Source of the DNA: Mycolicibacter heraklionensis
GTDB taxonomy: Bacteria > Actinomycetota > Actinomycetes > Mycobacteriales > Mycobacteriaceae
Length of the DNA: 64,000 bases
Assembly (NCBI GenBank): GCA_001673575.1
Contig: LZME01000128.1
Coordinates: 48,119-112,118, forward strand
Direction of reading: 5' to 3'
A program made the position numbers and the translations under genes. Positions 1 to 64,000 of this stretch are shown here, one piece after another. Under the pieces are notes generated by a model. That model had not been told where the DNA came from, made no database searches, and saw only the letters and a program-made list of their open reading frames with translations. The stretch's first letter is position 1, and each line of letters begins with the position of its first letter.

Positions 1-1
1 T

Positions 2-142
<141 letters not shown>

Positions 143-586
143 CGGCACGGTTAACGGCCCGTAGACAGTCGGTGTATGCCTGGTGGCCGAGCGGGACGTC
201 AGTGAGGCGGCTCACAATCGCTGCAGTGTTCATAAGAATCAGCCGTGCGATTCAAGCGGCGCCAGGATTGATTGTTAACTTAATATTGCGTCAGCCTCAC
301 AGGCGAACCGGCGCGGCGATGCCGCCGTTGCGGCCGTTCGCCGCCGGCCGGAAAGTATTCGGGGCTTTGACCTGGGCATACCGGGCGCGGCGGCCGCGTC
401 CGGCCCCCGCGTCCTACGCGGAGACGGTTCGGGCGCAGGGCCGAATTTTGCGGCTCCCTGCCACTCTGCTGCCAATCGTCGCGGGGGCCTGACTTCGGGG
501 CGACTCCCCACGAAAGTGGCCTTATGGTGTGACCGTCACGGCTTGCCCCGGCCCTGCACGGCCCCCCTCTCGAAAGACGCACCCTC
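143..586. other. 444-bp non-coding stretch before the bicarbonate transporter gene
   Basis: No convincing gene is seen. It holds a CRP-type palindrome at 201-216 and an AT-rich patch at about 268-290 (TAATAT at 281-286) that could hold a promoter. About 290 bases then precede the start at 587. Short open frames here on both strands are Arg/Pro-rich, as expected from random GC-rich sequence. Confidence 0.5.
201..216. promoter_or_regulatory. CRP-type palindrome upstream of sbtA-like gene
   Basis: AGTGAGGCGGCTCACA differs from the mycobacterial CRP consensus TGTGA-N6-TCACA at one outer base. It lies about 370 bp before the permease start and 60 bp after the aac stop. Binding is inferred from the motif only. 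Confidence 0.45.
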
Positions 587-1810
587 ATGCTGTACGAGTT
601 CTGGCACAACTTCACCCACAACTTGTTCAAGCCACTGTTGCTTTTCTTCTACATGGGCTTCCTCATCCCCCTGCTGAAGATCCAGTTCGAGTTCCCCTAC
701 GTGCTGTATCAGGGCTTGACGTTGTATTTGCTGCTGGCCATCGGCTGGCGGGGCGGTGAAGAGCTCGCAACCATCGACTCGTCGAGCATCGCTGGTGTCC
801 TGGGCTTCATCGTGCTGGGCTTCGCCACCAACTTGATCATCGGATTCGTCGCCTACTGGTTGCTGACCCGAATGACCAGAATGAGACGCATCGACCGTGC
901 CACCGTCGCCGGGTATTACGGTTCGGACTCGGCCGGTACTTTCGCCACCTGCCTTGGTGTGCTTGCAACGTTGGACATCGCGTTCGACGCCTACATGCCG
1001 GTGATGCTGGCCGTTATGGAGATTCCGGGCTGCATCGTGGCCCTGGCGCTGGTGTCACGGTTGCGGGCCCGCGGGATGGACGCGAAGGGCAACATGCCCG
1101 ACGAGCCGGGCTACAACAAGAAGGCCAGCAGGCAACTCGTTGCCGCCTCCGCCCGGGTGAACGGAGCGACCACCACGACGGGGCACCACCAGGGCATCCA
1201 AGACGAGATCGACCTCGCACTGGAAAGGCAGGAGCACGTCCAGGCGAGCGCTGCGACGTCGACTACCTCCTCGACACCGCCCAGCGGAGCGCTGATGCGA
1301 GAGGTGCTGCTCAACCCGGGGCTCTACCTGTTGTTCGGCGGGATCCTCATCGGCTTCGTCGGCCGCCTGCAGGGCGCCTCGGTCATCGAAGACGGTGACC
1401 ACGTCTTCGTCACCGCGTTCCAGGGGATGCTGTGCCTCTTCCTGCTCGAAATGGGGATGACAGCCTCACGCAAGCTCAAGGACCTGCGGTCGGCGGGACG
1501 CGGCCTGATCGCCTTCGGGTTGTTGGCGCCCAACCTCTTTGCGATAGCCGGAATCTTCATCATCCACACCTACTCGCAAATCACCGGCACCCATTTCGAG
1601 CCGGGCAGCTACGTGCTCTTCGCCGTGCTGTGCGGTGCCGCTTCCTACATCGCCGTGCCGGCGGTGCAGCGAATGGCGATTCCCGAGGCCAGTCCGACGG
1701 TTCCGCTGGCCGCATCGCTGGGCCTGACGTTCTCCTACAACGTGACCATTGGGATACCGCTGTATCTGCAGATCGCGAAGGCCGTCAACCTCTGGCTTCC
1801 AGTCAGCTGA
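587..1810 (+). CDS. SbtA-family sodium-dependent bicarbonate permease
   Basis: A 407-residue inner-membrane protein with about ten hydrophobic segments in two halves. They are separated by a hydrophilic loop at about residues 160-235 rich in Ala, Thr and Ser. The stretches GWRGGEELA, GYYGSDSAGTFATC and AVMEIPGCIVALAL match the Sbt_1 family (cyanobacterial SbtA), which imports bicarbonate with sodium. ATG 587 is used; no strong ribosome site is visible (GAAAGACG just upstream). No gene for the partner PII-like protein SbtB is adjacent. Substrate is inferred from family membership; a distant anion-transporter role remains possible. Confidence 0.8.
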   Translation: MLYEFWHNFTHNLFKPLLLFFYMGFLIPLLKIQFEFPYVLYQGLTLYLLLAIGWRGGEELATIDSSSIAGVLGFIVLGFATNLIIGFVAYWLLTRMTRMRRIDRATVAGYYGSDSAGTFATCLGVLATLDIAFDAYMPVMLAVMEIPGCIVALALVSRLRARGMDAKGNMPDEPGYNKKASRQLVAASARVNGATTTTGHHQGIQDEIDLALERQEHVQASAATSTTSSTPPSGALMREVLLNPGLYLLFGGILIGFVGRLQGASVIEDGDHVFVTAFQGMLCLFLLEMGMTASRKLKDLRSAGRGLIAFGLLAPNLFAIAGIFIIHTYSQITGTHFEPGSYVLFAVLCGAASYIAVPAVQRMAIPEASPTVPLAASLGLTFSYNVTIGIPLYLQIAKAVNLWLPVS

Positions 1811-1893
1811 CAGAAGGTTCCAACCGAACGCAACGCTTCTCCAATCGGTCGATCAACCAGGCGAAATGCCCTGTGCGCGCGACTAATACGTGA

Positions 1894-1908
1894 TGTGAGC
1901 CACTCACA
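1894..1908. promoter_or_regulatory. Inverted repeat upstream of narK
   Basis: TGTGAG-CCA-CTCACA is a perfect 6-bp inverted repeat, about 130 bp before narK and just after a TAATAC hexamer (1884-1889). The half-sites resemble CRP sites, but the centre is one base short (N5), so the regulator is left open. Confidence 0.35.
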
Positions 1909-2036
1909 GTCGGTCAGCCCACCGCATTTTCAGGTTCTGCTCTGCCACTTGCCAGATCGGATCGGTAGGTTCGCACACCGTCCATCGTGATGCGAGATTC
2001 TGCGCACAGCGGTGGCCCAGAGCCCGAGGAGATCGC

Positions 2037-3431
2037 ATGACGAACGGCCACATCACCAATTTCGATCCTGAGGACACCGCAGCCTGGGCGGCCGGCAATG
2101 CCGCCATCGCACGCCGCAATCTGATCTGGTCCACCGCCAGTACGCATGTCGCCTTCTCCATCTGGTCGCTGTGGTCGGTGGTGGTGCTGTTCATGCCCGA
2201 GTCGGTCTACGGCATCAAGGCCGGCGACAAGCTGCTGCTGGCTGCGGTCGCGACTCTGGTCGGCGGTTGCGTCCGCGTGCCCTACGTTCGGGCCACCGCG
2301 AAATTCGGCGGCCGCGACTGGGCGGTGGCCTCCTCGCTGATCTTGCTGATCCCGACCGTCGGGACACTGCTGCTGCTCGTCAATCCCGGTCAACCACTGT
2401 GGATGTATCTGGTGTGCGCTGCGCTGACCGGCCTGGGCGGCGGCAACTACGCCGCCTCGCTGGCCAACGTCGACGCCTTCTACCCCCAGCGCCTCAAGGG
2501 CGTCGCCCTCGGACTGTGCGGCGGTATCGGCAACCTCGGGGTGGCAGCCATCCAGCTCGTCGGCCTCCTGATTCTGGCCACCGTCGGCAACACCAAGCCC
2601 GAATTGGTCTGCTCGGTGTACCTGGTGCTGCTTGCCGTGGTGGGCACCTGCGCAGCGCTGTGGATGGACAACCTCGACCACGGCATGGAAGAGGTGGGCA
2701 GCATTCGGTCGATCCTGTCGGTCCCGGACAGCTGGATCATCTCGGCGTTGTACTGCGCAGCGTTCGGCTCGTTCATCGGCTTCGCATTCGCTTTCGCCCA
2801 AGTGCTGCACGTCACTTTCGAAAAGGCCGGCCACAGCCCCGCCGAGGCGGCGCTCTATGCCGCGCGAATCGCGTTCCTGGGCCCACTGTTGGGCGCCTTG
2901 GCCCGAATCTACGGTGGCCGGGTCGCCGACCGCCGCGGCGGGGGCCGCGTCACCCTGGTGGTGTTCCTCGGCATGATCCTGGCCTCCGCCGTGCTGGCCG
3001 CGACCAGCACCATCGACGACCACACCACCCGCGCAACCACATCGACGATCGCGGTGTACATTGCCGCGTTCATGGTGCTGTTCATCCTCGCTGGGATGGG
3101 CAACGGATCGGTGTTGAAGATGATCCCGTCGATCTTCGAGGCCCGCAGTCGCTCGCTCGACGCCGACGAAGCCGAGCGCCGGCATTGGGCACGCTCACAT
3201 TCCGGCGCCTTGATCGGGTTCGCCACCGCGGTCGGTGCCCTCGGCGGGGTCGCCATCAACCTCATCCTGCGTCAGGCCTACGCCAGCTCCGGGTCAGAGA
3301 CGCCGGCGTTCTGGGTATTTCTGGCGTCATACTGCGCCGTTGCCGGCTTGACCTGGGTGATGTACGTCCGCCGGCCGCGAGGCACCCGGGGCGCCCGGGT
3401 TCCGGTCGACACCCAGAAGGTCTCGGCGTGA
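2037..3431 (+). CDS. narK: NarK-family nitrate/nitrite transporter (copy 1)
   Basis: A 464-residue major-facilitator protein with about twelve membrane spans that moves nitrate and/or nitrite across the inner membrane. The two nitrate signatures are visible: GGGNYAAS near residue 134 and GMGNGSVLKMIPSIF near residue 353. It opens with the DPEDTAAW and ARRNLIW stretches typical of mycobacterial NarK3. The start is ATG 2037 behind GAGGAG. It is followed at 3515 by a winged-helix gene and the sirohydrochlorin chelatase. A second, closely similar copy lies at 4735, so this looks like a duplication. The transport direction cannot be told from sequence. Confidence 0.92.
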   Translation: MTNGHITNFDPEDTAAWAAGNAAIARRNLIWSTASTHVAFSIWSLWSVVVLFMPESVYGIKAGDKLLLAAVATLVGGCVRVPYVRATAKFGGRDWAVASSLILLIPTVGTLLLLVNPGQPLWMYLVCAALTGLGGGNYAASLANVDAFYPQRLKGVALGLCGGIGNLGVAAIQLVGLLILATVGNTKPELVCSVYLVLLAVVGTCAALWMDNLDHGMEEVGSIRSILSVPDSWIISALYCAAFGSFIGFAFAFAQVLHVTFEKAGHSPAEAALYAARIAFLGPLLGALARIYGGRVADRRGGGRVTLVVFLGMILASAVLAATSTIDDHTTRATTSTIAVYIAAFMVLFILAGMGNGSVLKMIPSIFEARSRSLDADEAERRHWARSHSGALIGFATAVGALGGVAINLILRQAYASSGSETPAFWVFLASYCAVAGLTWVMYVRRPRGTRGARVPVDTQKVSA

Positions 3432-3476
3432 CCTGGAACACGGGACCATATAGGGCAACGGTTCCGAAATCGCTCG

Positions 3477-3492
3477 GTAACACAGATGAAAT
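3477..3492. promoter_or_regulatory. Possible GlnR-type site before the winged-helix gene
   Basis: GTAAC-ACAGAT-GAAAT resembles the actinobacterial GlnR box (GTnAC-N6-GnAAC) with the last base off. It lies 23 bp before the ATG at 3515, in the narK-to-winged-helix gap. Weak on its own; the nitrogen-assimilation context makes it worth noting. Confidence 0.3.
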
Positions 3493-3514
3493 CGACTGGG
3501 GCTAAATCTTATAC

Positions 3515-3823
3515 ATGAGTACCGCCGTCTACGCCGCCGGTCACCGTATCGAGATCGAGGAGAGCCGGGTCCTCGTGGACGGGATGGTCAAGCCGGTCTC
3601 TCCAGCCGGTCTGGCCGCCCTGCGCGTCCTGGCACACCGTCCGGGCAACGTCGTCGCCCGCGACGCCCTGCTGCGTGCACTCCCGGGACGGGGCAACAGC
3701 ATGCACGCCGTCGAGTCTGCCGTGCTCCGACTGCGAACAGCGCTGGGCGACAGCCAAATCGTCGCCACGGTGGTCAAGCGCGGGTACCGTCTCGCCGTCG
3801 ACAGCGAGCAGGGCGCAGCATGA
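3515..3823 (+). CDS. Stand-alone OmpR/PhoB-type winged-helix protein
   Basis: A 102-residue protein that is essentially only a Trans_reg_C winged-helix DNA-binding domain. It contains VLVDGMVKPVSPAG, the recognition-helix region HAVESAVLRLRTALGD, and the C-terminal hairpin VVKRGYRLAVD. It is strikingly similar to the last 100 residues of the HemD fusion at 6128-7261. That suggests it is a copy of that domain without the enzyme part. It has no receiver domain or membrane segment. Its stop overlaps the next start by 4 bp (ATGA at 3820), so it is probably co-translated with the chelatase. The likely role is regulation of nitrite/siroheme genes. Confidence 0.75.
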   Translation: MSTAVYAAGHRIEIEESRVLVDGMVKPVSPAGLAALRVLAHRPGNVVARDALLRALPGRGNSMHAVESAVLRLRTALGDSQIVATVVKRGYRLAVDSEQGAA

Positions 3824-4512
3824 TCCCCATCCTGGTCGCGCACGGCACTCGTCAGCCCGATGGGGTCGTCATGATCGGCGAGCTCGCCGAACGGGTCAGC
3901 ACCCTGCTGGCACAACCGGTCAGAGTGGCATTCGTCGACGTACTGGGACCCAGCCCGGCCGAGATCCTTGCCGCTGAAGCCGAAAACGGCTGCCCGGCCA
4001 TCCTCGTCCCCGCCTTCCTCGCCCGCGGCTACCACGTCGGCGTGGATGTTCCCACGCAGGTTGCCACCAGCGGACACCCCGACGTCACGATCACTCCGGC
4101 ACTGGGGCCCGACGCTCGTGTCGCTGCGGTGGTCGCCGCTCGGCTGACCGAATCGGGCTGGCGCCCCGGCGACTCGGTGGTTCTGGCTGCGGCCGGCTCC
4201 TCAGACCCGGTCGCGCAGAACGACCTCAAGCATGCAGCGCAGATGGTGTCCGGAATGATCGGAACGCCCGTCACAGTGGCATTCGCCGCTATCGGCGGGC
4301 CCAGCGTTCCCGAGGCTGTCGCCGACCTGCGCAGCCAAGGCGCGTCACGCGTCGTGATCGCGTCGTACTTGTTGGCCGACGGCCTTTTCCAGCGCCGCCT
4401 GCGCGATGCCGGAGCGGACCTCGTGACCGAGCCGCTGGGCACGCATCCCGGGGTCGCCCGAGTCGTTGCCGACCGGTTCATCACCGCCCACACGCGGATT
4501 CCGGTGCGATAA
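3820..4512 (+). CDS. Sirohydrochlorin ferrochelatase, CbiX/SirB family
   Basis: A 230-residue cytosolic protein with two tandem CbiX-type halves. The N-terminal LVAHGTR carries the metal-binding His, FLARGYHVGVDVP closes the first half, and VLAAAGSSDP opens the second. Family members insert iron (or cobalt) into sirohydrochlorin, giving siroheme, the cofactor of NirB encoded at 7633-10200. It overlaps the winged-helix gene by 4 bp. The H37Rv homologue Rv0259c sits in the same neighbourhood. The ferrochelatase assignment over cobalt chelatase rests on the nitrite-reductase context. Confidence 0.85.
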   Translation: MIPILVAHGTRQPDGVVMIGELAERVSTLLAQPVRVAFVDVLGPSPAEILAAEAENGCPAILVPAFLARGYHVGVDVPTQVATSGHPDVTITPALGPDARVAAVVAARLTESGWRPGDSVVLAAAGSSDPVAQNDLKHAAQMVSGMIGTPVTVAFAAIGGPSVPEAVADLRSQGASRVVIASYLLADGLFQRRLRDAGADLVTEPLGTHPGVARVVADRFITAHTRIPVR

Positions 4513-4734
4513 CGCTCTTTCGGTAACAATCCGCGTCAGTGCGAGCTTCGGACCGACGCGCGCATTGTGAATTCCTTTCTGCCCCCACCGTGTTGATCGT
4601 CGCCCCGCGCTGCCTCCCGACTCTCCCCGGCCCCCGCTGCGCCTCACACCCGACCTTCAGCGCCGTGAGGAGAAGTTCACGGCTGAGTCATCTCGTGCAG
4701 CATTGCGGTAACGAAAGATTTCTACCGTGACCAC

Positions 4735-6126
4735 ATGGCTCGTTCACACCTGATTACCCAGTGGGATCCCGAAGACACCGTGGCCTGGAAGGCCGGCAAC
4801 GACAAGATTGCGCGGCGCAACCTGATCTGGTCGACAGTTGCTGAGCACGCCGGTTTTTCGATCTGGTCGATCTGGTCGGTAATGGTGTTGTTCATGCCCG
4901 AGTCGGTGTACGGCTTCAGCGCCGGCGACAAGTTCCTGCTGGCAGCCACCGCCACCCTTGCCGGCGGCCTGCTGCGCATACCCTACTCGCTGGCCACCGC
5001 GGCCTTCGGCGGACGCAATTGGACGATCTTCTCCGCGCTGGTGCTGTTGATCCCGACGATCGGGATGATGGGCCTGCTGGCCAACCCGGGGCTGCCGCTC
5101 TGGCCTTACCTGCTGTGCGCCGCCCTGACCGGCCTCGGCGGGGGTAACTTTGCCGCCTCGATGACCAACGTGAATGCCTTCTACCCACATCGACTCAAGG
5201 GCTGGGCGCTGGCGGTCAATGCCGGGGGCGGCAACCTGGGCGTTCCGCTGGTCCAACTGGTCGGGCTGGCGGTGCTGGCCACCGTGGGTAACCGCCAGCC
5301 GTATTGGGTGTGCGCGATCTATCTGGTGGTCCTCGCGGTAGCCGCGATCGGCGCAGCACTTTTCATGGATAATCTCGACGGCCAACGGGCAGACCTGACG
5401 GCCATGCGGGCGATCCTTCCCGAACTCGATACGTGGATCGTCGCACTGCTCTACATCGGCACGTTCGGTTCGTTCATCGGGTTCTCGTTCGCCTTCGGCC
5501 AGGTGCTGCAGATCAGCTTTGTGGGCGGCGGTCAGAGTCCCGCTCAGGCCTCGTTGCACGCTGCCCAAATAGCATTCTTGGGCCCACTTTTGGGGTCGTT
5601 GTCGCGAATCTTCGGCGGGCGCCTCGCCGATCGACTCGGCGGCAGCCGCGTCACGCTGGCTGCCTTCGGAGGCTTGTTCGCAGCCTCGGGGTTGCTCGTC
5701 GCCGTGAGCACCCTGGACAGCAGTCGCACCGGCCCCACCTCCGGCGCCGCCATGGTGGGCTACGTCATCGGCTTCGTGGCGCTGTTCATCGTGTCCGGTA
5801 TCGGCAATGGCTCGGTGTACAAGATGATTCCGTCAGTCTTCGAGGCCCGCAGTCACCGAATGGGTATGCACGAGAGCGACCGTCGGCACTGGGCGCGGGC
5901 CATGTCGGGGGCGCTGATCGGGTTTGCCGGCGCAATCGGCGCGTTGGGCGGCGTAGGAATCAATCTGGCCTTGCGCCAGTCGTATGTCACCAGCGGCTCG
6001 GCTACCACAGCGTTCTGGATCTTCCTGGTGGGCTACGTCGGAGCTGCAGCACTGACCTGGCTGAGGTACGTACGTCGGCCGTTCTTCGCTCCGCAATCGG
6101 CCCAGGCTGCGTTGGCACCGGCGTAA
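4735..6126 (+). CDS. narK: NarK-family nitrate/nitrite transporter (copy 2)
   Basis: A 463-residue twelve-span major-facilitator transporter, closely similar to the 2037-3431 product throughout. It carries GGGNFAAS near residue 136 and GIGNGSVYKMIPSVF near residue 356. Of the two copies this reads closest to NarK3 as I recall it. It starts at ATG 4735 without a clear Shine-Dalgarno. Its TAA is one base before the GTG start of the HemD-winged-helix fusion, so the two are almost certainly one operon. Together the copies give two narK/winged-helix modules. Confidence 0.92.
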   Translation: MARSHLITQWDPEDTVAWKAGNDKIARRNLIWSTVAEHAGFSIWSIWSVMVLFMPESVYGFSAGDKFLLAATATLAGGLLRIPYSLATAAFGGRNWTIFSALVLLIPTIGMMGLLANPGLPLWPYLLCAALTGLGGGNFAASMTNVNAFYPHRLKGWALAVNAGGGNLGVPLVQLVGLAVLATVGNRQPYWVCAIYLVVLAVAAIGAALFMDNLDGQRADLTAMRAILPELDTWIVALLYIGTFGSFIGFSFAFGQVLQISFVGGGQSPAQASLHAAQIAFLGPLLGSLSRIFGGRLADRLGGSRVTLAAFGGLFAASGLLVAVSTLDSSRTGPTSGAAMVGYVIGFVALFIVSGIGNGSVYKMIPSVFEARSHRMGMHESDRRHWARAMSGALIGFAGAIGALGGVGINLALRQSYVTSGSATTAFWIFLVGYVGAAALTWLRYVRRPFFAPQSAQAALAPA

Positions 6127-6127
6127 G

Positions 6128-7261
6128 GTGTCCACTTCGCTGAGCGGTTATCGGGTCGCGGTGACGTCAGCGCGCCGCGCTGACGAGCTCTGCACCCTGC
6201 TGCGGCGCCACGGTGCCTCGGTCTGCGCAGCGCCGGCTATCACCATGATCGACTTAACCGACGACATCGTGTTGCGCGGCCGTACCGAAGCATTGATCGA
6301 GACACCACCAGATGTCCTGGTGGTGACGACCGCCATGGGCTTTCGCGGCTGGATCGCTGCGGCCGAAGGGTGGGGCATCGCCGACCGGCTGATCGCAGCC
6401 TTGACCACCACCCGCATCGTGGCCCGGGGGCCGAAGGCAGTCGGCGCGTTGCGCACCGTGGGCCTGTCGGAGGAGTGGTCGCCCGAATCCGAGTCGTCAG
6501 AAGCGATGGTCGATTATCTGAAGTCCGATATTGCCGGTGCTCGCATGGCAGTACAGCTGCACGGCACCACCGGCGACTGGGATCCCGCCCCCGAGCTGCT
6601 CGACCAATTTCGCAGAGCGGGAGCCGACGTGCTTTCCATCCCCGTCTACCGGTGGCGGCCGGCGCACCCAGGTGGGGAATTCGACCAGCTCACCTCGCAG
6701 ATCGCCCAGCGCCAATTCGACGCGGTCAGCTTCACCTCCGCTGCCGCGGTGATGGCGACACTCGCTCGTGCGGCCGACCTCGGTATCTCCGAGGCGCTGC
6801 TTCTCGCGCTGCGGTCCGATGTACACGCGATGTGCGTCGGACCGTTGACTGCCCGGCCGCTGACGCTGCTGAACGTCCCGACTTCGTCGCCGCGGCGAAT
6901 GCGCTTGGGGGCGTTAGCTCGTCACATCATCGACGAGCTGCCGCGCCTGCGCACCCACACCGTCCAGGCCGCCGGCCATCGAATCGAACTCCGCGGCAAT
7001 TGCGTGATAATCGACGGGGTGGCCAAGCCGATGTCGCCTTCGAGTATGGCTACCCTGCGGGCACTGGCTCACCAGCCCGGGCGTGTCGTCTCGCGGCAGA
7101 CCCTGCTTGAAGCGCTGCCCGGCAACGGCGCCAGCACCCACGCGGTAGAAACCGCCGTCCTGAGACTGCGAACTACCCTGGGCGACAAGAACATTGTCGC
7201 CACCGTTGTCAAGCGGGGCTATCGCCTGGCCGTGGACCAGGTAGATCAGGAAGCCGGCTAG
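6128..7261 (+). CDS. Uroporphyrinogen-III synthase (HemD)-like domain fused to a winged-helix DNA-binding domain
   Basis: A 377-residue two-domain protein. Residues about 1-265 have the HemD fold (opening SLSGYRVAVTSARRADEL; later VVTTAMGFRGWIAAAEGWG and VQLHGTTGDWDP). Residues about 275-370 are an OmpR/PhoB-type winged helix (AVETAVLRLRTTLGD, VVKRGYRLAV). HemD enzymes close the tetrapyrrole ring. In this actinobacterial fusion (H37Rv Rv0260c type) the enzyme-like part may instead sense a tetrapyrrole and control the nitrite-reduction genes; that role is inference. The start is GTG 6128, one base after narK copy 2. It converges on nirD, 6 bp away. Confidence 0.85.
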   Translation: MSTSLSGYRVAVTSARRADELCTLLRRHGASVCAAPAITMIDLTDDIVLRGRTEALIETPPDVLVVTTAMGFRGWIAAAEGWGIADRLIAALTTTRIVARGPKAVGALRTVGLSEEWSPESESSEAMVDYLKSDIAGARMAVQLHGTTGDWDPAPELLDQFRRAGADVLSIPVYRWRPAHPGGEFDQLTSQIAQRQFDAVSFTSAAAVMATLARAADLGISEALLLALRSDVHAMCVGPLTARPLTLLNVPTSSPRRMRLGALARHIIDELPRLRTHTVQAAGHRIELRGNCVIIDGVAKPMSPSSMATLRALAHQPGRVVSRQTLLEALPGNGASTHAVETAVLRLRTTLGDKNIVATVVKRGYRLAVDQVDQEAG

Positions 7262-7267
7262 GACCGG

Positions 7268-7636
7268 TTAGGCAACGGCGCGTTCCGCGACGGCCTGTCC
7301 GACCTGCACATAGCCGTCCTCGGTGATCCGCGTCGGGTACACCCGCACCGACACGCTCGGGTCATCCAGGCAGCTGCCGTCGTCCAAGGCGAACGCCTGC
7401 TTCTTCAGCGGGGAGATGACGGAAAGGCGGCCGCCGCGGTCGCCCACGATCCCGCGGGACATCACCGCTGCCCGGAAGAACGGGTCGATGTTGCACACCG
7501 CGCGCACCGAGCCGTCATCAAGCCGGAACAACGCCGCTTGCTTACCGTTGGCGAGCAACACGCCCACGCCGAGCCCGGGAATCAGACTGTCGTAGCGGCA
7601 GGCGGTGGTCCAAGTGTCGATGTTGCTGGTGCTCAT
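7268..7636 (-). CDS. nirD: Nitrite reductase small subunit NirD
   Basis: A 122-residue Rieske-fold protein, the small subunit of assimilatory NADH-nitrite reductase, working with NirB to reduce nitrite to ammonium in the cytosol. Visible family stretches are CRYDSLIPG, VCNIDPF, SRGIVGDRGG and ISPLKKQAFALDDGSCLDD. The Cys/His pairs that bind the Rieske cluster are absent, as is usual for NirD. Its ATG overlaps the nirB stop by 4 bp (7633-7636), so the two are translationally coupled. Confidence 0.93.
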   Translation of the reverse strand: MSTSNIDTWTTACRYDSLIPGLGVGVLLANGKQAALFRLDDGSVRAVCNIDPFFRAAVMSRGIVGDRGGRLSVISPLKKQAFALDDGSCLDDPSVSVRVYPTRITEDGYVQVGQAVAERAVA

Positions 7637-10200
7637 GATTCCTCCTTAGATGAGCGCACGACCGGGACGGGTAGCGGGATCTTGCGGCCGTCGCGCACGG
7701 TGAACGCGACGGTGGGGTCTTCGGCGTCGGGGGCGTTGACGAACGAGACGAATCGCGACAGCTTCTCGGGGTCGTCCAGGACGCCCTTCCACTCGTCGGT
7801 GTAGTTGTCGACGTGGCGGGCCATCTCCGCCTCGAATTCCTCTGCCAGCCCGAGGGAGTCGTCGCAGACGACCTCGCGGACGTGGTCGAGTCCACCTTCC
7901 ATCGCCTCGATCCACGGCGCGGTGCGCTGCAACCGATCTGCGGTGCGAATGTAGAACATCAGGAACCGGTCGATGTAGCGGAACACGGTCTCGGTGTCGA
8001 GGTCGCTGGCGAGCAGCTGAGCGTGCTTGGGCGACATACCGCCGTTGCCGCCGACGTAAAGGTTCCAACCGATCTCGGTCGCGATCACACCGACGTCTTT
8101 GGCGCGCGCCTCCGCACACTCGCGCGCGCAGCCCGAGACGCCCATCTTGATCTTGTGCGGCGCGCGCAGTCCGCGGTAGCGCAGCTCCAAATCGATGGCC
8201 ATCTTCACCGAGTCCTGCTGCCCGTAGCGGCACCAGTCGCTGCCCACACAGCTCTTCACCGTCCGCAACGACTTCCCGTACGCCTGACCGGATTCCATGC
8301 CGGCGTCCACCAGCTTGCGCCAGATCGCGGGTAGCTGATCCACCCGTGCACCGAACATGTCGATGCGCTGCCCGCCGGTGATCTTGGTGTAAAGGCCGAA
8401 TTCCTGGGCGATCTGGCCGATCAGGATCAGGTGCTCGGGCTTGATCTCGCCGCCGGGCACCCGCGGAACCACCGAGTAGCTGCCGTTGCGCTGAATGTTG
8501 GCCAGGAAGTGGTCATTGGTGTCCTGCAGTGCCGCCTGTTCGCCCTCAAGGATGTGGTCGGATCCGGTGGACGCCAAGATGGAGGCGACGGTGGGCTTGC
8601 AGATGTCACAGCCGTGGCCCGTGCCGAACCGCTCCAGCAGTTCGGAGAAGGTGCGGATTCCGGTGACCTGGACGATCTCGAACAGCTCCGCGCGTGACTG
8701 GGCGAAGTGTTCGCACAGCGCCTTGGACTGCTCGACTCCCTCGGCGACCAGCAACTCCTTGAGCAGCGGAATGCAGGATCCGCACGAGGTTCCCGCCTTG
8801 GTGCAGTCCTTCAGGCTCTGCACGTCGCGGCAACCTCCGGCGATCGCGTCGCACAGCTGGTCTTTGCTGACGTTGTTGCAGGAACAGATCTGCGCCGCCC
8901 CAGGCAACGCGCTGATTCCCAGTGCGCTCTTGTTGTCGCCGGAGCCGGCCGGAGCGATCAGGTCCAAGGGATCGCCGGGCAGCTCGGCGCCGACCATCGG
9001 ACGCAGCACACCGTAGGAAGATGCGTCGCCGACCAGGATCCCGCCGAGCAGGGTCTTGGCGTCGTCGGAGAGCACCAGCTTGGCGTAGGTCCGCTTCACC
9101 GGATCGTTGATGACGACCGACAGCGAGTTCTCGGTCGCCCCCATCGCGTCGCCGAAGCTGGCCACGTCGACACCGAGCAGCTTGAGCTTGGTGGACATGT
9201 CCGCCTCGCCGAATTCGGCCACACCCTCGAGCAGGCGGTCGGCGACCACCTCGGCGCTGGTGTAGCCGGGCCCGACCAATCCGTAGCAGACACCCTCGAT
9301 GGCGGCCACCTCGCCGATCGCGTACACGTCGGAATCACTGGTCCGACAGCACAAATCGGTCAACACACCGCCGCGCTCGGCGATAGCCAGGCCGGCCTCA
9401 CGAGCCAGTTCGTCGCGCGGGCGCACCCCTGCGGCGAAGATCACCAGTCCGGCCTCAATCGCGTTGCCGTCGGAGAGTTTTACCCGCAGGGTCGGTGAAC
9501 CGTATTGGTGGGTCAGTTGCTCGATGGACTCGGTACCCACGCCGACGTGCACCGCGATGCCCAGGTCCGAGATCATCCGGCTCAGCAGTACACCGCCGGC
9601 GTCGTCGAGCTGTTGCGGCATCAGCCGCGGCGCCATCTCGACGATGTGCGGTTCGATCCCCGACGCGCGCAGCGCGTTCGCGGCCTCCAACCCCAGCAGC
9701 CCGCCGCCGATCACCACTCCGGCTCGGGTGTTACCGGCTTCGAGCATGCACTCGATGTCGGCCCGGATTCCGTCCAGATCATCCAGGGTCCGGTAGACGT
9801 GGCAGCCGGGCAGATCGTGGCCCGGCACCGGGGGGACGAACGCGCGCGAGCCGGTCGCCAGCACCAGGGTGTCGTAGCCGTAACGCTGTCCATCCACGGC
9901 GAGCACAGATTTGTCGGCCAGGTCGACCTTCTCGACCCGGGTGCTCAGCAGCAGCCGCACCTGCTCGTCGTCGGCGTAGTCGTTGCCCGGCAGCGCCAGC
10001 CGGGACCGGTCCCACCCGTCGGTGTAGGAGGTCAACCCGACGCGGTCGTAGGCGGGGTCGGACTCCTCGGCAAGCACCGTGACCCGCCAGTTTCCGCCGC
10101 CCGACCGGCTGCGCAGAGCCTCCACGAAACGATGCCCCACCATGCCGTGTCCGACCACGACAAGGTCTTTCACGGCGCGGGGGGTCTCGATCGTGGTCAT
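7633..10200 (-). CDS. nirB: Nitrite reductase large subunit NirB
   Basis: An 855-residue siroheme/FAD enzyme reducing nitrite to ammonium with NAD(P)H. From the N-terminus it has an FAD/NAD(P)-binding domain (VVVGHGMVGHRFVEAL; second nucleotide site GVVIGGGLLGLEAANAL). Next comes a BFD-type [2Fe-2S] region (CSCNN near 437; CTKAGTSCGSC), a further GCDICK motif near 530, and the sulfite/nitrite reductase half-domains. The siroheme-[4Fe-4S] cysteines lie in CVGSDWC (about 650) and GVSGCARECAEA (about 687). ATG 10200 (MTTIETPRAV) is preferred over an upstream ATG at 10242, because homology begins at VVVGHG and 10242 would overlap the GlnR-like box region. Upstream are GlnR-like and CRP-like sites. 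Confidence 0.95.
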   Translation of the reverse strand: MTTIETPRAVKDLVVVGHGMVGHRFVEALRSRSGGGNWRVTVLAEESDPAYDRVGLTSYTDGWDRSRLALPGNDYADDEQVRLLLSTRVEKVDLADKSVLAVDGQRYGYDTLVLATGSRAFVPPVPGHDLPGCHVYRTLDDLDGIRADIECMLEAGNTRAGVVIGGGLLGLEAANALRASGIEPHIVEMAPRLMPQQLDDAGGVLLSRMISDLGIAVHVGVGTESIEQLTHQYGSPTLRVKLSDGNAIEAGLVIFAAGVRPRDELAREAGLAIAERGGVLTDLCCRTSDSDVYAIGEVAAIEGVCYGLVGPGYTSAEVVADRLLEGVAEFGEADMSTKLKLLGVDVASFGDAMGATENSLSVVINDPVKRTYAKLVLSDDAKTLLGGILVGDASSYGVLRPMVGAELPGDPLDLIAPAGSGDNKSALGISALPGAAQICSCNNVSKDQLCDAIAGGCRDVQSLKDCTKAGTSCGSCIPLLKELLVAEGVEQSKALCEHFAQSRAELFEIVQVTGIRTFSELLERFGTGHGCDICKPTVASILASTGSDHILEGEQAALQDTNDHFLANIQRNGSYSVVPRVPGGEIKPEHLILIGQIAQEFGLYTKITGGQRIDMFGARVDQLPAIWRKLVDAGMESGQAYGKSLRTVKSCVGSDWCRYGQQDSVKMAIDLELRYRGLRAPHKIKMGVSGCARECAEARAKDVGVIATEIGWNLYVGGNGGMSPKHAQLLASDLDTETVFRYIDRFLMFYIRTADRLQRTAPWIEAMEGGLDHVREVVCDDSLGLAEEFEAEMARHVDNYTDEWKGVLDDPEKLSRFVSFVNAPDAEDPTVAFTVRDGRKIPLPVPVVRSSKEES

Positions 10201-10219
10201 GAAAAAGAGGCTAGGAAGC

Positions 10220-10238
10220 CGATATTGCCGGAATATCG
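10220..10238. promoter_or_regulatory. Inverted repeat in the nirB promoter
   Basis: CGATATT-GCCGG-AATATCG is a perfect 7-bp inverted repeat, 20 bp upstream of the nirB start. Its AT-rich arms could supply the -10 element of the leftward promoter or an operator. No known regulator is recognised. Confidence 0.35.
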
Positions 10239-10244
10239 CCATAC

Positions 10245-10260
10245 GTTACAAGCGTGTGAC
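10245..10260 (-). promoter_or_regulatory. GlnR-type box upstream of nirB
   Basis: On the nirB strand the sequence is GTCAC-ACGCTT-GTAAC, matching the GlnR pattern GTnAC-N6-GnAAC. It sits 45-60 bp before the nirB start. Actinobacterial nirBD operons are known GlnR targets, so nitrogen-limitation control is a reasonable inference. Confidence 0.55.
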
Positions 10261-10276
10261 GGTCTGCTCACGCGGC

Positions 10277-10292
10277 TGTGAGGCCCCTCACG
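10277..10292. promoter_or_regulatory. CRP-type palindrome between nirB and hsp20
   Basis: TGTGAGGCCCCTCACG matches TGTGA-N6-TCACA except for the last base. It lies 77 bp upstream of nirB and 127 bp upstream of hsp20, so it could serve either divergent gene. A class-I-like distance to an AT-rich -10 candidate favours nirB. Confidence 0.5.
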
Positions 10293-10332
10293 ACCGCCCC
10301 TTCTGAAGTGCTCGTTCACCCACGGCGAACAC

Positions 10333-10359
10333 GGAACTTTAGCGCGGTCGACTCAAGTT
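10333..10359 (+). promoter_or_regulatory. HAIR operator within an ECF-type promoter for hsp20
   Basis: CTTTAGC-GCGGTCG-ACTCAAG (10337-10357) matches the HspR-associated inverted repeat CTTGAGT-N7-ACTCAAG, with one perfect arm and one arm with two changes. It overlaps GGAAC (10333-10337) and a downstream GTT (10357-10359), spaced roughly as a SigE/SigH-type promoter. HspR repression with stress-sigma activation is the known mode for mycobacterial acr2. Confidence 0.6.
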
Positions 10360-10418
10360 CTATCGGGTGACGGACCGGCACCAGACCGGCACGCAGCAAT
10401 CACCACAAGGAGACATCC

Positions 10419-10898
10419 ATGAGCACCCTGACTCTGTGGCAGCGTCCATTCAAGGCCCATGCAAGCCACCCCTTCAGCCCCGCCTTCGACACCGACCGTT
10501 GGGTCCGCGACTTTTTCAGCCCGGCCACGGCCAGCGACTGGCGGGCGCCCACCGCCACCGGATTCCGGCCGGCCGCTGAGATCACCAAGGACGGCGACGA
10601 CGCGGTGGTGAAGCTGGAACTGCCGGGCATCGACATCGACAAGGACGTGACGGTCGAACTCGACAGCGGTCACCTGGTGGTGCGCGGCGAACGCCGCGAT
10701 GAGCACGCCGAGACCGACGCCGACACCAACCGGACGCTGCGCGAGGTGCGCTACGGCGCGTTCCGCCGCTCGTTCGCGGTTCCGGCACACGTCACCGGCG
10801 AAGCCGTGACGGCGACGTATGACGCCGGCGTACTCACGGTCCGGGTAGCGGGCGTGTACGCGGGCACTCAGCCGCAGTCCATCGCCATCACCAAGTAA
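10419..10898 (+). CDS. hsp: Small heat-shock protein, Hsp20/alpha-crystallin (Acr2 type)
   Basis: A 159-residue ATP-independent holdase chaperone. The alpha-crystallin domain spans about residues 48-145. It contains ELPGIDIDKDVTVEL, LVVRGERRDEH and the conserved late motif ATYDAGVLTVRV (A-x-x-x-[DN]-G-V-L). The N-terminus MSTLTLWQRPF matches the Acr2 (Rv0251c) group. ATG 10419 has AAGGAG at 10407-10412. Upstream are an HspR-type operator and an ECF-like promoter; downstream is a strong hairpin. Expected to be induced by heat and oxidative or envelope stress. Confidence 0.95.
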   Translation: MSTLTLWQRPFKAHASHPFSPAFDTDRWVRDFFSPATASDWRAPTATGFRPAAEITKDGDDAVVKLELPGIDIDKDVTVELDSGHLVVRGERRDEHAETDADTNRTLREVRYGAFRRSFAVPAHVTGEAVTATYDAGVLTVRVAGVYAGTQPQSIAITK

Positions 10899-10919
10899 GC
10901 CGCCCAGACACCGTCCGAC

Positions 10920-10959
10920 CCGAAAACCCCTGCACACGCCCGTGTGTGGGGGTTTTCGG
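10920..10959 (+). terminator. Terminator hairpin after hsp20
   Basis: CCGAAAACCCC pairs with GGGGTTTTCGG, with an inner CACAC/GTGTG extension, 21 bp after the hsp20 stop. There is no T-tract after it, as is common for mycobacterial hairpin terminators. Confidence 0.75.
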
Positions 10960-10982
10960 CGTCCAACACGTCATGCGCACAA

Positions 10983-10998
10983 CGTGATCTGTCTCACG
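10983..10998. promoter_or_regulatory. CRP-type palindrome before the Rv0250c-like/sdh1 operon
   Basis: CGTGATCTGTCTCACG contains the perfect core GTGA-N6-TCAC. A TAGCAT hexamer at 11017-11022 could be the -10, placing the palindrome centre about 39-40 bp before transcription start, near a class-II activator position. Confidence 0.5.
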
Positions 10999-11063
10999 TT
11001 CCGTTCCTCGTGTGATTAGCATCGGGTGAACGTACTGTGATCCGTACCACCCGAGGAGGTCTG

Positions 11064-11360
11064 GTGTCGAGCACTACCGAACTCGCCGAACTGCACACCC
11101 TGATTGGTGACCTGCGGCGTTGCGTGCTGGGGCTGAAGACGCGCTTCGGCGACATCCCTGGAATGCGCCGCATCGAACTGGACGCCGAGCGCATCCTCAC
11201 CGACGTTCAACTCCTCGAATCCGACGCCGGAGAAATGGACTTGGAGCGCTGGGCGGCCGAGCGGTCGCACGAGAAGATCACCATCCCTGACACCGAATAC
11301 GACAGCGAATTCTGGCGCGACGTCGACGACGAAGGCGTCGGCGGCCAAGGCAGGTACTGA
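11064..11360 (+). CDS. Small conserved protein preceding succinate dehydrogenase 1 (Rv0250c family)
   Basis: A 98-residue hydrophilic, acidic protein of unknown function. The first half looks helical (TELAELHTLIGDLRRCVLGL, ELDAERILTDVQLLESD). The C-terminus is a conserved acidic tail with IPDTEYDSEFWRDVDDEGVG. GTG 11064 is preferred to an upstream ATG at 11037 because GAGGAGG lies at 11053-11059 and the H37Rv relative is of this length. It is the first gene before sdhC, 69 bp away. An assembly or accessory role for the dehydrogenase is possible but unproven. Confidence 0.8.
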   Translation: MSSTTELAELHTLIGDLRRCVLGLKTRFGDIPGMRRIELDAERILTDVQLLESDAGEMDLERWAAERSHEKITIPDTEYDSEFWRDVDDEGVGGQGRY

Positions 11361-11429
11361 CCCACACCGGGTGCTGCTTGCGGCCAAGGGGCGCCCTCCG
11401 ACGAACTGAGCCGAAGGGAACCCCACCAG

Positions 11430-12254
11430 ATGAGCGCACCCGCCGTGAACCGTCCCGGCGTCTTCTCGGCGACTCGCGCACGGATCGCGAATCGCACGCT
11501 GCGCACCGACCGCTGGTGGCTGTCGCCGCTACGGGTGAACCTCGGACTGGACGCGTTCATCATCTACGCGACCATCCGGTCGTTCTGGGGCAGCGCCTAC
11601 TGGGTTGACAAGTACCACTACCTGACGCCGTTCTACTCGCCGTGCATCAGCGCGTCATGCGTGCCCGGCTCGAGCCACCTGGGCGTCTGGTTACCTGAGT
11701 TCCCTCGGTGGATTCCCTTGGGGGCATTGGTATTGCCCTTCCTGCTGTGTTTCCGGCTCACCTGCTACTACTACCGGAAGGCCTACTACCGTGCCTTCTG
11801 GCAGTCGCCGACGGCCTGCGCGGTCCCTGAACCCCGCGCCCACTACACCGGCGAGACCCGCTTCCCGCTGATCCTGCAGAACAGCCACCGCTACTTCTTC
11901 TATGCCGCGTTCGCGCTGGCCGCGCTCAATACCTATGACGCGTTCGCCGCGCTGCACTCCGACGACGGGCCTGGTGGGTTCGGGTTCGGCGTGGGCAACA
12001 TCGTGCTGTTCGCGAACGTGGCGATGCTCTGGGCCTATACCGGCGGCTGTCACTCCTGCCGGCACGTCTTCGGCGGTCGCCTCAACCACTTCTCCAAACA
12101 CCCGGTCCGCTACTGGTTCTGGACGAAGATCAGCTGGTTCAACGGCCGCCACCAGCAGTTCGCCTGGATCACCCTGGGCACGCTGGCGTTCACCGACCTC
12201 TACATCGCCCTGGTGTCCAGCGGCGTCATCACCGATTTCCGGTTCGTCGGCTAA
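11430..12254 (+). CDS. sdhC: Succinate dehydrogenase 1 membrane subunit
   Basis: A 274-residue integral membrane protein with about five hydrophobic segments. It anchors the SdhA/SdhB catalytic dimer and passes electrons to menaquinone. The product matches the mycobacterial Sdh1 membrane subunit (Rv0249c type). A GGCHSCRH motif at about residues 204-211 is rich in possible metal ligands. A membrane-embedded Rieske-type cluster has been described for mycobacterial Sdh1, and this motif is a plausible part of its site. Other Cys residues (CISASC near 73-78) face a loop. It is followed by sdhA 34 bp downstream. Confidence 0.88.
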   Translation: MSAPAVNRPGVFSATRARIANRTLRTDRWWLSPLRVNLGLDAFIIYATIRSFWGSAYWVDKYHYLTPFYSPCISASCVPGSSHLGVWLPEFPRWIPLGALVLPFLLCFRLTCYYYRKAYYRAFWQSPTACAVPEPRAHYTGETRFPLILQNSHRYFFYAAFALAALNTYDAFAALHSDDGPGGFGFGVGNIVLFANVAMLWAYTGGCHSCRHVFGGRLNHFSKHPVRYWFWTKISWFNGRHQQFAWITLGTLAFTDLYIALVSSGVITDFRFVG

Positions 12255-12288
12255 GTGCCGCGATCACACGAAGGGTTAGCGAGAATTC

Positions 12289-14208
12289 ATGGTTGAAGTC
12301 GAACGGCACTCCTACGACGTGGTCGTGATCGGTGCCGGGGGCGCTGGCCTGCGCGCGGTGATCGAAGCACGCGAGCAGGGCCTGAGCGTTGCGGTGGTGT
12401 GTAAGTCGCTGTTCGGCAAGGCGCACACCGTGATGGCCGAGGGGGGTTGCGCGGCGTCGATGGGCAACGTCAACTCCAAGGACAACTGGCAGGTGCACTT
12501 CCGCGACACCATGCGCGGCGGGAAGTTCCTCAACAACTGGCGGATGGCCGAGTTGCACGCCCGGGAAGCCCCCGAGCGAGTCTGGGAGCTGGAGACCTAC
12601 GGTGCGCTGTTCGACCGCACCCCCGACGGAAGAATCAACCAGCGCAACTTCGGCGGCCACACCTATCCGCGGTTGGCCCACGTCGGTGACCGCACCGGCC
12701 TGGAGTTGATCCGCACCATGCAGCAGAAAGTGGTCTCGCTGCAGCAGGACGACTATGCCGAGTTCGGCGACTACGAGGCCCGGATCAAGATATTCCACGA
12801 GTGCACAATCACCGAACTGCTCAAAGACGAAACGACCGGGGCTATTTCGGGCGCGTTCGGCTACTGGCGTGAAAGCGGCAACTTCGTGTTGTTCGAAGCG
12901 CCGGCCGTGGTGCTGGCCACCGGCGGCATCGGCAAGTCGTTCAAGGTGACGTCGAACTCCTGGGAGTACACCGGCGACGGCCACGCGCTGGCGCTGCGAG
13001 CCGGCGCGACGCTGATCAACATGGAGTTCGTCCAGTTCCACCCGACCGGGATGGTGTGGCCGCCCAGCGTGAAGGGGATCCTGGTCACCGAGGGTGTCCG
13101 CGGCGACGGCGGAGTGCTCAAGAACTCCGACGGAACCCGGTTCATGTTCGACTACATCCCGCCGGTGTTCAAGGGTCAGTACGCCGAGACCGAGCAAGAG
13201 GCCGATCAATGGCTCAAGGACAACGACTCGGCCCGCCGCACCCCGGATCTGCTGCCCCGTGATGAGGTGGCCCGCGCCATCAACTCCGAGGTCAAGGCAG
13301 GACGCGGGTCGCCGCACGGCGGGGTGTTCCTCGACATCGCCTCTCGGCTGACACCCGAGGAGATCAAGCGCCGGCTGCCGTCGATGTACCACCAGTTCAT
13401 GCAGCTTGCCGAGGTCGACATCACCAAGGACGCAATGGAAGTCGGCCCCACCTGCCACTACGTGATGGGTGGCATCGAAGTCGACCCGGACACCGGCGCG
13501 GCAGCGGTACCCGGGCTGTTCGCCGCTGGCGAATGCTCCGGCGGGATGCACGGTTCCAACCGGCTGGGCGGCAACTCCCTGTCGGACCTGCTGGTGTTCG
13601 GCCGTCGCGCCGGTTTGGGCGCGGCGCAGTACGTACAGGGGCTGAACACTCGACCCGCGGTGACGCCGGCAGCGCTGGAGGCCGCAGCCGAGCTGGCACT
13701 GGCGCCGTTTAACGGTCCGGCCGGCGGCGGCACACCGGAGAACCCCTACACCCTGCACTCCGAGTTGCAACAGTCGATGAACGACCTGGTCGGCATCATC
13801 CGCAATGCCGGCGAGCTGGAGCAGGCCCTGGTGCGCCTCGAGGAATTCAAGGCCCGGTTCGCGGCGGTCACCGTCGAGGGCGGACGGCACTACAACCCGG
13901 GATGGCATCTGGCCGTCGACCTGCGCAACATGCTGCTGGTCAGCGAATGCGTGGCCAAAGCCGCGCTGCAACGCACCGAGAGCCGCGGCGGGCACACTCG
14001 CGACGATCACCCGGGGATGGATGCCAATTGGCGCAAGACCCTGCTGGTCTGCCGAGTCGCGGACAGTAGCGCGGTTCCCGACATCACGATCACCCCGGAG
14101 CCTCAGACCGGGATGCGCGAGGACCTGCTGGAGCTGTTCGAGATCTCCGAACTCGAGAAGTACTACACCGACCAAGAGCTGGCGCAACATCCGGGACGGA
14201 GAGCGTAA
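12289..14208 (+). CDS. sdhA: Succinate dehydrogenase 1 flavoprotein subunit
   Basis: A 639-residue FAD subunit oxidising succinate to fumarate at the membrane's inner face. The Rossmann motif VIGAGGAGLRAVIEA is near the N-terminus. HTVMAEGG has His46 at the usual covalent-FAD position. EFVQFHPTG and HGSNRLGGNSLSDLLVFGRR (about 420-440) are substrate/FAD motifs of the family. ATG 12289 follows a short gap after sdhC, and the TAA overlaps the sdhB ATG by one base. The length fits the Sdh1-type flavoprotein (Rv0248c). Confidence 0.95.
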   Translation: MVEVERHSYDVVVIGAGGAGLRAVIEAREQGLSVAVVCKSLFGKAHTVMAEGGCAASMGNVNSKDNWQVHFRDTMRGGKFLNNWRMAELHAREAPERVWELETYGALFDRTPDGRINQRNFGGHTYPRLAHVGDRTGLELIRTMQQKVVSLQQDDYAEFGDYEARIKIFHECTITELLKDETTGAISGAFGYWRESGNFVLFEAPAVVLATGGIGKSFKVTSNSWEYTGDGHALALRAGATLINMEFVQFHPTGMVWPPSVKGILVTEGVRGDGGVLKNSDGTRFMFDYIPPVFKGQYAETEQEADQWLKDNDSARRTPDLLPRDEVARAINSEVKAGRGSPHGGVFLDIASRLTPEEIKRRLPSMYHQFMQLAEVDITKDAMEVGPTCHYVMGGIEVDPDTGAAAVPGLFAAGECSGGMHGSNRLGGNSLSDLLVFGRRAGLGAAQYVQGLNTRPAVTPAALEAAAELALAPFNGPAGGGTPENPYTLHSELQQSMNDLVGIIRNAGELEQALVRLEEFKARFAAVTVEGGRHYNPGWHLAVDLRNMLLVSECVAKAALQRTESRGGHTRDDHPGMDANWRKTLLVCRVADSSAVPDITITPEPQTGMREDLLELFEISELEKYYTDQELAQHPGRRA

Positions 14209-14963
14209 TGACACACAACGCCCACCTGCGAGTCTGGCGTGGTGACGTTGACGGCGGTGGACTTGAAGACTTCGAGGTCGAGGTCAACGAGGGCGAGGTG
14301 GTGCTCGACGTCATCCATCGCCTGCAGGCCACCCAGACCCCGGATCTGGCGGTGCGCTGGAACTGCAAGGCCGGCAAGTGCGGATCGTGTTCGGCGGAGA
14401 TCAACGGATTTCCGCGACTGATGTGTATGACGCGGATGTCGATGTTCGACCCGGCCGAAACGATCACCGTGACCCCGGTGCGGACCTTCCCGGTGGTTCG
14501 CGACCTGGTCACCGATGTCTCGTTCAACTACGAAAAGGCCCGCGAGATGCCGGCTTTCAAGCCGCCGGCGGATCTCAAGCCCGGCGAGTATCGGATGCAG
14601 CAGGTCGATGTGGAGCGCTCCCAGGAGTTCCGCAAGTGCATCGAATGCTTCCTGTGCCAGAACGTCTGCCACGTCATCCGGGACCACGAGGAGAACAAGC
14701 CACGGTTCTCCGGGCCGCGGATGTTCATCCGGCTCGCGGAGTTGGACATGCACCCACTGGACGCCGCCGACCGGCGTGACTTCGCCCAGGACGACGCCGG
14801 TCTCGGACTGTGCAACATCACCAAGTGCTGCACCGAAGTCTGCCCGGAGCACATCACGATCACCGACAACGCCATCATCCCGATGAAAGAACGGGTGGTC
14901 GGGAACCGCTACGACCCGGTCGTCTGGCTCGGTCGAAAGATCTTCCGCCGCAAGGCCGACTGA
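14208..14963 (+). CDS. sdhB: Succinate dehydrogenase 1 iron-sulfur subunit
   Basis: A 251-residue electron-transfer subunit carrying three cluster sites. The N-terminal [2Fe-2S] ferredoxin motif is CKAGKCGSC (from about 52) with a later Cys in PRLMC. A [4Fe-4S] site is in CIECFLCQNVC (about 144). A [3Fe-4S] site is in CNITKCCTEVCPEH (about 202). It passes electrons from FAD in SdhA to the membrane subunit. It overlaps sdhA by one base (TAATG) and is the last gene of the operon; the next gene converges 2 bp away. Confidence 0.95.
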   Translation: MTHNAHLRVWRGDVDGGGLEDFEVEVNEGEVVLDVIHRLQATQTPDLAVRWNCKAGKCGSCSAEINGFPRLMCMTRMSMFDPAETITVTPVRTFPVVRDLVTDVSFNYEKAREMPAFKPPADLKPGEYRMQQVDVERSQEFRKCIECFLCQNVCHVIRDHEENKPRFSGPRMFIRLAELDMHPLDAADRRDFAQDDAGLGLCNITKCCTEVCPEHITITDNAIIPMKERVVGNRYDPVVWLGRKIFRRKAD

Positions 14964-14965
14964 CG

Positions 14966-15835
14966 CTAGGTTCCCAAGAACGTCATCGGGTCGTGCAACA
15001 CCCGGGTGCCGTCATGCAGGCCGTCCAGGGTCGCCATGTCGGCCTCGGACAACTCGAACTCGAACACGTCCAGGTTCGCCGCAACCCGCTCCGGGTTCCC
15101 GGACCGTGAGACCACCGCGTTGCCACACTGCAGATTCCACCGGATCAAGATCTGCGCCGGTGTTCGCCCGTGGGCGCTCGCCAGCGCAGTCACCGCGGGG
15201 TCATCGAGCAGCCGTCCCACGCCCAGCGGACTGTAGGACTGGGTAACGATGTCCCGGTTGGCATTGACGTCGCGGAGTTCGGCCTGGTTCAGCCGGGGAT
15301 GTAGTTCGATCTGGTTGATCGCCGGAGTCACACCCGTCTCGTCGATCACCTCGGTCAGGTGTTCCTCGGTGAAGTTGCATACCCCGACCGACTGCACCAA
15401 GCCGGCGTCACGGGCCTCGATCATCGCTTGGAAGCTCTCGACGTATTTGCCCAGTTGCGGCGCCGGCCAATGGATGAGGTACATGTCGATGTAGTCCAAC
15501 CCGAGCTGTTCCAGGCTGCGTTCGCAGGCCTTCTTGGCAGCCGAGTAGCCCTGATTGGATGTGCCCAGCTTGGTGCTGACAAACAACTCCGAACGCGGCA
15601 CACCCGAAGCCTCGATCGCCCGTCCCACTACGGCTTCGTTGCCGTAAGACGCGGCGGTGTCGATTAGCCGGCAACCGCTTTCCAGGGCTGCCAGCACCGA
15701 TGCCTCCGTCTGCTCGTCGGACAGTTTGGCGACTCCCAGACCCAGCACGGGCATGGCCACCTCGTCATTGAGGGCCACCTGGGGAATCGACATGGAAGTA
15801 GCTGCGGCGGATTCCAACTCGAATGAAATCGTCAT
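14966..15835 (-). CDS. Aldo/keto reductase, 2,5-diketo-gluconate reductase-like
   Basis: A 289-residue (beta/alpha)8-barrel NADPH-dependent carbonyl reductase. The catalytic tetrad is visible as Asp59 (LIDTA), Tyr64 (SYGNE), Lys89 (VSTKLG) and His122 (LIHWP). [13 protein letters not shown] near the C-terminus matches the coenzyme 2'-phosphate loop, where RSxxPERIxxN is typical. It resembles mycobacterial Rv2971, so its place beside sdh1 is not the H37Rv order. ATG 15835 lacks a clear ribosome site; ATG 15793 (MSIPQVAL) is a plausible alternative that starts closer to the homologous region. The substrate is unknown. Confidence 0.88.
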
Positions 15836-16039
15836 ATCTTCGACCTACACGCTCCGTTACGTTGCCATCACTAGTTACGTGTCAATAAGCCGGGAAACCA
15901 GCTGCTAATAGCCAGTTTTCATCTACCTGGCGATTGCCGCGCCGATGCGGCCGCGGAAGCTTCAGCGCTTCTGCACGTCCCGTTCTACCGACGCGGCTGA
16001 ATGGTGGTCAACAAGTGATAGGCAATAAACCGGCCGCGA

Positions 16040-16055
16040 AGTGAACTCGCTCACC
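16040..16055. promoter_or_regulatory. CRP-type core palindrome beyond the suhB stop
   Basis: AGTGAACTCGCTCACC has the perfect core GTGA-N6-TCAC. It lies 205 bp upstream of the aldo/keto reductase start and just after the suhB stop. If functional it would act on the leftward aldo/keto reductase gene. Confidence 0.35.
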
Positions 16056-16075
16056 AGGCTCCTCGCATGACCCGG

Positions 16076-16945
16076 CTACTGCGGAATAGCGGCCCAGCCA
16101 CCTTCACGCTGCAGCATTGCGATCAAGGCATCGGCGACGCCGGGTGCTGCGGCGACGCACACCTCGCCGCTGTCGATCTCCGGGCCGGGCAACACCACCC
16201 GCGCCCCGGCCTCGACCGCGATCAGCGCTCCGGCGGCATAGTCCCACGGCTTGATCCCATGCTCGTAGTAGGCGTCCAGCCGACCGGCAGCGACCATGCA
16301 CAGGTCCAACGCGGCCGATCCGATCCGGCGGACATCGCGCACTTCCGGTAGCAGCCGGGCAAGCAACGCCGCCTGGGTGGCCCGGCGCCGGGGCGAATAG
16401 CCGAACCCGGTGCCCAGCAGCGCCAACGACAGCTCGCTGACATCGGTGCAGCGCAGACCGACGGTTCCCTGCCGGTCGGTCACTCGGGCACCCAATCCGG
16501 CCCCGGCAGAATAGATTCGGTCACCGACGACGTCGGCGACCGCGCCGGCCACTGACACCCCGCCGATCTGCGCTGCCACCGAAACCGCGTAGGCCGGGAC
16601 GTCGTACATGAAGTTCACCGTGCCGTCGATCGGGTCGACTATCCAGGTGACGACACCCGGTTCAGCACCGGAAACGTCGCCGGACCCTCCGCCTTCCTCA
16701 CCCAGTACCGCATCACCGGGCCGCAGCCGGCTCAGTCGATCTCGGATGAAGCCCTCGGTCTCGGTGTCGACCACGGTCACCGGATCGGTCGGACTGCTTT
16801 TCGTCTGGACCAGTCCGGAGCCCGACTCGACCCCTTCGGCGCCGAACACGTCGGCGCGTCGACGCCGGACGAAGGCGGCGGCTTCGGCCACCAGCGTCTC
16901 GGCGGTGGTCCTCAATTGCACGGGGTCGCTACGCAGAGGCGCCAT
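16076..16945 (-). CDS. suhB: Inositol-1-monophosphatase, SuhB family
   Basis: A 289-residue Mg-dependent phosphatase releasing myo-inositol from inositol-1-phosphate, supplying phosphatidylinositol, mannoside and mycothiol synthesis. Metal-binding motifs are visible: GEEGGG with the Glu near 83, WIVDPIDGTVNF at about 101-112, and the C-terminal KPWDYAAGALIAVEAG. ATG 16945 (MAPLRSDP) is preferred over ATG 16963, since it aligns with the start of the H37Rv homologue Rv2701c as I recall it. Neither start has a strong ribosome site. It lies away from its usual mycobacterial neighbourhood. Confidence 0.9.
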   Translation of the reverse strand: MAPLRSDPVQLRTTAETLVAEAAAFVRRRRADVFGAEGVESGSGLVQTKSSPTDPVTVVDTETEGFIRDRLSRLRPGDAVLGEEGGGSGDVSGAEPGVVTWIVDPIDGTVNFMYDVPAYAVSVAAQIGGVSVAGAVADVVGDRIYSAGAGLGARVTDRQGTVGLRCTDVSELSLALLGTGFGYSPRRRATQAALLARLLPEVRDVRRIGSAALDLCMVAAGRLDAYYEHGIKPWDYAAGALIAVEAGARVVLPGPEIDSGEVCVAAAPGVADALIAMLQREGGWAAIPQ

Positions 16946-17009
16946 CTGCCCATAGCAACACATCGGCGGGGGTTATCGCACCCCCAGCACGCTCACAGCG
17001 GCTTCGCCC

Positions 17010-17631
<622 letters not shown>

Positions 17632-17662
17632 TACCCGGATAAAGGACGTAGCTCACATCAGC

Positions 17663-17690
17663 TTGCACTATGGCTACTGGCGAGTATATT
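17663..17690 (+). promoter_or_regulatory. fadE5 promoter
   Basis: TTGCAC (17663-17668) and TATATT (17685-17690) are separated by 16 bp, a good SigA-type promoter. Transcription would start near 17697, just before the TTAC-N6-GTAA palindrome at 17701. Confidence 0.6.
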
Positions 17691-17700
17691 TCAGGTTACG

Positions 17701-17714
17701 TTACTGGTGGGTAA
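17701..17714. promoter_or_regulatory. TTAC-N6-GTAA operator at fadE5
   Basis: TTACTGGTGGGTAA (extended arms GTTAC/GTAAC) lies immediately downstream of the predicted transcription start, where a repressor would block elongation. The same TTAC-N6-GTAA layout recurs at 23007 and 28234. Confidence 0.5.
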
Positions 17715-17763
17715 CTTAAGCCTGAGTACCCAACCACAGGTGGCATTCCATGAGGAGGAAGTA

Positions 17764-19599
17764 GTGAGCCACTACAAGAGCAATGTCCGTGACCAGGTGT
17801 TCAACCTGTTCGAGGTGCTGGGCTTGGACCAGGTCTTCGGCGAGGGCGACTACGCCGACCTGGACGTCGACACCGCTCAAGAGATGCTTGGCGAGATGGT
17901 CCGCCTGGCCGAGGGCCCGATCGCGGAGTCCTTCGTCGATGGCGACCGCAACCCGCCGGTGTTCGACCCGGCCACCCACTCGGTGACGCTGCCCGAGTCC
18001 TTCAAGAAGTCGGTGCGCGCCCACCTGGAAGGCGGCTGGGACCGTGTCGGGGTCATCGAGGAGCTCGGCGGCATTCCGATGCCCAAGGTCCTGATGTGGG
18101 CCCTGCAGGAGCACATCCTGGGCGCCAACCCGGCGGTGTGGATGTACGGCGGCGGCGCCGGCTTCGCCAACATCTTCTACAACATCGCCACCGACGAGCA
18201 GAAGAAGTGGGCCGTCCTCGCCGCCGAGCGTGGCTGGGGTTCGACCATGGTGCTGACCGAGCCGGACGCCGGCTCGGACGTGGGCGCCGGCCGCACCAAG
18301 GCCGTCCAGCAAGCGGACGGCTCGTGGCACATCGACGGCGTCAAGCGATTCATCACCTCGGCTGACTCCGACGACCTGTTCGAGAACATCTTCCACCTGG
18401 TCCTGGCCCGCCCGGAGGGCGCCAAGCCCGGCACCAAGGGTCTGTCGCTGTTCTTCGTGCCGAAGTTCCTGTTCGACTTCGAGACCGGTGAGCTCGGCGA
18501 GCGCAACGGCGCCTTCGTGACCAACGTCGAGCACAAGATGGGCCTGAAGGTCTCGGCCACCTGTGAGCTGACCTTCGGCCAGCACGGCGTCCCGGCCAAG
18601 GGCTGGCTCGTCGGCGAGGTGCACAACGGCATCGCGCAGATGTTCGACGTGATCGAGCAGGCCCGGATGATGGTCGGCACCAAGGCCATCGCGACGCTGT
18701 CCACCGGCTACCTCAACGCGCTCGAGTACGCCAAGGAGCGGGTGCAGGGCGCCGACCTCACCCAGATGACCGACAAGTCCGCACCGCGGGTGACCATCAC
18801 CCACCACCCGGATGTCCGCCGGTCGCTGATGACTCAGAAGGCCTACGCCGAGGGTCTGCGCGCGCTGTACATGTACACCGCCACCTTCCAGGACGAAGCG
18901 GTCGCCAAGGCGCTGCACGGCGTCGACGCCGACCTGGCGGTCAAGATCAACGACCTGATGCTGCCGATCGTCAAGGGTGTCGGCTCCGAGCAGGCCTACG
19001 CCAAGCTCACCGAGAGTCTGCAGACCCTGGGTGGCTCGGGCTTCCTGCAGGACTACCCGATCGAGCAGTACATCCGGGACGCCAAGATCGACTCGCTCTA
19101 CGAGGGCACCACGGCAATTCAGGCGCAGGACTTCTTCTTCCGCAAGATCATCCGTGACAAGGGCGCCGCACTGGGCCACGTCGCGGGCGAGATCGAGACG
19201 TTCATCAAGAACGAGACCGGCAACGGGCGACTCAAGGCCGAGCGGGAACTGCTGGCCACCGCGCTGGCCGACGTGCAGGGCATGGCGGCGACGCTGACCG
19301 GCTACCTGATGGCCGCGCAGGAGGACATCTCCAGCATCTACAAGGTCGGCCTGGGCTCGGTGCGCTTCCTGATGAGCGTCGGCGACCTGATGATCGGTTG
19401 GCTGTTGACCCGCCAGGCCGCGGTGGCAGTGGCGAAGCTCGATGCAGGCGCCGAGGGCGCCGACCGCTCCTTCTACGAGGGCAAGATCGCGGTTGCGTCG
19501 TTCTTCACCAAGAACTTCCTGCCGTTGCTGACCAGCACTCGCTCGGTCATCGAGAACATCGACAACGACATCATGGAGCTCGACGAAGCGGCGTTCTAA
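17764..19599 (+). CDS. fadE5: Acyl-CoA dehydrogenase FadE5
   Basis: A 611-residue FAD enzyme catalysing the first step of fatty-acid beta-oxidation. It belongs to the large ACAD class with an extra C-terminal domain. It contains [20 protein letters not shown] (FAD/substrate region) and [19 protein letters not shown], whose Glu447 is at the catalytic-base position of FadE5. GTG 17764 ([11 protein letters not shown]) is used: AGGAGG at 17753-17758 precedes it and the length equals H37Rv FadE5. An upstream in-frame start at 17707 overlaps the operator. It has its own promoter and downstream hairpin, so is likely monocistronic. A paralogue lies at 56523-58358. Confidence 0.95.
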
Positions 19600-19617
19600 A
19601 CGCCAAGCACAGACCGC

Positions 19618-19650
19618 GCAGGCCCCCGGGGAGATCCCTTGGGGGCCTGC
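19618..19650 (+). terminator. Terminator hairpin after fadE5
   Basis: GCAGGCCCCC pairs with GGGGGCCTGC around a 13-base loop, 18 bp after the fadE5 stop. No U-tract follows. Confidence 0.75.
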
Positions 19651-19746
19651 TGCATCTCCGGGGCTGGACGCGGGCGACACAGCTTGTCCTGATTTGTGGG
19701 ATGTATGTCGTAGACGCCACACGCCCGAGCGGCTGACACTGATGGC

Positions 19747-20715
19747 ATGACACGCACCGTCGTCATCCTCGGCTATCCCGGCATCCAGGCGCTGGATGTT
19801 TTCGGGCCCGCGGAGGTGTTCGCCACCGCGACGCTCGTCCTGCTCGGCCAGGGCCGCAGCGAGGACGGCTACCAGGTCACGGTGGCCAGCGTCGACGGCG
19901 CACCTCTCGCCACCAGCAGCGGGCTGGCTCTTGCACCGAGTCCCCTACCCGAACCGAACGGGCCCCTCGACACCCTGGTGCTGCCCGGCGGCGTCGGCGT
20001 CGGGGCAGCGCAGGCCGATCCGGAAACCATCGAATGGGTCCAGCGTGCCTCGGCCCAGACCCGGCGTGTGGTCAGCGTGTGTACCGGCGCGTTTCTGGCC
20101 GCGCAGGCGGGACTGCTCGACGGGTGCCGGGCCACTACACATTGGGCCTTCGCCGACGCGCTGGCCCGCGAGTTCCCCGCGGTCATCGTCGACCCGGAGC
20201 CCATCTTCGTGCGCAGTTCGGCGACGGTGTGGACCGCGGCCGGGGTCACCGCCGGTATCGATCTGGCCTTGGCGTTGGTGGAAGAAGACTACGGAACCGA
20301 GGTAGCCCAGACCGCGGCCCGCTGGCTGGTGCTCTATCTGCGGCGGCCCGGCGGCCAGTCCCAGTTCGCGGTGCCCGCTTGGCTGCCGCGTTCGCGTCGC
20401 GCGCCGATCCGTGATGTCCAGGAGCTGATCGAGTCCGAACCCGGTGGCCCACACCGGATTACCGAGCTGGCCTCGCGGGCCTCGATGAGCCCCCGGCACT
20501 TTACCCGGGTCTTCACCGACGAGGTGGGCATGGCGCCGGGCGCGTACGTCGAGCGGGTGCGCACCGAGGCAGCGCGCCGACAGCTCGAGGAGACCGACGA
20601 CACCGTCGTCGCGATTGCCGGGCGCTGCGGATTCGGCACCGCGGAAACCCTGCGGCGCACCTTCATTCGCCGGCTCGGCATCTCACCCGATCACTACCGC
20701 AAGACCTTCGCCTGA
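19747..20715 (+). CDS. GlxA-type transcriptional regulator (DJ-1/PfpI domain + AraC HTH)
   Basis: A 322-residue regulator. Residues about 1-175 form a DJ-1/PfpI glutamine-amidotransferase-like domain (LGYPGIQALDVFGPAEVF; nucleophile-elbow VCTGAFLAAQAGLLDG with Cys near 112). Residues about 225-322 are an AraC-type double helix-turn-helix (ASRASMSPRHFTRVFTDEVG, IAGRCGFGTAETLRRTF). Such proteins usually activate adjacent genes. The next gene, 12 bp downstream on the same strand, encodes a free-standing DJ-1/PfpI enzyme and is the likeliest target or partner. The effector is unknown. Confidence 0.88.
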   Translation: MTRTVVILGYPGIQALDVFGPAEVFATATLVLLGQGRSEDGYQVTVASVDGAPLATSSGLALAPSPLPEPNGPLDTLVLPGGVGVGAAQADPETIEWVQRASAQTRRVVSVCTGAFLAAQAGLLDGCRATTHWAFADALAREFPAVIVDPEPIFVRSSATVWTAAGVTAGIDLALALVEEDYGTEVAQTAARWLVLYLRRPGGQSQFAVPAWLPRSRRAPIRDVQELIESEPGGPHRITELASRASMSPRHFTRVFTDEVGMAPGAYVERVRTEAARRQLEETDDTVVAIAGRCGFGTAETLRRTFIRRLGISPDHYRKTFA

Positions 20716-20727
20716 AAGGAAATACCC

Positions 20728-21456
20728 ATGCAGATCGCAATTGTGCTCTACCCCGGATTCACCTCGCTGGACTTCATCGGCCCCTACGAGGTGTTGCGCT
20801 GGCTTCCGGATGCGCAGGTGCGCTTCGTGTGGCACGAGCCGGGGCCGATCACCGCGGACTCCGGTGTACTGGTGGTCGGGGCCACCCACTCGTTCGACGA
20901 GACGCCCTCCCCGGACGTGATTCTGATCCCCGGTGGGATGACGACCATGGAGCATGCCCGTGACGAGAAGCTGCTGGACTGGGTCCGCGCCGCCCACCGG
21001 ACGGCGACGTGGACGGCATCGGTGTGCTCGGGTTCGGTCGTACTGGGTGCCGCCGGCCTGCTCACCGGCAAGCGCGCCACCTCGCACTGGATGGCACTAC
21101 CCGCGCTGAAGACGTTCGGCGCCACCGCGGTCGGCGACGAGCGCATCGTGCACGAGGGAGACATCGTCACCTGCGCGGGAGTGTCGGCCGGCATCGATCT
21201 CGGGCTGTGGCTGGCCGGCCAGATCGGCGGCGAGGGCCGCGCCAAGGCCATCCAGTTGTCGATGGAGTACGACCCGCAGCCGCCGTTCGACTCCGGGCAC
21301 ACCTCCAAGGCATCGGTGCAGACCAAGGCGGCGGCCACCGCCCTGATGGCCAGGGAGCTCGCGAAGCCGGCCCAATTGAAGGCCAGCGCACTGCTGCTGT
21401 GGGATCAGGCGATCGGCGCGGTTCGCAACCGGCGGACCCAAACGGTCCGCCGCTGA
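20728..21456 (+). CDS. DJ-1/PfpI family protein, isonitrile hydratase-like
   Basis: A 242-residue cytosolic protein with a complete DJ-1/PfpI fold: LYPGFTSLDFIGPYEVLRWL at the start, ILIPGGMTTM, and nucleophile Cys near 100 in SVCSGSVVLGAAGLL followed by ATSHW. The pattern fits the cyclohexyl-isocyanide hydratase subgroup, but glyoxalase-III or deglycase-like roles cannot be excluded. A C-terminal tail of about 50 residues extends past the usual domain. It is preceded by GAAAGGAAATACCC with a ribosome site, and forms an operon with the GlxA-type regulator. A long perfect hairpin covers its stop codon. Confidence 0.85.
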   Translation: MQIAIVLYPGFTSLDFIGPYEVLRWLPDAQVRFVWHEPGPITADSGVLVVGATHSFDETPSPDVILIPGGMTTMEHARDEKLLDWVRAAHRTATWTASVCSGSVVLGAAGLLTGKRATSHWMALPALKTFGATAVGDERIVHEGDIVTCAGVSAGIDLGLWLAGQIGGEGRAKAIQLSMEYDPQPPFDSGHTSKASVQTKAAATALMARELAKPAQLKASALLLWDQAIGAVRNRRTQTVRR

Positions 21457-21481
21457 ATCCCCTCAGTTCAGCGGCGGACCG
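21443..21481 (+). terminator. 15-bp perfect hairpin overlapping the DJ-1 gene stop
   Basis: CGGTCCGCCGCTGAA pairs perfectly with TTCAGCGGCGGACCG around a 9-base loop. The left arm contains the last codons and the stop of the DJ-1 gene. It is likely the operon terminator, facing fadA2 from the other side. Confidence 0.75.
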
Positions 21482-21590
21482 GGCAAGTTGCTTCGCGCTA
21501 CCACCGGGGGCCCGCGGCCGCGCGAAGCGAACCGATGTCTCGACTACCCGGCAACGGCGCGTGTCAAACGTGGACGCTCAGCCCGCTTAG

Positions 21591-22937
21591 CTACCCCTCG
21601 AGGATGGCGGCCACGCCCTGGCCGCCGGCCGCACAGATCGAGATCAGCGCGCGCACCGGCTTGTTCTTCGCGGCACCCTTCTTGGCGGCCTTGGCTTCAG
21701 CGATCTGCTTGGCCGCCTGCGCCACGATCCGCCCACCGGTTGCTGCGAACGGGTGACCTGAAGCCAACGAGGAGCCGTTGACGTTGAGCTTGGTCCGGTC
21801 GATGGCACCCAGCGCCGAATCCAGTCCCAGCCGCTCCTTGCAGTACTCCTCGGATTCCCACGCCGCCAGGTGGCACAACACCGTGGCGGCGAACGCCTCG
21901 TGGATCTCGTAGAAATCGAAGTCCTGCAGGGTCAGGCCGTTGCGCGCCAGCAGCCGCGGCACCGCGTAAGTCGGGGCCATGAGCAGCCCATCGGCGCCGT
22001 TGACGTAGTCCACCGCGGCCGTCTCGGCGTCGACGAAGTACGCCAGCGGAGTCAGCTTGTGCGCGGCCGCCCACTCCTCGCTGGCCAGCAGCGCCACCGA
22101 CGCGCCGTCGGTGAGCGGGGTGGAGTTACCCGCGGTCATGGTGGCGTCACCGGCCTTGGCACCGAACACCGGCTTGAGCGTGGCCAGCTTCTCCGGGCTG
22201 GACTGGGGCCGCAGGTTGTCGTCCCGGTAGAGCCCCTGGAACGGCGTCACAAGGTCGTCGAAGAAGCCGCGGTCATAGGCGGCGGCCATGTTGCGGTGGC
22301 TGGCTGCGGCCAACTCGTCCTGGTCGACCCGCTTGATGCCCATCTGCTTTGTGGTGATGGCCTGGTGCTCGCCCATGGAAAGGCCGGTCCGCGATTCTTT
22401 GTTGGCCGGGATTTCCACGCCCAGCGCGGCGGGCAGTTTGCCGGCCAGCTTGAGGCGCTGCAGGTTCGACTTCGACCGGCGCAGCGCAAGCAGCGTGCGG
22501 CGCAGTTCATTGCCGATCGCCAGGGGCGCGTCCGAGGTGGTGTCCACCCCGCCGGCGGCGGCCACCTCGTAGCGACCGGCGGCGATCCCATCGGCGGCGC
22601 AGATCGCCGCCTGTAGCCCCGTGCCGCAGGCCTGCTGCAGGTCGAACGCCTGCGTGTAGGGCGAGAGCGCAGAGCCCAGCACCGATTCGCGGATCAGGTT
22701 GAAGTCGCGACTGTGCTTGAGCACCGCCCCGCCGATCACCGCGTCCAGCTTCTCGCCGGCCAGGCTGAACCGATCGACGAGACCGCCCAGCGCCGCGGTG
22801 AACATGTCCTGGTTGGACGCGTTCGCGTAAGCACCGTCGGAGCGTGCGAACGGAATGCGATTGCCCCCGAGGACGGCGACACGGCGTCGCGTGCCGGCGG
22901 TTGCCTCGGCAGGTTTAGCAGCAGATGCAGATGCCAC
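21591..22937 (-). CDS. fadA2: Acetyl-CoA acetyltransferase (thiolase) FadA2
   Basis: A 448-residue thiolase performing the last step of beta-oxidation, or its reverse condensation. Nucleophile Cys is in LQQACGTGLQAA (about 103), the His in EIHEAFAATV (about 344), a second His in SLASGHPFAATGGR, and the acid/base Cys in CAAGGQGVA (about 439). GTG 22937 (VASASAAKP) has a modest GAGAG upstream and a length close to H37Rv FadA2; ATG 22970 is an in-frame alternative. It is divergent from fabG4-htdX across a 141-bp gap that carries a TTAC-N6-GTAA operator. Confidence 0.92.
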   Translation of the reverse strand: MASASAAKPAEATAGTRRRVAVLGGNRIPFARSDGAYANASNQDMFTAALGGLVDRFSLAGEKLDAVIGGAVLKHSRDFNLIRESVLGSALSPYTQAFDLQQACGTGLQAAICAADGIAAGRYEVAAAGGVDTTSDAPLAIGNELRRTLLALRRSKSNLQRLKLAGKLPAALGVEIPANKESRTGLSMGEHQAITTKQMGIKRVDQDELAAASHRNMAAAYDRGFFDDLVTPFQGLYRDDNLRPQSSPEKLATLKPVFGAKAGDATMTAGNSTPLTDGASVALLASEEWAAAHKLTPLAYFVDAETAAVDYVNGADGLLMAPTYAVPRLLARNGLTLQDFDFYEIHEAFAATVLCHLAAWESEEYCKERLGLDSALGAIDRTKLNVNGSSLASGHPFAATGGRIVAQAAKQIAEAKAAKKGAAKNKPVRALISICAAGGQGVAAILEG

Positions 22938-23005
22938 GATCTCTCGTCTCTGATGGTGGGCCCCCCGCATTGCCGGGGACCGTCGGGCTGATACTACCCA
23001 GTATT

Positions 23006-23021
23006 CTTACTCTGGAGTAAG
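23006..23021. promoter_or_regulatory. TTAC-N6-GTAA operator between fadA2 and fabG4
   Basis: CTTACTC-TG-GAGTAAG is a 7-bp perfect inverted repeat containing TTAC-TCTGGA-GTAA. It can control both divergent transcripts, with fabG4 starting 58 bp and fadA2 69 bp away. It is the most symmetric of the three copies in the window. Confidence 0.6.
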
Positions 23022-23078
23022 TTCGTTGTCGACACCGTGGCCCGCACCAGGCACGTCCCCACATGGAAGGCAGCACCC

Positions 23079-24452
23079 ATGCCCCCTAAGGCCCCCAAGC
23101 TCTCCTCGGACCTGTTGTCCCAGATCCTGGGCTCCGCCCCCGGATCGTTCTTGGCCAAGCAGCTCGGCGTTCCGCAGGCCGAGACGCTGCGTCGTTACCG
23201 GGTCGGCGAGCCGGCGCTGGCCGGCCCGCTGCTGATCGGCGGGTCGGGCCGGGTGGTCGAGCCGCTGCGGGCCGCACTCGCCGACGACTACGAGCTGGTC
23301 GGCGACAACCTGGGCGGCCGGTGGGCCGACTCGTTCGGCGGACTGGTCTTCGACGCCACCGGCATCACCTCACCCGCCGGGCTGACCGCACTGCATGAGT
23401 TCTTCACCCCGCTGCTGCGCAACGTGGGCCGCTGCGGCCGGTTGGTCGTCGTCGGCACCACCCCCACGGCCACCGGCAGCGCCGACGAGCAGATCGCCCA
23501 GCGCGCACTGGAGGGCTTCACCCGCTCCCTGGGCAAGGAACTGCAGCGCGGTGCCACCGTGCAGCTGGTGTACCTCTCGCCAGACGCCAAACCTGGGGCC
23601 ACCGGCCTGGAATCGACGCTGCGATTCATCCTCTCGGCCCGCTCGGCCTACGTCGACGGCCAGGTGTTCTACGTGGGCGCCGACGACGCGACCGCTCCCG
23701 CCGACTGGGACCGGCCGCTGGAGGGCAAGGTCGCGATCATCACCGGCGCAGCGCGCGGCATCGGCGCCACCATTGCCGAGGTGTTTGCCCGCGACGGCGC
23801 CAAGGTGGTGGCGATCGACGTGCCGCAGGCCGCCGAGGCACTGGAGAAGACGGCTTCCCGAGTCGGCGGGACCGCGCTGGCACTGGACGTCACCGCCGAC
23901 GACGCGGTGGACCAGATCGCCGCGCACCTCGCTGAGCACCATGGCGGCAAGGCCGACGTGCTGGTCAACAACGCCGGCATCACTCGCGACAAGTTGCTGG
24001 CCAACATGGACGACGCTCGTTGGAACGCGGTTCTGGCCGTCAACCTTCTTGCCCCGCAGCGTCTTACCGAAGGACTGGTCGCCAACGGCAGCATCGGTGA
24101 GGGCGGCCGGGTGATCGGCCTGTCATCGATGGCCGGGATCGCGGGTAACCGCGGCCAGACCAACTACGCGGCCACCAAGGCCGGCATGATCGGCCTGACG
24201 GAAGCGCTGGCCCCGACGCTGGCCAAGAAGGGCATCACGATCAATGCCGTCGCCCCGGGGTTCATCGAAACCGAGATGACGGCGGCGATCCCGCTGGCCA
24301 CCCGCGAGGTCGGGCGTCGCCTCAACTCGCTGTTCCAGGGCGGTCAGCCCGTCGACGTCGCCGAGCTGATCGGCTACTTCGCCAGCCCGGCGTCGAATGC
24401 GGTCACCGGCAACACCATCCGGGTCTGCGGCCAAGCCATGCTGGGGGCGTGA
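23079..24452 (+). CDS. fabG4: High-molecular-weight 3-oxoacyl-ACP/CoA reductase FabG4
   Basis: A 457-residue two-domain reductase. Residues 1-~210 form the N-terminal flavodoxin-like domain special to FabG4; about 215-457 is the short-chain dehydrogenase with [30 protein letters not shown] (Ser) and YAATKAG (Tyr/Lys). It reduces 3-oxoacyl thioesters with NADH. The start is ATG 23079 with GGAAGG at 23065-23070, giving the length of H37Rv FabG4; an upstream GTG at 23037 lacks support. Followed closely by htdX, with which it is functionally paired (reduction, then dehydration). Confidence 0.94.
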
Positions 24453-24457
24453 GACGC

Positions 24458-25300
24458 ATGTCCCAACCCAGTGGTATGAGAAACATGGTGCGTGCAGTCG
24501 CCGGGGCGCTGCCCTTCATTTCGCGCACTCAAACCCTGCCGAACCGGACGCTGCGAGTCGACGGACTGACCATCGACCCCGACCACGTCGCCGCCTACGC
24601 CGCCGTCACCGGGCTGCGCTTCGCGGATCAGGTCCCGCTGACCTACCCCTTCGCGCTGACGTTCCCGACCGTGATGGAGCTGGCGACCGGGTTTGACTTC
24701 CCGTTCGCCGCGATGGGTTCGGTGCACACCGAGAACCGGATCACCCGCCACCGCCCGATCGCGGTCACCGACACCGTCGGAGTGACGGTGCGGGCAGAGA
24801 ACCTGCGGGAACACCGCAAGGGCCTGCTGGTCGACATCGTCACTGACATCACCGTCGGCAACGACCCGGCCTGGCATCAGGTGACCACGTTCCTGCACCA
24901 GCAGCGCACCAGCCTGTCCGACGAGCCGAAACCGCCGCCTGCCAAGCAGCCCAAGCTGGGCCCGCCCAGCGCGGTGCTGCGAGTGACCCCGGGCCAGATT
25001 CGCCGCTACGCGTCGGCCGGCGGCGATCACAATCCGATCCACACCAGCTCGATCGGCGCCAAGCTGTTCGGCTTCCCCACCGCGATCGCGCACGGGATGT
25101 TCTCGGCGGCAACGGTTCTGGCCAACATCGAAGGTGTGCTTCCGGACGCGGTGGACTACACGGTGCGGTTCGGCAAGCCAATGCTGCTGCCGGCAAGCCC
25201 CGGCCTCTACATCGACAAGGTCGACGGCGGCTGGGATGTGGCGCTGCGCAACGTCGCCAAGGGCTACCCCTACCTGACCGGGGCGGTGCGGGCGCTGTAG
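24458..25300 (+). CDS. htdX: (3R)-hydroxyacyl-thioester dehydratase HtdX
   Basis: A 280-residue double hot-dog (MaoC-like) dehydratase converting 3-hydroxyacyl thioesters to enoyl thioesters. The C-terminal hydratase motif GGDHNPIHTSSIGAKLFGF has the catalytic Asp/His (about 188-193), followed by AIAHGMFS. PLTYPFALTFPTVMEL marks the N-terminal half. ATG 24458 gives the H37Rv length. GTG 24449, which overlaps the fabG4 stop by 4 bp, is an alternative, and either way the genes are coupled. The partner reaction comes from FabG4 directly upstream. Confidence 0.93.
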   Translation: MSQPSGMRNMVRAVAGALPFISRTQTLPNRTLRVDGLTIDPDHVAAYAAVTGLRFADQVPLTYPFALTFPTVMELATGFDFPFAAMGSVHTENRITRHRPIAVTDTVGVTVRAENLREHRKGLLVDIVTDITVGNDPAWHQVTTFLHQQRTSLSDEPKPPPAKQPKLGPPSAVLRVTPGQIRRYASAGGDHNPIHTSSIGAKLFGFPTAIAHGMFSAATVLANIEGVLPDAVDYTVRFGKPMLLPASPGLYIDKVDGGWDVALRNVAKGYPYLTGAVRAL

Positions 25301-25320
25301 TCGGGCACCGCCATTTCCCC

Positions 25321-25926
25321 TTACGTGTTGTCGACCGCGAGGCCGGCCGCCTTCAGCAGCGTCGCCTTGCTGACCTCCCAGCGGGCGCTGACGACCTCGA
25401 TACCCCAGACCGGAATCGACATCACCAGCCCACGGACGACCACCATCACGGTGTCCATGTAGGCCCGCGCGGAAAACCCTGGGCTAGGCGCACGTAGCGC
25501 CTCCGCGGAGGCGACCGCCAGACCGTAGATGTGTTGCTCCAGCGACTTCACCGTCTTGGCCAATTGCGGGTCGGTCCAACACGCCACCCACAACTGGGCG
25601 ACCGAAAGTGCTTGGGGCGTAGTGAATTCGCGCCAGATCAGGTCGAGATATCCGCCCAGGTCGAGCGTGGCGGTCGCGGCCGTCTCTTCGAAGTGGATGC
25701 GGGCCTGATTGGCCAGTTCGAAGGCGAGCTGAGCGACCGCGGCCGTCACCAGGTCATCGCGGGTCGGGAAGTGGTACATCACCGTGCTTTGCGACACCGT
25801 CGCGGCACCGGCGACGCGGCGCGTGGTCACCGCGACGACCCCCTCGGTCCGCAGCAGTTCGACCGCCGCGCTCACCAATGCTTGACGCGTGGCGGCGCGC
25901 TGCTCGGCCCGCGTGCCATTTTTCAT
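25321..25926 (-). CDS. TetR-family transcriptional repressor
   Basis: A 201-residue regulator. The N-terminal helix-turn-helix spans about residues 12-58 (ALVSAAVELLRTEGVVAVTT, then TVSQSTVMYHFPTRDDLV). The C-terminal ligand domain is hydrophobic and unassigned. It is transcribed away from the PE-PPE gene at 26063. A perfect inverted repeat (25966-25981) lies 40 bp upstream of its ATG, inside the divergent gap, suggesting autoregulation and control of the PE-PPE gene. It converges on htdX. The ligand is unknown. Confidence 0.85.
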   Translation of the reverse strand: MKNGTRAEQRAATRQALVSAAVELLRTEGVVAVTTRRVAGAATVSQSTVMYHFPTRDDLVTAAVAQLAFELANQARIHFEETAATATLDLGGYLDLIWREFTTPQALSVAQLWVACWTDPQLAKTVKSLEQHIYGLAVASAEALRAPSPGFSARAYMDTVMVVVRGLVMSIPVWGIEVVSARWEVSKATLLKAAGLAVDNT

Positions 25927-25965
25927 TGGGATTCCCCTATTGCATTAACAGGTCCGCCACAGCTA

Positions 25966-25981
25966 ATCTGACTGATCAGAT
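25966..25981. promoter_or_regulatory. Probable TetR operator between tetR (25321-25926) and the PE-PPE gene
   Basis: ATCTGA-CTGA-TCAGAT is a perfect 6-bp inverted repeat with a 4-base centre, midway in a 136-bp divergent gap. The placement is typical of a self-regulating TetR. Confidence 0.5.
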
Positions 25982-26062
25982 GAACAGTCAACTGAGGCTC
26001 GGTCGTCATTTCCGCTGTTCAGGCCTGAAGACCTTGCCATGAGGCATTGTAAGGACACACCG

Positions 26063-27556
26063 ATGACCTTCACGTTTCGTCTCGAGAACACCCGTCGGCC
26101 GCTGCAGGCGCTCGCCGTACCGCTGGCCATCACCTCCGCCGTCACCCTGGGCGCGTCCCCGGCTCTGCACCCGGTATCGACCACTGCGTGGAAAACCGTT
26201 GCGGCCCAGGTGAAACTGCTGGACACCGAGGCATGGATCATGGGTGGCAGCGGCCTGCCGATCCCGCCGCAGAGCTACATCGACGCGCTCTTTGACCGCT
26301 ACATCGATCCCGCCACCCCGTTCTTCGACGGCCAGCCCCGCTATCCGGTGGATAAGACGAACCCCCTGTTCACACCGGAAGGCCTCTACCCCAACAGCGG
26401 CGTGAAAAGCCTGGAACTGGACCCGTCCATCGCCCAGGGTGTCACGATCCTGCACGACACGATCAACAAGCAGATCGCCGAGGGGAACAATCTCGTCGTA
26501 CTGGGCTACTCCCAGAGCAGCACCATTTCGACCATCGTGATGCGCGACCTGTTGGCGCTGCCTCCCGACCAACAACCGACCGCCGACCAGCTGTCCTTCG
26601 TGCTGCTGGGCGCCCCCAACAATCCCAACGGCGGCCTGTTCGAGCGCTTCGATGTCTTGACCGATGGCAGCTACCCGACCATCCCGAGCCTGGGCATCAC
26701 GTTCAACGGCGCCATCCCGGACGGCACCCCGTGGGACACCTCGGTCTACACGCTGGAATACGACGGCTACGCCGATTTCCCGAAGTACCCGATCAATTTC
26801 CTCGCCGACCTCAACGCTGTCCTGGGCATCATCTACGAGCACACCATCTATCCGAGCCTGACCGCCGAACAGCTGGCGACGGCCATCGAGTTGCCGATGA
26901 GCGAGGGTTACGACGGCAACACCCACTACTTCATGATTCCCAGCGAGATACTGCCGCTGTTGATGCCGCTGCGTTCGATCCCGGTCATCGGCGAGCCGCT
27001 CTACGACTTGCTGGAACCGAGCATGCGGATCCTGGTGAACCTCGGCTATGGCAGCATCACCGAGGGCTGGTCTTCGGGCCCGGCCAATGTGGCCGCGCCG
27101 TTCGAGTTGTTCCCGACAGACCTCAACTGGGGTGAGGTCCTGACCGCGCTGGGCAGCGGGGCGCAAGAGGGCTGGAACAACTTCGTCGACGATCTGTCGA
27201 ACCTGTCCTTCCCCAGCGCAGCCGATTTCCTGGGTGCCTCGGCGGGCGATGTCACGTCGTTCGCGCTGCCCAGCCTCAGCGAACTCGCCAACGCATTCAG
27301 CAGCATCGCTGCGTCGGCTTACGCGACGCTGCTGCCGACTGCCGACATCCTCAACGCCCTGTTCACCACGGCACCGGCGTATGCATTCGAAGTGTTCGCC
27401 CAGGAACTCGCCCAAGGCGACATCATCGACGCCATCGGCCTGCCGATCGCCGGCGTCGTCGGATTGGGCACGCTGGCAGCAGGTTTCGAGTTCCTCGCAC
27501 TCAACGGTGCGGTCCGCGAAATCACCGCGACCATCCAGGATCTCTTCACAGCCTGA
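26063..27556 (+). CDS. PE-PPE-domain serine hydrolase, secreted
   Basis: A 497-residue protein. Residues about 1-45 look like a secretion signal (basic LENTRRPLQ, then hydrophobic AVPLAITSAVTLGASPA). About 65-300 is the PE-PPE alpha/beta-hydrolase domain, with the nucleophile elbow GYSQSS near residue 148. The rest is Leu/Ala-rich. PE-PPE-domain proteins are mycobacterial esterases and cutinase-like lipases. This one lacks a PE or PPE leader and starts straight with the signal. AAGGA at 26051-26055 selects ATG 26063 over ATG 26039. It is divergent from a tetR gene. Confidence 0.82.
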   Translation: MTFTFRLENTRRPLQALAVPLAITSAVTLGASPALHPVSTTAWKTVAAQVKLLDTEAWIMGGSGLPIPPQSYIDALFDRYIDPATPFFDGQPRYPVDKTNPLFTPEGLYPNSGVKSLELDPSIAQGVTILHDTINKQIAEGNNLVVLGYSQSSTISTIVMRDLLALPPDQQPTADQLSFVLLGAPNNPNGGLFERFDVLTDGSYPTIPSLGITFNGAIPDGTPWDTSVYTLEYDGYADFPKYPINFLADLNAVLGIIYEHTIYPSLTAEQLATAIELPMSEGYDGNTHYFMIPSEILPLLMPLRSIPVIGEPLYDLLEPSMRILVNLGYGSITEGWSSGPANVAAPFELFPTDLNWGEVLTALGSGAQEGWNNFVDDLSNLSFPSAADFLGASAGDVTSFALPSLSELANAFSSIAASAYATLLPTADILNALFTTAPAYAFEVFAQELAQGDIIDAIGLPIAGVVGLGTLAAGFEFLALNGAVREITATIQDLFTA

Positions 27557-27568
27557 GGCCGCTCCCGA

Positions 27569-28195
27569 TTATCCGGCCGCGGCGGCGTCGGCGCCGTCGC
27601 GGCCGCCGGGGGCTTCTTTGAGGCCGCGCCAGAACAGGTCGATCATCAGCTCGCCGGCTTCGTCGACGCCGGTGTCGCCGGTGCTGACCCGGCTCGCGAT
27701 CGCCTCACCGGCACCCACCAGCGCGACCGCCATCAGCTCGAAGTCGACGCCCGGTTCGGGCTTACGCGTGCCGGCCCGCAAGAGCCGGCCGACCAGCTCG
27801 ATGATTCGCTCACGGCCCTCGCGCACGGTGTGGGCGAACGCCTGCGAACTGGTGGCCTGGGTGTACATCACGATCCACGACGCCCGATTGGCGTCGATGT
27901 AACGCAAGAAGGCACGAATCGTATTGCGCAGCATGTCTTTCGGGGGCTGCTGAAAGTCGATCTCGGTGCGGACCGATTCGACGAAGCGGCGCAGCTCGCG
28001 GTCCAGGCATGCCCCGAACAGTTCTTCTTTGGAGCCGTAGTACAGGTAGAGCATCGGCTTGGAGATCTGCGCGGCCGCGGCGATCGAATCCATCGAGGTC
28101 TCGTGGTAGCCGTTGACCGAGAACATCTGCACCGCGGCGTCGAGCATCTGCTGTTCGCGCACGGCCCGCGGTAACCGCTTGCTACCAGCTGCCAT
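27569..28195 (-). CDS. TetR-family regulator next to lpqI (Rv0238 position)
   Basis: A 208-residue repressor with an N-terminal helix-turn-helix at about residues 14-60 (MLDAAVQMFSVNGYHETSMD, QISKPMLYLYYGSKEELF) and a C-terminal ligand domain of typical length. The C-terminus is Gly/Ala-rich. A TTAC-N6-GTAA palindrome lies 39 bp upstream of its ATG, overlapping a TAAGAT -10 candidate. The same palindrome occurs at fadE5 and fadA2/fabG4. This makes it the best candidate for the regulator of those fatty-acid genes (inference). It follows lpqI on the same strand. Confidence 0.85.
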   Translation of the reverse strand: MAAGSKRLPRAVREQQMLDAAVQMFSVNGYHETSMDSIAAAAQISKPMLYLYYGSKEELFGACLDRELRRFVESVRTEIDFQQPPKDMLRNTIRAFLRYIDANRASWIVMYTQATSSQAFAHTVREGRERIIELVGRLLRAGTRKPEPGVDFELMAVALVGAGEAIASRVSTGDTGVDEAGELMIDLFWRGLKEAPGGRDGADAAAAG

Positions 28196-28233
28196 CGCCT
28201 CGAGGTCCTTCCGCGCTCCCCCTCGGCCCGATC

Positions 28234-28247
28234 TTACCGAAGAGTAA
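28234..28247. promoter_or_regulatory. TTAC-N6-GTAA operator at tetR (27569-28195)
   Basis: TTACCGAAGAGTAA, read on the gene strand as TTACTCTTCGGTAA, overlaps the TAAGAT -10 candidate of this tetR. It suggests autorepression. It is the third member of the set with 17701 and 23007. Confidence 0.5.
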
Positions 28248-28273
28248 CTTGTGTGCTGCTCGTCCCGCCGGAA

Positions 28274-29461
28274 TCACCCGTGGCAGTGCGCACCGGGCTT
28301 CTTGACCGCGGCGACGCGCGCCAGCGACGCGTCGACGGCTTCCTGCTTCAGCTCGCCGGCCGACACCGCCTGCTCCAACCGGTCCAATACCGCGGGCACC
28401 TCGTCGGTGGTGACCCACAGCGCGATGTCGACACCGGCCTGCAGGCTGCGCAGCACCGCTTCGGCGACCCCGTAGTGCTCGGTGATCGCCGCCATCGACG
28501 ACAGGTCGTCGCTGAACACCGGGCCGTCGAACGCCGGGCCGTGATAGTCGGTGCCGGTGCGCAGCAGCTTGACCGCCGCCGGGCTCAGGCTGGCTGGGTC
28601 CTCGGTCAGCCCGGGCACCTCCAGGTGGCCCATCATCACCGCCACCGGCGCCTCGGTGACCAGGGTGCGGTAGGGCACCAAGTCGTTGTCCTGCAGCTGC
28701 GCCAGAGGCGGGGTGACCACCGCGCCGGCCGTGTGCGAGTCACCGGAACCGTGGCCGTGGCCGGGGAAGTGCTTGAGCACCGGCAGCAGCCCGGCGTCCC
28801 GCAGACCCTGCGCGTACGCGCCGGCGTACTCGGTGACCTTGGCCGGATCCGAACCGAACGAACGGTCACCGATCACGGTGTCTTCGTCGGTGTCGGCGTC
28901 CACCACGTCGACAACCGGTGCGAAGTCGACGGTGATGCCAAGGTCAGCCATCTTGCGGCCCCGCTCGGCGGCCAACTCACGCACCTGCGCGGCGCTGCTG
29001 GTCTGCGCCAACTCCTTCGCCGACGGCGACTTCCCGATCAGCGACGACAACCGCGACACCCGGCCGCCCTCCTCGTCGACGCTGACCGCCAGCGGCAGCG
29101 GGCCGGTGGGAGCTTGGCTTTCCTTGATCTCCTTCAGCGAGCCATCGGTGAGCATGGACAGTTCGGTCCAGCTACCGATGAAGATGCCGCCGACGTGGTG
29201 ATCGGTGACCACCGCGCGGGCATCGGCCGCGTCGCGGACCCCCACCATCACCAGCTGCGCCAGCTTGTCGCGCACCGACAGGGCCGACACCTGTGCACAC
29301 ACCGGATCCACCGGCGCGGAGGCCGTCGCGGTAGGCGACGCCGCGGCATCAGACGACGGTGCGGGCGTCTCATCACGGTGCGAGCACGACGTGACGAGGG
29401 CCGGCAGCACCGCAGCGGCCAGCAGCAGACCGGGCAGTTGTCGAGTCAGCGATCCAGGCAT
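28274..29461 (-). CDS. lpqI: Lipoprotein beta-N-acetylglucosaminidase LpqI (GH3, NagZ-like)
   Basis: A 395-residue exported lipoprotein. The signal peptide ends in lipobox LVTSC with lipidated Cys26, followed by a Ser/Ala/Pro linker. The GH3 domain has KHFPGHGHGSGDSH, the NagZ-type loop carrying the Asp/His pair, and FSDDLSSMAAI with the nucleophile Asp. It removes N-acetylglucosamine from muropeptides in peptidoglycan recycling at the cell surface. It starts at ATG 29461. A tetR gene lies 78 bp downstream on the same strand, as in H37Rv where Rv0238 neighbours lpqI. Confidence 0.92.
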   Translation of the reverse strand: MPGSLTRQLPGLLLAAAVLPALVTSCSHRDETPAPSSDAAASPTATASAPVDPVCAQVSALSVRDKLAQLVMVGVRDAADARAVVTDHHVGGIFIGSWTELSMLTDGSLKEIKESQAPTGPLPLAVSVDEEGGRVSRLSSLIGKSPSAKELAQTSSAAQVRELAAERGRKMADLGITVDFAPVVDVVDADTDEDTVIGDRSFGSDPAKVTEYAGAYAQGLRDAGLLPVLKHFPGHGHGSGDSHTAGAVVTPPLAQLQDNDLVPYRTLVTEAPVAVMMGHLEVPGLTEDPASLSPAAVKLLRTGTDYHGPAFDGPVFSDDLSSMAAITEHYGVAEAVLRSLQAGVDIALWVTTDEVPAVLDRLEQAVSAGELKQEAVDASLARVAAVKKPGAHCHG

Positions 29462-29596
29462 CGCACCATGCTGTCACGGCCGGAACCGCCGGGCTCATGA
29501 AGGCCCACGTGCTACGTTGGCGGTCGGGGCCCAAGCGGGGGCTGATGTTGATGGCGCCCCTGATCTACGTCACGAGAGTGCAGAAGGAGCCTGACC

Positions 29597-29770
29597 ATGC
29601 CTCGGTTCGTGGTGCCGGCCGCCATAAGCATCGTCGTGGGGGTGTTGCTGGGTGCGGCTGCCGTCTTCGGGGTCACGCTGATGGTGCAACAAGACACCAA
29701 GCCGCAGATCGCCGGCGGCGACCCGCAGTCCTCGGTGCTGAACAGGGTGGAATACGGCAACCGCGGCTGA
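29597..29770 (+). CDS. Small single-span membrane protein (Rv0236A family)
   Basis: A 57-residue protein beginning MPRFVVPAAISIVVGVLLGA and ending VLNRVEYGNRG. One hydrophobic segment spans about residues 6-30, followed by a short polar tail, so it is either anchored with its tail outside or secreted. AAGGAG at 29583-29588 supports ATG 29597. It lies 59 bp upstream of aftD on the same strand, as Rv0236A does in H37Rv. The conserved pairing suggests an accessory role for AftD, but no function is established from sequence. Confidence 0.82.
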   Translation: MPRFVVPAAISIVVGVLLGAAAVFGVTLMVQQDTKPQIAGGDPQSSVLNRVEYGNRG

Positions 29771-29828
29771 CCTGCGGACGCCGGCAACGCCTGACCGTCC
29801 GCCGGCGAAGCCGCAGGCTGTAACACCG

Positions 29829-32800
29829 TTGTCCCGGCGCTGGTTGTGGCTGGTCGGCGCCGTCTCTCTGACCCTCAGCCTGCTGCAGGCGCCCGGACGG
29901 ATCTCTCCGGACACCAAGCTCGACCTGACCATCGCTCCGCTGCGCTTCCTGGCTCGCGCCGCCAACCTGTGGAGCAGCGAACTGCCGTTCGGGCAGGTGC
30001 AGAACCAGGCGTACGGCTACCTGTTCCCCCACGGCACCTTCTTCCTGGCCGGTGATCTGCTGGGGCTGCCCGGCTGGATCGTTCAGCGGCTGTGGTGGGC
30101 GGTGCTGCTCACGGTGGGATTCTGGGGCCTGCTGCGGGTCGCCGAGACGTTGCGAATCGGAACCCCGACGGCACGGTTGATCGGCGCCTCCGCGTTCGCC
30201 CTGTCGCCACGAGTGCTCACCACTTTGGGTTCCATCTCTTCCGAGACGCTGCCGATGATGCTGGCCCCCTGGGTGTTGCTGCCGGTCATCCGTGCGTTGG
30301 GGGCGCCACGCGATCCGGGCCAGGACGCCCCGGAGCGGCCCGCACGGGTGCTGGCCGGACAGGCCGGGGTGGCGGTTGCGTTGATGGGCGCCGTGAACGC
30401 GGTCGCGACGCTCGCGGGGTGCTTGCCGGCGATCATCTGGTGGCTGTGTCATCGCCCGAACCGGCGCTGGTGGCGGTTCACCGGCTGGTGGCTGCTGGCG
30501 CTGGCGTTGGCGGTGACCTGGTGGGTGGTGGCCCTGCTGCTGCTAGGCAGCGTCAGCCCGCCGTTCCTGGACTTCATCGAATCGGCCGGCGTCACCACCC
30601 GGTGGACGTCGCTGACCGAGATGCTGCGCGGCACCCACGGCTGGACGCCGTTCGTCGCGCCCAATGCCACGGCCGGGGCACCGCTGGTCACTCGCCCGGT
30701 GATGGTCCTGGGTACCTGCCTGGTGGCGGCCGCGGGTCTGGCCGGACTGACCGGCATGCTGTCTCGGCGCTCGCCCGGCGCCGGACGGCTGGTCACCATG
30801 CTGCTGATCGGGGTGACCCTGCTGGCCATCGGCTATGCCGGTGGGCTGGGCTCGCCGCTGGCCCACTCGGTGCAGGCCTTCCTGGACGGAGCCGGGGCGC
30901 CGCTGCGCAACCTGCACAAACTCGAATCGGTGATTCGGATCCCGCTGGTGTTGGGGCTCACCCATCTGCTGGGCCGCATCCCGCTGCCGGGCAGCGTGCC
31001 GGCACTGGTGTGGCGACGCGCGTTCGTCCATCCCGAACACCACAAGTCGGCCGCGGTCGGTCTGGTGGTCCTGACGGCGCTGATGGTCTCGACGTCACTG
31101 GCCTGGACCGGCCGGCTCACCCCGCCCGGAACATTCAGCGCGCTGCCGCAGTATTGGCGCGACGCCGCGGCTTGGCTCGCCGAGCACAACAACGGCGGCC
31201 CCACCCCCGGCCGGGTGCTGGTGGCGCCGGGGGCGCCGTTTGCCACCCAGACCTGGGGTACCAGCCACGACGAACCGTTGCAGGTCCTCGACGCCGGCCC
31301 GTGGGGAGTGCGCGACTCGATCCCGCTGACCCCGCCGCAAACCATTCGAGCGCTCGACTCGGTACAGCGCCTGTTCGCCGCCGGGCGCCCGTCGGCAGGG
31401 CTGGCCGACACCCTGGCCCGACAAGGCATCTCCTACCTGGTGGTGCGCAACGACCTGGACCCCGACAACTCCCGCTCGGCCCGGCCACTGCTGGTGCATC
31501 GCGCGGTCGACGGCTCACCGGGATTGCAGCGGGTGGCCCAGTTCGGCGATCCCGTCGGGTCGGGCACCGTCCGAGGATTCGTCGCCGACAGCGGCCTGCG
31601 GCCGGCCTACCCGGCGATCGAGATCTACCGGGTCGGCGATCCCGCGGCCGATGCAAACCCGGGAGCGCCCTACCTGACCGACCTTGACGCGATGCCGCGG
31701 GTCGACGGAGGCCCGGAGGTGCTGCTGCGACTCGACGAACACCGCCGATTGCGCGGAGAGCCGGCGCTGGGCCCGGTGCTGATGACCGCCGACGCCCGGC
31801 GCGCGGAGTTGGGCACACCGGTGGTCACCGTCACCGACACCCCGCTGGCTCGTGAGACCGACTACGGCCGGGTCGATGACCATTCCTCGACGATCCGCGC
31901 AGCGGGCGACGCCCGGCACACCCACAGCCGGGTGCCGGACTATCCGACCCCCGGCGCCAGCACGGTGTTCGGCGGCTGGCTCGGCGGCCGGCTGACCGCG
32001 TCCAGCTCGTCCTCGGACGCCACCACGCTGCCCGACGTCGCACCGTCGACCTCGCCGGCAGCCGCCATCGACGGCGACTCGGGAACCGCCTGGGTGTCCA
32101 ACGCCCTGCAGTCGGCGGTCGGCCAATGGCTGCAGGTGGACTTCGACCACCCGCTGACCAACGGCACCATCACCTTGACGCCCAGTGCGACGGCGGTCGG
32201 CGCGCAGGTGCGGCGGATACAGATCTCCACGGTCAACGGCACCACCACGTTGCGGTTCGACCGCGCCGGTGAACCCCTGATCGCTGCATTGCCGTACGGC
32301 GAAACCCCCTGGGTGCGGATCACCGCGTCGGGCACCGACGACGGCTCCCCCGGGGTGCAGTTCGGCATCACCGATTTGGCGATCACCCAGTACGACGCGT
32401 CGGGCTTCGCGCATCCGGTCGACCTGCGCCACACGGCGCTGGTTCCCGCGCCACCCGCGGGCGCTCAGGTGGCGCAGTGGGACTTGGGTGCGGGATTGCC
32501 GGGCCGGACCGGCTGCGCGACAGCTGACGGCGCAGTGCGCTGCGCAGCGTCGATGATGCTGGAACCCGAGGAGCCCGCCAGCTTCAGCCGCACCCTGAAT
32601 GTTCCGCGACCTATGTCGGTGACCCCGACCGTGTGGGTGCGACCGCGTCAGGGCCCGAACCTGGTCGACCTGATCGCTGAGCCGGGCGCCTTGCGGGCCC
32701 GCGGTGACGCCGACGTGCTCGACGTGCAGGGGTCGGCGTATGCCGCGGCCGACGGTGACCCGGGCACGGCGTGGACGGCGTCGCAGCGAGTGGTCGCGCA

Positions 32801-34082
32801 CCGATCCCCACCGACCCTGACCATCACGCTGCCGCGGCCGGTCAAGGTGACCGGCGTGCGGTTCACGCCCAGTCAATCCCCGCTGCCGGCGCATCCCACG
32901 CTGGTGGCCGTGGACCTGGGCTCCGGTCCCCAGGTCCGGGAGCTGGGGGAATCCGACGATCAGCAGGTGCGCTTGCTGCCGCGGGTCACCGACACGGTCA
33001 CGATCAGCCTGCTGGGGTGGGAGGACGTGATCGACCGCACCGCGATCGGCTTCGATCAGCTCAAGCCGCCGGGGCTGGCCGAGGTCAGTGTGCTCGGCGC
33101 CGACGGACGTCCCGTTGCCCCCGCCGATCACGCCCGCAACCGGTCACGTGCGGTCCACGTCGACTGCGACCACGGGCCGATCATCGCGATCGCCGGCCGG
33201 TTCGTGCACACCTCGATCACCACCACGGTCGGCGCGCTGCTCGACGACAAGCCGGTGGCGGCGCAGGCGTGCGATCTGCGTCCGATCGCGTTGCCGCCCG
33301 GCGCGCAGGAATTGCTGATCAGCCCGGGACCGGCGTTCGTCGTCGACGGCGCGACGCTGTCGGGGCCGTCCGCGGCCACGGGCTCAGCCACGGCCACACC
33401 GGCGGTGCTCGGCACATGGAGCGCGGACCGGCGTGAGGTGACGGTGCCCCCCGCGCCATCCGCTCGGGTGCTGGTCGTTCCGGAGAGCATCAATAGCGGG
33501 TGGTTGGCGCGCACGTCGAACGGCACGCGCTTGGCTCCGGTGGCGGTCAATGGGTGGCAGCAAGGCTTCGTGCTGCCCGCGGGAACCGACGGCCCGATCA
33601 CGCTGACGTTTGGGCCCAATCGGATGTACCGGCTCGGGATGGCCGGCGGACTGGCTCTGCTACCGCTGCTGGCGTTGCTGGCCTGGTGGCCAGTGCGGCG
33701 GGTCCGCGATCCCGGCCCGCCGGCAGCACCGTGGAGGCCGAGCCGGCGCGTGGCGGCGACCGGTGCGCTGACAGTCGGCTTCTTGATCGCCGGGACCGCC
33801 GGGGCGGCGGTGTTCGGCGCCGCGATGGTGTTGCTGTTCGCATTGCAGCATCGGCAGCGCGCGTTCGATGTGGCCCGGCTCGGGTTGAGCGCCGGCGGCC
33901 TGATCACGGCGGGCGCGATACTGTGCCGGCATCCCTGGCGGTCGGTGGACGGCTATGCCGGCCATTCCGCGGGGGTGCAGCTGGCGGCCCTGGTCTCGGT
34001 AGCAGTCCTCGCGGCGACGGCGGTGGTCGCGCGCGGTGGTCGCAAGCTCGACGGAGTCGAGGGCAGCGGGGCACCGCAATAA
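29829..34082 (+). CDS. aftD: Alpha-(1->3)-arabinofuranosyltransferase AftD
   Basis: A 1417-residue membrane glycosyltransferase adding branching arabinose from decaprenyl-phosphoarabinose to arabinogalactan and lipoarabinomannan. The N-terminal ~430 residues hold many membrane spans of the GT-C fold (SPDTKLDLTIAPLRFLARA, SISSETLPMMLAPWVLLP). The large extracytoplasmic part includes repeated carbohydrate-binding beta domains (AAIDGDSGTAWVSNALQS and AAADGDPGTAWTAS are discoidin-like copies). More spans end the protein. The only standard start before the preceding in-frame stop (29739-29741) is TTG 29829, so an unusual start is implied. It follows the small Rv0236A-type gene. Confidence 0.94.
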   Translation: MSRRWLWLVGAVSLTLSLLQAPGRISPDTKLDLTIAPLRFLARAANLWSSELPFGQVQNQAYGYLFPHGTFFLAGDLLGLPGWIVQRLWWAVLLTVGFWGLLRVAETLRIGTPTARLIGASAFALSPRVLTTLGSISSETLPMMLAPWVLLPVIRALGAPRDPGQDAPERPARVLAGQAGVAVALMGAVNAVATLAGCLPAIIWWLCHRPNRRWWRFTGWWLLALALAVTWWVVALLLLGSVSPPFLDFIESAGVTTRWTSLTEMLRGTHGWTPFVAPNATAGAPLVTRPVMVLGTCLVAAAGLAGLTGMLSRRSPGAGRLVTMLLIGVTLLAIGYAGGLGSPLAHSVQAFLDGAGAPLRNLHKLESVIRIPLVLGLTHLLGRIPLPGSVPALVWRRAFVHPEHHKSAAVGLVVLTALMVSTSLAWTGRLTPPGTFSALPQYWRDAAAWLAEHNNGGPTPGRVLVAPGAPFATQTWGTSHDEPLQVLDAGPWGVRDSIPLTPPQTIRALDSVQRLFAAGRPSAGLADTLARQGISYLVVRNDLDPDNSRSARPLLVHRAVDGSPGLQRVAQFGDPVGSGTVRGFVADSGLRPAYPAIEIYRVGDPAADANPGAPYLTDLDAMPRVDGGPEVLLRLDEHRRLRGEPALGPVLMTADARRAELGTPVVTVTDTPLARETDYGRVDDHSSTIRAAGDARHTHSRVPDYPTPGASTVFGGWLGGRLTASSSSSDATTLPDVAPSTSPAAAIDGDSGTAWVSNALQSAVGQWLQVDFDHPLTNGTITLTPSATAVGAQVRRIQISTVNGTTTLRFDRAGEPLIAALPYGETPWVRITASGTDDGSPGVQFGITDLAITQYDASGFAHPVDLRHTALVPAPPAGAQVAQWDLGAGLPGRTGCATADGAVRCAASMMLEPEEPASFSRTLNVPRPMSVTPTVWVRPRQGPNLVDLIAEPGALRARGDADVLDVQGSAYAAADGDPGTAWTASQRVVAHRSPPTLTITLPRPVKVTGVRFTPSQSPLPAHPTLVAVDLGSGPQVRELGESDDQQVRLLPRVTDTVTISLLGWEDVIDRTAIGFDQLKPPGLAEVSVLGADGRPVAPADHARNRSRAVHVDCDHGPIIAIAGRFVHTSITTTVGALLDDKPVAAQACDLRPIALPPGAQELLISPGPAFVVDGATLSGPSAATGSATATPAVLGTWSADRREVTVPPAPSARVLVVPESINSGWLARTSNGTRLAPVAVNGWQQGFVLPAGTDGPITLTFGPNRMYRLGMAGGLALLPLLALLAWWPVRRVRDPGPPAAPWRPSRRVAATGALTVGFLIAGTAGAAVFGAAMVLLFALQHRQRAFDVARLGLSAGGLITAGAILCRHPWRSVDGYAGHSAGVQLAALVSVAVLAATAVVARGGRKLDGVEGSGAPQ

Positions 34083-34155
34083 GCACAGCCGACGGAGTCG
34101 GGCGAAGCGGGCCAGCGCCGCTAGACGCGCTCCGTCACGACTGCCCGTGCGTACC

Positions 34156-34189
34156 CGTGGGCGCCGCCATGGGGCCGGTGGGGCCCACG
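34156..34189. terminator. Hairpin between aftD and the Pro-rich protein gene
   Basis: CGTGGGC and GCCCACG form a perfect 7-bp stem around a 20-base GC-rich loop, between the convergent stops of aftD and the 34214-35140 gene. It may terminate both. Confidence 0.4.
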
Positions 34190-34213
34190 TGGCATCCGGG
34201 GCGAAGGACGCAG

Positions 34214-35140
34214 CTACTGCGCGGCTTCGAGCTTCTCGATCTGCGTGTTGAACAGCTTCACTAAATCCTCGGCGTGCGTAGCGTCATCGGAGCCGTCGCT
34301 CTCCACACGCAACCCGATGTCGTTGCTGGTCGCCACGACGAGCACGCCGCGGTAATAGCCGGAGATGGTGGAGGCGGTGATCGAGATCGGCAACCGGATG
34401 GCGGCCTTGCTGGCGCTGGTGATCACGGTCGCGACCGCCCACGGCGGCACCCCGTCCGCATCCAGCGGGTTCATCTGGATATCGGTGGTCACCGAGCGCC
34501 CACCCTGTTCGAAGGTCTGCTTGAACGTCTGGCACTTCTCCACGAACCGCTTGAGGTTCGGGCGGTCCGGCGTCAGGGCCAGTCGCACGCGCATGGTGTG
34601 CAGGCCGCCGGGCTGCAGCTTGGCCAGCGTCGCCGTCGCGGTCTGCGTGGCGGAGGAGGGACTGGAGTAGAAGTCGGCGCATTCGGGCGGGTCGACCGTC
34701 AGATTCGGCATGTCCGAGGGCGTGTCGCCGGCGCTGTTCACCCCACTGATCCACTTTCCGCCGGACGGGTCCGGGAACGAGGACCGCTCTACCAACATCT
34801 CCGAAGTCAGATCCTTGATGTCGGGTTTGCGAGACGGATTTTCCTCTGCCGTGAGTCGGCCACCCAGGCTCAGAACCAGCCCGGCGACACCCGCGACCAC
34901 CACTGCAGCCGCGCCCAGCGACAGCCACAACACCTTGCGTGACCTGGGCTCAGGCGCCGGAACCGGCCACGGCGCACCATAGGCCGGATAGCCCCCGGGA
35001 GCCACGCCGACAGCGTCGTCCTCCACCCACAGCGCCCAGCCCGGGGGCGGGGGCGGCCACGTCGGATCCGGCGCCCAGTTGGCATCCGGCGCCCAGCCAG
35101 GTGGCGGGGGCGGCCAATTGGGCGGTGGGTTGAAACGCAT
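34214..35140 (-). CDS. Membrane-anchored protein with Pro/Trp-rich cytoplasmic N-terminus
   Basis: A 308-residue protein of unknown function. Residues 1-~68 are Pro/Trp-rich with repeats of WPPPPPGWAPD type. A single membrane span lies at about 71-93 (VLWLSLGAAAVVVAGVAGLV). An extracytoplasmic domain of about 210 residues follows, with two Cys (PPECADFY, VEKCQTF) that could pair. The exported part resembles mycobacterial sensor-like or lipoprotein-like domains such as those seen at the C-termini of PknH-type proteins, but I cannot assign it. It converges on aftD and diverges from gabD1 over a 113-bp gap. Confidence 0.75.
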   Translation of the reverse strand: MRFNPPPNWPPPPPGWAPDANWAPDPTWPPPPPGWALWVEDDAVGVAPGGYPAYGAPWPVPAPEPRSRKVLWLSLGAAAVVVAGVAGLVLSLGGRLTAEENPSRKPDIKDLTSEMLVERSSFPDPSGGKWISGVNSAGDTPSDMPNLTVDPPECADFYSSPSSATQTATATLAKLQPGGLHTMRVRLALTPDRPNLKRFVEKCQTFKQTFEQGGRSVTTDIQMNPLDADGVPPWAVATVITSASKAAIRLPISITASTISGYYRGVLVVATSNDIGLRVESDGSDDATHAEDLVKLFNTQIEKLEAAQ

Positions 35141-35253
35141 CGGGCGACTCCCGTATCGATGTACTGACGCTGGCTCGTGGCGAGCCTACGCGGTTCGATG
35201 GTGGCAGGCTGGACATGCACTCTCACACCGCAGCGCTTTCGAAGGAGGCCCGC

Positions 35254-36636
35254 GTGCCCGCAACACCGATAGCCACGACCAACCCGGCCACCGGCGAAAC
35301 GGTCAAGACGTTCACCGCCGCCAGCGACGCGGAAGTCGATGCCGCGATCACGCGCGCGGCGAATCGCTTCGTCGACTACCGCCGCACCGATTTCGCGCAG
35401 CGTGCCAGATGGATGCAGGCCGCCGCTGATCTGCTGGAGGCTGAAGCCGACGAAGTCGCCGCGATGATGACCCTTGAGATGGGCAAGACCTTGACCTCGG
35501 CCAAAGCCGAAGCACTCAAGTGCGTCAAGGGCTTCCGCTACTACGCCGACCACAGTGCGGAGTTGCTGGCCGACGAGGTCGCCGACGCGTCGAAGGTCAA
35601 TGCATCCAAGGCGTTCGCCCGCTATCAGCCGCTGGGGGTGGTACTGGCGGTGATGCCGTGGAACTTCCCGCTGTGGCAGGCGGTCCGCTTTGCCGCCCCA
35701 GCCCTGATGGCCGGCAATGTGGGCCTGCTCAAGCATGCCTCGAATGTGCCGCAGACCGCGCTGTACCTCGCCGACCTGCTGGGCCGCGCCGGCTTCCCTG
35801 ACGGCTGCTTCCAGACTCTGCTGATCTCCTCCGGTGCCGTCGAGCGGGTGCTGCGCGACCCGCGGGTGGCGGCGGCCACCCTCACCGGCAGCGAACCCGC
35901 CGGGCGTTCGGTCGCCGCTATCGCCGGCGACGAGGTCAAACACACCGTGCTGGAACTGGGCGGCAGCGACCCGTTCATCGTCATGCCCTCGGCCGACCTG
36001 CCGGCCGCGGTGCGTACCGCGGTGACCGCGCGGGTGCAGAACAATGGCCAATCATGCATCGCAGCAAAGCGATTCATCGTCCACACCGACATCTACGACG
36101 ACTTCGTCACCCAATTCGTCAGCCAGATGTCGGCGCTGCGGGTCGGCGACCCGACCGACCCGGACACCGATGTTGGACCGCTGGCCACCGAATCGGGCCG
36201 CGACGAGGTCGCGCAGCAGGTCGATGCCGCCGCCGCGGCCGGCGCCGTGATCCGTTGCGGTGGCAAGCGCCTGGACCGCCCGGGCTGGTTCTATCCGCCC
36301 ACCGTGATCACCGACATCAGCCGTGACATGGCGATCTTCACCGAAGAGGTGTTCGGCCCGGTGGCATCGGTGTACCGCGCCGCCGACATCGACGAGGCCA
36401 TCGAGATCGCCAACGCCAGCCCGTTCGGGCTGGGTTCCAACGCCTGGACCCGCGACGAGGCGGAGATCAGCCGGTTTGCCGACGAGATCGAGGCCGGTCA
36501 GGTCTTTATCAATGGCATGACGGTGTCCTACCCGGAGCTGCCGTTCGGCGGGATCAAGCGATCCGGGTACGGCCGGGAACTCTCGGGTCACGGCATCCGG
36601 GAGTTCTGCAACCTCAAGACGGTGTGGGTGGCCTGA
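35254..36636 (+). CDS. gabD1: Succinate-semialdehyde dehydrogenase GabD1
   Basis: A 460-residue aldehyde dehydrogenase oxidising succinic semialdehyde to succinate with NADP. Key motifs are VMPWNFPLWQAVRFAAPALM (cofactor/catalytic Asn), LELGGSDPF (general-base Glu) and NNGQSCIAAKRF with catalytic Cys268. GTG 35254 is preferred because AAGGAGG lies at 35242-35248; an upstream ATG at 35215 would add 13 residues without support. The product feeds succinate to the dehydrogenase encoded at 11430-14963. Same position as Rv0234c in H37Rv. Confidence 0.94.
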   Translation: MPATPIATTNPATGETVKTFTAASDAEVDAAITRAANRFVDYRRTDFAQRARWMQAAADLLEAEADEVAAMMTLEMGKTLTSAKAEALKCVKGFRYYADHSAELLADEVADASKVNASKAFARYQPLGVVLAVMPWNFPLWQAVRFAAPALMAGNVGLLKHASNVPQTALYLADLLGRAGFPDGCFQTLLISSGAVERVLRDPRVAAATLTGSEPAGRSVAAIAGDEVKHTVLELGGSDPFIVMPSADLPAAVRTAVTARVQNNGQSCIAAKRFIVHTDIYDDFVTQFVSQMSALRVGDPTDPDTDVGPLATESGRDEVAQQVDAAAAAGAVIRCGGKRLDRPGWFYPPTVITDISRDMAIFTEEVFGPVASVYRAADIDEAIEIANASPFGLGSNAWTRDEAEISRFADEIEAGQVFINGMTVSYPELPFGGIKRSGYGRELSGHGIREFCNLKTVWVA

Positions 36637-36645
36637 CGCCGGGGA

Positions 36646-37248
36646 TCACCCCGCCGCGATCTTGGCGGCGACGCCCACCACCCGAGTGGCCAGGTGGTCG
36701 AGTGCGGCCAGTGTGGGTTCGTCCAGCTCGTTCTGGTTGTTCGGCCCGGTGATGTGCCCGACGCCGTAGGGGTTGCCGTCGGCGAACTTGATCGGGTCGG
36801 TGTAGCCCGGCGGGACCAGGATGCCGCCGAAATGCATCAGCGACACGTAGAGGTTCAACAGCGTGGCCTCCTGCCCGCCGTGGGCGGTCTGACTCGAGGT
36901 GAAGCCGGCATAGACCTTGTCGGCAAGCGCACCCTTGGCCCACAGGCCGCCCAGCCCGTCCAAGAAGTTCCGGAATTGCGCTGAGGGGGAACCAAATCGA
37001 GTGGGCGACCCGAAGATAACGGCGTCCGCCCAGACGATGTCGTCACCGGTGGCCGCGGGCAGGTCCTTGGTTGCCTCGTAGTTGGCGCTCCATGCCGGGT
37101 TGTGGGCGAAGGTCTCCGGGTCGCGCGTCTCCTCGATGTGGCGCACGCGGACCTCGGCGCCCGCCGCCTCGCCCGCCTTGGCCACCCGTTCGGCCATCTT
37201 GGTGCCGTGCCCGGTGGCCGAGTAGTAGATAACCGCCAACTTCGTCAT
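36646..37248 (-). CDS. wrbA: NAD(P)H:quinone oxidoreductase, WrbA type
   Basis: A 200-residue flavodoxin-fold FMN protein reducing quinones by two electrons. The FMN phosphate loop is YYSATGHGTKMAE. GSPTRFGSPSAQFRNFLDG and the C-terminal PYGVGHITGPNNQNEL are WrbA hallmarks. Two ATGs are close (37254 and 37248). AAGGAG lies only 2 bases from the first and 8 from the second, so the second (MTKLAVIYY) is preferred. It is the last gene of a leftward cluster after an FMN reductase and an LLM oxidoreductase. Confidence 0.9.
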   Translation of the reverse strand: MTKLAVIYYSATGHGTKMAERVAKAGEAAGAEVRVRHIEETRDPETFAHNPAWSANYEATKDLPAATGDDIVWADAVIFGSPTRFGSPSAQFRNFLDGLGGLWAKGALADKVYAGFTSSQTAHGGQEATLLNLYVSLMHFGGILVPPGYTDPIKFADGNPYGVGHITGPNNQNELDEPTLAALDHLATRVVGVAAKIAAG

Positions 37249-37265
37249 TGCCATCTCTCCTTTTT

Positions 37266-37847
37266 CTATGCGCCTGCGAGCAAGCGTTGCATCTCATTGA
37301 GTTCTGCGCTGGCCGTATCGCTGCGGCGGGGTCCGTGCAGTTCCAGCAGCCCAGCGAAGTCCCTGGCTGCCTTGCCAATCCGCTCAGACAGTCCCGGCGC
37401 CCCGAAGTCGGAAGTCGCGGCGTACACCCCGGTGGGCGACACCAGCGCGTGCAGGTAGCTGAACATTGGCCGCAGGGCGTGGTCGAGCACCAGCGAGTGG
37501 CGCTCGGTACCGCCGGTCGCCGCGATCAGCACCGGCGTATCCTCCAGAGCCTGCTCGGGCAGCACGTCGAAGAACGACTTGAACAACCCGCTGAATGTCG
37601 CGTTGAACGTCGGCGTCACCGCGATCACTCCGTCACTGCCCGCGATCGCGTCGAACACCGCCTCCAGCTCCGGTGCGGCGAAACCGGTCAACATCGCGTC
37701 GGTGATCGCCCGAGCCAGGTGACGCAGCTCGATGACCTCGATGTCGACCTGCCCGAGCTCGGCGCGAACCGCCGCACCGAGCCGGTCGGCCAACAGCCGG
37801 GTGGACGACGGCTCACGCAGGCCGCCGCTGATCACGATCAATTTCAT
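37266..37847 (-). CDS. NADPH-dependent FMN reductase (SsuE/MsuE-like, CE1759 type)
   Basis: A 193-residue flavodoxin-like reductase supplying reduced FMN. It has VISGGLREPSSTRLLADRLG at the FMN-binding N-terminus and VTPTFNATFSGLFKSFFDVL in the middle. Its ATG overlaps the stop of the upstream LLM monooxygenase by 4 bp (37844-37847). That is the standard two-component arrangement: reductase plus flavin-dependent oxygenase. The WrbA gene follows 17 bp downstream. Confidence 0.88.
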   Translation of the reverse strand: MKLIVISGGLREPSSTRLLADRLGAAVRAELGQVDIEVIELRHLARAITDAMLTGFAAPELEAVFDAIAGSDGVIAVTPTFNATFSGLFKSFFDVLPEQALEDTPVLIAATGGTERHSLVLDHALRPMFSYLHALVSPTGVYAATSDFGAPGLSERIGKAARDFAGLLELHGPRRSDTASAELNEMQRLLAGA

Positions 37848-38956
37848 GACGCCTCCTGAATCTCGGATTGCCGCGCAGCCTCGACCAGGGACTCGTGCGT
37901 CGGCGCGCCGGGTACATGCGCGGGACGGCCGATGGCGAACTCCTTGCGCAGCACCGGGATTACGTGCTCACCCAGCAGATCGAGCTGTTCGAGCACGGTC
38001 TTCAACGGCAGACCCGCGTGGTCGACCAGGAACAGTTGGCGTTGGTAGTCGCCGACGTAATCCCGGAAGCCCAGGGTCTTGTCGATCACCTGCTGCGGCG
38101 AGCCGACCGTCAGCGGGGTCTGCTCACTGAACTCCTCCAGGCTCGGGCCGTGCCCGTAGACGGGGGCGTTGTCGAAATACGGCCGGAACTCGTTCACCGC
38201 ATCTTGGCTGTTGGGCCGCAGGAACACCTGACCGCCCAAGCCCACGATCGCCTGGTCGGCACCACCGTGGCCGTAGTGCTCGAAGCGCTGCCGGTAGAGC
38301 TGCACCATCCGCTTGGTGTGCGACGCCGGCCAGAAGATGTGGTTGGCGAAGAAGCCGTCACCGAAGTGCGCGGCCAGCTCGGCGATTTCGGGAGTGCGAA
38401 TAGACCCGTGCCAGACGAACGGGGGAACCCCGTCCAACGGACGCGGCGCCAGGGTGAAACCGTGCAGCGGAGTGCGGTATTCACCGCTGAAGTCGACGAC
38501 CTCCTCGCGCCACAGCCGGCGCAGCAACTGATAGTTCTCCACCGTCAGCGGCAGGGCGGCCCGGATGTCCTTGCCGAACCAGGGGTATACCGGTCCGGTA
38601 TTGCCACGCCCCAGCATCAGGTCCACCCGGCCATCGGCGAGGTGCTGCAGCACGCTGTAGTCCTCGGCAATCTTGACCGGGTCGTTCGTGGTGATCAGGG
38701 TGGTGGCGGTGGTCAACTGAATGCGCTCGGTCTGCGCCGCGATGTAACCCAGCAGGGTGGTCGGCGACGACGGCACGAACGGCGGGTTGTGGTGCTCACC
38801 CGTCGCGAAGACGTCCAGGCCGACCTCCTCGGCCTTCTTGGCGATCGCCACGGTCGCCCGGATCCGCTCGGCTTCGGTCGGCGCGCGGCCGGTGGTCGGG
38901 TCGACGGTCACATCGCCGACGGTGAAAATGCCGAACTGCATACCGGTGCTCGTCAC
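37844..38956 (-). CDS. LLM-class flavin-dependent oxidoreductase (CE1758 type)
   Basis: A 370-residue luciferase-like (beta/alpha)8 flavoprotein. Recognisable stretches are QFGIFTVGDV, LDVFATGEHHNPPF, TLITTNDPVKIAEDYSVL and MLGRGNTGPVYPWFG. It likely uses reduced FMN from the reductase encoded downstream to oxygenate an unknown substrate, perhaps a sulfonate or xenobiotic. GTG 38956 has a strong AAGGAGGG at 38965-38972. It is divergent from a marR gene, with an inverted repeat between them. Confidence 0.88.
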   Translation of the reverse strand: MTSTGMQFGIFTVGDVTVDPTTGRAPTEAERIRATVAIAKKAEEVGLDVFATGEHHNPPFVPSSPTTLLGYIAAQTERIQLTTATTLITTNDPVKIAEDYSVLQHLADGRVDLMLGRGNTGPVYPWFGKDIRAALPLTVENYQLLRRLWREEVVDFSGEYRTPLHGFTLAPRPLDGVPPFVWHGSIRTPEIAELAAHFGDGFFANHIFWPASHTKRMVQLYRQRFEHYGHGGADQAIVGLGGQVFLRPNSQDAVNEFRPYFDNAPVYGHGPSLEEFSEQTPLTVGSPQQVIDKTLGFRDYVGDYQRQLFLVDHAGLPLKTVLEQLDLLGEHVIPVLRKEFAIGRPAHVPGAPTHESLVEAARQSEIQEAS

Positions 38957-38994
38957 GGCAGGCCCTCCTTGTGCGTTGGTCTTACTGTAGCTGA

Positions 38995-39012
38995 TAGTTG
39001 CTAACGCAACTA
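38995..39012. promoter_or_regulatory. Inverted-repeat operator between LLM operon and marR
   Basis: TAGTTGC-TAAC-GCAACTA has perfect 7-bp arms, 39 bp upstream of the LLM gene. A related half (TAGTCAACTA) recurs at the marR promoter near 39078-39087. Both suit binding by the MarR protein. Confidence 0.55.
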
Positions 39013-39062
39013 GTTATTGATCCATTCCCACATCTTCTAGCCGCTTAGCACGCCCGATTACC

Positions 39063-39091
39063 TGGACAGTTGTGGTTTAGTCAACTATATT
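39063..39091 (+). promoter_or_regulatory. Leaderless-type promoter of marR
   Basis: TGGACA (39063-39068), a 17-bp spacer, then TATATT (39086-39091). Transcription would start at about 39098-39100, at the ATG itself, so the mRNA is predicted leaderless. Confidence 0.55.
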
Positions 39092-39099
39092 TAGGCCTC

Positions 39100-39558
39100 A
39101 TGGAGACACGGTGGCTCAATGAGGAGGAACAGCGGATGTGGCGGGGCTACCTCGACAGCACGCGCCTGCTGCTACGCAGCCTGGACCGGCAGTTGGTCAG
39201 CGACTCAGGCCTGAGCCTCTCCGACTTCGAGATCCTGGCGCTGCTGTCCGAGGCGCCCGACCGCCGGCTGCGGATGAATGAGTTGGCCGACATCACCGTG
39301 ACGACCCGCAGCGGTGTCACCCGGGCGGTCAAGCGGCTGGCCGACGCCGGCTGGGTCCACCAGGTGAAGTGCGAGGAAGACAAACGCGGCCAGTACGCCG
39401 AGCTCACCGAGTCGGGCATGGACAAGTTGCGTGCGGCGGCGCCCGGTCACGTGCAAGCGGTGCGGGCCGGCCTGTTCGACTCGCTCAGTCCGCGCGAGGT
39501 GGAACTGTTCACCCACTCCTACGCGCGAATCCGCGACAACCTGCTCGAGCACCACTAG
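39100..39558 (+). CDS. MarR-family transcriptional regulator
   Basis: A 152-residue winged-helix dimer-type regulator. The DNA-binding part runs at about residues 45-105 (LSLSDFEILALLSEAP, RMNELADITVTTRSGVTRAV for the recognition region, then the wing DKRGQYAELTESG). ATG 39100 is chosen over TTG 39070 because the predicted promoter would start transcription at the ATG. It is divergent from the LLM/FMN-reductase/WrbA genes and probably represses them, lifting on an electrophile, quinone or phenolic ligand (inference). Confidence 0.88.
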   Translation: METRWLNEEEQRMWRGYLDSTRLLLRSLDRQLVSDSGLSLSDFEILALLSEAPDRRLRMNELADITVTTRSGVTRAVKRLADAGWVHQVKCEEDKRGQYAELTESGMDKLRAAAPGHVQAVRAGLFDSLSPREVELFTHSYARIRDNLLEHH

Positions 39559-39611
39559 GCATTCTCGGCGAAGGCAACCGACCGGCGCGCCGATCTCCAT
39601 ACGATCGAGCC

Positions 39612-40589
39612 ATGTCGCAATGCCACACCGCGCGCGGGCCCATCGACACCGGTGACCTGGGCGTCACCCTGATGCACGAGCACGTGTTCATCATGACCAC
39701 CGAGATCGCCCAGAACTATCCGGAAGCCTGGGGCGACGAGGACGCCCGAGTGGCCGACGCCATCACCCGACTGGACGCCTTGAAGGCCGCCGGCGTCGAC
39801 ACCATCGTCGACCTGACCGTGATCGGACTGGGCCGTTACATCCCGCGGATCGCCCGCGTGGCCGCCGGCACGGACCTGAACATCGTGGTGGCCACCGGCA
39901 TCTACACCTACAACGACGTGCCGTTCTTCTACCACTATCGCGGGCCCGGGACCATGCTGGACGGTCCCGAGATCATGGCCGACATGTTTGTTCGCGACAT
40001 CGAATCCGGCATCGCCGACACCGGGATCAAGGCGGGAATCCTCAAGTGCGCCACCGACGAACCGGGTGTGACTCCCGGCGTCGAGCGGGTGCTGCGCGCG
40101 GTAGCCAACGCTCACCGGCGCACCGGCGCACCGATCTCCACGCACACCCACGCCGGCACCCGCCGCGGCCTGGAACAGCAGCGCATCTTCGAAGAAGAAG
40201 GCGTCGACCTGTCCCGGGTGGTGATCGGGCACTCCGGGGACAGTACCGATCTGGGCTACCTGGAGGAACTGATCGCGGCGGGGTCGTATCTGGGCATGGA
40301 CCGCTTCGGGATCGACCTGATCCTGCCGTTCGAGGAGCGCGTGAACACGGTGGCGGCCATGTGCGAGCGCGGCCACGCCGACAAGATGGTGCTCTCCCAC
40401 GACGCCAACTGCTATTTCGACGCGCTGCCCGGCGACCTGAGCTCGGTAGCCGCACCGAACTGGCACTACCTGCACATCCACAATGACGTCATTCCGGCGC
40501 TACGGCAGCGCGGCGTCACCGAGGAGCAGCTGCACACCATGCTGGTCGACAACCCGCGCAAGATCTTTGAACACTCCGGCGGCTACTGA
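39612..40589 (+). CDS. php: Phosphotriesterase-like lactonase
   Basis: A 325-residue amidohydrolase-barrel metalloenzyme. The binuclear metal site is readable: His22/His24 (MHEHVF), bridging Lys145 (GILKCATDE), His178 (STHTHAG), His207 (VIGHSGD) and Asp264 (LSHDANC). Family members (H37Rv Rv0230c) hydrolyse acyl-homoserine and other lactones, with weak organophosphate activity. ATG 39612 is chosen from the homology start (MSQCHTARGPIDTGDLG); an open frame continues upstream into marR without support. It converges on a tetR gene. Confidence 0.93.
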   Translation: MSQCHTARGPIDTGDLGVTLMHEHVFIMTTEIAQNYPEAWGDEDARVADAITRLDALKAAGVDTIVDLTVIGLGRYIPRIARVAAGTDLNIVVATGIYTYNDVPFFYHYRGPGTMLDGPEIMADMFVRDIESGIADTGIKAGILKCATDEPGVTPGVERVLRAVANAHRRTGAPISTHTHAGTRRGLEQQRIFEEEGVDLSRVVIGHSGDSTDLGYLEELIAAGSYLGMDRFGIDLILPFEERVNTVAAMCERGHADKMVLSHDANCYFDALPGDLSSVAAPNWHYLHIHNDVIPALRQRGVTEEQLHTMLVDNPRKIFEHSGGY

Positions 40590-40605
40590 GGTCGCACCGC
40601 GACTT

Positions 40606-41220
40606 TCATCGCGCCGGTGCAGCAGCACGGAGCGCCAACGACCGGACCAGCGCGTGCAACCGCTCGTGGGTGGCGGCGTCGGGATCGCTGAGGCGCAGCT
40701 GCAGGAGTTCACGGGCGACTGCGTGCAGCACGCGAGCGGTGTAGTCGGGGTCCGGCAGGTCCGGGTAGCTGCGCAGCAACTCACCCGCCAGATAGGCACG
40801 CACGACTTCTTGCGCCTGCGCAAGGCGTTCGTGCAGTTCCGGCGGCGCGCCCTGCGGGGGAAACAGGAACAGTCGCCACGTCGCGGGGTGGGCGTCGGCG
40901 GCCTTGACCACGCTGTCGAATCTGCTGACCAGATCGCCCTCCCCACCCGGTTCCGCCGTTTCGGCGATCACCTCGGCGAATTGGTCACCCGCGCGGGCGG
41001 CCTCGCGATCGATCAGCGCGACGAACAGGCCGGCGGGGTCACCGAACTGTTGATAGAGCAGCGACCGGTTGATCCCGGCCTCGCGGGCTATTCGGTTCGG
41101 CGTGGCGGCGTGAAACCCCTCCGTGTCCACGATCGCATGGGTGACGTCGAGGATCTGGCTACGCCGAGCCTCGGCCGTCATTCGCCTCCGCGACTGCGCC
41201 AAAGTCATAGTTGACAGCAT
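40606..41220 (-). CDS. TetR-family regulator A, divergent from DUF2236 enzyme A
   Basis: A 204-residue repressor as annotated. The helix-turn-helix lies near residues 19-65 (RRSQILDVTHAIVDTEGFHA, INRSLLYQQFGDPAGLF). Three in-frame ATGs exist (41220, 41208, 41181). The operator pair at 41221-41262 abuts the first, and GGAGG precedes the last by only 3 bases, so the true start may be one of the two shorter ones. It sits 54 bp from the DUF2236 enzyme gene with two tandem operators between, a compact self-regulating pair. Confidence 0.83.
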   Translation of the reverse strand: MLSTMTLAQSRRRMTAEARRSQILDVTHAIVDTEGFHAATPNRIAREAGINRSLLYQQFGDPAGLFVALIDREAARAGDQFAEVIAETAEPGGEGDLVSRFDSVVKAADAHPATWRLFLFPPQGAPPELHERLAQAQEVVRAYLAGELLRSYPDLPDPDYTARVLHAVARELLQLRLSDPDAATHERLHALVRSLALRAAAPAR

Positions 41221-41239
41221 AACTAACAGTCTGTTACTT
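41221..41239. promoter_or_regulatory. Operator 1 of tandem TetR sites
   Basis: AACTAACA-GTC-TGTTACTT: 8-bp arms with one mismatch and a 3-base centre. It shares its left arm exactly with the perfect site 23 bp downstream. Confidence 0.6.
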
Positions 41240-41243
41240 GTGT

Positions 41244-41262
41244 AACTAACAATATGTTAGTT
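41244..41262. promoter_or_regulatory. Operator 2 of tandem TetR sites
   Basis: AACTAACA-ATA-TGTTAGTT is a perfect 8-bp inverted repeat, ending just before the GGAGG (41266-41270) of the DUF2236 gene. The two sites are 23 bp centre to centre, about two helical turns. Confidence 0.65.
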
Positions 41263-41274
41263 ATTGGAGGTCGG

Positions 41275-42603
41275 ATGCCCACGCACTATCCCGAGCTTGC
41301 GCACCGCGTCCACAGCCAGCGCGAGCTTCAGCCGGACCTCTACGGCGCCGTCGACTTCGACGCCCAGCCCTACCGCACCACCACCGATCCCGGCGACCTC
41401 TCGGCGCTGCCGGAGTGGGTCGCCGACCGCGCCCCCTACCTGGCCGACGAGCAAGCCGTCGAACTGATCTGCACGGCAACCCTGCTCGGGGACGTGGTGG
41501 CCGACCCCTATGCGGCGCTGATGTCGGAGTACAGCGTGGCCACTTTGATCGACATGCTCCAGCTGGCCTGTCGCGAGGGCATCGACGCGGTGCCCGACGC
41601 GCCGCCGGAGCTGGTCGCGTTCATCGCCGACATGGAAGCCACGCCCCCGTGGCTGGACATGGATCTGGTGCGCGAGGGAGCGCGGCACGCCCGCCTCCCG
41701 GCGGCATTGGTGGCGCCGTTCGTCACCCGGGGCGCCTTCATCGCGACCTTCGTCAATACCTACGCCGCATTGCCGATGGCGCTGACCGGCGCGTTGTCCG
41801 GCCGTCGCGCCGCGCGCCGGGTCAACGAGACCACCAGTTTCTTCGCCGTCACCACGCTGCCCGGGGCCCTGGACCGCTACGGCCCGGGCTTCGAAGCGGC
41901 CGCCATGGTGCGGCTGATGCACTCGATGGTCCGCTACAACGCGCTCAAACGCTCGGAGAAGTGGGACGTCGACGTCTACGGGATCCCCGTCCCCCAGGTC
42001 GACCAGATGCCGGCCGGAATGATCAACCTCTACCTACTGGCCACGGCCGCCCAGCGGAAAGGGCGCACCGAATTCAGCGCCAGCGAGCGTGCCGTCGTCG
42101 AATTCACCCGCTACCGAGCGTTTCTGCTCGGTCTGCCCGAGGAGCTCCTGCCGACCACGCCCGCCGAGATCATCCACCTCATCCATACCCGCGGGGCCCT
42201 GCTGCGTGAGGACTTCGACGACGCCACATGTGGCGAGATGGTGCGCTCAACCATGGGCGCCTATCTGCGGCCCGTCGACACCCGATGGGAACGCATTGCC
42301 GACGCCGTCGAAAAGAGCTACAGCAAAGCAGCTTTCACGAAGGCCTTCTGCAACGGCGACCGCGCGACCGCCAAAGACAAGGGGGTGTCCATCGGCCTAG
42401 CCGACTACCTGAGGATCGGCGTGACGGCGCCGTTCATCATCGGGCGCCTGCTGGTGGTGCGGCGCGCCAGCCGAATCCCCGCACTACGTCAGCTCACCGA
42501 CGACTATCTGGTGCGACTGGTCAAACGTCGGCTCAAGACCTACGGCAAGCCCGAATTCACCAGCGATGCAAACGATTACACACCGGCCGGGCAGCTGGCG
42601 TAA
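41275..42603 (+). CDS. DUF2236 / MpaB-like oxygenase A
   Basis: A 442-residue protein of the DUF2236 family, which includes latex-clearing protein and MpaB-type heme enzymes. Conserved stretches include NETTSFFAVTTLPGALDRYG and MVRLMHSMVR with His216, the likely heme ligand in the family's R-x2-H motif. DYTPAG lies near the C-terminus. No signal peptide or membrane segment is evident. ATG 41275 follows GGAGG; ATG/GTG codons upstream would overlap operator 2. A paralogue of exactly the same length is at 43351-44679, and each is paired with a divergent tetR. The substrate is unknown. Confidence 0.8.
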   Translation: MPTHYPELAHRVHSQRELQPDLYGAVDFDAQPYRTTTDPGDLSALPEWVADRAPYLADEQAVELICTATLLGDVVADPYAALMSEYSVATLIDMLQLACREGIDAVPDAPPELVAFIADMEATPPWLDMDLVREGARHARLPAALVAPFVTRGAFIATFVNTYAALPMALTGALSGRRAARRVNETTSFFAVTTLPGALDRYGPGFEAAAMVRLMHSMVRYNALKRSEKWDVDVYGIPVPQVDQMPAGMINLYLLATAAQRKGRTEFSASERAVVEFTRYRAFLLGLPEELLPTTPAEIIHLIHTRGALLREDFDDATCGEMVRSTMGAYLRPVDTRWERIADAVEKSYSKAAFTKAFCNGDRATAKDKGVSIGLADYLRIGVTAPFIIGRLLVVRRASRIPALRQLTDDYLVRLVKRRLKTYGKPEFTSDANDYTPAGQLA

Positions 42604-42607
42604 CGCG

Positions 42608-43210
42608 CTACCAGACCAGCCGGGAGAGGTGGGTCTGGGCGTATTTGCGGACGGCGGCGGTGTCGTTGATATCGAGGACTCCTGCCCTGTTGGTAAGCAG
42701 CGAGGCGACCAGGCGCACCAGGATCTCGGCGGTGGTGAGGACCTCGTCGTCGGGCATGGTGACTCCACACAGGCGCAGCGTCGCGGCGACCAGATGGCTG
42801 GCACGCACCAGAGCCTTCTCACCACTGGGGGTGTTGACTCCGATGAGCAGTTCCGGTTCGCTCTCGATGACCGCGGTAGCCAGCGGACTCTCGGTGATGC
42901 GGCGCATGGCGAGGGTGAAGCATTCCACGATGGCGCCGCGGGCGTCCTGCGCACGGGCGGCGTTGCCGAGTTCGACGAACAGGGCTTGCGTGTCGGTCTC
43001 CACCAGTTGCTCGAACAGTGCTTCCTTGGTGGGGAAGTGCCGGTACAGCGTGCGGCGGCTCACCCCGGCGCGCTGGGCAACCGCATCGATATTGGCCCGA
43101 CGAAAGGCATGCCGGGCGAACTCCACCCGTGCGGCCGCCAGGATGGCACCCGCGGTACCGGTCATGGGCTCGCCGACCTTGACTGACGCCGGACTTCCCA
43201 TGTCGTTCAT
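42608..43210 (-). CDS. TetR-family regulator B, paired with DUF2236 enzyme B
   Basis: A 200-residue repressor from ATG 43210 (MNDMGSPASV). The helix-turn-helix lies around ILAAARVEFARHAFRRANID and AGVSRRTLYRHFPTKEALF. A longer in-frame version starting at 43297 would run through the TGACACAA-N10-TTGTGCCA repeat, so it is rejected. The ligand domain differs from regulator A (for example FTLAMRRITESPLATAVIES), so the two regulators were acquired or diverged separately although their enzymes are paralogues. It lies 4 bp from the stop of enzyme A. Confidence 0.82.
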   Translation of the reverse strand: MNDMGSPASVKVGEPMTGTAGAILAAARVEFARHAFRRANIDAVAQRAGVSRRTLYRHFPTKEALFEQLVETDTQALFVELGNAARAQDARGAIVECFTLAMRRITESPLATAVIESEPELLIGVNTPSGEKALVRASHLVAATLRLCGVTMPDDEVLTTAEILVRLVASLLTNRAGVLDINDTAAVRKYAQTHLSRLVW

Positions 43211-43289
43211 CCTGTCATGCTGCGCGCTGAGCTGGGCCGACGCGAGGTGCGCCGTCGGGTCTGTCGGCGGGTCTGCCCACCTGTTATCG

Positions 43290-43315
43290 TGACACAATTA
43301 CATGACTTTGTGCCA
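43290..43315. promoter_or_regulatory. Inverted repeat between tetR B and DUF2236 enzyme B
   Basis: TGACACAA-N10-TTGTGCCA has 7 of 8 arm positions complementary and lies 36 bp before the start of enzyme B. It differs in sequence from the tandem operators of the A pair, consistent with a different repressor specificity. Confidence 0.45.
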
Positions 43316-43350
43316 TCGTGCAGCAGTACTGTCGTTTATGGAGGTCTTGG

Positions 43351-44679
43351 ATGCCCACGCACTACCCCGAGCTGTACCAGCGCGTCCGCCGTCAGGCCGA
43401 GCTGCTGCCAGAGCTCTACGGCAACCTGGACTTCGACGTGCAGCCCTACCGCACGGCGGCCTCCCCCGACGACGTCTCCTCGCTGCCCGGCAACCCCGCC
43501 ACCCGGGCCAAGTTGCTGGCCGACGACGCCGCCGTCGAGCTGATCACCACGGCCACCTGGCTGGGCGATGTGGTGTCGGACTCCTACGCCGCATTGATGG
43601 GCCAGTACAGCGTCAGCACCCTGATCGGCATGCTCAAGCAGGCCTGCCGCCACGGTGTCGACGCGGTGCCCGACGCGCCGCCGGAGTTGGCCGCATTCAT
43701 CGCCGACATGGAGGCCACCCCGGACTGGCTGGACATGGACCTGGTTCACAAGGGCGCGGAGCACTCCCGGCTCCCGATGGCGCTGTTGGCACCGTTCGTC
43801 GTCCGCGGAGCGTTCATCGCGACCTTCCTCAACACCTATGCCGCGCTGCCGATGGCGCTGACCGGCGCACTGTCGGGCAAGCGTGCCGCCGGTCGGGTCA
43901 ACGAGACCACCAGTTTCTTCGCCGTCACCACGCTGCCCGGCGCCCTGGACCGGCACGGCCCGGGGTTCGAGGCGGCGGCCATGGTGCGACTGATGCACTC
44001 GATGGTCCGCTTCAACGCGCTCAAGCGATCCCCGAAATGGGACATCGACGTCTATGGGTTACCGATTCCGCAGATCGACCAGATGCCGGCGGGGATGATC
44101 AACCTCTTCGTGCTGGCGATGGACGCCCGCCGCCAAGGTCGCACCGAATTCACGCCGAGCGAGCGCGCGCAGGTCGAGTTCACCCGCTACCGCTGCGTAC
44201 TCCTCGGCCTGCCCGAGGAGCTGCTGCCGACCACGCCCGCGGAGATCATTCGGGTGTTCAGCGCCCGTGCCGCGCTGCTGCGCGACGACTTCGACGACTC
44301 CACCTGCGGGGAGTTGGTCCGCTCGACCATGGCCGCCTACCTTCGGCAAGAGAACACCTTGAGCGAACGCATCGCCGACGCAGTCGAGAAGAGCTACAGC
44401 AAGGCCTTTTTCGTCAAGACGTTCTGCGGCGGCAAACGCGACGTGGCCAAGAAGATGAGCGTCACGCTCAGCGCGGGCGACTATGCGCGGATCGCCCTGA
44501 CGGCGCCGTTCGTGACGGGCCGCCTGCTGGTGGTGCAACGCGCTGTACGCACCCCCGGCCTGCGCCGGCTGACCAACGCCTACATCCTCCGACTGCTCAA
44601 GCGACGACTGGCCGCCTATGGCACGCCCGAATTCACCAGCGACTCCGCCGAGTACACCCCGTCGGGCAAGGCCGCCTGA
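43351..44679 (+). CDS. DUF2236 / MpaB-like oxygenase B
   Basis: A 442-residue paralogue of the 41275-42603 product, sharing MPTHYPEL at the start, NETTSFFAVTTLPGALDRHG, MVRLMHSMVR with the conserved Arg/His pair, and EYTPSG at the end. GGAGG at 43340-43344 selects ATG 43351. The family includes heme oxygenases acting on polyisoprene and mycotoxin substrates. The last 64 bp overlap the 3' end of the convergent acyltransferase gene. Two copies side by side suggest different substrates or inducers. Confidence 0.8.
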   Translation: MPTHYPELYQRVRRQAELLPELYGNLDFDVQPYRTAASPDDVSSLPGNPATRAKLLADDAAVELITTATWLGDVVSDSYAALMGQYSVSTLIGMLKQACRHGVDAVPDAPPELAAFIADMEATPDWLDMDLVHKGAEHSRLPMALLAPFVVRGAFIATFLNTYAALPMALTGALSGKRAAGRVNETTSFFAVTTLPGALDRHGPGFEAAAMVRLMHSMVRFNALKRSPKWDIDVYGLPIPQIDQMPAGMINLFVLAMDARRQGRTEFTPSERAQVEFTRYRCVLLGLPEELLPTTPAEIIRVFSARAALLRDDFDDSTCGELVRSTMAAYLRQENTLSERIADAVEKSYSKAFFVKTFCGGKRDVAKKMSVTLSAGDYARIALTAPFVTGRLLVVQRAVRTPGLRRLTNAYILRLLKRRLAAYGTPEFTSDSAEYTPSGKAA

Positions 44680-45806
44680 TCAGCATCGGAGCGCTCCGGC
44701 CGATGCCGGTTCTCCCAACCCCGTAGCTTCTCGCGGCACGGCTGCTCCACCAGGGCATAGCTCACCGCAGCGATGGCGACGGTGAACACCAGCGTCAGCG
44801 CCAACACCACCGCCATGTCCCCGGTGAACGCGAATCGGCCGATCACGGGGAACACCATGTCGAGGGCCGCCAGGTGCCAGATGAAGATCCCGTAGGACCA
44901 GCGACCCAACGTCACCATCGGCGCACCGGCCAAGAACCGGTGCGGGGTGTCGGGCCGGTCCAGCACCAGCGGCGCCAACAGTGCCCACGCCAGTACTCCG
45001 CCCATCGCGGTGCGCACGATGAACTGACCGACGGTGGCCGAGGTCAACCCTTCCGGCCCAGCCAGCGGTGAGGCCGCCACTCCGAACGCCACCAGGGTCA
45101 GCAACGCCATCGGCAGTCGCCGGCGGGCCAGCCGGTGCACTCGCCCGACCGGGCTGTATGCCCACTCCGCCAGCAACATGCCCGCCCCGAACCAGCAGCC
45201 GTAGGCCGGCGCCCAGTTCAACGGATTCACCCCGTAGGGCGTGTGGATTGGCAGGAACCCCCACCCCAGGCTGAGCAGCGCCACGCCCGCAATCGCCGGT
45301 ATTCGGGCGCGCACCGGCAACCACCGCGCCGCCAGCGCCAGCAACGGCAAGGCGATGTAGAAGCTGACCTCCACGGCCAGGCTCCACATCTGGGTCAGGC
45401 CCGGGGTCAGCGTCAGCGGCACGTAGATCTGCGTCATCGTGAGATTGGCCAGCCACACCACCAGGCTGGCGTCGCCGGCGTCGGGCAGCAGCGCCAGGAT
45501 CACCACCACCGACACCAGGTAGGCCGGCATGATCCGTACCAGGCGTGACCGCAGGTAATGCCCGGTCGGGGGCGCCGGACGCAATCCGCGCGCGGCCGCC
45601 GCATGGCCACGCCACAGCAAAAATCCGCTCAGCGCGAAGAACACCGCGACGGCCATGTCGAAACGACCCCACAGCCGGCCGCTGATCCCCGACGAGTGTC
45701 CCGTCTGAAACGCGACGTGCGTGATAACCACCCCAATAGCCGCGCAGGCACGCATACCCTCGACTGCAGGCAGGAAGCTGCGTACGCCACCCACCTGCTG
45801 AGTCAT
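44616..45806 (-). CDS. Acyltransferase-3 (OafA-like) membrane protein
   Basis: A 396-residue membrane acyltransferase with about ten spans. AVEGMRACAAIGVVITHVAF holds the family's Arg19 and His30 (R-x10-H). SGFLLWRG and LTQMWSLAVEVSFYIALPLL are further acyltransferase-3 stretches. It transfers acyl groups to envelope sugars or lipids; the target is unknown. ATG 45806 (MTQQVGGVRSFLP) matches the H37Rv Rv0228 start; a longer in-frame start at 45923 is unlikely. It diverges from the DUF3068 gene over about 104 bp. Confidence 0.88.
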   Translation of the reverse strand: MTQQVGGVRSFLPAVEGMRACAAIGVVITHVAFQTGHSSGISGRLWGRFDMAVAVFFALSGFLLWRGHAAAARGLRPAPPTGHYLRSRLVRIMPAYLVSVVVILALLPDAGDASLVVWLANLTMTQIYVPLTLTPGLTQMWSLAVEVSFYIALPLLALAARWLPVRARIPAIAGVALLSLGWGFLPIHTPYGVNPLNWAPAYGCWFGAGMLLAEWAYSPVGRVHRLARRRLPMALLTLVAFGVAASPLAGPEGLTSATVGQFIVRTAMGGVLAWALLAPLVLDRPDTPHRFLAGAPMVTLGRWSYGIFIWHLAALDMVFPVIGRFAFTGDMAVVLALTLVFTVAIAAVSYALVEQPCREKLRGWENRHRPERSDADQAALPDGVYSAESLVNSGVP

Positions 45807-45910
45807 CTGATTTGGGACCGAGGCATCGATGGACACACAGTAGCTGTTGCAGCTGCTGCTGTTAGGGTCAAACAAATTTGGGTACGGGGACAAAAGGAGG
45901 ATGCGGCGAC

Positions 45911-47179
45911 GTGAACCGAGCAATCATGATGCGTATCGCGGCATGCGCAGTCATGGGCCTCGGCGCCGCCCTGATGGTCGCGGCACTGCTGCTGTCCACC
46001 TACACCGCAGGCAGAATCGCCAAGATCCCGCTCGACATCGACATCACGTTGATCGGCAACGGCAGCGGCGCCGCGCTGGACCCGGAGTCCCTCGGCAGTG
46101 AACACGCCGTCGTCGATCAGGACGTGCCGCTGGTGTCCCAGCAGCAGATCGGTGTCGAGTCGCCCGCCAACGCCGACGTGGTGACCCTGCAGGTCGGCTC
46201 GTCGCTACGGCGCGCGGACCGGCAGAAGGACACCGGACTGCTGTTGGCCATCGTCGACACCGTGACGCTGAACCGCACGACCGCCGAGGCGATTTCGGAT
46301 GACACCCACCCGGGTGGCTCGGTGCAGCGGCCGCGCAACTTTGATGACGAGAGCCCGCCGACCAACATCGCCCTGCCACACGAAGGACTGTCCTACCGGT
46401 TCCCCTTCGACACCAAGAAGCAGTCCTACCAATACTTCGATCCGATCGCGCAAAAGGCGTACGAGGCCAACTACGAAGGCGAAGACGACGTCAACGGGCT
46501 GACCACCTACCGGTTCGTTCAGAACGTCGGCTACGACGGCGACGGCACCCTGGCCGAGCCGGTGCGCTACCCGTCGCTGTACGGCCACGACGAAGACGGT
46601 GAGATCACCGCACCCGCCCGGCTCTGGAACATCGAAGGCGCCGACCCCGACGAAGACGTCACGATGACGCGGTACTACGCCGCGCAGCGCACCATGTGGG
46701 TCGACCCCGTCTCGGGCACCATCGTCAAGTCGAAGTTGCACGCCAACCACTACTACGCCCGAGACGCCCTCAAGCCGGAGATCGCACTGGCCGACTACAC
46801 CGTCACCAGCTCCGAGGACACCATCGAAGCGCAGGTCAACGCGGCCCGCAACGAACGCGACCGGGTGGCGCTGTGGTCCCGAGTCCTGCCGATCACCTTC
46901 ACCGCGGCGGGGCTGATCTGCTTGATCGGCGGGGTCCTGGTCGGTTGGTTCAGCCTGCCGGCCGAGGCCGCACTGGGCCGTGGCGACCGGCACGGCTCCG
47001 ACGGCGGATTCTTCGGCGGTTTCGCGCCCAAGGCACCCACGGCCGACCGCCCGTCCGGGGCCGAGGCCGAGACCGAGAAGATCCCGGCGCAACGTCCCCA
47101 ACTGGACCGCCCGGCGGCACCACCAGAGTCGAGCCCCCCGGACCGGGGCACCCCGGATCCGGCTCCCGACCAGCCGTAG
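45911..47179 (+). CDS. DUF3068 (PorA-family) envelope protein, Rv0227c type
   Basis: A 422-residue protein with an N-terminal membrane span at about residues 7-30 (ACAVMGLGAALMVAALLLST). A large extracytoplasmic domain follows (VDTVTLNRTTAEAISDDTHP, TRYYAAQRTMWVDPVSG). A second span lies near 320-345, then a Pro-rich, charged cytoplasmic tail. DUF3068 is confined to Actinobacteria and sits in envelope-gene neighbourhoods; its biochemistry is not established. GTG 45911 follows AAGGAGG at 45894-45900. The next gene starts 7 bp downstream, so they form an operon. Confidence 0.88.
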   Translation: MNRAIMMRIAACAVMGLGAALMVAALLLSTYTAGRIAKIPLDIDITLIGNGSGAALDPESLGSEHAVVDQDVPLVSQQQIGVESPANADVVTLQVGSSLRRADRQKDTGLLLAIVDTVTLNRTTAEAISDDTHPGGSVQRPRNFDDESPPTNIALPHEGLSYRFPFDTKKQSYQYFDPIAQKAYEANYEGEDDVNGLTTYRFVQNVGYDGDGTLAEPVRYPSLYGHDEDGEITAPARLWNIEGADPDEDVTMTRYYAAQRTMWVDPVSGTIVKSKLHANHYYARDALKPEIALADYTVTSSEDTIEAQVNAARNERDRVALWSRVLPITFTAAGLICLIGGVLVGWFSLPAEAALGRGDRHGSDGGFFGGFAPKAPTADRPSGAEAETEKIPAQRPQLDRPAAPPESSPPDRGTPDPAPDQP

Positions 47180-47186
47180 TTCCGCG

Positions 47187-48965
47187 GTGGTGCGAGCCAG
47201 GCGCTGGGTCGCGCCGTGCTATGCACTCGGGCTGACACTGCTCATCCTGGCGCCATTGCTGCGCCCGGGTTATCTGCTGTTGCGGGACGCGGTTTCGACG
47301 CCGCGGTCATATCTGACCGGCGCGGCCCTCGGACTGGGTGAGGCGGCCCCGCGAGCGGTGCCCCAAGACTTCGCGATAGCGGTGGCGTCGCGGCTGTTCG
47401 ACGGCGGCACCGTGGTCAAGGCGCTGCTGTTCGTGGGCCTGTGGCTGGCTGGATGTGGTGCCGCACGGCTGGTGGCGATCGTGCTGCCCGAGGCCGGGCT
47501 GCCCGGTCAGCTGGTGGCGATCACGGTGGCGATCTGGAACCCGTATGTGGCCGAGCGGCTGCTGCAGGGCCATTGGAGCCTGCTGGTCGGGTACGGCTGC
47601 CTGCCGTGGGTGGCGGCGGCGATGCTGGGGTTGCGCGCCGGCGCAACCGGGCCCATGCGGCGGTCCCGTCTTCACCTCACCTCCGCCGGCCCGGGGGCCG
47701 ACTCCGACGAGCCTCGCCGAACCGCCGGGCCCATGCGGCTGTTCGGCCTGGTGTTCTTTCTGGCGCTGGCCGGCCTGACACCCACCGGGCTCCTGCTGGC
47801 GGCGGTGGTGGCGCTGGTGTGTGTCGCCGCACCCGGGTCCGGGCCACCGCGCTGGTGGTGCGCGACCAGCGCCGTGGCGATCGCGGCGACCGCCGCGCTG
47901 CCGTGGCTGATGGCGGTGGTGCTGAGCCCGGGGTCCGCACAGGGCGAGTCGGCCGGGGTGGCGGCTTTCGCGGCCCGCGCCGAGCCCGGCCTGGGCACCC
48001 TGGGCAGCCTCGCCGGCCTCGGCGGGATCTGGAACGCCGAGGCGGTACCCGGTTCGCGACGAACCGCGTTTGCGCTACTGGCGACGGCGGTGTTCATCGG
48101 GGTGCTGGGACTGGGATGGGCCTCGGTGCGCGACCTGCCCGCGGTGCGGCCGCTGCTGATCCTGGCGGGCGCGACGGTGCTGACGTTCACCCTGCTGGCC
48201 ACCGGGCCGGGGCTCGCGCTGCTGGGTTGGGCGACGGAGCTCGCCCCTGGGCTCGGGGTGCTGCGCGACGGGCAGAAGTGGGTGGCGCTGGCGGTGCCGG
48301 GCTACCTCCTGGCTGGTGCCGGGGCGGTCGTGGGACTGCGGGACCGGCTGCCGCCGGCGCGGGCGGCGCTGGTGTGCTGCGTCGCGCTGATCGCCGTCCT
48401 GCCCGACCTGGCCGCCGGAGTGGCTGGGCGGGTCACGCCGGTGCACTACCCGCCCGGTTGGACGGCGGTGGCGGCCAAGATCAACGCCGATCCGCGCCCG
48501 GTCGCCGTGCTGCCGGCCGACACCATGCGCCACTTCCCCTGGGCGGGGCCGGCTCCGGTACTCGATCCGCTGCCCCGATGGGTGCGCGCCGAGGTGCTCA
48601 CGACCGGCGACCTGACCGTCGGCGGACACACGGTTCCCGGGGAGGGTAGCCATGCCCGCGAGGTACAGGAGGCACTGTTGTCCGGCGCTGAGCCGGCCAC
48701 GCTCGGTGTCAAAGGGGTGGGCTGGGTGGTCACCGAATCCGACGTCGACGGCGAAATGGGCTCGGCTGCAAAAACTCTGACCCGCCTGCCCGTGGCCTAC
48801 CGCGATTCCGACCTGACCGTCTACCGGGTCGGGGGGCGCGCGCCGAAGGCAACGGCCGGGCCGCGCCGGGCCGCGATAGCAGCCCACCTGGTGTGGCTGG
48901 CGATGCTGGTAGCGGGCGCGGGAGGTCTGGCGGCGCCGCTGATTCGACGGCGCTCGCCCGGTTAA
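47187..48965 (+). CDS. Polytopic membrane protein, Rv0226c family (GT-C-like)
   Basis: A 592-residue membrane protein with about ten or more spans. It contains LRPGYLLLRDAVSTPRSYL near the start, AIWNPYVAERLLQGHWSLLV, and APGLGVLRDGQKWVALAVPG. The layout suggests a glycosyltransferase-C-like envelope enzyme, but catalytic residues are not assigned. The start is GTG 47187 or 47190, right after the DUF3068 stop; a much longer open frame upstream is only overlap with that gene. A loop near residues 155-180 carries a 78-bp in-frame duplication (see findings). It overlaps the convergent PhzF gene by 4 bp. Confidence 0.82.
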   Translation: MVRARRWVAPCYALGLTLLILAPLLRPGYLLLRDAVSTPRSYLTGAALGLGEAAPRAVPQDFAIAVASRLFDGGTVVKALLFVGLWLAGCGAARLVAIVLPEAGLPGQLVAITVAIWNPYVAERLLQGHWSLLVGYGCLPWVAAAMLGLRAGATGPMRRSRLHLTSAGPGADSDEPRRTAGPMRLFGLVFFLALAGLTPTGLLLAAVVALVCVAAPGSGPPRWWCATSAVAIAATAALPWLMAVVLSPGSAQGESAGVAAFAARAEPGLGTLGSLAGLGGIWNAEAVPGSRRTAFALLATAVFIGVLGLGWASVRDLPAVRPLLILAGATVLTFTLLATGPGLALLGWATELAPGLGVLRDGQKWVALAVPGYLLAGAGAVVGLRDRLPPARAALVCCVALIAVLPDLAAGVAGRVTPVHYPPGWTAVAAKINADPRPVAVLPADTMRHFPWAGPAPVLDPLPRWVRAEVLTTGDLTVGGHTVPGEGSHAREVQEALLSGAEPATLGVKGVGWVVTESDVDGEMGSAAKTLTRLPVAYRDSDLTVYRVGGRAPKATAGPRRAAIAAHLVWLAMLVAGAGGLAAPLIRRRSPG

Positions 48966-49741
48966 CGGCGAAGTTCACCGCGCAAGACGGTCACGGCGTG
49001 ACCGGTCAGGATGACGCGGTCGTCGTCACGGCGGACCCGCAATTGCCCGCCCCGCGCGGAGGCCTGTTCGGCCGAGAACTCTTCGACCCCGAGGCGCTTG
49101 CCCCACAGCGCGGCGAGAGTGCAGTGCGCAGAGCCGGTCACCGGATCCTCGGACAGCCCGAAACGGGGCGCGAACACCCGACTCACGATGTCGGCGCCGC
49201 CGTCACCGGCTGCCGTGACCACGACAGCGCGAGCGTCGACCTTCGCCAGCGACACCGTGTCCGGTGCCAGCGCACGGACTTCGGCCGCCGATCCGGCTTC
49301 CACGACCACGTCCATACTTCCCCGCCACACCGAGCGGATGCTCACCGCGGGGAGGCCGGCCACCAGATCGGCCGTCGGCGACTCGGCGCGCACCGGGTCC
49401 GCCGGAAATTCCATGCTGATCGCCCCGTCAGAACCCGTCGTGCAGGACAGCAACCGCTCGCCCACGCAGAAGGACTGATCCCCACCCAGGACATGGGCAC
49501 TGGCCAGGGTTCCCGAGCCGCACAACGCCAACTCGGCCACCGGGCTGAACCACCGCAGCGCTCGCGGACCGGCCTCGGCATTGGCCGGTCCGATGAAAGC
49601 TGTTGCCGGGCAGTTGAACTCGGCGGACACCGCCTGCATCCACGCAGTGTCGGCGGGACCATCCAGCACCACGACACCGGTGGGGTTCCCGCGGAATCTG
49701 ACCGTCGTGAACGTGTCGACTAGATATGCCGGGACGGACAC
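48962..49741 (-). CDS. PhzF-family isomerase/epimerase
   Basis: A 259-residue protein with the PhzF two-domain fold: VDTFTTVRFRGNPTGVVVLD at the N-terminus, catalytic-type Glu41 in SAEFNCPATAFI, WFSPVAELALCGSGTLASAH, and SEDPVTGSAHC in the second half. Members isomerise small molecules; only PhzF itself has a firm role, so the substrate is unknown. The GTG start at 49741 directly abuts the stop of the DCC-family gene upstream, suggesting one transcript. Confidence 0.88.
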   Translation of the reverse strand: MSVPAYLVDTFTTVRFRGNPTGVVVLDGPADTAWMQAVSAEFNCPATAFIGPANAEAGPRALRWFSPVAELALCGSGTLASAHVLGGDQSFCVGERLLSCTTGSDGAISMEFPADPVRAESPTADLVAGLPAVSIRSVWRGSMDVVVEAGSAAEVRALAPDTVSLAKVDARAVVVTAAGDGGADIVSRVFAPRFGLSEDPVTGSAHCTLAALWGKRLGVEEFSAEQASARGGQLRVRRDDDRVILTGHAVTVLRGELRR

Positions 49742-50167
49742 CTAGGCGTCCAGAAAGCGCGCCCGCACGCCCGGCCCGGGGAGGGGGCAGGTGTCGTGCC
49801 TGCCACCCAACCGGTAACGGACGGCGGCGAAGCGGTCGTAGAGCCAGTCACGCAGTCCCGCCGGGATGATGCGGGCCGCGAGTAGCAGCCGGAAGGGTCC
49901 GCCGAGATAGCTCAGCACCCGCAGGGCCGCCGCCGATCGAACATCGATGTGCTCATCGGGCCGGCCGGGGTTGTCGACGAAGACCATCGAGTCAACGTCG
50001 CGCAGCTCCGGATGACGCGCGATGATCGCGCGCGCGAAGTCACTTTCCAGCGCCGCAAATCGCAGGGTACCGCGCCGGTCGAACCGCAGGATGCTCTGCA
50101 CCGATCGATTGCAGATTCCGCAGACACCGTCGTAGAGCAGCACAGGAGCCATGGCCTGGTCAGTCAC
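49742..50167 (-). CDS. DCC-family (DUF393) thiol-disulfide oxidoreductase-like protein
   Basis: A 141-residue thioredoxin-like protein. LLYDGVCGICNRSV carries the defining D-G-x-C-x-x-C (Cys16, Cys19 from the chosen start). FDRRGTLRFAALES and YLGGPFRLLLAARIIP follow the family pattern. GTG 50167 is preferred because GGAGG precedes it by 8 bases; a longer frame begins at 50284 but would run under the amidase start. It is immediately upstream of the PhzF gene and divergent from the amidase. Confidence 0.85.
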   Translation of the reverse strand: MTDQAMAPVLLYDGVCGICNRSVQSILRFDRRGTLRFAALESDFARAIIARHPELRDVDSMVFVDNPGRPDEHIDVRSAAALRVLSYLGGPFRLLLAARIIPAGLRDWLYDRFAAVRYRLGGRHDTCPLPGPGVRARFLDA

Positions 50168-50273
50168 CGGTACACCTCCACGTGTCTGCACACCTCTTAG
50201 GCCAGTATGAAGCAGTCCACCAACCGTTAGGAATCGACGCCGACTGAGGATTGCGAGGCGATAGGGTCTCGGC

Positions 50274-51605
50274 GTGGACTTCACCGCGACCGAGATTGCG
50301 GCCGCAGTTCAGAGCGGATCACTGACGGCCCGAGCCGCCACACAGCAAGCGCTGCACCGGATCGAGCAGACCCAGCCGGTCTTCAACGCGTGGCAGCTGA
50401 TCCGCACCGACGCCGCGCTGGCCGAGGCGGACGCGATCGACGCCCGCGACGACCGCGGTTCGCTTCCGTTGGCGGGCGTTCCGATTGCCATCAAAGACAA
50501 CATCGCCGTAGCCGGGGAACCGATGCGGGACGGCTCGCTGGCCACCAGCGCGGCACCTCGAACGACCGATCACGAGGTCGTTCGTCGCCTTCGCGCTGCC
50601 GGCGCGGTGATCGTCGGGCTGACGCGCGTTCCCGAGCTCTGCATCTGGGGCGCAACCGATTCGGCCTTCGGCGTCACCCGCAATCCCTGGAATCCGGAGC
50701 GGACGCCGGGAGGCTCGTCCGGGGGCTCCGCGGCTGCGGTCGCATCGGGAGCGGTACCCATAGCCCACGGGAACGACGGTATGGGCTCGATTCGGATCCC
50801 GGCTGCGTGCTGCGGTTTGGTTGGCCTCAAGCCTGGTCACGGGGTGGTGCCGGTCGGCGAGGCGCACACATCCTGGGGAGGGATGTCCGAGAACGGACCG
50901 CTTACGACCACCGTCGCAGATGCCGCGCTGATGTTCTCGGTCCTGGCCGACGATCCGGATGCCGCGGCACTGCTCGATCCGCCCACCTTGCGGATCGCGG
51001 TGTCGACGTCGGCCCCCAGCCTCGCTACGCCGGTAGCGCGCGGTTGGGCTGAGGCGGTCTATCGGACTGCCGATCTTCTTCGCGGCGGCCACCTCATTCG
51101 GTCGGCGACCCCGCGTTACCCGGCCACGCTGATGAACACGACCGCACTGGCGTTGTGGACGGCGGGAGCTGCTGCCGATGCACACGCCTCGACGAACGCC
51201 TCCTTATTGGAGCGCCGCAACCGCATCCATGTGCGGATCGGAGACGCCGTCGTGAAGCGGGGTCGTGCGAACCCCCGGGGACGCGAAGTGTGGCGGCAGC
51301 GCGCGTTGGACTTCTTCGCCGACACCGACGTCCTGGTCACGCCGACGCTGGCTCAACCGCCGATCAGATCACGACGTTGGGCCGAAAGGGGCTGGCTCGC
51401 CTCGCTGGTCGCCAACGCGCGCTACGCCCCCTTCGCCGCACCGTGGAACATCATCGGTTGGCCCGCGATGAACGTGCCCGCCGGACTCGACCGCCAAGGC
51501 CTGCCTGTGGGCGTGCAGTTGGTCGGCAAACCCGGGTCGGAGCGGACCCTGCTCGGCCTCGCCGCTCAAATCGAGCAGCTCCGCCCCTGGCCGCGCACTG
51601 CTTAG
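50274..51605 (+). CDS. Amidase-signature family hydrolase
   Basis: A 443-residue amidase. The Ser-cis-Ser-Lys triad is visible: Lys74 (IAIKDN), Ser149 in TPGGSSGGSAAAVASG, and nucleophile Ser172 in GSIRIPAACCGLVGLKP. This class hydrolyses amides and esters; the substrate is not predictable. GTG 50274 has a TAGGGT hexamer (50262-50267) ending 6 bases before it, as in leaderless mycobacterial promoters. It converges on the glycosyltransferase gene. Confidence 0.9.
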   Translation: MDFTATEIAAAVQSGSLTARAATQQALHRIEQTQPVFNAWQLIRTDAALAEADAIDARDDRGSLPLAGVPIAIKDNIAVAGEPMRDGSLATSAAPRTTDHEVVRRLRAAGAVIVGLTRVPELCIWGATDSAFGVTRNPWNPERTPGGSSGGSAAAVASGAVPIAHGNDGMGSIRIPAACCGLVGLKPGHGVVPVGEAHTSWGGMSENGPLTTTVADAALMFSVLADDPDAAALLDPPTLRIAVSTSAPSLATPVARGWAEAVYRTADLLRGGHLIRSATPRYPATLMNTTALALWTAGAAADAHASTNASLLERRNRIHVRIGDAVVKRGRANPRGREVWRQRALDFFADTDVLVTPTLAQPPIRSRRWAERGWLASLVANARYAPFAAPWNIIGWPAMNVPAGLDRQGLPVGVQLVGKPGSERTLLGLAAQIEQLRPWPRTA

Positions 51606-51617
51606 CGGGCTATCGCC

Positions 51618-52772
51618 TCAGACCACGCCGCTGATGTAGCGACGTTGCCGGACGGCCGCCAGCACCGTATGCAAGCCTTCGGCGCTTTGCCTCCAGGAGA
51701 ATTCGGCGCTGCGGTCCTGCGCCTTGGCGCCGAGCTGCTCGCGCAGCACCGCGTCCGCCAGCAGTCGCCGCAGTTGCTCGACCAGCTCGTCGCGGTCGTC
51801 GACCAACAACCCGGTGACCCCGTCGACGATCGAATCGGACAGCCCACCGGAGGACCGGTAGCCGATGGTGGGTACACCGTGCTGACCCGCCTCGATGACG
51901 GCCAGGCCCCAGCCTTCCTTGCGAGACGGCAACACGTGCACCCAAGCCTGTTGCACCAGTTCGTGTTTGGCGACCTCGTCAACGTGGCCGTGGAAGGTGA
52001 CCGCGTCGGCGATCCCCAGCTCCGCGGCGTGCTCCACCAGCCGGTCACGCCACCAGCCTCCGCCGATGACATCCAGGTGCAGGCCAGGTACCTCGGCACG
52101 CAACGCCGCAACCGCGTCCAGCGCGTCCTCGATCTGCTTATGTGGCACCAGGCGGGACAGCACCACCACCCGCGGCGTCGGCGAGCGAGGGTGCGTCAGC
52201 GTCGCCGGCGGCGCCTCGTCCAGGCCGTTGCGCACCACCGCGATGCGCTCGGGGCCCACTCCCAGCTCGATCAGGTCGCGCACCGAGGGCAGTGACACCG
52301 TCAGGTATTGATTGCGCCGGTTCAGCCAGGGCGACAGCCTCGACTCCACCATCCAGCCGATCCGGCTCAGCACCGGCCCGGCCACCGGCCACTGCTCGCG
52401 GTGGCAGTGGTGCACCAGCATCGCGACGCGCCGCCCGTAGATCAGCCGGGCCAGGAACGGCAGCCCGTTCTGGGTGTCGATCACCGCGTCGGGTCGCACC
52501 CCGCGCAGCGGTCCAAGGCCGATGCGCGCCGCCGCCATCACCCCCAGCGCCCAGAGATACACGGTGTAGGGCCCGCCGCGCCGGCTGATGCGCACGCCGT
52601 CGACGACCTCGTTTTTGGGCGCGCCCGGGTAGCGGGCGGTGCGCAGGGTGACCGCGACGCCGGCGGCGGCCAGCTCGGCGCCGATGCGCTGCAGGTAGGT
52701 CTCGCTGCCGCCACCCTGCGGATGCCCGGTGTCACGCCAGCACAGCAGCAGGACGGAGCGAACGGCAGGCAC
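51618..52772 (-). CDS. Glycosyltransferase family 4 protein (Rv0225 type)
   Basis: A 384-residue GT-B glycosyltransferase. The N-terminal Gly-rich donor/acceptor loop is GHPQGGGSETYLQRIG. The C-terminal half has VVVLSRLVPHKQIEDALDAV and the GT4 E-x7-E motif in SRKEGWGLAVIEAGQHG. It probably transfers a sugar from a nucleotide donor to an envelope lipid or glycan. Length and place agree with Rv0225, next to the methyltransferase Rv0224c, from which it diverges. Confidence 0.88.
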   Translation of the reverse strand: MPAVRSVLLLCWRDTGHPQGGGSETYLQRIGAELAAAGVAVTLRTARYPGAPKNEVVDGVRISRRGGPYTVYLWALGVMAAARIGLGPLRGVRPDAVIDTQNGLPFLARLIYGRRVAMLVHHCHREQWPVAGPVLSRIGWMVESRLSPWLNRRNQYLTVSLPSVRDLIELGVGPERIAVVRNGLDEAPPATLTHPRSPTPRVVVLSRLVPHKQIEDALDAVAALRAEVPGLHLDVIGGGWWRDRLVEHAAELGIADAVTFHGHVDEVAKHELVQQAWVHVLPSRKEGWGLAVIEAGQHGVPTIGYRSSGGLSDSIVDGVTGLLVDDRDELVEQLRRLLADAVLREQLGAKAQDRSAEFSWRQSAEGLHTVLAAVRQRRYISGVV

Positions 52773-52884
52773 GCCGACCAGGGTAGTCGGCGGGCTCCCA
52801 GCCCCGCCGAGTGTGAAGCCAGCTGCACGTTCGGGCCCCGGCGTGCGGTCACCTCCACGTTGGGCGGAGTTCTAGGCTGGCTCG

Positions 52885-53655
52885 GTGGCTGCCACCGACC
52901 TGTTCGAGCGACGCGCGACGCTGGCCCGTTCGGTGCGCCTGCTGTCCCAGTTCCGCTACGAGCAGAGCGCGCCGGCCCGGTTCTACGGTGCGCTGGCCGA
53001 CGACACCGCCGCCATGGTCACTGAGCTGTGGCGGGGGGTGTGCGGCGACGATCCGGCCGGCAAGACCGTGCTCGACGTCGGTGGCGGTCCGGGCTATTTC
53101 GCCACCGCGTTCGCCGACGCTGGACTGCGCTATGTGGGCGTGGAACCCGATCCGGCCGAGATGCATGCGGCCGATCCCGCGGACGCCGGGCCCCCGATGG
53201 GCAGCTTCGTACGGGCCTCGGGGATGGCCCTGCCGTTCGCCGACGCCAGCGTGGATATCTGCCTTTCCTCCAACGTCGCCGAGCACGTGCCGCGGCCCTG
53301 GCAGCTGGGCAACGAGATGCTGCGGGTCACCCGGCCCGGCGGGCTGGCGGTGCTGTCCTACACGGTGTGGCTGGGTCCGTTCGGCGGCCACGAGATGGGC
53401 CTGACGCACTATCTGGGCGGGCAGCGAGCCGCCCGGCGCTACACCCGACGACACGGCCACCCACCGAAGAACAACTACGGCTCGTCATTGTTCGCGGTGT
53501 CGGCCGCCGAGGGGCTGGACTGGGCTCGCCACACCGGCGCCCTGGTCGCGGCATTCCCCCGTTATCACCCGCGATGGGCGTGGTCGATGACGAATGTGCC
53601 GGGTCTTCGCGAGTTCGGTGTGAGCAATCTGGTGCTGGTGCTGCAACCGGAATAA
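52885..53655 (+). CDS. SAM-dependent methyltransferase (Rv0224c type)
   Basis: A 256-residue class-I methyltransferase. Motif I is TVLDVGGGPGYFATAFADAG (about residues 60-80). The acidic loop is YVGVEPDPAEM, followed by SSNVAEHVPRPWQLGNEMLR and VTRPGGLAVLSYTVW. The substrate is unknown, perhaps an envelope glycolipid given the adjacent glycosyltransferase. GTG 52885 is preceded by TAGGCT (52873-52878) with a 6-base spacer, a leaderless-type arrangement. Confidence 0.87.
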   Translation: MAATDLFERRATLARSVRLLSQFRYEQSAPARFYGALADDTAAMVTELWRGVCGDDPAGKTVLDVGGGPGYFATAFADAGLRYVGVEPDPAEMHAADPADAGPPMGSFVRASGMALPFADASVDICLSSNVAEHVPRPWQLGNEMLRVTRPGGLAVLSYTVWLGPFGGHEMGLTHYLGGQRAARRYTRRHGHPPKNNYGSSLFAVSAAEGLDWARHTGALVAAFPRYHPRWAWSMTNVPGLREFGVSNLVLVLQPE

Positions 53656-53664
53656 CGGATTGAC

Positions 53665-53678
53665 TGCAACGTGTTCTA
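53665..53678. promoter_or_regulatory. KstR box upstream of the aldehyde dehydrogenase
   Basis: TGCAACGTGTTCTA fits the KstR consensus TnnAACnnGTTnnA exactly, 32 bp before ATG 53710. KstR is the repressor of mycobacterial cholesterol-degradation genes. The position suits repression. Confidence 0.7.
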
Positions 53679-53709
53679 ATCCGCCGGTCGGCTAGGTAGG
53701 GTGACGCGC

Positions 53710-55182
53710 ATGACCGACTCCAGCATCACCGAATACGACACCCTCTTCATCGGCGGCAAGTGGACCGCCCCGTCCACCGATCGGGTGATCGAAGTTCACA
53801 GCCCGGCCACCGGCAAGTATGTCGGCAAGGTGCCGCTGGCAGCCAAGGGCGATGTGGACGCCGCGGTCGCCGCCGCCCGCACCGCGTTCGACTCCGGCCC
53901 GTGGCCGTCGACCCCGCCGGCCGAGCGGGCCGCGGTCATCGCCGCCGCGATCAAGCTGATGGAAGAGCGCAAGGACCAGTTCACCGCGCTGCTGGGCGCC
54001 GAGACCGGCCAACCCCCGCTGAGCGTCGAGACGATGCACTGGATGAGCTCGCTGGGCTCCTTGAACTTCTTCGCCGGCCCCGCCGTCGACGAGGTCAGCT
54101 GGGAAGAGGTCCGCACCGGCGCCTACGGTCAGACCATCGTGCGCCGCGAACCGATCGGCGTGGTCGGCGCGATCGTGGCGTGGAACGTGCCGCTGTTCCT
54201 GGCGGTCAACAAGCTGGGGCCGGCTCTGTTGGCAGGCTGCACGGTGGTGCTCAAGCCTGCCGCCGAGACGCCGTTCAGCGCGAACCTGCTGGCGCAGGCG
54301 TTCGCAGACGCGGGCCTGCCGGAAGGCGTGCTGTCGGTGGTGCCGGGCGGCGCCGAGACCGGTCAGGCGCTGACGTCCAACCCGGGCGTGGACATCTTCT
54401 CCTTCACCGGCAGCTCGGCCGTCGGCAAGGAGATCGGCAAGCGCGCCGCGGACCTGCTCAAGCCGTGCACGCTGGAGCTCGGCGGCAAGTCGGCGTCCAT
54501 CGTGCTCGAGGACGTCGACCTGGCATCGGCGATCCCCATGCTGGTGTTCTCCGGGATCATGAACACCGGCCAGGCCTGTGTGGCCCAGACCCGCATCCTG
54601 GCGCCTCGCTCGCGCTACGAGGAAGTCGTGGAGGCCGTCAAGAACTTCGTCACCGCGCTGCCGGTCGGCCTGCCGGATGACCCGGGCGCCCAGATCGGTT
54701 CGCTGATCAGTGAGAAGCAGCGCGAGCGGGTCGAGGGTTACATCGCCAAGGGCATCGAGGAGGGTGCTCGGCTGGTGTGCGGCGGCGGCCGCCCGGAGGG
54801 ACTGGACGGCGGCTTCTTCGTCGAGCCGACGGTGTTCGCCGACGTGGACAACTCCATGACCATCGCCCAGGAGGAGATCTTCGGACCGGTGCTGTCGATC
54901 ATCGCCTACGACACCGTGGACGACGCGATCGCGATCGCCAATGACTCGGTGTACGGGTTGGCCGGCAGCGTATGGACCTCCGATGTCCCGCGTGGGATCG
55001 AGATCGCGAGCAAGATCCGCACCGGGACTTACGGGATCAACTGGTACGCCTTCGACCCGTGCTGTCCGTTCGGCGGCTACAAGAACTCCGGCATCGGCCG
55101 GGAGAACGGCAAAGAGGGCGTGGAGCACTTCACCCAGCAGAAGAGCGTGCTGATGCCGATGGGCTACACCCTGGACGCCTGA
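53710..55182 (+). CDS. NAD(P)-dependent aldehyde dehydrogenase (Rv0223c type)
   Basis: A 490-residue aldehyde dehydrogenase. It has AIVAWNVPLFLAVNKLGPAL (cofactor site, oxyanion Asn), LELGGKSASIVLEDVDL with general base Glu256, and MNTGQACVAQTRIL with nucleophile Cys290. ATG 53710 is preferred to GTG 53701: TAGGGT (53697-53702) lies 7 bases before it in a leaderless layout. The KstR box upstream implies induction during growth on steroids, so it may oxidise an aldehyde from side-chain or ring catabolism; the substrate is not known. Confidence 0.9.
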   Translation: MTDSSITEYDTLFIGGKWTAPSTDRVIEVHSPATGKYVGKVPLAAKGDVDAAVAAARTAFDSGPWPSTPPAERAAVIAAAIKLMEERKDQFTALLGAETGQPPLSVETMHWMSSLGSLNFFAGPAVDEVSWEEVRTGAYGQTIVRREPIGVVGAIVAWNVPLFLAVNKLGPALLAGCTVVLKPAAETPFSANLLAQAFADAGLPEGVLSVVPGGAETGQALTSNPGVDIFSFTGSSAVGKEIGKRAADLLKPCTLELGGKSASIVLEDVDLASAIPMLVFSGIMNTGQACVAQTRILAPRSRYEEVVEAVKNFVTALPVGLPDDPGAQIGSLISEKQRERVEGYIAKGIEEGARLVCGGGRPEGLDGGFFVEPTVFADVDNSMTIAQEEIFGPVLSIIAYDTVDDAIAIANDSVYGLAGSVWTSDVPRGIEIASKIRTGTYGINWYAFDPCCPFGGYKNSGIGRENGKEGVEHFTQQKSVLMPMGYTLDA

Positions 55183-55208
55183 TCGGGTAGCGCCTCAGAT
55201 CAGTTCAC

Positions 55209-55231
55209 CTTGCCGTTGCCGCAACGGTAAG
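55209..55231. promoter_or_regulatory. Near-perfect inverted repeat before the 55249 gene
   Basis: CTTGCCGTTG-CCG-CAACGGTAAG has 9 of 10 arm bases paired. It lies 27 bp after the aldehyde dehydrogenase stop and just upstream of TATACT (55236-55241). It could terminate the former or act as operator at the -35 of the latter. Confidence 0.45.
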
Positions 55232-55235
55232 CCCC

Positions 55236-55241
55236 TATACT
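55236..55241 (+). promoter_or_regulatory. -10 element of a leaderless promoter
   Basis: TATACT ends 7 bases before GTG 55249, so transcription would start at the start codon. No clear -35 hexamer is seen; the inverted repeat occupies that place. Confidence 0.45.
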
Positions 55242-55248
55242 GCCGTCC

Positions 55249-56004
55249 GTGGGCGTGCTGGTGTGGTTTGCACCCTGGGCGGCGTATTGGGTGCTGGTGG
55301 GAAACTCGCCGCCGGTGATCGCGGCGGCGGTGGCGCTGGCTGTCGCTTTCACCGTCGTGGCCAGCAGCCGCGACTCGTCGGGACGGTCCGTGAGCATCGG
55401 GGCCGTTGCGACGTTCGCGGCGCTGGCGGTGCTAGCGCTGGCGTTCCCCGGCGCCCAAGGCTGGGTGCTGGCGTTGAGTTTCGCCGGGCTGCTCGCGACG
55501 CTGCTCGCCTGCGCGGCGCTGGGCAGACCCGTGGTGGCAGCCGTGGTGAAGGCGGATCTGCCTGCGGCGGTGGCGCAATCCGACCTGTTCGGCCCCGTCG
55601 TGCAGCGGGTGACGTGGATCTGGCTGGGTGCTTTGACGGCAACGTTCGTCTCGGCGGTAATCCCCGCGATCCTGCTGCCCGACGCCGGCACACCGCTGAG
55701 CTACCTGTGCTCCTGGGTGATTCCGTTCGGGGTCCTGGCCGCGGCGGTGATCGCTTCGCGCACCCTGTCGGACCGCATGACCGCCGGCTTCGGCGACGCG
55801 GTCCGCAAGACGAGCTTTGTCGCCTTCGTCGACCTGGAGATCGACCAGCTGTATTACCTGGCCACCGAACACGCCAACCGTGAAGTCGGCCCCGGCGAAC
55901 AGGCCTACAACGTCACCGTCGGCACCAAGGGAACACCGCTGCTGGGCGACGACACCCGGGTGTCGTGGCCGTCGACCTACAAGGTTCGGCAGCGGCGCAG
56001 CTGA
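55249..56004 (+). CDS. Membrane protein of unknown function
   Basis: A 251-residue protein with about five to six hydrophobic segments (residues ~2-18, 22-38, 48-65, 70-88, 123-145, 158-176). A C-terminal cytosolic domain of about 70 residues follows (SFVAFVDLEIDQLYYLATEH, then VSWPSTYKVRQRRS). I do not recognise the family. The start GTG 55249 is supported by a leaderless-type -10. It is downstream of the KstR-controlled aldehyde dehydrogenase on the same strand but with its own promoter, and converges on a small unknown gene 8 bp away. Confidence 0.65.
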   Translation: MGVLVWFAPWAAYWVLVGNSPPVIAAAVALAVAFTVVASSRDSSGRSVSIGAVATFAALAVLALAFPGAQGWVLALSFAGLLATLLACAALGRPVVAAVVKADLPAAVAQSDLFGPVVQRVTWIWLGALTATFVSAVIPAILLPDAGTPLSYLCSWVIPFGVLAAAVIASRTLSDRMTAGFGDAVRKTSFVAFVDLEIDQLYYLATEHANREVGPGEQAYNVTVGTKGTPLLGDDTRVSWPSTYKVRQRRS

Positions 56005-56012
56005 GTCGCGGC

Positions 56013-56507
56013 TCAGCCGTTGAGCTGGCGCCGTCGGCGGTACTCGATGCAGCGCCCCACCTGGGCGCGGTAGAAGTCTTCGTCGCGCCCGCCTGCGGTG
56101 TACAGCCGCGCACCGAGCCGATCCCGCAGCTCATCGAGATCCACCTGATCGGTCGTTACGTTGGCCAGCACCCAGTCGACAGCGGCTTCACTGCCCTGTT
56201 CCCGGCAGATCCGCTCGGCCTGTTTGGCCGCGGCGCGCTTGTGAAACCTGGCGAACCCGCGCCGGCTCCAGGCGCGCAGCTCCAGGGCTTCCAGGTCGAG
56301 CAGTTCGCGCAACACCGACAGCGGCCCGTCGGACACGGTCCTGAACGGAGCCGCATCGACGAAGGTCAGCGCACCGCCGGGACGGCGGATGCCCTCGATG
56401 TCGGGTTCCACCACGACGGTGCCGCGGCCCTTGGCCAACTCATGGGCCCACCGAACGAGGGCATAGCCGCGATCGGGCAGCCGGTATTTCCGGGTGTGGG
56501 TGTCCAC
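56013..56507 (-). CDS. Conserved-looking basic protein of unknown function
   Basis: A 164-residue soluble protein, Arg-rich, with no membrane segment or recognised motif. Stretches such as RFHKRAAAKQAERICREQGS look helical. The C-terminal EDFYRAQVGRCIEYRRRR is strongly basic. Coding is supported by its tight fit between two genes: its stop is 8 bp from the 3' end of the membrane-protein gene, and its start is 15 bp after the stop of the upstream acyl-CoA dehydrogenase gene on the same strand. It is probably translated from the same transcript. Function unknown. Confidence 0.6.
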   Translation of the reverse strand: MDTHTRKYRLPDRGYALVRWAHELAKGRGTVVVEPDIEGIRRPGGALTFVDAAPFRTVSDGPLSVLRELLDLEALELRAWSRRGFARFHKRAAAKQAERICREQGSEAAVDWVLANVTTDQVDLDELRDRLGARLYTAGGRDEDFYRAQVGRCIEYRRRRQLNG

Positions 56508-56522
56508 CGCATGGCGCTGTCG

Positions 56523-58358
56523 TTAGAACGCGTCCTCGGAGAGGTCCATCAACGCGAGGTCCTCACTCTCGACAATGCGACGATCCGCACCTAGCCGGGG
56601 TAACACGTTGGCCGCGAAGAACTTTGCCGCCGCCACCTTGCCGCGGTAGAAGTGCTGATCGTCGCCGGAGGCCCCGTGATCGAGTGCAGTCAGCGCGATC
56701 TCGGCCTGACGCATCAGCAGCCAGCCGATCACCAGATCACCGACGGCCAGCAGGAATCGCACCGAGCCCAAGCCCACCCGATAGAGCTCCCGGGCCTCCT
56801 GCTGGGAGCCGAACATGTATCCGGTCATAGCGGCCACCATCGCCCGCACGTCGTCGAGCGCGGCGGCCAGTAGCTTGCGTGAATCGGCCAGTTCCTTATG
56901 GCCGTCGGCGTCGTCGAGCAACGCGTCTATCTGGGCTACCAGATGCGTCAGCGCCACACCGCGGTCGCGGGCGATCTTGCGGAAGAAGAAGTCCTGCGCC
57001 TGAATTGCCGTGGTGCCCTCATACAGCGAGTCGATCTTGGCGTCACGGATGTACTGCTCGATCGGGTAGTCCTGCAGGAAACCCGAGCCGCCGAATGTCT
57101 GCAGTGAATCGGTCAGGTACTGGTAGGCCCGTTCCGAACCGACGCCCTTGACGATCGGCAGCAGCAGGTCGTTGACCCGTTCGGCCATCTCGGCGTCGGC
57201 GCCCGAGACCTGCATAGCGACTTGCGGGTTCTGGTGGGCCGCGGTGTAGAGGTACAGCGCCCGCATGCCCTCGGCATAGACCTTCTGCATCATCAGGGCG
57301 CGCCGCACATCCGGGTGATGGATGATCGACACCCGCGGCGCGGTCTTGTCGGTCATCTGAGTCAGGTCGGCTCCCTGAATACGGGTCTTGGCGTACTCCA
57401 GCGCGTTGAGGTAGCCGGTGGATAGCGTAGCGATCGCCTTGGTTCCCACCATCATTCGCGCATACTCGATGACGCGGAACATTTGGGCGATGCCGTTGCG
57501 GCTGTCACCGACCAGCCACCCTTTCGCCGGAATGCCGTGCTGGCCGAAGGTCAGTTCGCAGGTGGTCGAAACCTTCAGCCCCATCTTGTGTTCCAGACCG
57601 GTGACGAACACTCCGTTGCGCTCCCCTGGCTCGCCGGTCTCGGGGTCCGGCAGGAACTTAGGCACCAGAAAAAGGCTGAGCCCCTTGGTTCCCGGCCCGG
57701 CGCCCTCGGGACGGGCCAGGGTCATGTGCATGATGTTCTCGAACAGGTCATCGGTGTCGCCGTTGGTGATGAATCGCTTGACGCCGTCGATGTGCCACGT
57801 GCCGTCGGGTTGCTCGATGGCCTTGGTGCGGCCCGCCCCGACGTCAGAGCCGGCGTCGGGTTCGGTGAGCACCATAGTGGCGGCCCAGTTCCGCTCGATC
57901 GCCATGGAAGCCCAGTGCCGCTGCTGCTCGTTGCCCAACCCGTAGAGGATGTTGGCGAAGATCGGACCGGCCATGAAGATGAACACCGCGGGGTTGGCGC
58001 CTAGCGCCAGTTCGTTGATCGCCCAGGACACCATCGACGGCGCCGGCACCCCACCGACCTCTTCACACAGGCCGATCCGGAACCACTCGCCCTCCTTCCA
58101 GGCCCGCAGCGATTCCTTGAAGGGTTCGGGCAGCGTCACACTGTGGGTGGCCGGGTCGAACACCGGTGGATGGCGGTCGCTGGCGGCAAAGGACTCGGCC
58201 ACCGGCCCCTCGGCCAGCCGGGCGGCTTCGGCCAGCATCTGGCGCACCGTGTCGCCGTCGAGATCTCCGAACGCGCCGTCGGCCAGGCACTGCTCCAGCC
58301 CCAGCAGTTCGAACAGATTGAATTCCAGGTCGCGCACATTGCTCTTGAAGTGACCCAT
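56523..58358 (-). CDS. FadE5-like acyl-CoA dehydrogenase (paralogue)
   Basis: A 611-residue FAD acyl-CoA dehydrogenase, exactly the length of FadE5 at 17764-19599 and similar throughout. It shares [40 protein letters not shown] and [18 protein letters not shown] with the catalytic Glu. ATG 58358 ([10 protein letters not shown]) lines up with the FadE5 start; ATG 58373 is 5 codons upstream. Differences concentrate in the substrate-facing N-terminal third (for example [18 protein letters not shown]), so chain or substrate preference may differ. It lies downstream of nat and the protease on the same strand and could belong to their steroid-linked transcript. Confidence 0.88.
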
Positions 58359-58418
58359 CATTCCAGCATGCACCTTGACGATGCGCTGGTCGCCGGAATC
58401 GCAACGTTTCAGCGCACC

Positions 58419-59045
58419 CTAAGGCACCAAGCGCAATCCCCACTGACGCAGGATCGGCTCCACCAAGACGAAGTCGGTGCTGGAGTCGTCGTCCACCGGT
58501 CCGCCCTGCAGAATCCCGACCGCGCTGACGCTGCCGTCCGGGTTGACCACGAAGCCGGGACTGCCGCTGTCACCGATGGTGCTGTACACGCCGGTTTCCA
58601 CGAGGTTGCCGGCCACGGCGGTCACCGGACCGCAGGTCTCACCTGTCTGAGCACCCACCTTGCAGATCGTCATGCCGACGTGAATCTGATCGGCCGACAG
58701 CACCCCGGCCACCGGATAACGGCCGGCGATTTTGGGGTTGGGTCGGCCGGCGCCGGGTTCGAGCCGGATGATCGCGGCGTCACGGTCCTCGCCGTTGTCC
58801 TCGCTGGCGGTGATTATGCCGAGCGGCGTCTCGAAGATGTCGGTCCACTGCGATCCGTCGTGCGAATCGCAGTGACCGCTGGTCAGCAGGTAATAGCCGC
58901 CGGCATCGTCCTGGGTGAGAAAGCCCGCCGTGCAGCTGCTGTTGTCGTCCAGCAACTCGATGCCCGGCATCGGCCCGGCCGACGCGATGCCGGCGAAGGC
59001 CAGTCCCGCGGCCGCCACGGCGCCCGCCAACGCGATCTTGACCAT
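58419..59045 (-). CDS. Secreted trypsin-like serine protease
   Basis: A 208-residue exported protein. A signal peptide covers residues 1-~23 (KIALAGAVAAAGLAFAGIAS, cut after ASA). The chymotrypsin-type triad is readable as His58 (TSGHCDS), Asp89 (DRDAAIIRL) and Ser160 (GDSGSPGF). Cys38/Cys59 and Cys128/Cys138 are placed to form disulfides. It is small, like streptogrisin-type proteases without a long propeptide. ATG 59045 overlaps the nat stop by one base (TGATG), so the two are translationally linked although functionally unrelated. Confidence 0.85.
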   Translation of the reverse strand: MVKIALAGAVAAAGLAFAGIASAGPMPGIELLDDNSSCTAGFLTQDDAGGYYLLTSGHCDSHDGSQWTDIFETPLGIITASEDNGEDRDAAIIRLEPGAGRPNPKIAGRYPVAGVLSADQIHVGMTICKVGAQTGETCGPVTAVAGNLVETGVYSTIGDSGSPGFVVNPDGSVSAVGILQGGPVDDDSSTDFVLVEPILRQWGLRLVP

Positions 59046-59896
59046 CAGGTGTCCAGTACCGAGGCCACTTTGGCTTCGACGTCGCCCAAGCCGGCCAGGT
59101 CGATGCCGAATCGATCGGTCAGGGCCGTGCATACCTGCGCGGCGTCGTCGAACCGAATCCGCTCGGTGCCGCCGCCGGCGTGGATGGCGAGGTTGCGGCC
59201 GCGCAGGTTCCAGCGGGCATCGTCGGTCACCAGCGCCGCACTGAGGCCGACGACGAAGTTCGACTCGGGGTAGGTGGAGACGTACCAACTGCCCACCTGC
59301 ATGTCGATCAGCGGGCGGGGCTGCAGTCCCAGGATGTACAACGGCCGCCAGCGCTCGCCGATCAGCGTCTCCAACACCAACTCGTCGGCGCCACTCCCGC
59401 GCCGACAGAGCCGGAACGGCTCATGCGACGTCTGCTGGACTTCGTCGGGGACCATCGGCAACGGTGCCGTGGGGGTCTGTCCGCCGAATCCGACGTCGAC
59501 GAGATAGCGCTGGTCTGCCCCCGGGATCGTCACCGCCAAGGCCTGATGGGTCTGCGGCTGCGGCGGCCCGTCCAGCCCCTCCGGGCTCATCCACACCACC
59601 CGCCCGGCCAGCCGCTCGGCCCCGAAGCCGAGCGCGCACAGCACGTCGCGCATCAGATTGTTGTGCTCGTAGCAGTAGCCGCCGCGGCGTCTCGCCACCA
59701 GCTTGGCGCTCAGTGCCGCCGAACTGAGGTCGATCACCGGCAGACCCATCAGCGGATCGAGATTCTCGAAGGGGATGCGGCGGATGTGCGCGGACACCAG
59801 GGCGGTGAGCGTCTCATGCGTCGGCTCGGTGCCACCGCGATAGCCGATGCGGTCGAAGTACGCCTGCAGGTCGATGCGGAGCTCCCCTCGAGCCAC
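59045..59896 (-). CDS. nat: Arylamine N-acetyltransferase
   Basis: A 283-residue cytosolic acetyl/propionyl transferase. The catalytic triad is clear: Cys75 (RRGGYCYEHN), His117 (QTHQAL) and Asp134 (YLVDVGFGGQTP). In mycobacteria NAT lies in the cholesterol-catabolic operon and can use propionyl-CoA from sterol breakdown. The start is uncertain: GTG 59896 gives the family length, GTG 59923 adds 9 residues, and an ATG at 60091 would run through the divergent promoter. The KstR box 60 bp upstream fits the steroid link. Confidence 0.88.
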   Translation of the reverse strand: MARGELRIDLQAYFDRIGYRGGTEPTHETLTALVSAHIRRIPFENLDPLMGLPVIDLSSAALSAKLVARRRGGYCYEHNNLMRDVLCALGFGAERLAGRVVWMSPEGLDGPPQPQTHQALAVTIPGADQRYLVDVGFGGQTPTAPLPMVPDEVQQTSHEPFRLCRRGSGADELVLETLIGERWRPLYILGLQPRPLIDMQVGSWYVSTYPESNFVVGLSAALVTDDARWNLRGRNLAIHAGGGTERIRFDDAAQVCTALTDRFGIDLAGLGDVEAKVASVLDT

Positions 59897-59955
59897 TCGG
59901 AACAGTTTGCTGATGGTATCCACCAGCGGGTCTGAGCCGGTAATATGGGCAAAAC

Positions 59956-59969
59956 TAGAACACGTTCCA
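59956..59969. promoter_or_regulatory. KstR box in the nat / acyltransferase divergent promoter
   Basis: TAGAACACGTTCCA fits the KstR consensus TnnAACnnGTTnnA exactly. On the nat strand TTGGAA-N17-CATATT frames it as a spacer element; on the other strand it lies 16 bp before GTG 59985. One box can therefore control both transcripts. Confidence 0.75.
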
Positions 59970-59984
59970 ATTGAGGGGGCCGCG

Positions 59985-60806
59985 GTGGACACGCCGGACA
60001 ACGACTGGTCGGACGACGTTCCCCGGCCCATCACGAAGTGGGACCCGGGTCTGACCGAACGGGTCATGGGCCTGTTGCGGCCGTTCATCAAGGGCTACCA
60101 CCGGGCCGAGGTACGGGGCTTTGAGTCGTTCCCCAACGGAGGCGCCTTGGTGGTCTCGAACCACTCCGGCGGGCTGTTCGCGATGGACGTCCCGGTCTTC
60201 GCCACCGGCTTCTACGACACGTTCGGCTACGAGCGTCCGGTCTACACGCTGAGCCACGACCTGATCTTCACCGGCTTCACCGCTGACTTCTTCCGCAAGA
60301 CCGGGTTCATCCCGGCCAACCATGCCAACGCCGACGAGGCGCTGCGCTCCGGCGGCGTGGTGGTGGTCTTCCCCGGCGGTGACTACGACGTCTACCGGCC
60401 GACGTTGGAAGAGAACAAGATCGACTTCGGCGGCCGCAAGGGCTACATCCGCGCCGCGATCAACGCCGGGGTACCGATCGTGCCGACGGTAGGGATCGGT
60501 GGCCAGGAAAGCCAGTTCTACCTGTCCCGCGGAACCGGGCTGGCCAAGGCGCTGCGCCTGGACAAGCTGATGCGGGTCAAGATTCTGCCGATCTCGTTCG
60601 GCTTCCCGTTCGGCCTGTCCGCGGTGTTGCCGGTCAACCTGCCGCTGCCCACCAAGATCGTCATGCAGGTCTGCGAGCCGATCGACATCGTCGCGGAGTT
60701 CGGCGAGGACCCCGACATCGACCTCGTCGACGCGCACGTGCGTGCCGTCATGCAAAAGGCGCTGGACAAGCTCGCCAGCGAACGCCGTCTGCCGATTCTG
60801 GGCTGA
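59985..60806 (+). CDS. Lysophospholipid acyltransferase-like (PlsC-type) protein
   Basis: A 273-residue membrane-associated acyltransferase. VSNHSGGLFAMDVPVFATG stands where the H-x4-D motif of the family is expected, with a longer spacing (His...Asp). VVVFPGGDYDVYRP replaces the EGTR block, and AAINAGVPIVPTVGIGGQ follows. These variants are typical of the Rv1428c-like and DAG-acyltransferase-like branch. GTG 59985 is supported by GAGGGGG at 59973-59979. It sits 5 bp before the FadD gene, forming a two-gene KstR-linked operon that would activate a fatty acid and transfer it. Confidence 0.85.
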   Translation: MDTPDNDWSDDVPRPITKWDPGLTERVMGLLRPFIKGYHRAEVRGFESFPNGGALVVSNHSGGLFAMDVPVFATGFYDTFGYERPVYTLSHDLIFTGFTADFFRKTGFIPANHANADEALRSGGVVVVFPGGDYDVYRPTLEENKIDFGGRKGYIRAAINAGVPIVPTVGIGGQESQFYLSRGTGLAKALRLDKLMRVKILPISFGFPFGLSAVLPVNLPLPTKIVMQVCEPIDIVAEFGEDPDIDLVDAHVRAVMQKALDKLASERRLPILG

Positions 60807-60811
60807 GCGGG

Positions 60812-62470
60812 ATGGGCCTCTTCGACTCGCTCAACCGGGTCGGCTCGATGCTGGTGACCTTCAGCCGGGCCGGGCTGCTGGCGCCCATGCGCCCGGACAA
60901 ATACCTCCGGATCGCCGCCGCGGCCGCCGCCGAGGGCGGCACCACCACTACCGGGATCGCTATGGCGGCCCAGCGGTGCGGCGACCGCCCGGCGATCATC
61001 GACGAGCGCGGCACATGTACCTACGCCGAGCTCGACCGGCGGTGTAACGCGCTGGCCGCCGGCCTGCAACGGCTGCCCGGGCGGACGCCCCGGGCGATCG
61101 CCCTGATGTGCCGCAACCACCGCGGCTTCATCGAGGCACTTGCGGCCGCCAACCGGATCGGCGCGGACGTGCTGCTGCTCAACACCAGCTTCGCCGGGCC
61201 GGCGTTGGCCGAAGTCGTCGCCCGTGAAGGCGTTGACCTGATCTTCTACGACGAAGAGTTCACCGCCGCAGTGGATCTGGCCGTGCCGGTCGACTCGGGG
61301 TGCACGCGGGTGGTCAGCTGGACCGACACCAAGGTTCCCGGCCTGACGGCAGACGAGCTGATCGACGCCAACGCCGGACGTCGACCGGCCAAAGCGTCGC
61401 GGAGCGGCAAGCTGGTCATGCTCACCTCCGGAACCACCGGCACCCCCAAGGGGGCACGGCGCTCCGGACGCGGCGGAGGCGGGATCGCCGACCTGCAAGC
61501 GATTTTCGACCGGATCCCCTGGCACACCGAGGAAACCGTGGTGATCGCCGCGCCCATGTTCCACGCCTGGGGATTCTCCCAACTGGCGCTGGCACTCACC
61601 ATGGCCTGCACGATCGCCACCCGACGAAAGTTCGACCCCGAAGCCACCCTGGAACTCATCGAGTCCAACCACGCAACCGGCCTGTGCGTCGTACCGGTGA
61701 TGTTCGACCGGATCATGGCGCTGCCGGAAAATATTCGAGCCCAATACCCCTGCAAGTCACTGCGATTCGCGACAGCCTCGGGATCACGAATGCATCCCGA
61801 TGTGGTGACGGCGTTCATGGACACCTTCGGCGACGTGGTCTACAACAACTACAACGCGACCGAAGCCGGCATGATCGCGCTGGCGACACCGCAGGACCTG
61901 CGCTACTCGCCCGACACCGCCGGCCGCCCGGCACCGGGGAGCGAGATCCGGATCCTGGATGCGGATTTTGTCGAGGTTCCAGCCGGGGTGACCGGGCAGA
62001 TCTTCGTCCGCAACTCCTCGCAGTTCGACGGCTACACCGGCGGCGACTCCAAGATGTTCCACGACGGGTTCATGGCGTCCGGCGACTTGGGCTACTTCGA
62101 CGACACCGGAAGGCTTTTCGTGGTCGGCCGGGATGACGAGATGATCGTCTCCGGCGGCGAGAACGTCTACCCGATCGAAACGGAGAAGGCGCTGATCACC
62201 CATGGCGCCGTCGCCGAGGCCGCCGTGATCGGTGTCGACGACGCCGACTACGGGCAACGGCTGGTGGCCTTCGTGGTGTTGACGCCCGGGGCCTCAGCCT
62301 CGCCCGACGAGCTGAAACAACACGTCCGGGAGAATCTGGCCGGCTACAAGGTTCCGCGCGACATCACCATCATGGATGCGCTGCCGCGCAACAACACCGG
62401 CAAGGTCCTACGGCGAGAACTGCAGGCGCTGGCGGGGCCGGAAGCAGCAGATTCGCCGGCCCCCCGATAG
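60812..62470 (+). CDS. fadD12: Fatty-acyl-CoA synthetase, FadD12-like
   Basis: A 552-residue AMP-forming ligase that activates fatty acids to acyl-CoA. Motifs: LTSGTTGTPKGARR (ATP loop, about 204-217), NNYNATEAGM, SGDLGYFDDTGRLFVVGRDD, and the C-terminal NNTGKVLRRE with the catalytic Lys. The N-terminal LRPDKYLR-like MRPDKYLRIAAA resembles FadD12/FadD2. It is 5 bp after the acyltransferase gene, the order seen at Rv1428c-Rv1427c (fadD12) in H37Rv. The exact substrate is unknown; the KstR box upstream points to steroid side chain or released acids. Confidence 0.87.
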   Translation: MGLFDSLNRVGSMLVTFSRAGLLAPMRPDKYLRIAAAAAAEGGTTTTGIAMAAQRCGDRPAIIDERGTCTYAELDRRCNALAAGLQRLPGRTPRAIALMCRNHRGFIEALAAANRIGADVLLLNTSFAGPALAEVVAREGVDLIFYDEEFTAAVDLAVPVDSGCTRVVSWTDTKVPGLTADELIDANAGRRPAKASRSGKLVMLTSGTTGTPKGARRSGRGGGGIADLQAIFDRIPWHTEETVVIAAPMFHAWGFSQLALALTMACTIATRRKFDPEATLELIESNHATGLCVVPVMFDRIMALPENIRAQYPCKSLRFATASGSRMHPDVVTAFMDTFGDVVYNNYNATEAGMIALATPQDLRYSPDTAGRPAPGSEIRILDADFVEVPAGVTGQIFVRNSSQFDGYTGGDSKMFHDGFMASGDLGYFDDTGRLFVVGRDDEMIVSGGENVYPIETEKALITHGAVAEAAVIGVDDADYGQRLVAFVVLTPGASASPDELKQHVRENLAGYKVPRDITIMDALPRNNTGKVLRRELQALAGPEAADSPAPR

Positions 62471-62508
62471 GCATTCCGGCAAATCCGCCAGCAAGACGAA
62501 TAACAAAT

Positions 62509-62526
62509 CTCATCTATTTGGATGAG
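62509..62526. promoter_or_regulatory. AT-rich inverted repeat before the PGRS gene
   Basis: CTCATC-TATTTG-GATGAG is a perfect 6-bp inverted repeat in an AT-rich gap between fadD and the PGRS gene. It could end the fadD transcript or be an operator. Confidence 0.35.
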
Positions 62527-62580
62527 GACATTCGCGGTTGAAGGCGAGTTAATGGTGCGAAATCCGTAGGGAGGTTTCGC

Positions 62581-64000
62581 ATGACACACCGCATCTTGCC
62601 GGCTGGCCGGTCAGATGGCGCTATACGAGACCACAAGCGACGTAGGTTGGCATGGGGCGCAGCGGGGAGCGCGTTCATTGCCGGTGTGGTGTTCCCGGTG
62701 GCCGGTCTGCCGCGCGCCAACGCCGACCTGTTCGACTGGATTCTCGACCCGCTGTCGGGTTCGGCCGGGGACGCGGCTGCCGATGCGGTGTCATTTGGGG
62801 ATCTCAACCTGAACGCCGACTTCGGCGCCGACCTGGTGCAGCTGTTCACCCAGTATGTCGCGATACCGCTGCACGCCATGCAACAGGACTTCATCACCGA
62901 TCCGGCCAATGCGGCGTTCCTCGACATGATCAACCAGCCCTTCGTCGAGCTGTTCGGCCGGGAACTCATCGGCAACGGGGTGGCGGAGGCCGTCCCCAAC
63001 ACGTCGGTCTTCGGCAGCTCGGGAATGTTCGGCGATCTGCATGACGGCGGCTTCTGGTTCGGCGACGGCGGCGCCGGTACCGCAGGTGTAATCGGAGTCA
63101 ACGATGGCGGCGGCGGAGCCGGCGGCGATGCCGGCCTGCTGGGCTGGGGCGGCGCAGGCGGCGCCGGCGCCGGTAGTGGAGCCGGTGGCGACGGCGGGAC
63201 CGGCGGGCTGTGGCTGGGCAACGGCGGCGCCGGTGGGTCCGGCGGAACCGACGGCGGCGCGGGCGGCGATGGCGGTGCCGCGGTGCTGTTCGGCAACGGC
63301 GGGGCCGGCGGTGCCGGCGGGGCGGGCACCACCGGCGCTGCCGGAGTCAACCCGGTACTGGACGGCGCGGCGAATGCCGGCCTGATCGGGTCCAACACGG
63401 ATCCACTGGGCGGCAGCGGCGGGCCCGGCGAGAACGGGGTCGTCACCCCGTCCGGTGCGCAGGCCGGTGGTGCCGGCGGCGCCGGTGGGAGTGCGCAGAG
63501 CCTTTCCGACGCCTACGCCGTCGGGGGCTTCGGCGGAGCAGGGGGCGCCGGTGCGCCCGGCGCGCCCGGTGGTGCGGGCGGAGCCGGCGGAGGCGCCGGC
63601 GTCCCGTTCGTACCGGTCATCGATGCTGTTGCCCTGGGCGGCTACGGCGGTCACGGCGGTGCCGGCGGCGCTGGGGTGGACGGCGGCGCGGGTGGCGCAG
63701 GCGGTGACGGCGGTGCCGGCGGGCACGGCGGGCTGCTGCTCGGCGACGGCGGTGTTGGGGGTCGCGGCGGCGACGGCGGGGTCGGGGGCGCCGCTGACCG
63801 CGGTGGCGCCGGTGGTCCCGGCGGCGCCGGCGGTGACGCCGGTGTCCGAAGCGGCCACGACGCCAACGGTGGTGTGGGCGGCGACGGCGGCGACGGCGGC
63901 GCCGGGGGAACCGGCGGTCGAGGCGGCGCCGGTGGCGCCGGCACGGAGGTCAGGCCGGCGGTAACGGTGGTGCCGGCGGCTCGATCATGGGCATCGGCGC
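62581..64000 (+). CDS. PGRS-repeat protein with a signal peptide instead of a PE domain (partial, frame break near the end)
   Basis: ATG 62581 follows AGGGAGG (62568-62574). Residues 1-48 look like a secretion signal ([20 protein letters not shown], cut after ANA). About 49-155 is a unique domain ([20 protein letters not shown]...). From about 158 Gly-Gly-Ala/Asn PGRS repeats run on, with spacers such as [10 protein letters not shown]. No N-terminal PE domain is present. The frame stays open to the window end. After about 63943 the PGRS pattern continues only in another frame ([17 protein letters not shown]), so a one-base loss is likely. The protein is probably exported and surface-linked; function unknown. 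Confidence 0.78.

Follow-up and report, generated by a model that had tools for sequence, protein, structure and literature searches.

Conserved TTAC-N6-GTAA palindromes in Mycolicibacter heraklionensis as probable operators of the fatty-acid repressor FdmR

Introduction

Beta-oxidation is central to mycobacterial life on fatty acids. In a 64-kb stretch of the Mycolicibacter heraklionensis genome (the window), palindromes of the form TTAC-N6-GTAA accompany fadE5, the divergent pair fadA2 and fabG4-htdX, and a tetR gene next to lpqI, which raises the question of which regulator reads them and how far its regulon extends. The original prediction was that this TetR, responding to acyl-CoA, represses itself and the three window targets. 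We find it very likely that FdmR uses all three palindromes as operators, bound as a dimer that acyl-CoA would release, and that the regulon also includes etfBA, etfD, fadE24 and desA3.

Results

The window holds three exact matches to TTAC-N6-GTAA, at fadE5, between fadA2 and fabG4, and at tetR; they share one layout, with letters and coordinates exactly as predicted, and each is intergenic, as had also been claimed (Table 1). In 100 dinucleotide shuffles the mean count was 0.03 and the largest 1. The excess is weak once one mismatch is tolerated (5 in the window vs a mean of 2.3 expected, with 8 shuffles reaching 5), so the window signal depends on the exact motif. Over the whole genome, the exact motif occurs 12 times, vs 2 for the back-to-front control pattern, and the tighter TTACY-N4-RGTAA 10 times, vs 0 for its reversed control. 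The same comparison across 21 genomes gave 171 vs 17, counts that are not independent given the kinship among these genomes.

Table 1. Coordinates of operators, candidate promoter elements and genes in the window
Feature	Position	Strand	Basis
fadE5 candidate -10-like TATATT	17685..17690	+	TANNNT scan
fadE5 operator (putative) TTACTGGTGGGTAA	17701..17714	+	exact motif; extended form GTTACTGGTGGGTAAC 17700-17715
fadE5, acyl-CoA dehydrogenase	17764..19599	+	1184 bits to PDB 6kse named FadE5; Pfam acyl-CoA dehydrogenase domains
fadA2, thiolase	21591..22970	-	longest frame; PDB 7xly named FadA2; Pfam thiolase
fadA2 candidate -10-like TAGTAT	22991..22996	-	TANNNT scan; inside conserved block ATACTACCCA
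fabG4 candidate -10-like TATTCT	23002..23007	+	TANNNT scan
operator (putative) TTACTCTGGAGTAA common to divergent fadA2 and fabG4-htdX promoters	23007..23020	.	exact motif
fabG4, ketoacyl reductase	23079..24452	+	PDB 5vp5 named FabG4; Pfam short-chain dehydrogenase
htdX-like MaoC dehydratase	24449..25300	+	Pfam MaoC_dehydratas; 4-bp overlap with fabG4 end
fdmR (very probable), TetR-family repressor (TetR_N + TetR_C_46)	27569..28195	-	Pfam; solved relative 3f1b, E 2.3e-69
tetR candidate -10-like TAAGAT, overlapping operator	28231..28236	-	TANNNT scan
tetR operator (putative) TTACTCTTCGGTAA (minus-strand reading; plus-strand TTACCGAAGAGTAA)	28234..28247	-	exact motif

Conservation was assessed in 80 fetched loci, counts being limited to those with enough upstream DNA. 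When the promoters were aligned, as the original prediction had proposed, the site was exact in 48 of 48 loci at fadE5 and in 70 of 70 between fadA2 and fabG4, and both sites stand as islands within otherwise variable promoters. At fadE5, 19 columns (GTTACTGGTGGGTAACTTA) are conserved at 90% or more among 46 anchored loci; the fadA2|fabG4 operator, which is the 16-bp perfect palindrome CTTACTCTGGAGTAAG less its 2-bp centre, falls among the conserved columns of 47 anchored loci. All three sites lie near -10-like TANNNT hexamers, which agrees with the promoter positions assigned to them, whereas the finer placement on a transcription start or over a -10 is a candidate assignment.

The enzyme names proposed earlier agree with the structures: for FadE5, FadA2 and FabG4, solved structures bearing these very names match the window proteins, and the fourth gene is a MaoC-type dehydratase by Pfam; this htdX-like gene is present in 76/80 loci. 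The fadE5 operator lies about 49 bp ahead of a GTG at 17764, which is probably the true start and gives 611 codons, because solved FadE5 chains mostly have 611 residues. For fadA2, PDB 7xly aligns from residue 20 of the frame onward, and the true start is probably some codons inside the longest frame.

Which protein is the window TetR? It belongs to the TetR family (PF00440, 59.2 bits for a cut-off of 24; PF21943 TetR_C_46, 98 bits for a cut-off of 27), and its gene lies on the same strand as lpqI and after it, not divergent from it (lpqI end at 28274, tetR start at 28195), an adjacency kept in 80/80 loci. Used as a query, it finds a clear best match (72-100% identity) in 13/13 same-genus genomes, and the FdmR orthologues of these genomes form one clade with 100/99 support in a TetR tree that contains long branches. 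This family-wide one-to-one conservation and the lpqI neighbourhood are the basis on which we consider the window TetR to be very probably FdmR (Rv0238). The FdmR of the literature is likewise a TetR-family protein, and its gene has the same neighbour, lpqI, in M. tuberculosis. It was reportedly characterised in Mycobacterium marinum by Dong et al. 2021 (PNAS). Published work describes FdmR as repressing genes for the degradation and modification of fatty acids in response to long-chain acyl-CoA (PMC12403877) and as a key regulator of fadE5 (PMC9262360), and states that all mycobacteria analysed, M. leprae included, conserve Rv0238 (PMC4482099). The predicted acyl-CoA-responsive TetR repressor therefore matches a protein whose role as repressor of fatty-acid degradation genes is already published and is not new.

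Among the named NCBIfam models, FasR, a mycobacterial long-chain acyl-CoA-sensing TetR, comes nearest to the window protein, whose solved relatives include 6o6n/6o6p, presumably structures of FasR. Membership was rejected on both counts tried: 89.2 bits is far under the FasR equivalog cut-off of 330, and 60.5 bits falls below the cut-off of 200 for the Bacillus-type FadR equivalog. FdmR differs from FasR further in that the genome encodes a separate FasR on contig C11, and in that the FasR model describes an activator while FdmR is a repressor.

The site at fdmR itself is the least conserved arm of the regulon, being exact in only 20/80 loci and missing in exact form from 60/80; with at most one mismatch it is found in 37/80, vs 0.8% of shuffled upstreams. 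It is exact in 13/13 loci of the window clade (12 Mycolicibacter and Mycobacterium sp. UM_WGJ), which sets this clade apart from FdmR elsewhere, and absent in exact form from 11/13 same-genus genomes. Universal autoregulation is thus unsupported outside the window clade. The predicted self-repression would hold in a narrower form, in which FdmR of this clade probably represses its own gene too.

Does the regulon end with these promoters? Upstream of other genes in the same-genus genomes, the exact motif was found at etfB in 13/13, at fadE24 in 11/13 and at desA3 in 9/13, alongside 12/12 for fadE5. At etfD it was present in 7/11, paired in every one (centres 25 bp apart in the source genome), and missing in 4/11. 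The reversed control pattern gave 0 in these same upstreams; etfD in G003 and G005 and fadE5 in G005 had no match at the cut-off and are outside the denominators. At etfB the arms are constant across genomes and the N6 core varies, as expected for a dimer site. We viewed single sites in G000, G002, G004, G006, G007, G013, G014, G016, G018 and G019 (among the matches listed), choosing the adjacent gene by a heuristic, as the longest frame in which the difference GC3 minus GC2 was high. In five same-genus genomes whose sites were each viewed singly (our own, G002, G004, G006 and G007), 31 of 47 TTACY-N4-RGTAA sites lie at seven promoters: fadE5, fadA2|fabG4, fdmR, etfB, etfD, desA3 and fadE24. 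The other 16 are at other genes, several without a lipid link.

The clustering of three sites within 11 kb beside the regulator would suit a narrow regulon, made of the three promoters and self-repression, with the remaining genomic sites unrelated. The conservation at etfB, fadE24, desA3 and etfD, together with the usual loss of the self-site, makes this unlikely. The FdmR regulon looks larger than the three window promoters, and etfBA, etfD, fadE24 and desA3 would be direct targets, judging from their upstream motifs. The predicted targets fadE5, fadA2 and fabG4-htdX, whose sites are conserved, would be part of a wider set. With sites at these further genes, the regulon would span acyl-CoA dehydrogenases, their electron route, thiolase, reductase and dehydratase. 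Among the remaining source-genome sites, one on contig C143 is about 200 bp ahead of an ORF without a Pfam match, and one on C115 is ahead of a DUF4442 gene. Those on C31 and C116 depart from the tighter TTACY-N4-RGTAA and border on unrelated genes; they were taken as chance.

It is slightly less probable still that FdmR just happens to be nearby and the operators belong to another TetR, for instance the one encoded at 25321-25926 or the FasR-like protein of C11. The genome contains 50 TetR-like matches to the window query, and genomes of seven other families carry the fadE5 motif with no recognisable FdmR, so another protein can read it. Against this, the TetR at 25321-25926 is present in only 6/80 loci, while the sites are conserved wherever checkable; both it and an AraC-like gene at 19747 (10/80 loci) are too rare to account for sites that are far more widespread, and were rejected as regulators. 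NCBIfam identifies the C11 protein as FasR (375.9 bits for a cut-off of 330), which the model calls an activator. In addition, the literature noted above ties fadE5 to FdmR, and in the window clade the motif also occurs at fdmR's own promoter. Finally, that the palindromes are chance occurrences in a GC-rich genome can be dismissed: for all the weak one-mismatch excess and the two of 12 exact genome sites (C31 and C116) off the tighter consensus, three sites stand against 0.03 expected, with complete conservation at fadE5 and fadA2|fabG4.

Discussion

With FdmR as the regulator, the window TetR would bind GTTACY-N4-RGTAAC at these very sites as a dimer, over or just beside core promoters. In the window it would act on fadE5, on fadA2 and fabG4-htdX through one operator serving two promoters and, in this clade, on its own gene; elsewhere in the genome it would act ahead of etfBA, etfD (paired), fadE24 and desA3. 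A build-up of long-chain acyl-CoA would supply the ligand that frees FdmR from DNA, switching beta-oxidation on. Bacillus FadR/YsiA and Pseudomonas PsrA work in the proposed way, as TetR-type beta-oxidation repressors released by acyl-CoA; the YsiA regulon includes etf genes, and the operator of these proteins differs from the window motif. According to the literature, EtfBA and EtfD are needed by multiple acyl-CoA dehydrogenases (PMC8593149), and FdmR balances fatty-acid burning against envelope-lipid building. The published link of etfD to IdeR and iron speaks against its place in the FdmR regulon. Direct control of etfBA and etfD would put the redundant dehydrogenases and their single common electron exit under one and the same acyl-CoA sensor.

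The motif reaches beyond the family. It is exact at fadE5 in 6/8 genomes from other families, and in 7 of these 8 the best matches to the FdmR query are FasR-like TetRs only. Because it also stands before fadE5 in genomes that yielded no FdmR orthologue, the motif is not bound strictly to the presence of FdmR, and another regulator may read it there. We therefore raise, tentatively and as somewhat less probable than its contrary, the idea that TTACY-N4-RGTAA is an order-wide operator of beta-oxidation and the ETF electron route, older than FdmR, which would be read by FdmR in Mycobacteriaceae and also in G016, from one further family, and by a different TetR in other families, the regulator having been exchanged under a conserved operator. 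If true, an operator retained across families without a findable FdmR would be a clean case of regulator exchange under a fixed DNA code. One candidate was rejected as a general replacement: in the loci fetched for its best matches in G017 (46%) and G020 (36%), neither fadA2 nor a site with up to one mismatch was present, and the same held for the loci viewed from G016 and G000. The layout was seen in G013 only, where this TetR, with a TetR_C_32 C-terminal domain, is encoded divergently from fadA2 with the motif between them.

The known FdmR regulon and its probable sites in the window

The original prediction placed three TTAC-N6-GTAA palindromes in the window, and all three were found at the positions claimed. 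They are its only exact occurrences, against 0.03 expected in shuffled sequence; tolerating one mismatch leaves just a weak excess (5 vs 2.3 expected). The predicted gene identities held as well: FadE5, FabG4 and FadA2 each match solved structures deposited under these names, and the fourth enzyme, the htdX-like product, is a MaoC-type dehydratase. A FadE5 paralogue and a second TetR also lie in the window (see the table).

The TetR itself, which we take as FdmR, follows lpqI on the same strand, and lpqI is present in 80/80 loci. It scored below the cut-offs of both the FasR and the FadR models. Its best 80 loci are all mycobacterial, the closest matches among them (100% protein identity) being from Mycolicibacter heraklionensis and Mycobacterium sp. 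UM_WGJ, which places the window in Mycolicibacter or a very close relative. In the part of PMC12403877 covered, FdmR (Rv0238) is described as a long-chain acyl-CoA-responsive repressor of fatty-acid degradation and modification genes, and passages of PMC10701892 and PMC9301340 cite it likewise. A passage of PMC9262360 calls it a key regulator of fadE5; FdmR was characterised in Mycobacterium marinum. PMC4482099 counts Rv0238 as one of five TetRs conserved in all mycobacteria; its motif table concerns divergently oriented regulators only, and Rv0238 is not in the part covered. The reading of these genes as one regulon was correct and well argued, though the regulator and its core role have been known since 2021. 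Three points are worth keeping: the regulon's putative ETF/EtfD branch, the fact that the fdmR self-site is often lost, and an operator that persists in genomes where FdmR was not found.

Coordinates of the features discussed (in the window unless a locus is named)
Feature	Position	Strand	Description
Exact palindrome	17701		fadE5 promoter
Exact palindrome	23007		between divergent fadA2 and fabG4 promoters
Exact palindrome	28234		promoter of the tetR (self-site)
TetR taken as FdmR	27569..28195	-	TetR_N and TetR_C_46 domains; solved relative 3f1b
Second TetR	25321-25926	-	between htdX and the next gene; in 6/80 loci only
FadE5 paralogue	57456-58352	-	69% identical to FadE5 over its N-terminal 300 residues; no exact TTAC-N6-GTAA nearby in the window scan
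Palindrome CCTACG-TTCG-CGTAGG	L002, about 3996-4012		desA3 promoter, beside the FdmR-type site
TetR of genome G013	L122, 2279-3304		TetR_C_32 domain; divergent from fadA2, with site TTACTCGGGGGTAA between

Conservation is strong at the enzyme promoters and weak at the self-site

We observed strong conservation across relatives at two of the three sites. Among loci that extend 150 bases or more past the gene start (48 and 70 out of 80), the site was exact at fadE5 in 48/48 and at fadA2|fabG4 in 70/70; an exact fadE5 site was also present, within about 200 bases upstream, in 12/12 same-genus genomes. Anchoring 46 fadE5 promoters left block GTTACTGGTGGGTAACTTA at least 90% conserved and its flanks not conserved. 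The 47 anchored fabG4 promoters share a block around TTACTCTGGAGTAAG and also ATACTACCCA, which carries a candidate fadA2 -10-like element on the opposite strand.

The tetR self-site, in contrast, is exact in only 20/80 loci: 13/13 of the window's clade, made up of 12 loci titled Mycolicibacter and one from Mycobacterium sp. UM_WGJ, with 7 more outside it. An independent sample of same-genus genomes gave 2/13. Self-repression, as predicted from sequence, is therefore plausible in the clade, yet no other part of the claim is so poorly conserved. With up to one mismatch the self-site appears in 37/80 loci, compared to 0.8% of shuffled upstreams. Many of the remaining loci, read by eye, show the left half TTACYCT, which includes a TANNNT -10-like hexamer, and not the right half.

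Carrying binding, ligand and repression over from the FdmR literature, or inferring them, we propose that an FdmR dimer would sit on GTTACY-N4-RGTAAC, over or adjoining the core promoter, and would block RNA polymerase until released by long-chain acyl-CoA. A single operator would serve both divergent promoters, fadA2 and fabG4-htdX.

A proposed ETF/EtfD branch

Across the 4.72 Mb of the genome (161 contigs) there are 12 exact TTAC-N6-GTAA sites vs 2 for the backward pattern; for the tighter TTACY-N4-RGTAA the counts are 10 vs 0, and 171 vs 17 summed over 21 genomes. Of the 12 exact sites, nine are outside the window, those on contigs C31 and C116 not fitting the tighter motif. One precedes etfB-etfA (Pfam ETF domains), and a pair whose starts are 25 bp apart lies ahead of the gene for a 904-residue protein containing Fer4 and CCG domains, which by resemblance we take to be EtfD, a name that published EtfD passages support. 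Others lie upstream of an acyl-CoA dehydrogenase adjoining a hisN-like gene (presumably fadE24), a desaturase gene after a ferredoxin-reductase-like gene (presumably desA3), a DUF4442 gene and an ORF without a Pfam match. The second palindrome of the desA3 promoter is probably the operator of another regulator; TTACGATAGCGTAG-like elements occur near the desA3 site in G001, G010 and G012.

Each protein was searched in 20 relatives and the own genome, inspecting about 200 bases upstream. Among 13 same-genus genomes the site was exact at etfB in all 13 (arms kept, the six central bases varying), at fadE24 in 11 (13 with one mismatch) and at desA3 in 9 (12 with one mismatch). Seven of the 11 with an etfD match carry the etfD site, paired in every case, and G001, G006, G007 and G010 have none upstream of etfD. 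The reversed control pattern gave 0 in these upstreams. Two loci without the pair (L195, L197) have a TTAGG-N2-AGCCTTTCTCGCGG-like sequence upstream of etfD, which we take to be perhaps an IdeR box.

When 47 sites from five same-genus genomes were placed singly, 31 fell at fadE5, fadA2|fabG4, fdmR, etfB, etfD, desA3 or fadE24 promoters. The other 16 lie at genes for, among others, a biotin carboxylase, a glycerol-3-phosphate-oxidase-like enzyme, GMC and flavin oxidoreductases, an MFS transporter and unmatched ORFs. An identical site, TTACTGTAAGGTAA, stands 6 bases upstream of an MFS transporter gene in G006 and G007 (L111, L112; Pfam on L111 only). Three ORFs after motif sites (L006, L092, L098) begin alike, with an N-terminus resembling RPYATAGVA, and none of them matches a Pfam family.

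According to the sections of PMC8593149 covered, several acyl-CoA dehydrogenases need EtfBA and EtfD, and iron acts on etfD through IdeR; FdmR/Rv0238 goes unmentioned in those sections, as do FdmR and TetR in those of the EtfD structure paper PMC13083937. A literature search on FdmR together with desA3 brought up a single paper, PMC10501769. We found no printed statement of FdmR control of etfBA, etfD or fadE24 in the parts covered, but the search misses the primary FdmR paper, so this weighs little.

The operator beyond the genus

In eight genomes from other families of the order, the fadE5 site is exact in 6 and within one mismatch in all 8; at etfB 1 is exact and 6 are within one mismatch, and at etfD 1 and 5. 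A clear FdmR orthologue (43%, adjoining fabG4 and fadA2) was found only in G016, where its promoter carries two sites and the interval between fabG4 and fadA2 a third. The other seven have no recognisable FdmR, their best matches reaching about 30% identity. These matches group with the genome's FasR in a tree (support 99/97), which comes with a warning of long branches, and the five scanned score 240-261 bits on the FasR model, compared to 89 for FdmR; the cut-off of 330 is reached by the own-genome C11 protein and by none of the five. The best matches in these genomes are FasR-like, and the fadE5 operator there therefore stands without a recognisable FdmR.

One of the genomes, G013, where no FdmR orthologue was found, has a TetR divergent from fadA2, a layout not shared by relatives of this TetR in other genomes. 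We regard this TetR, together with the pattern of operators without FdmR, as a lead and not a result.
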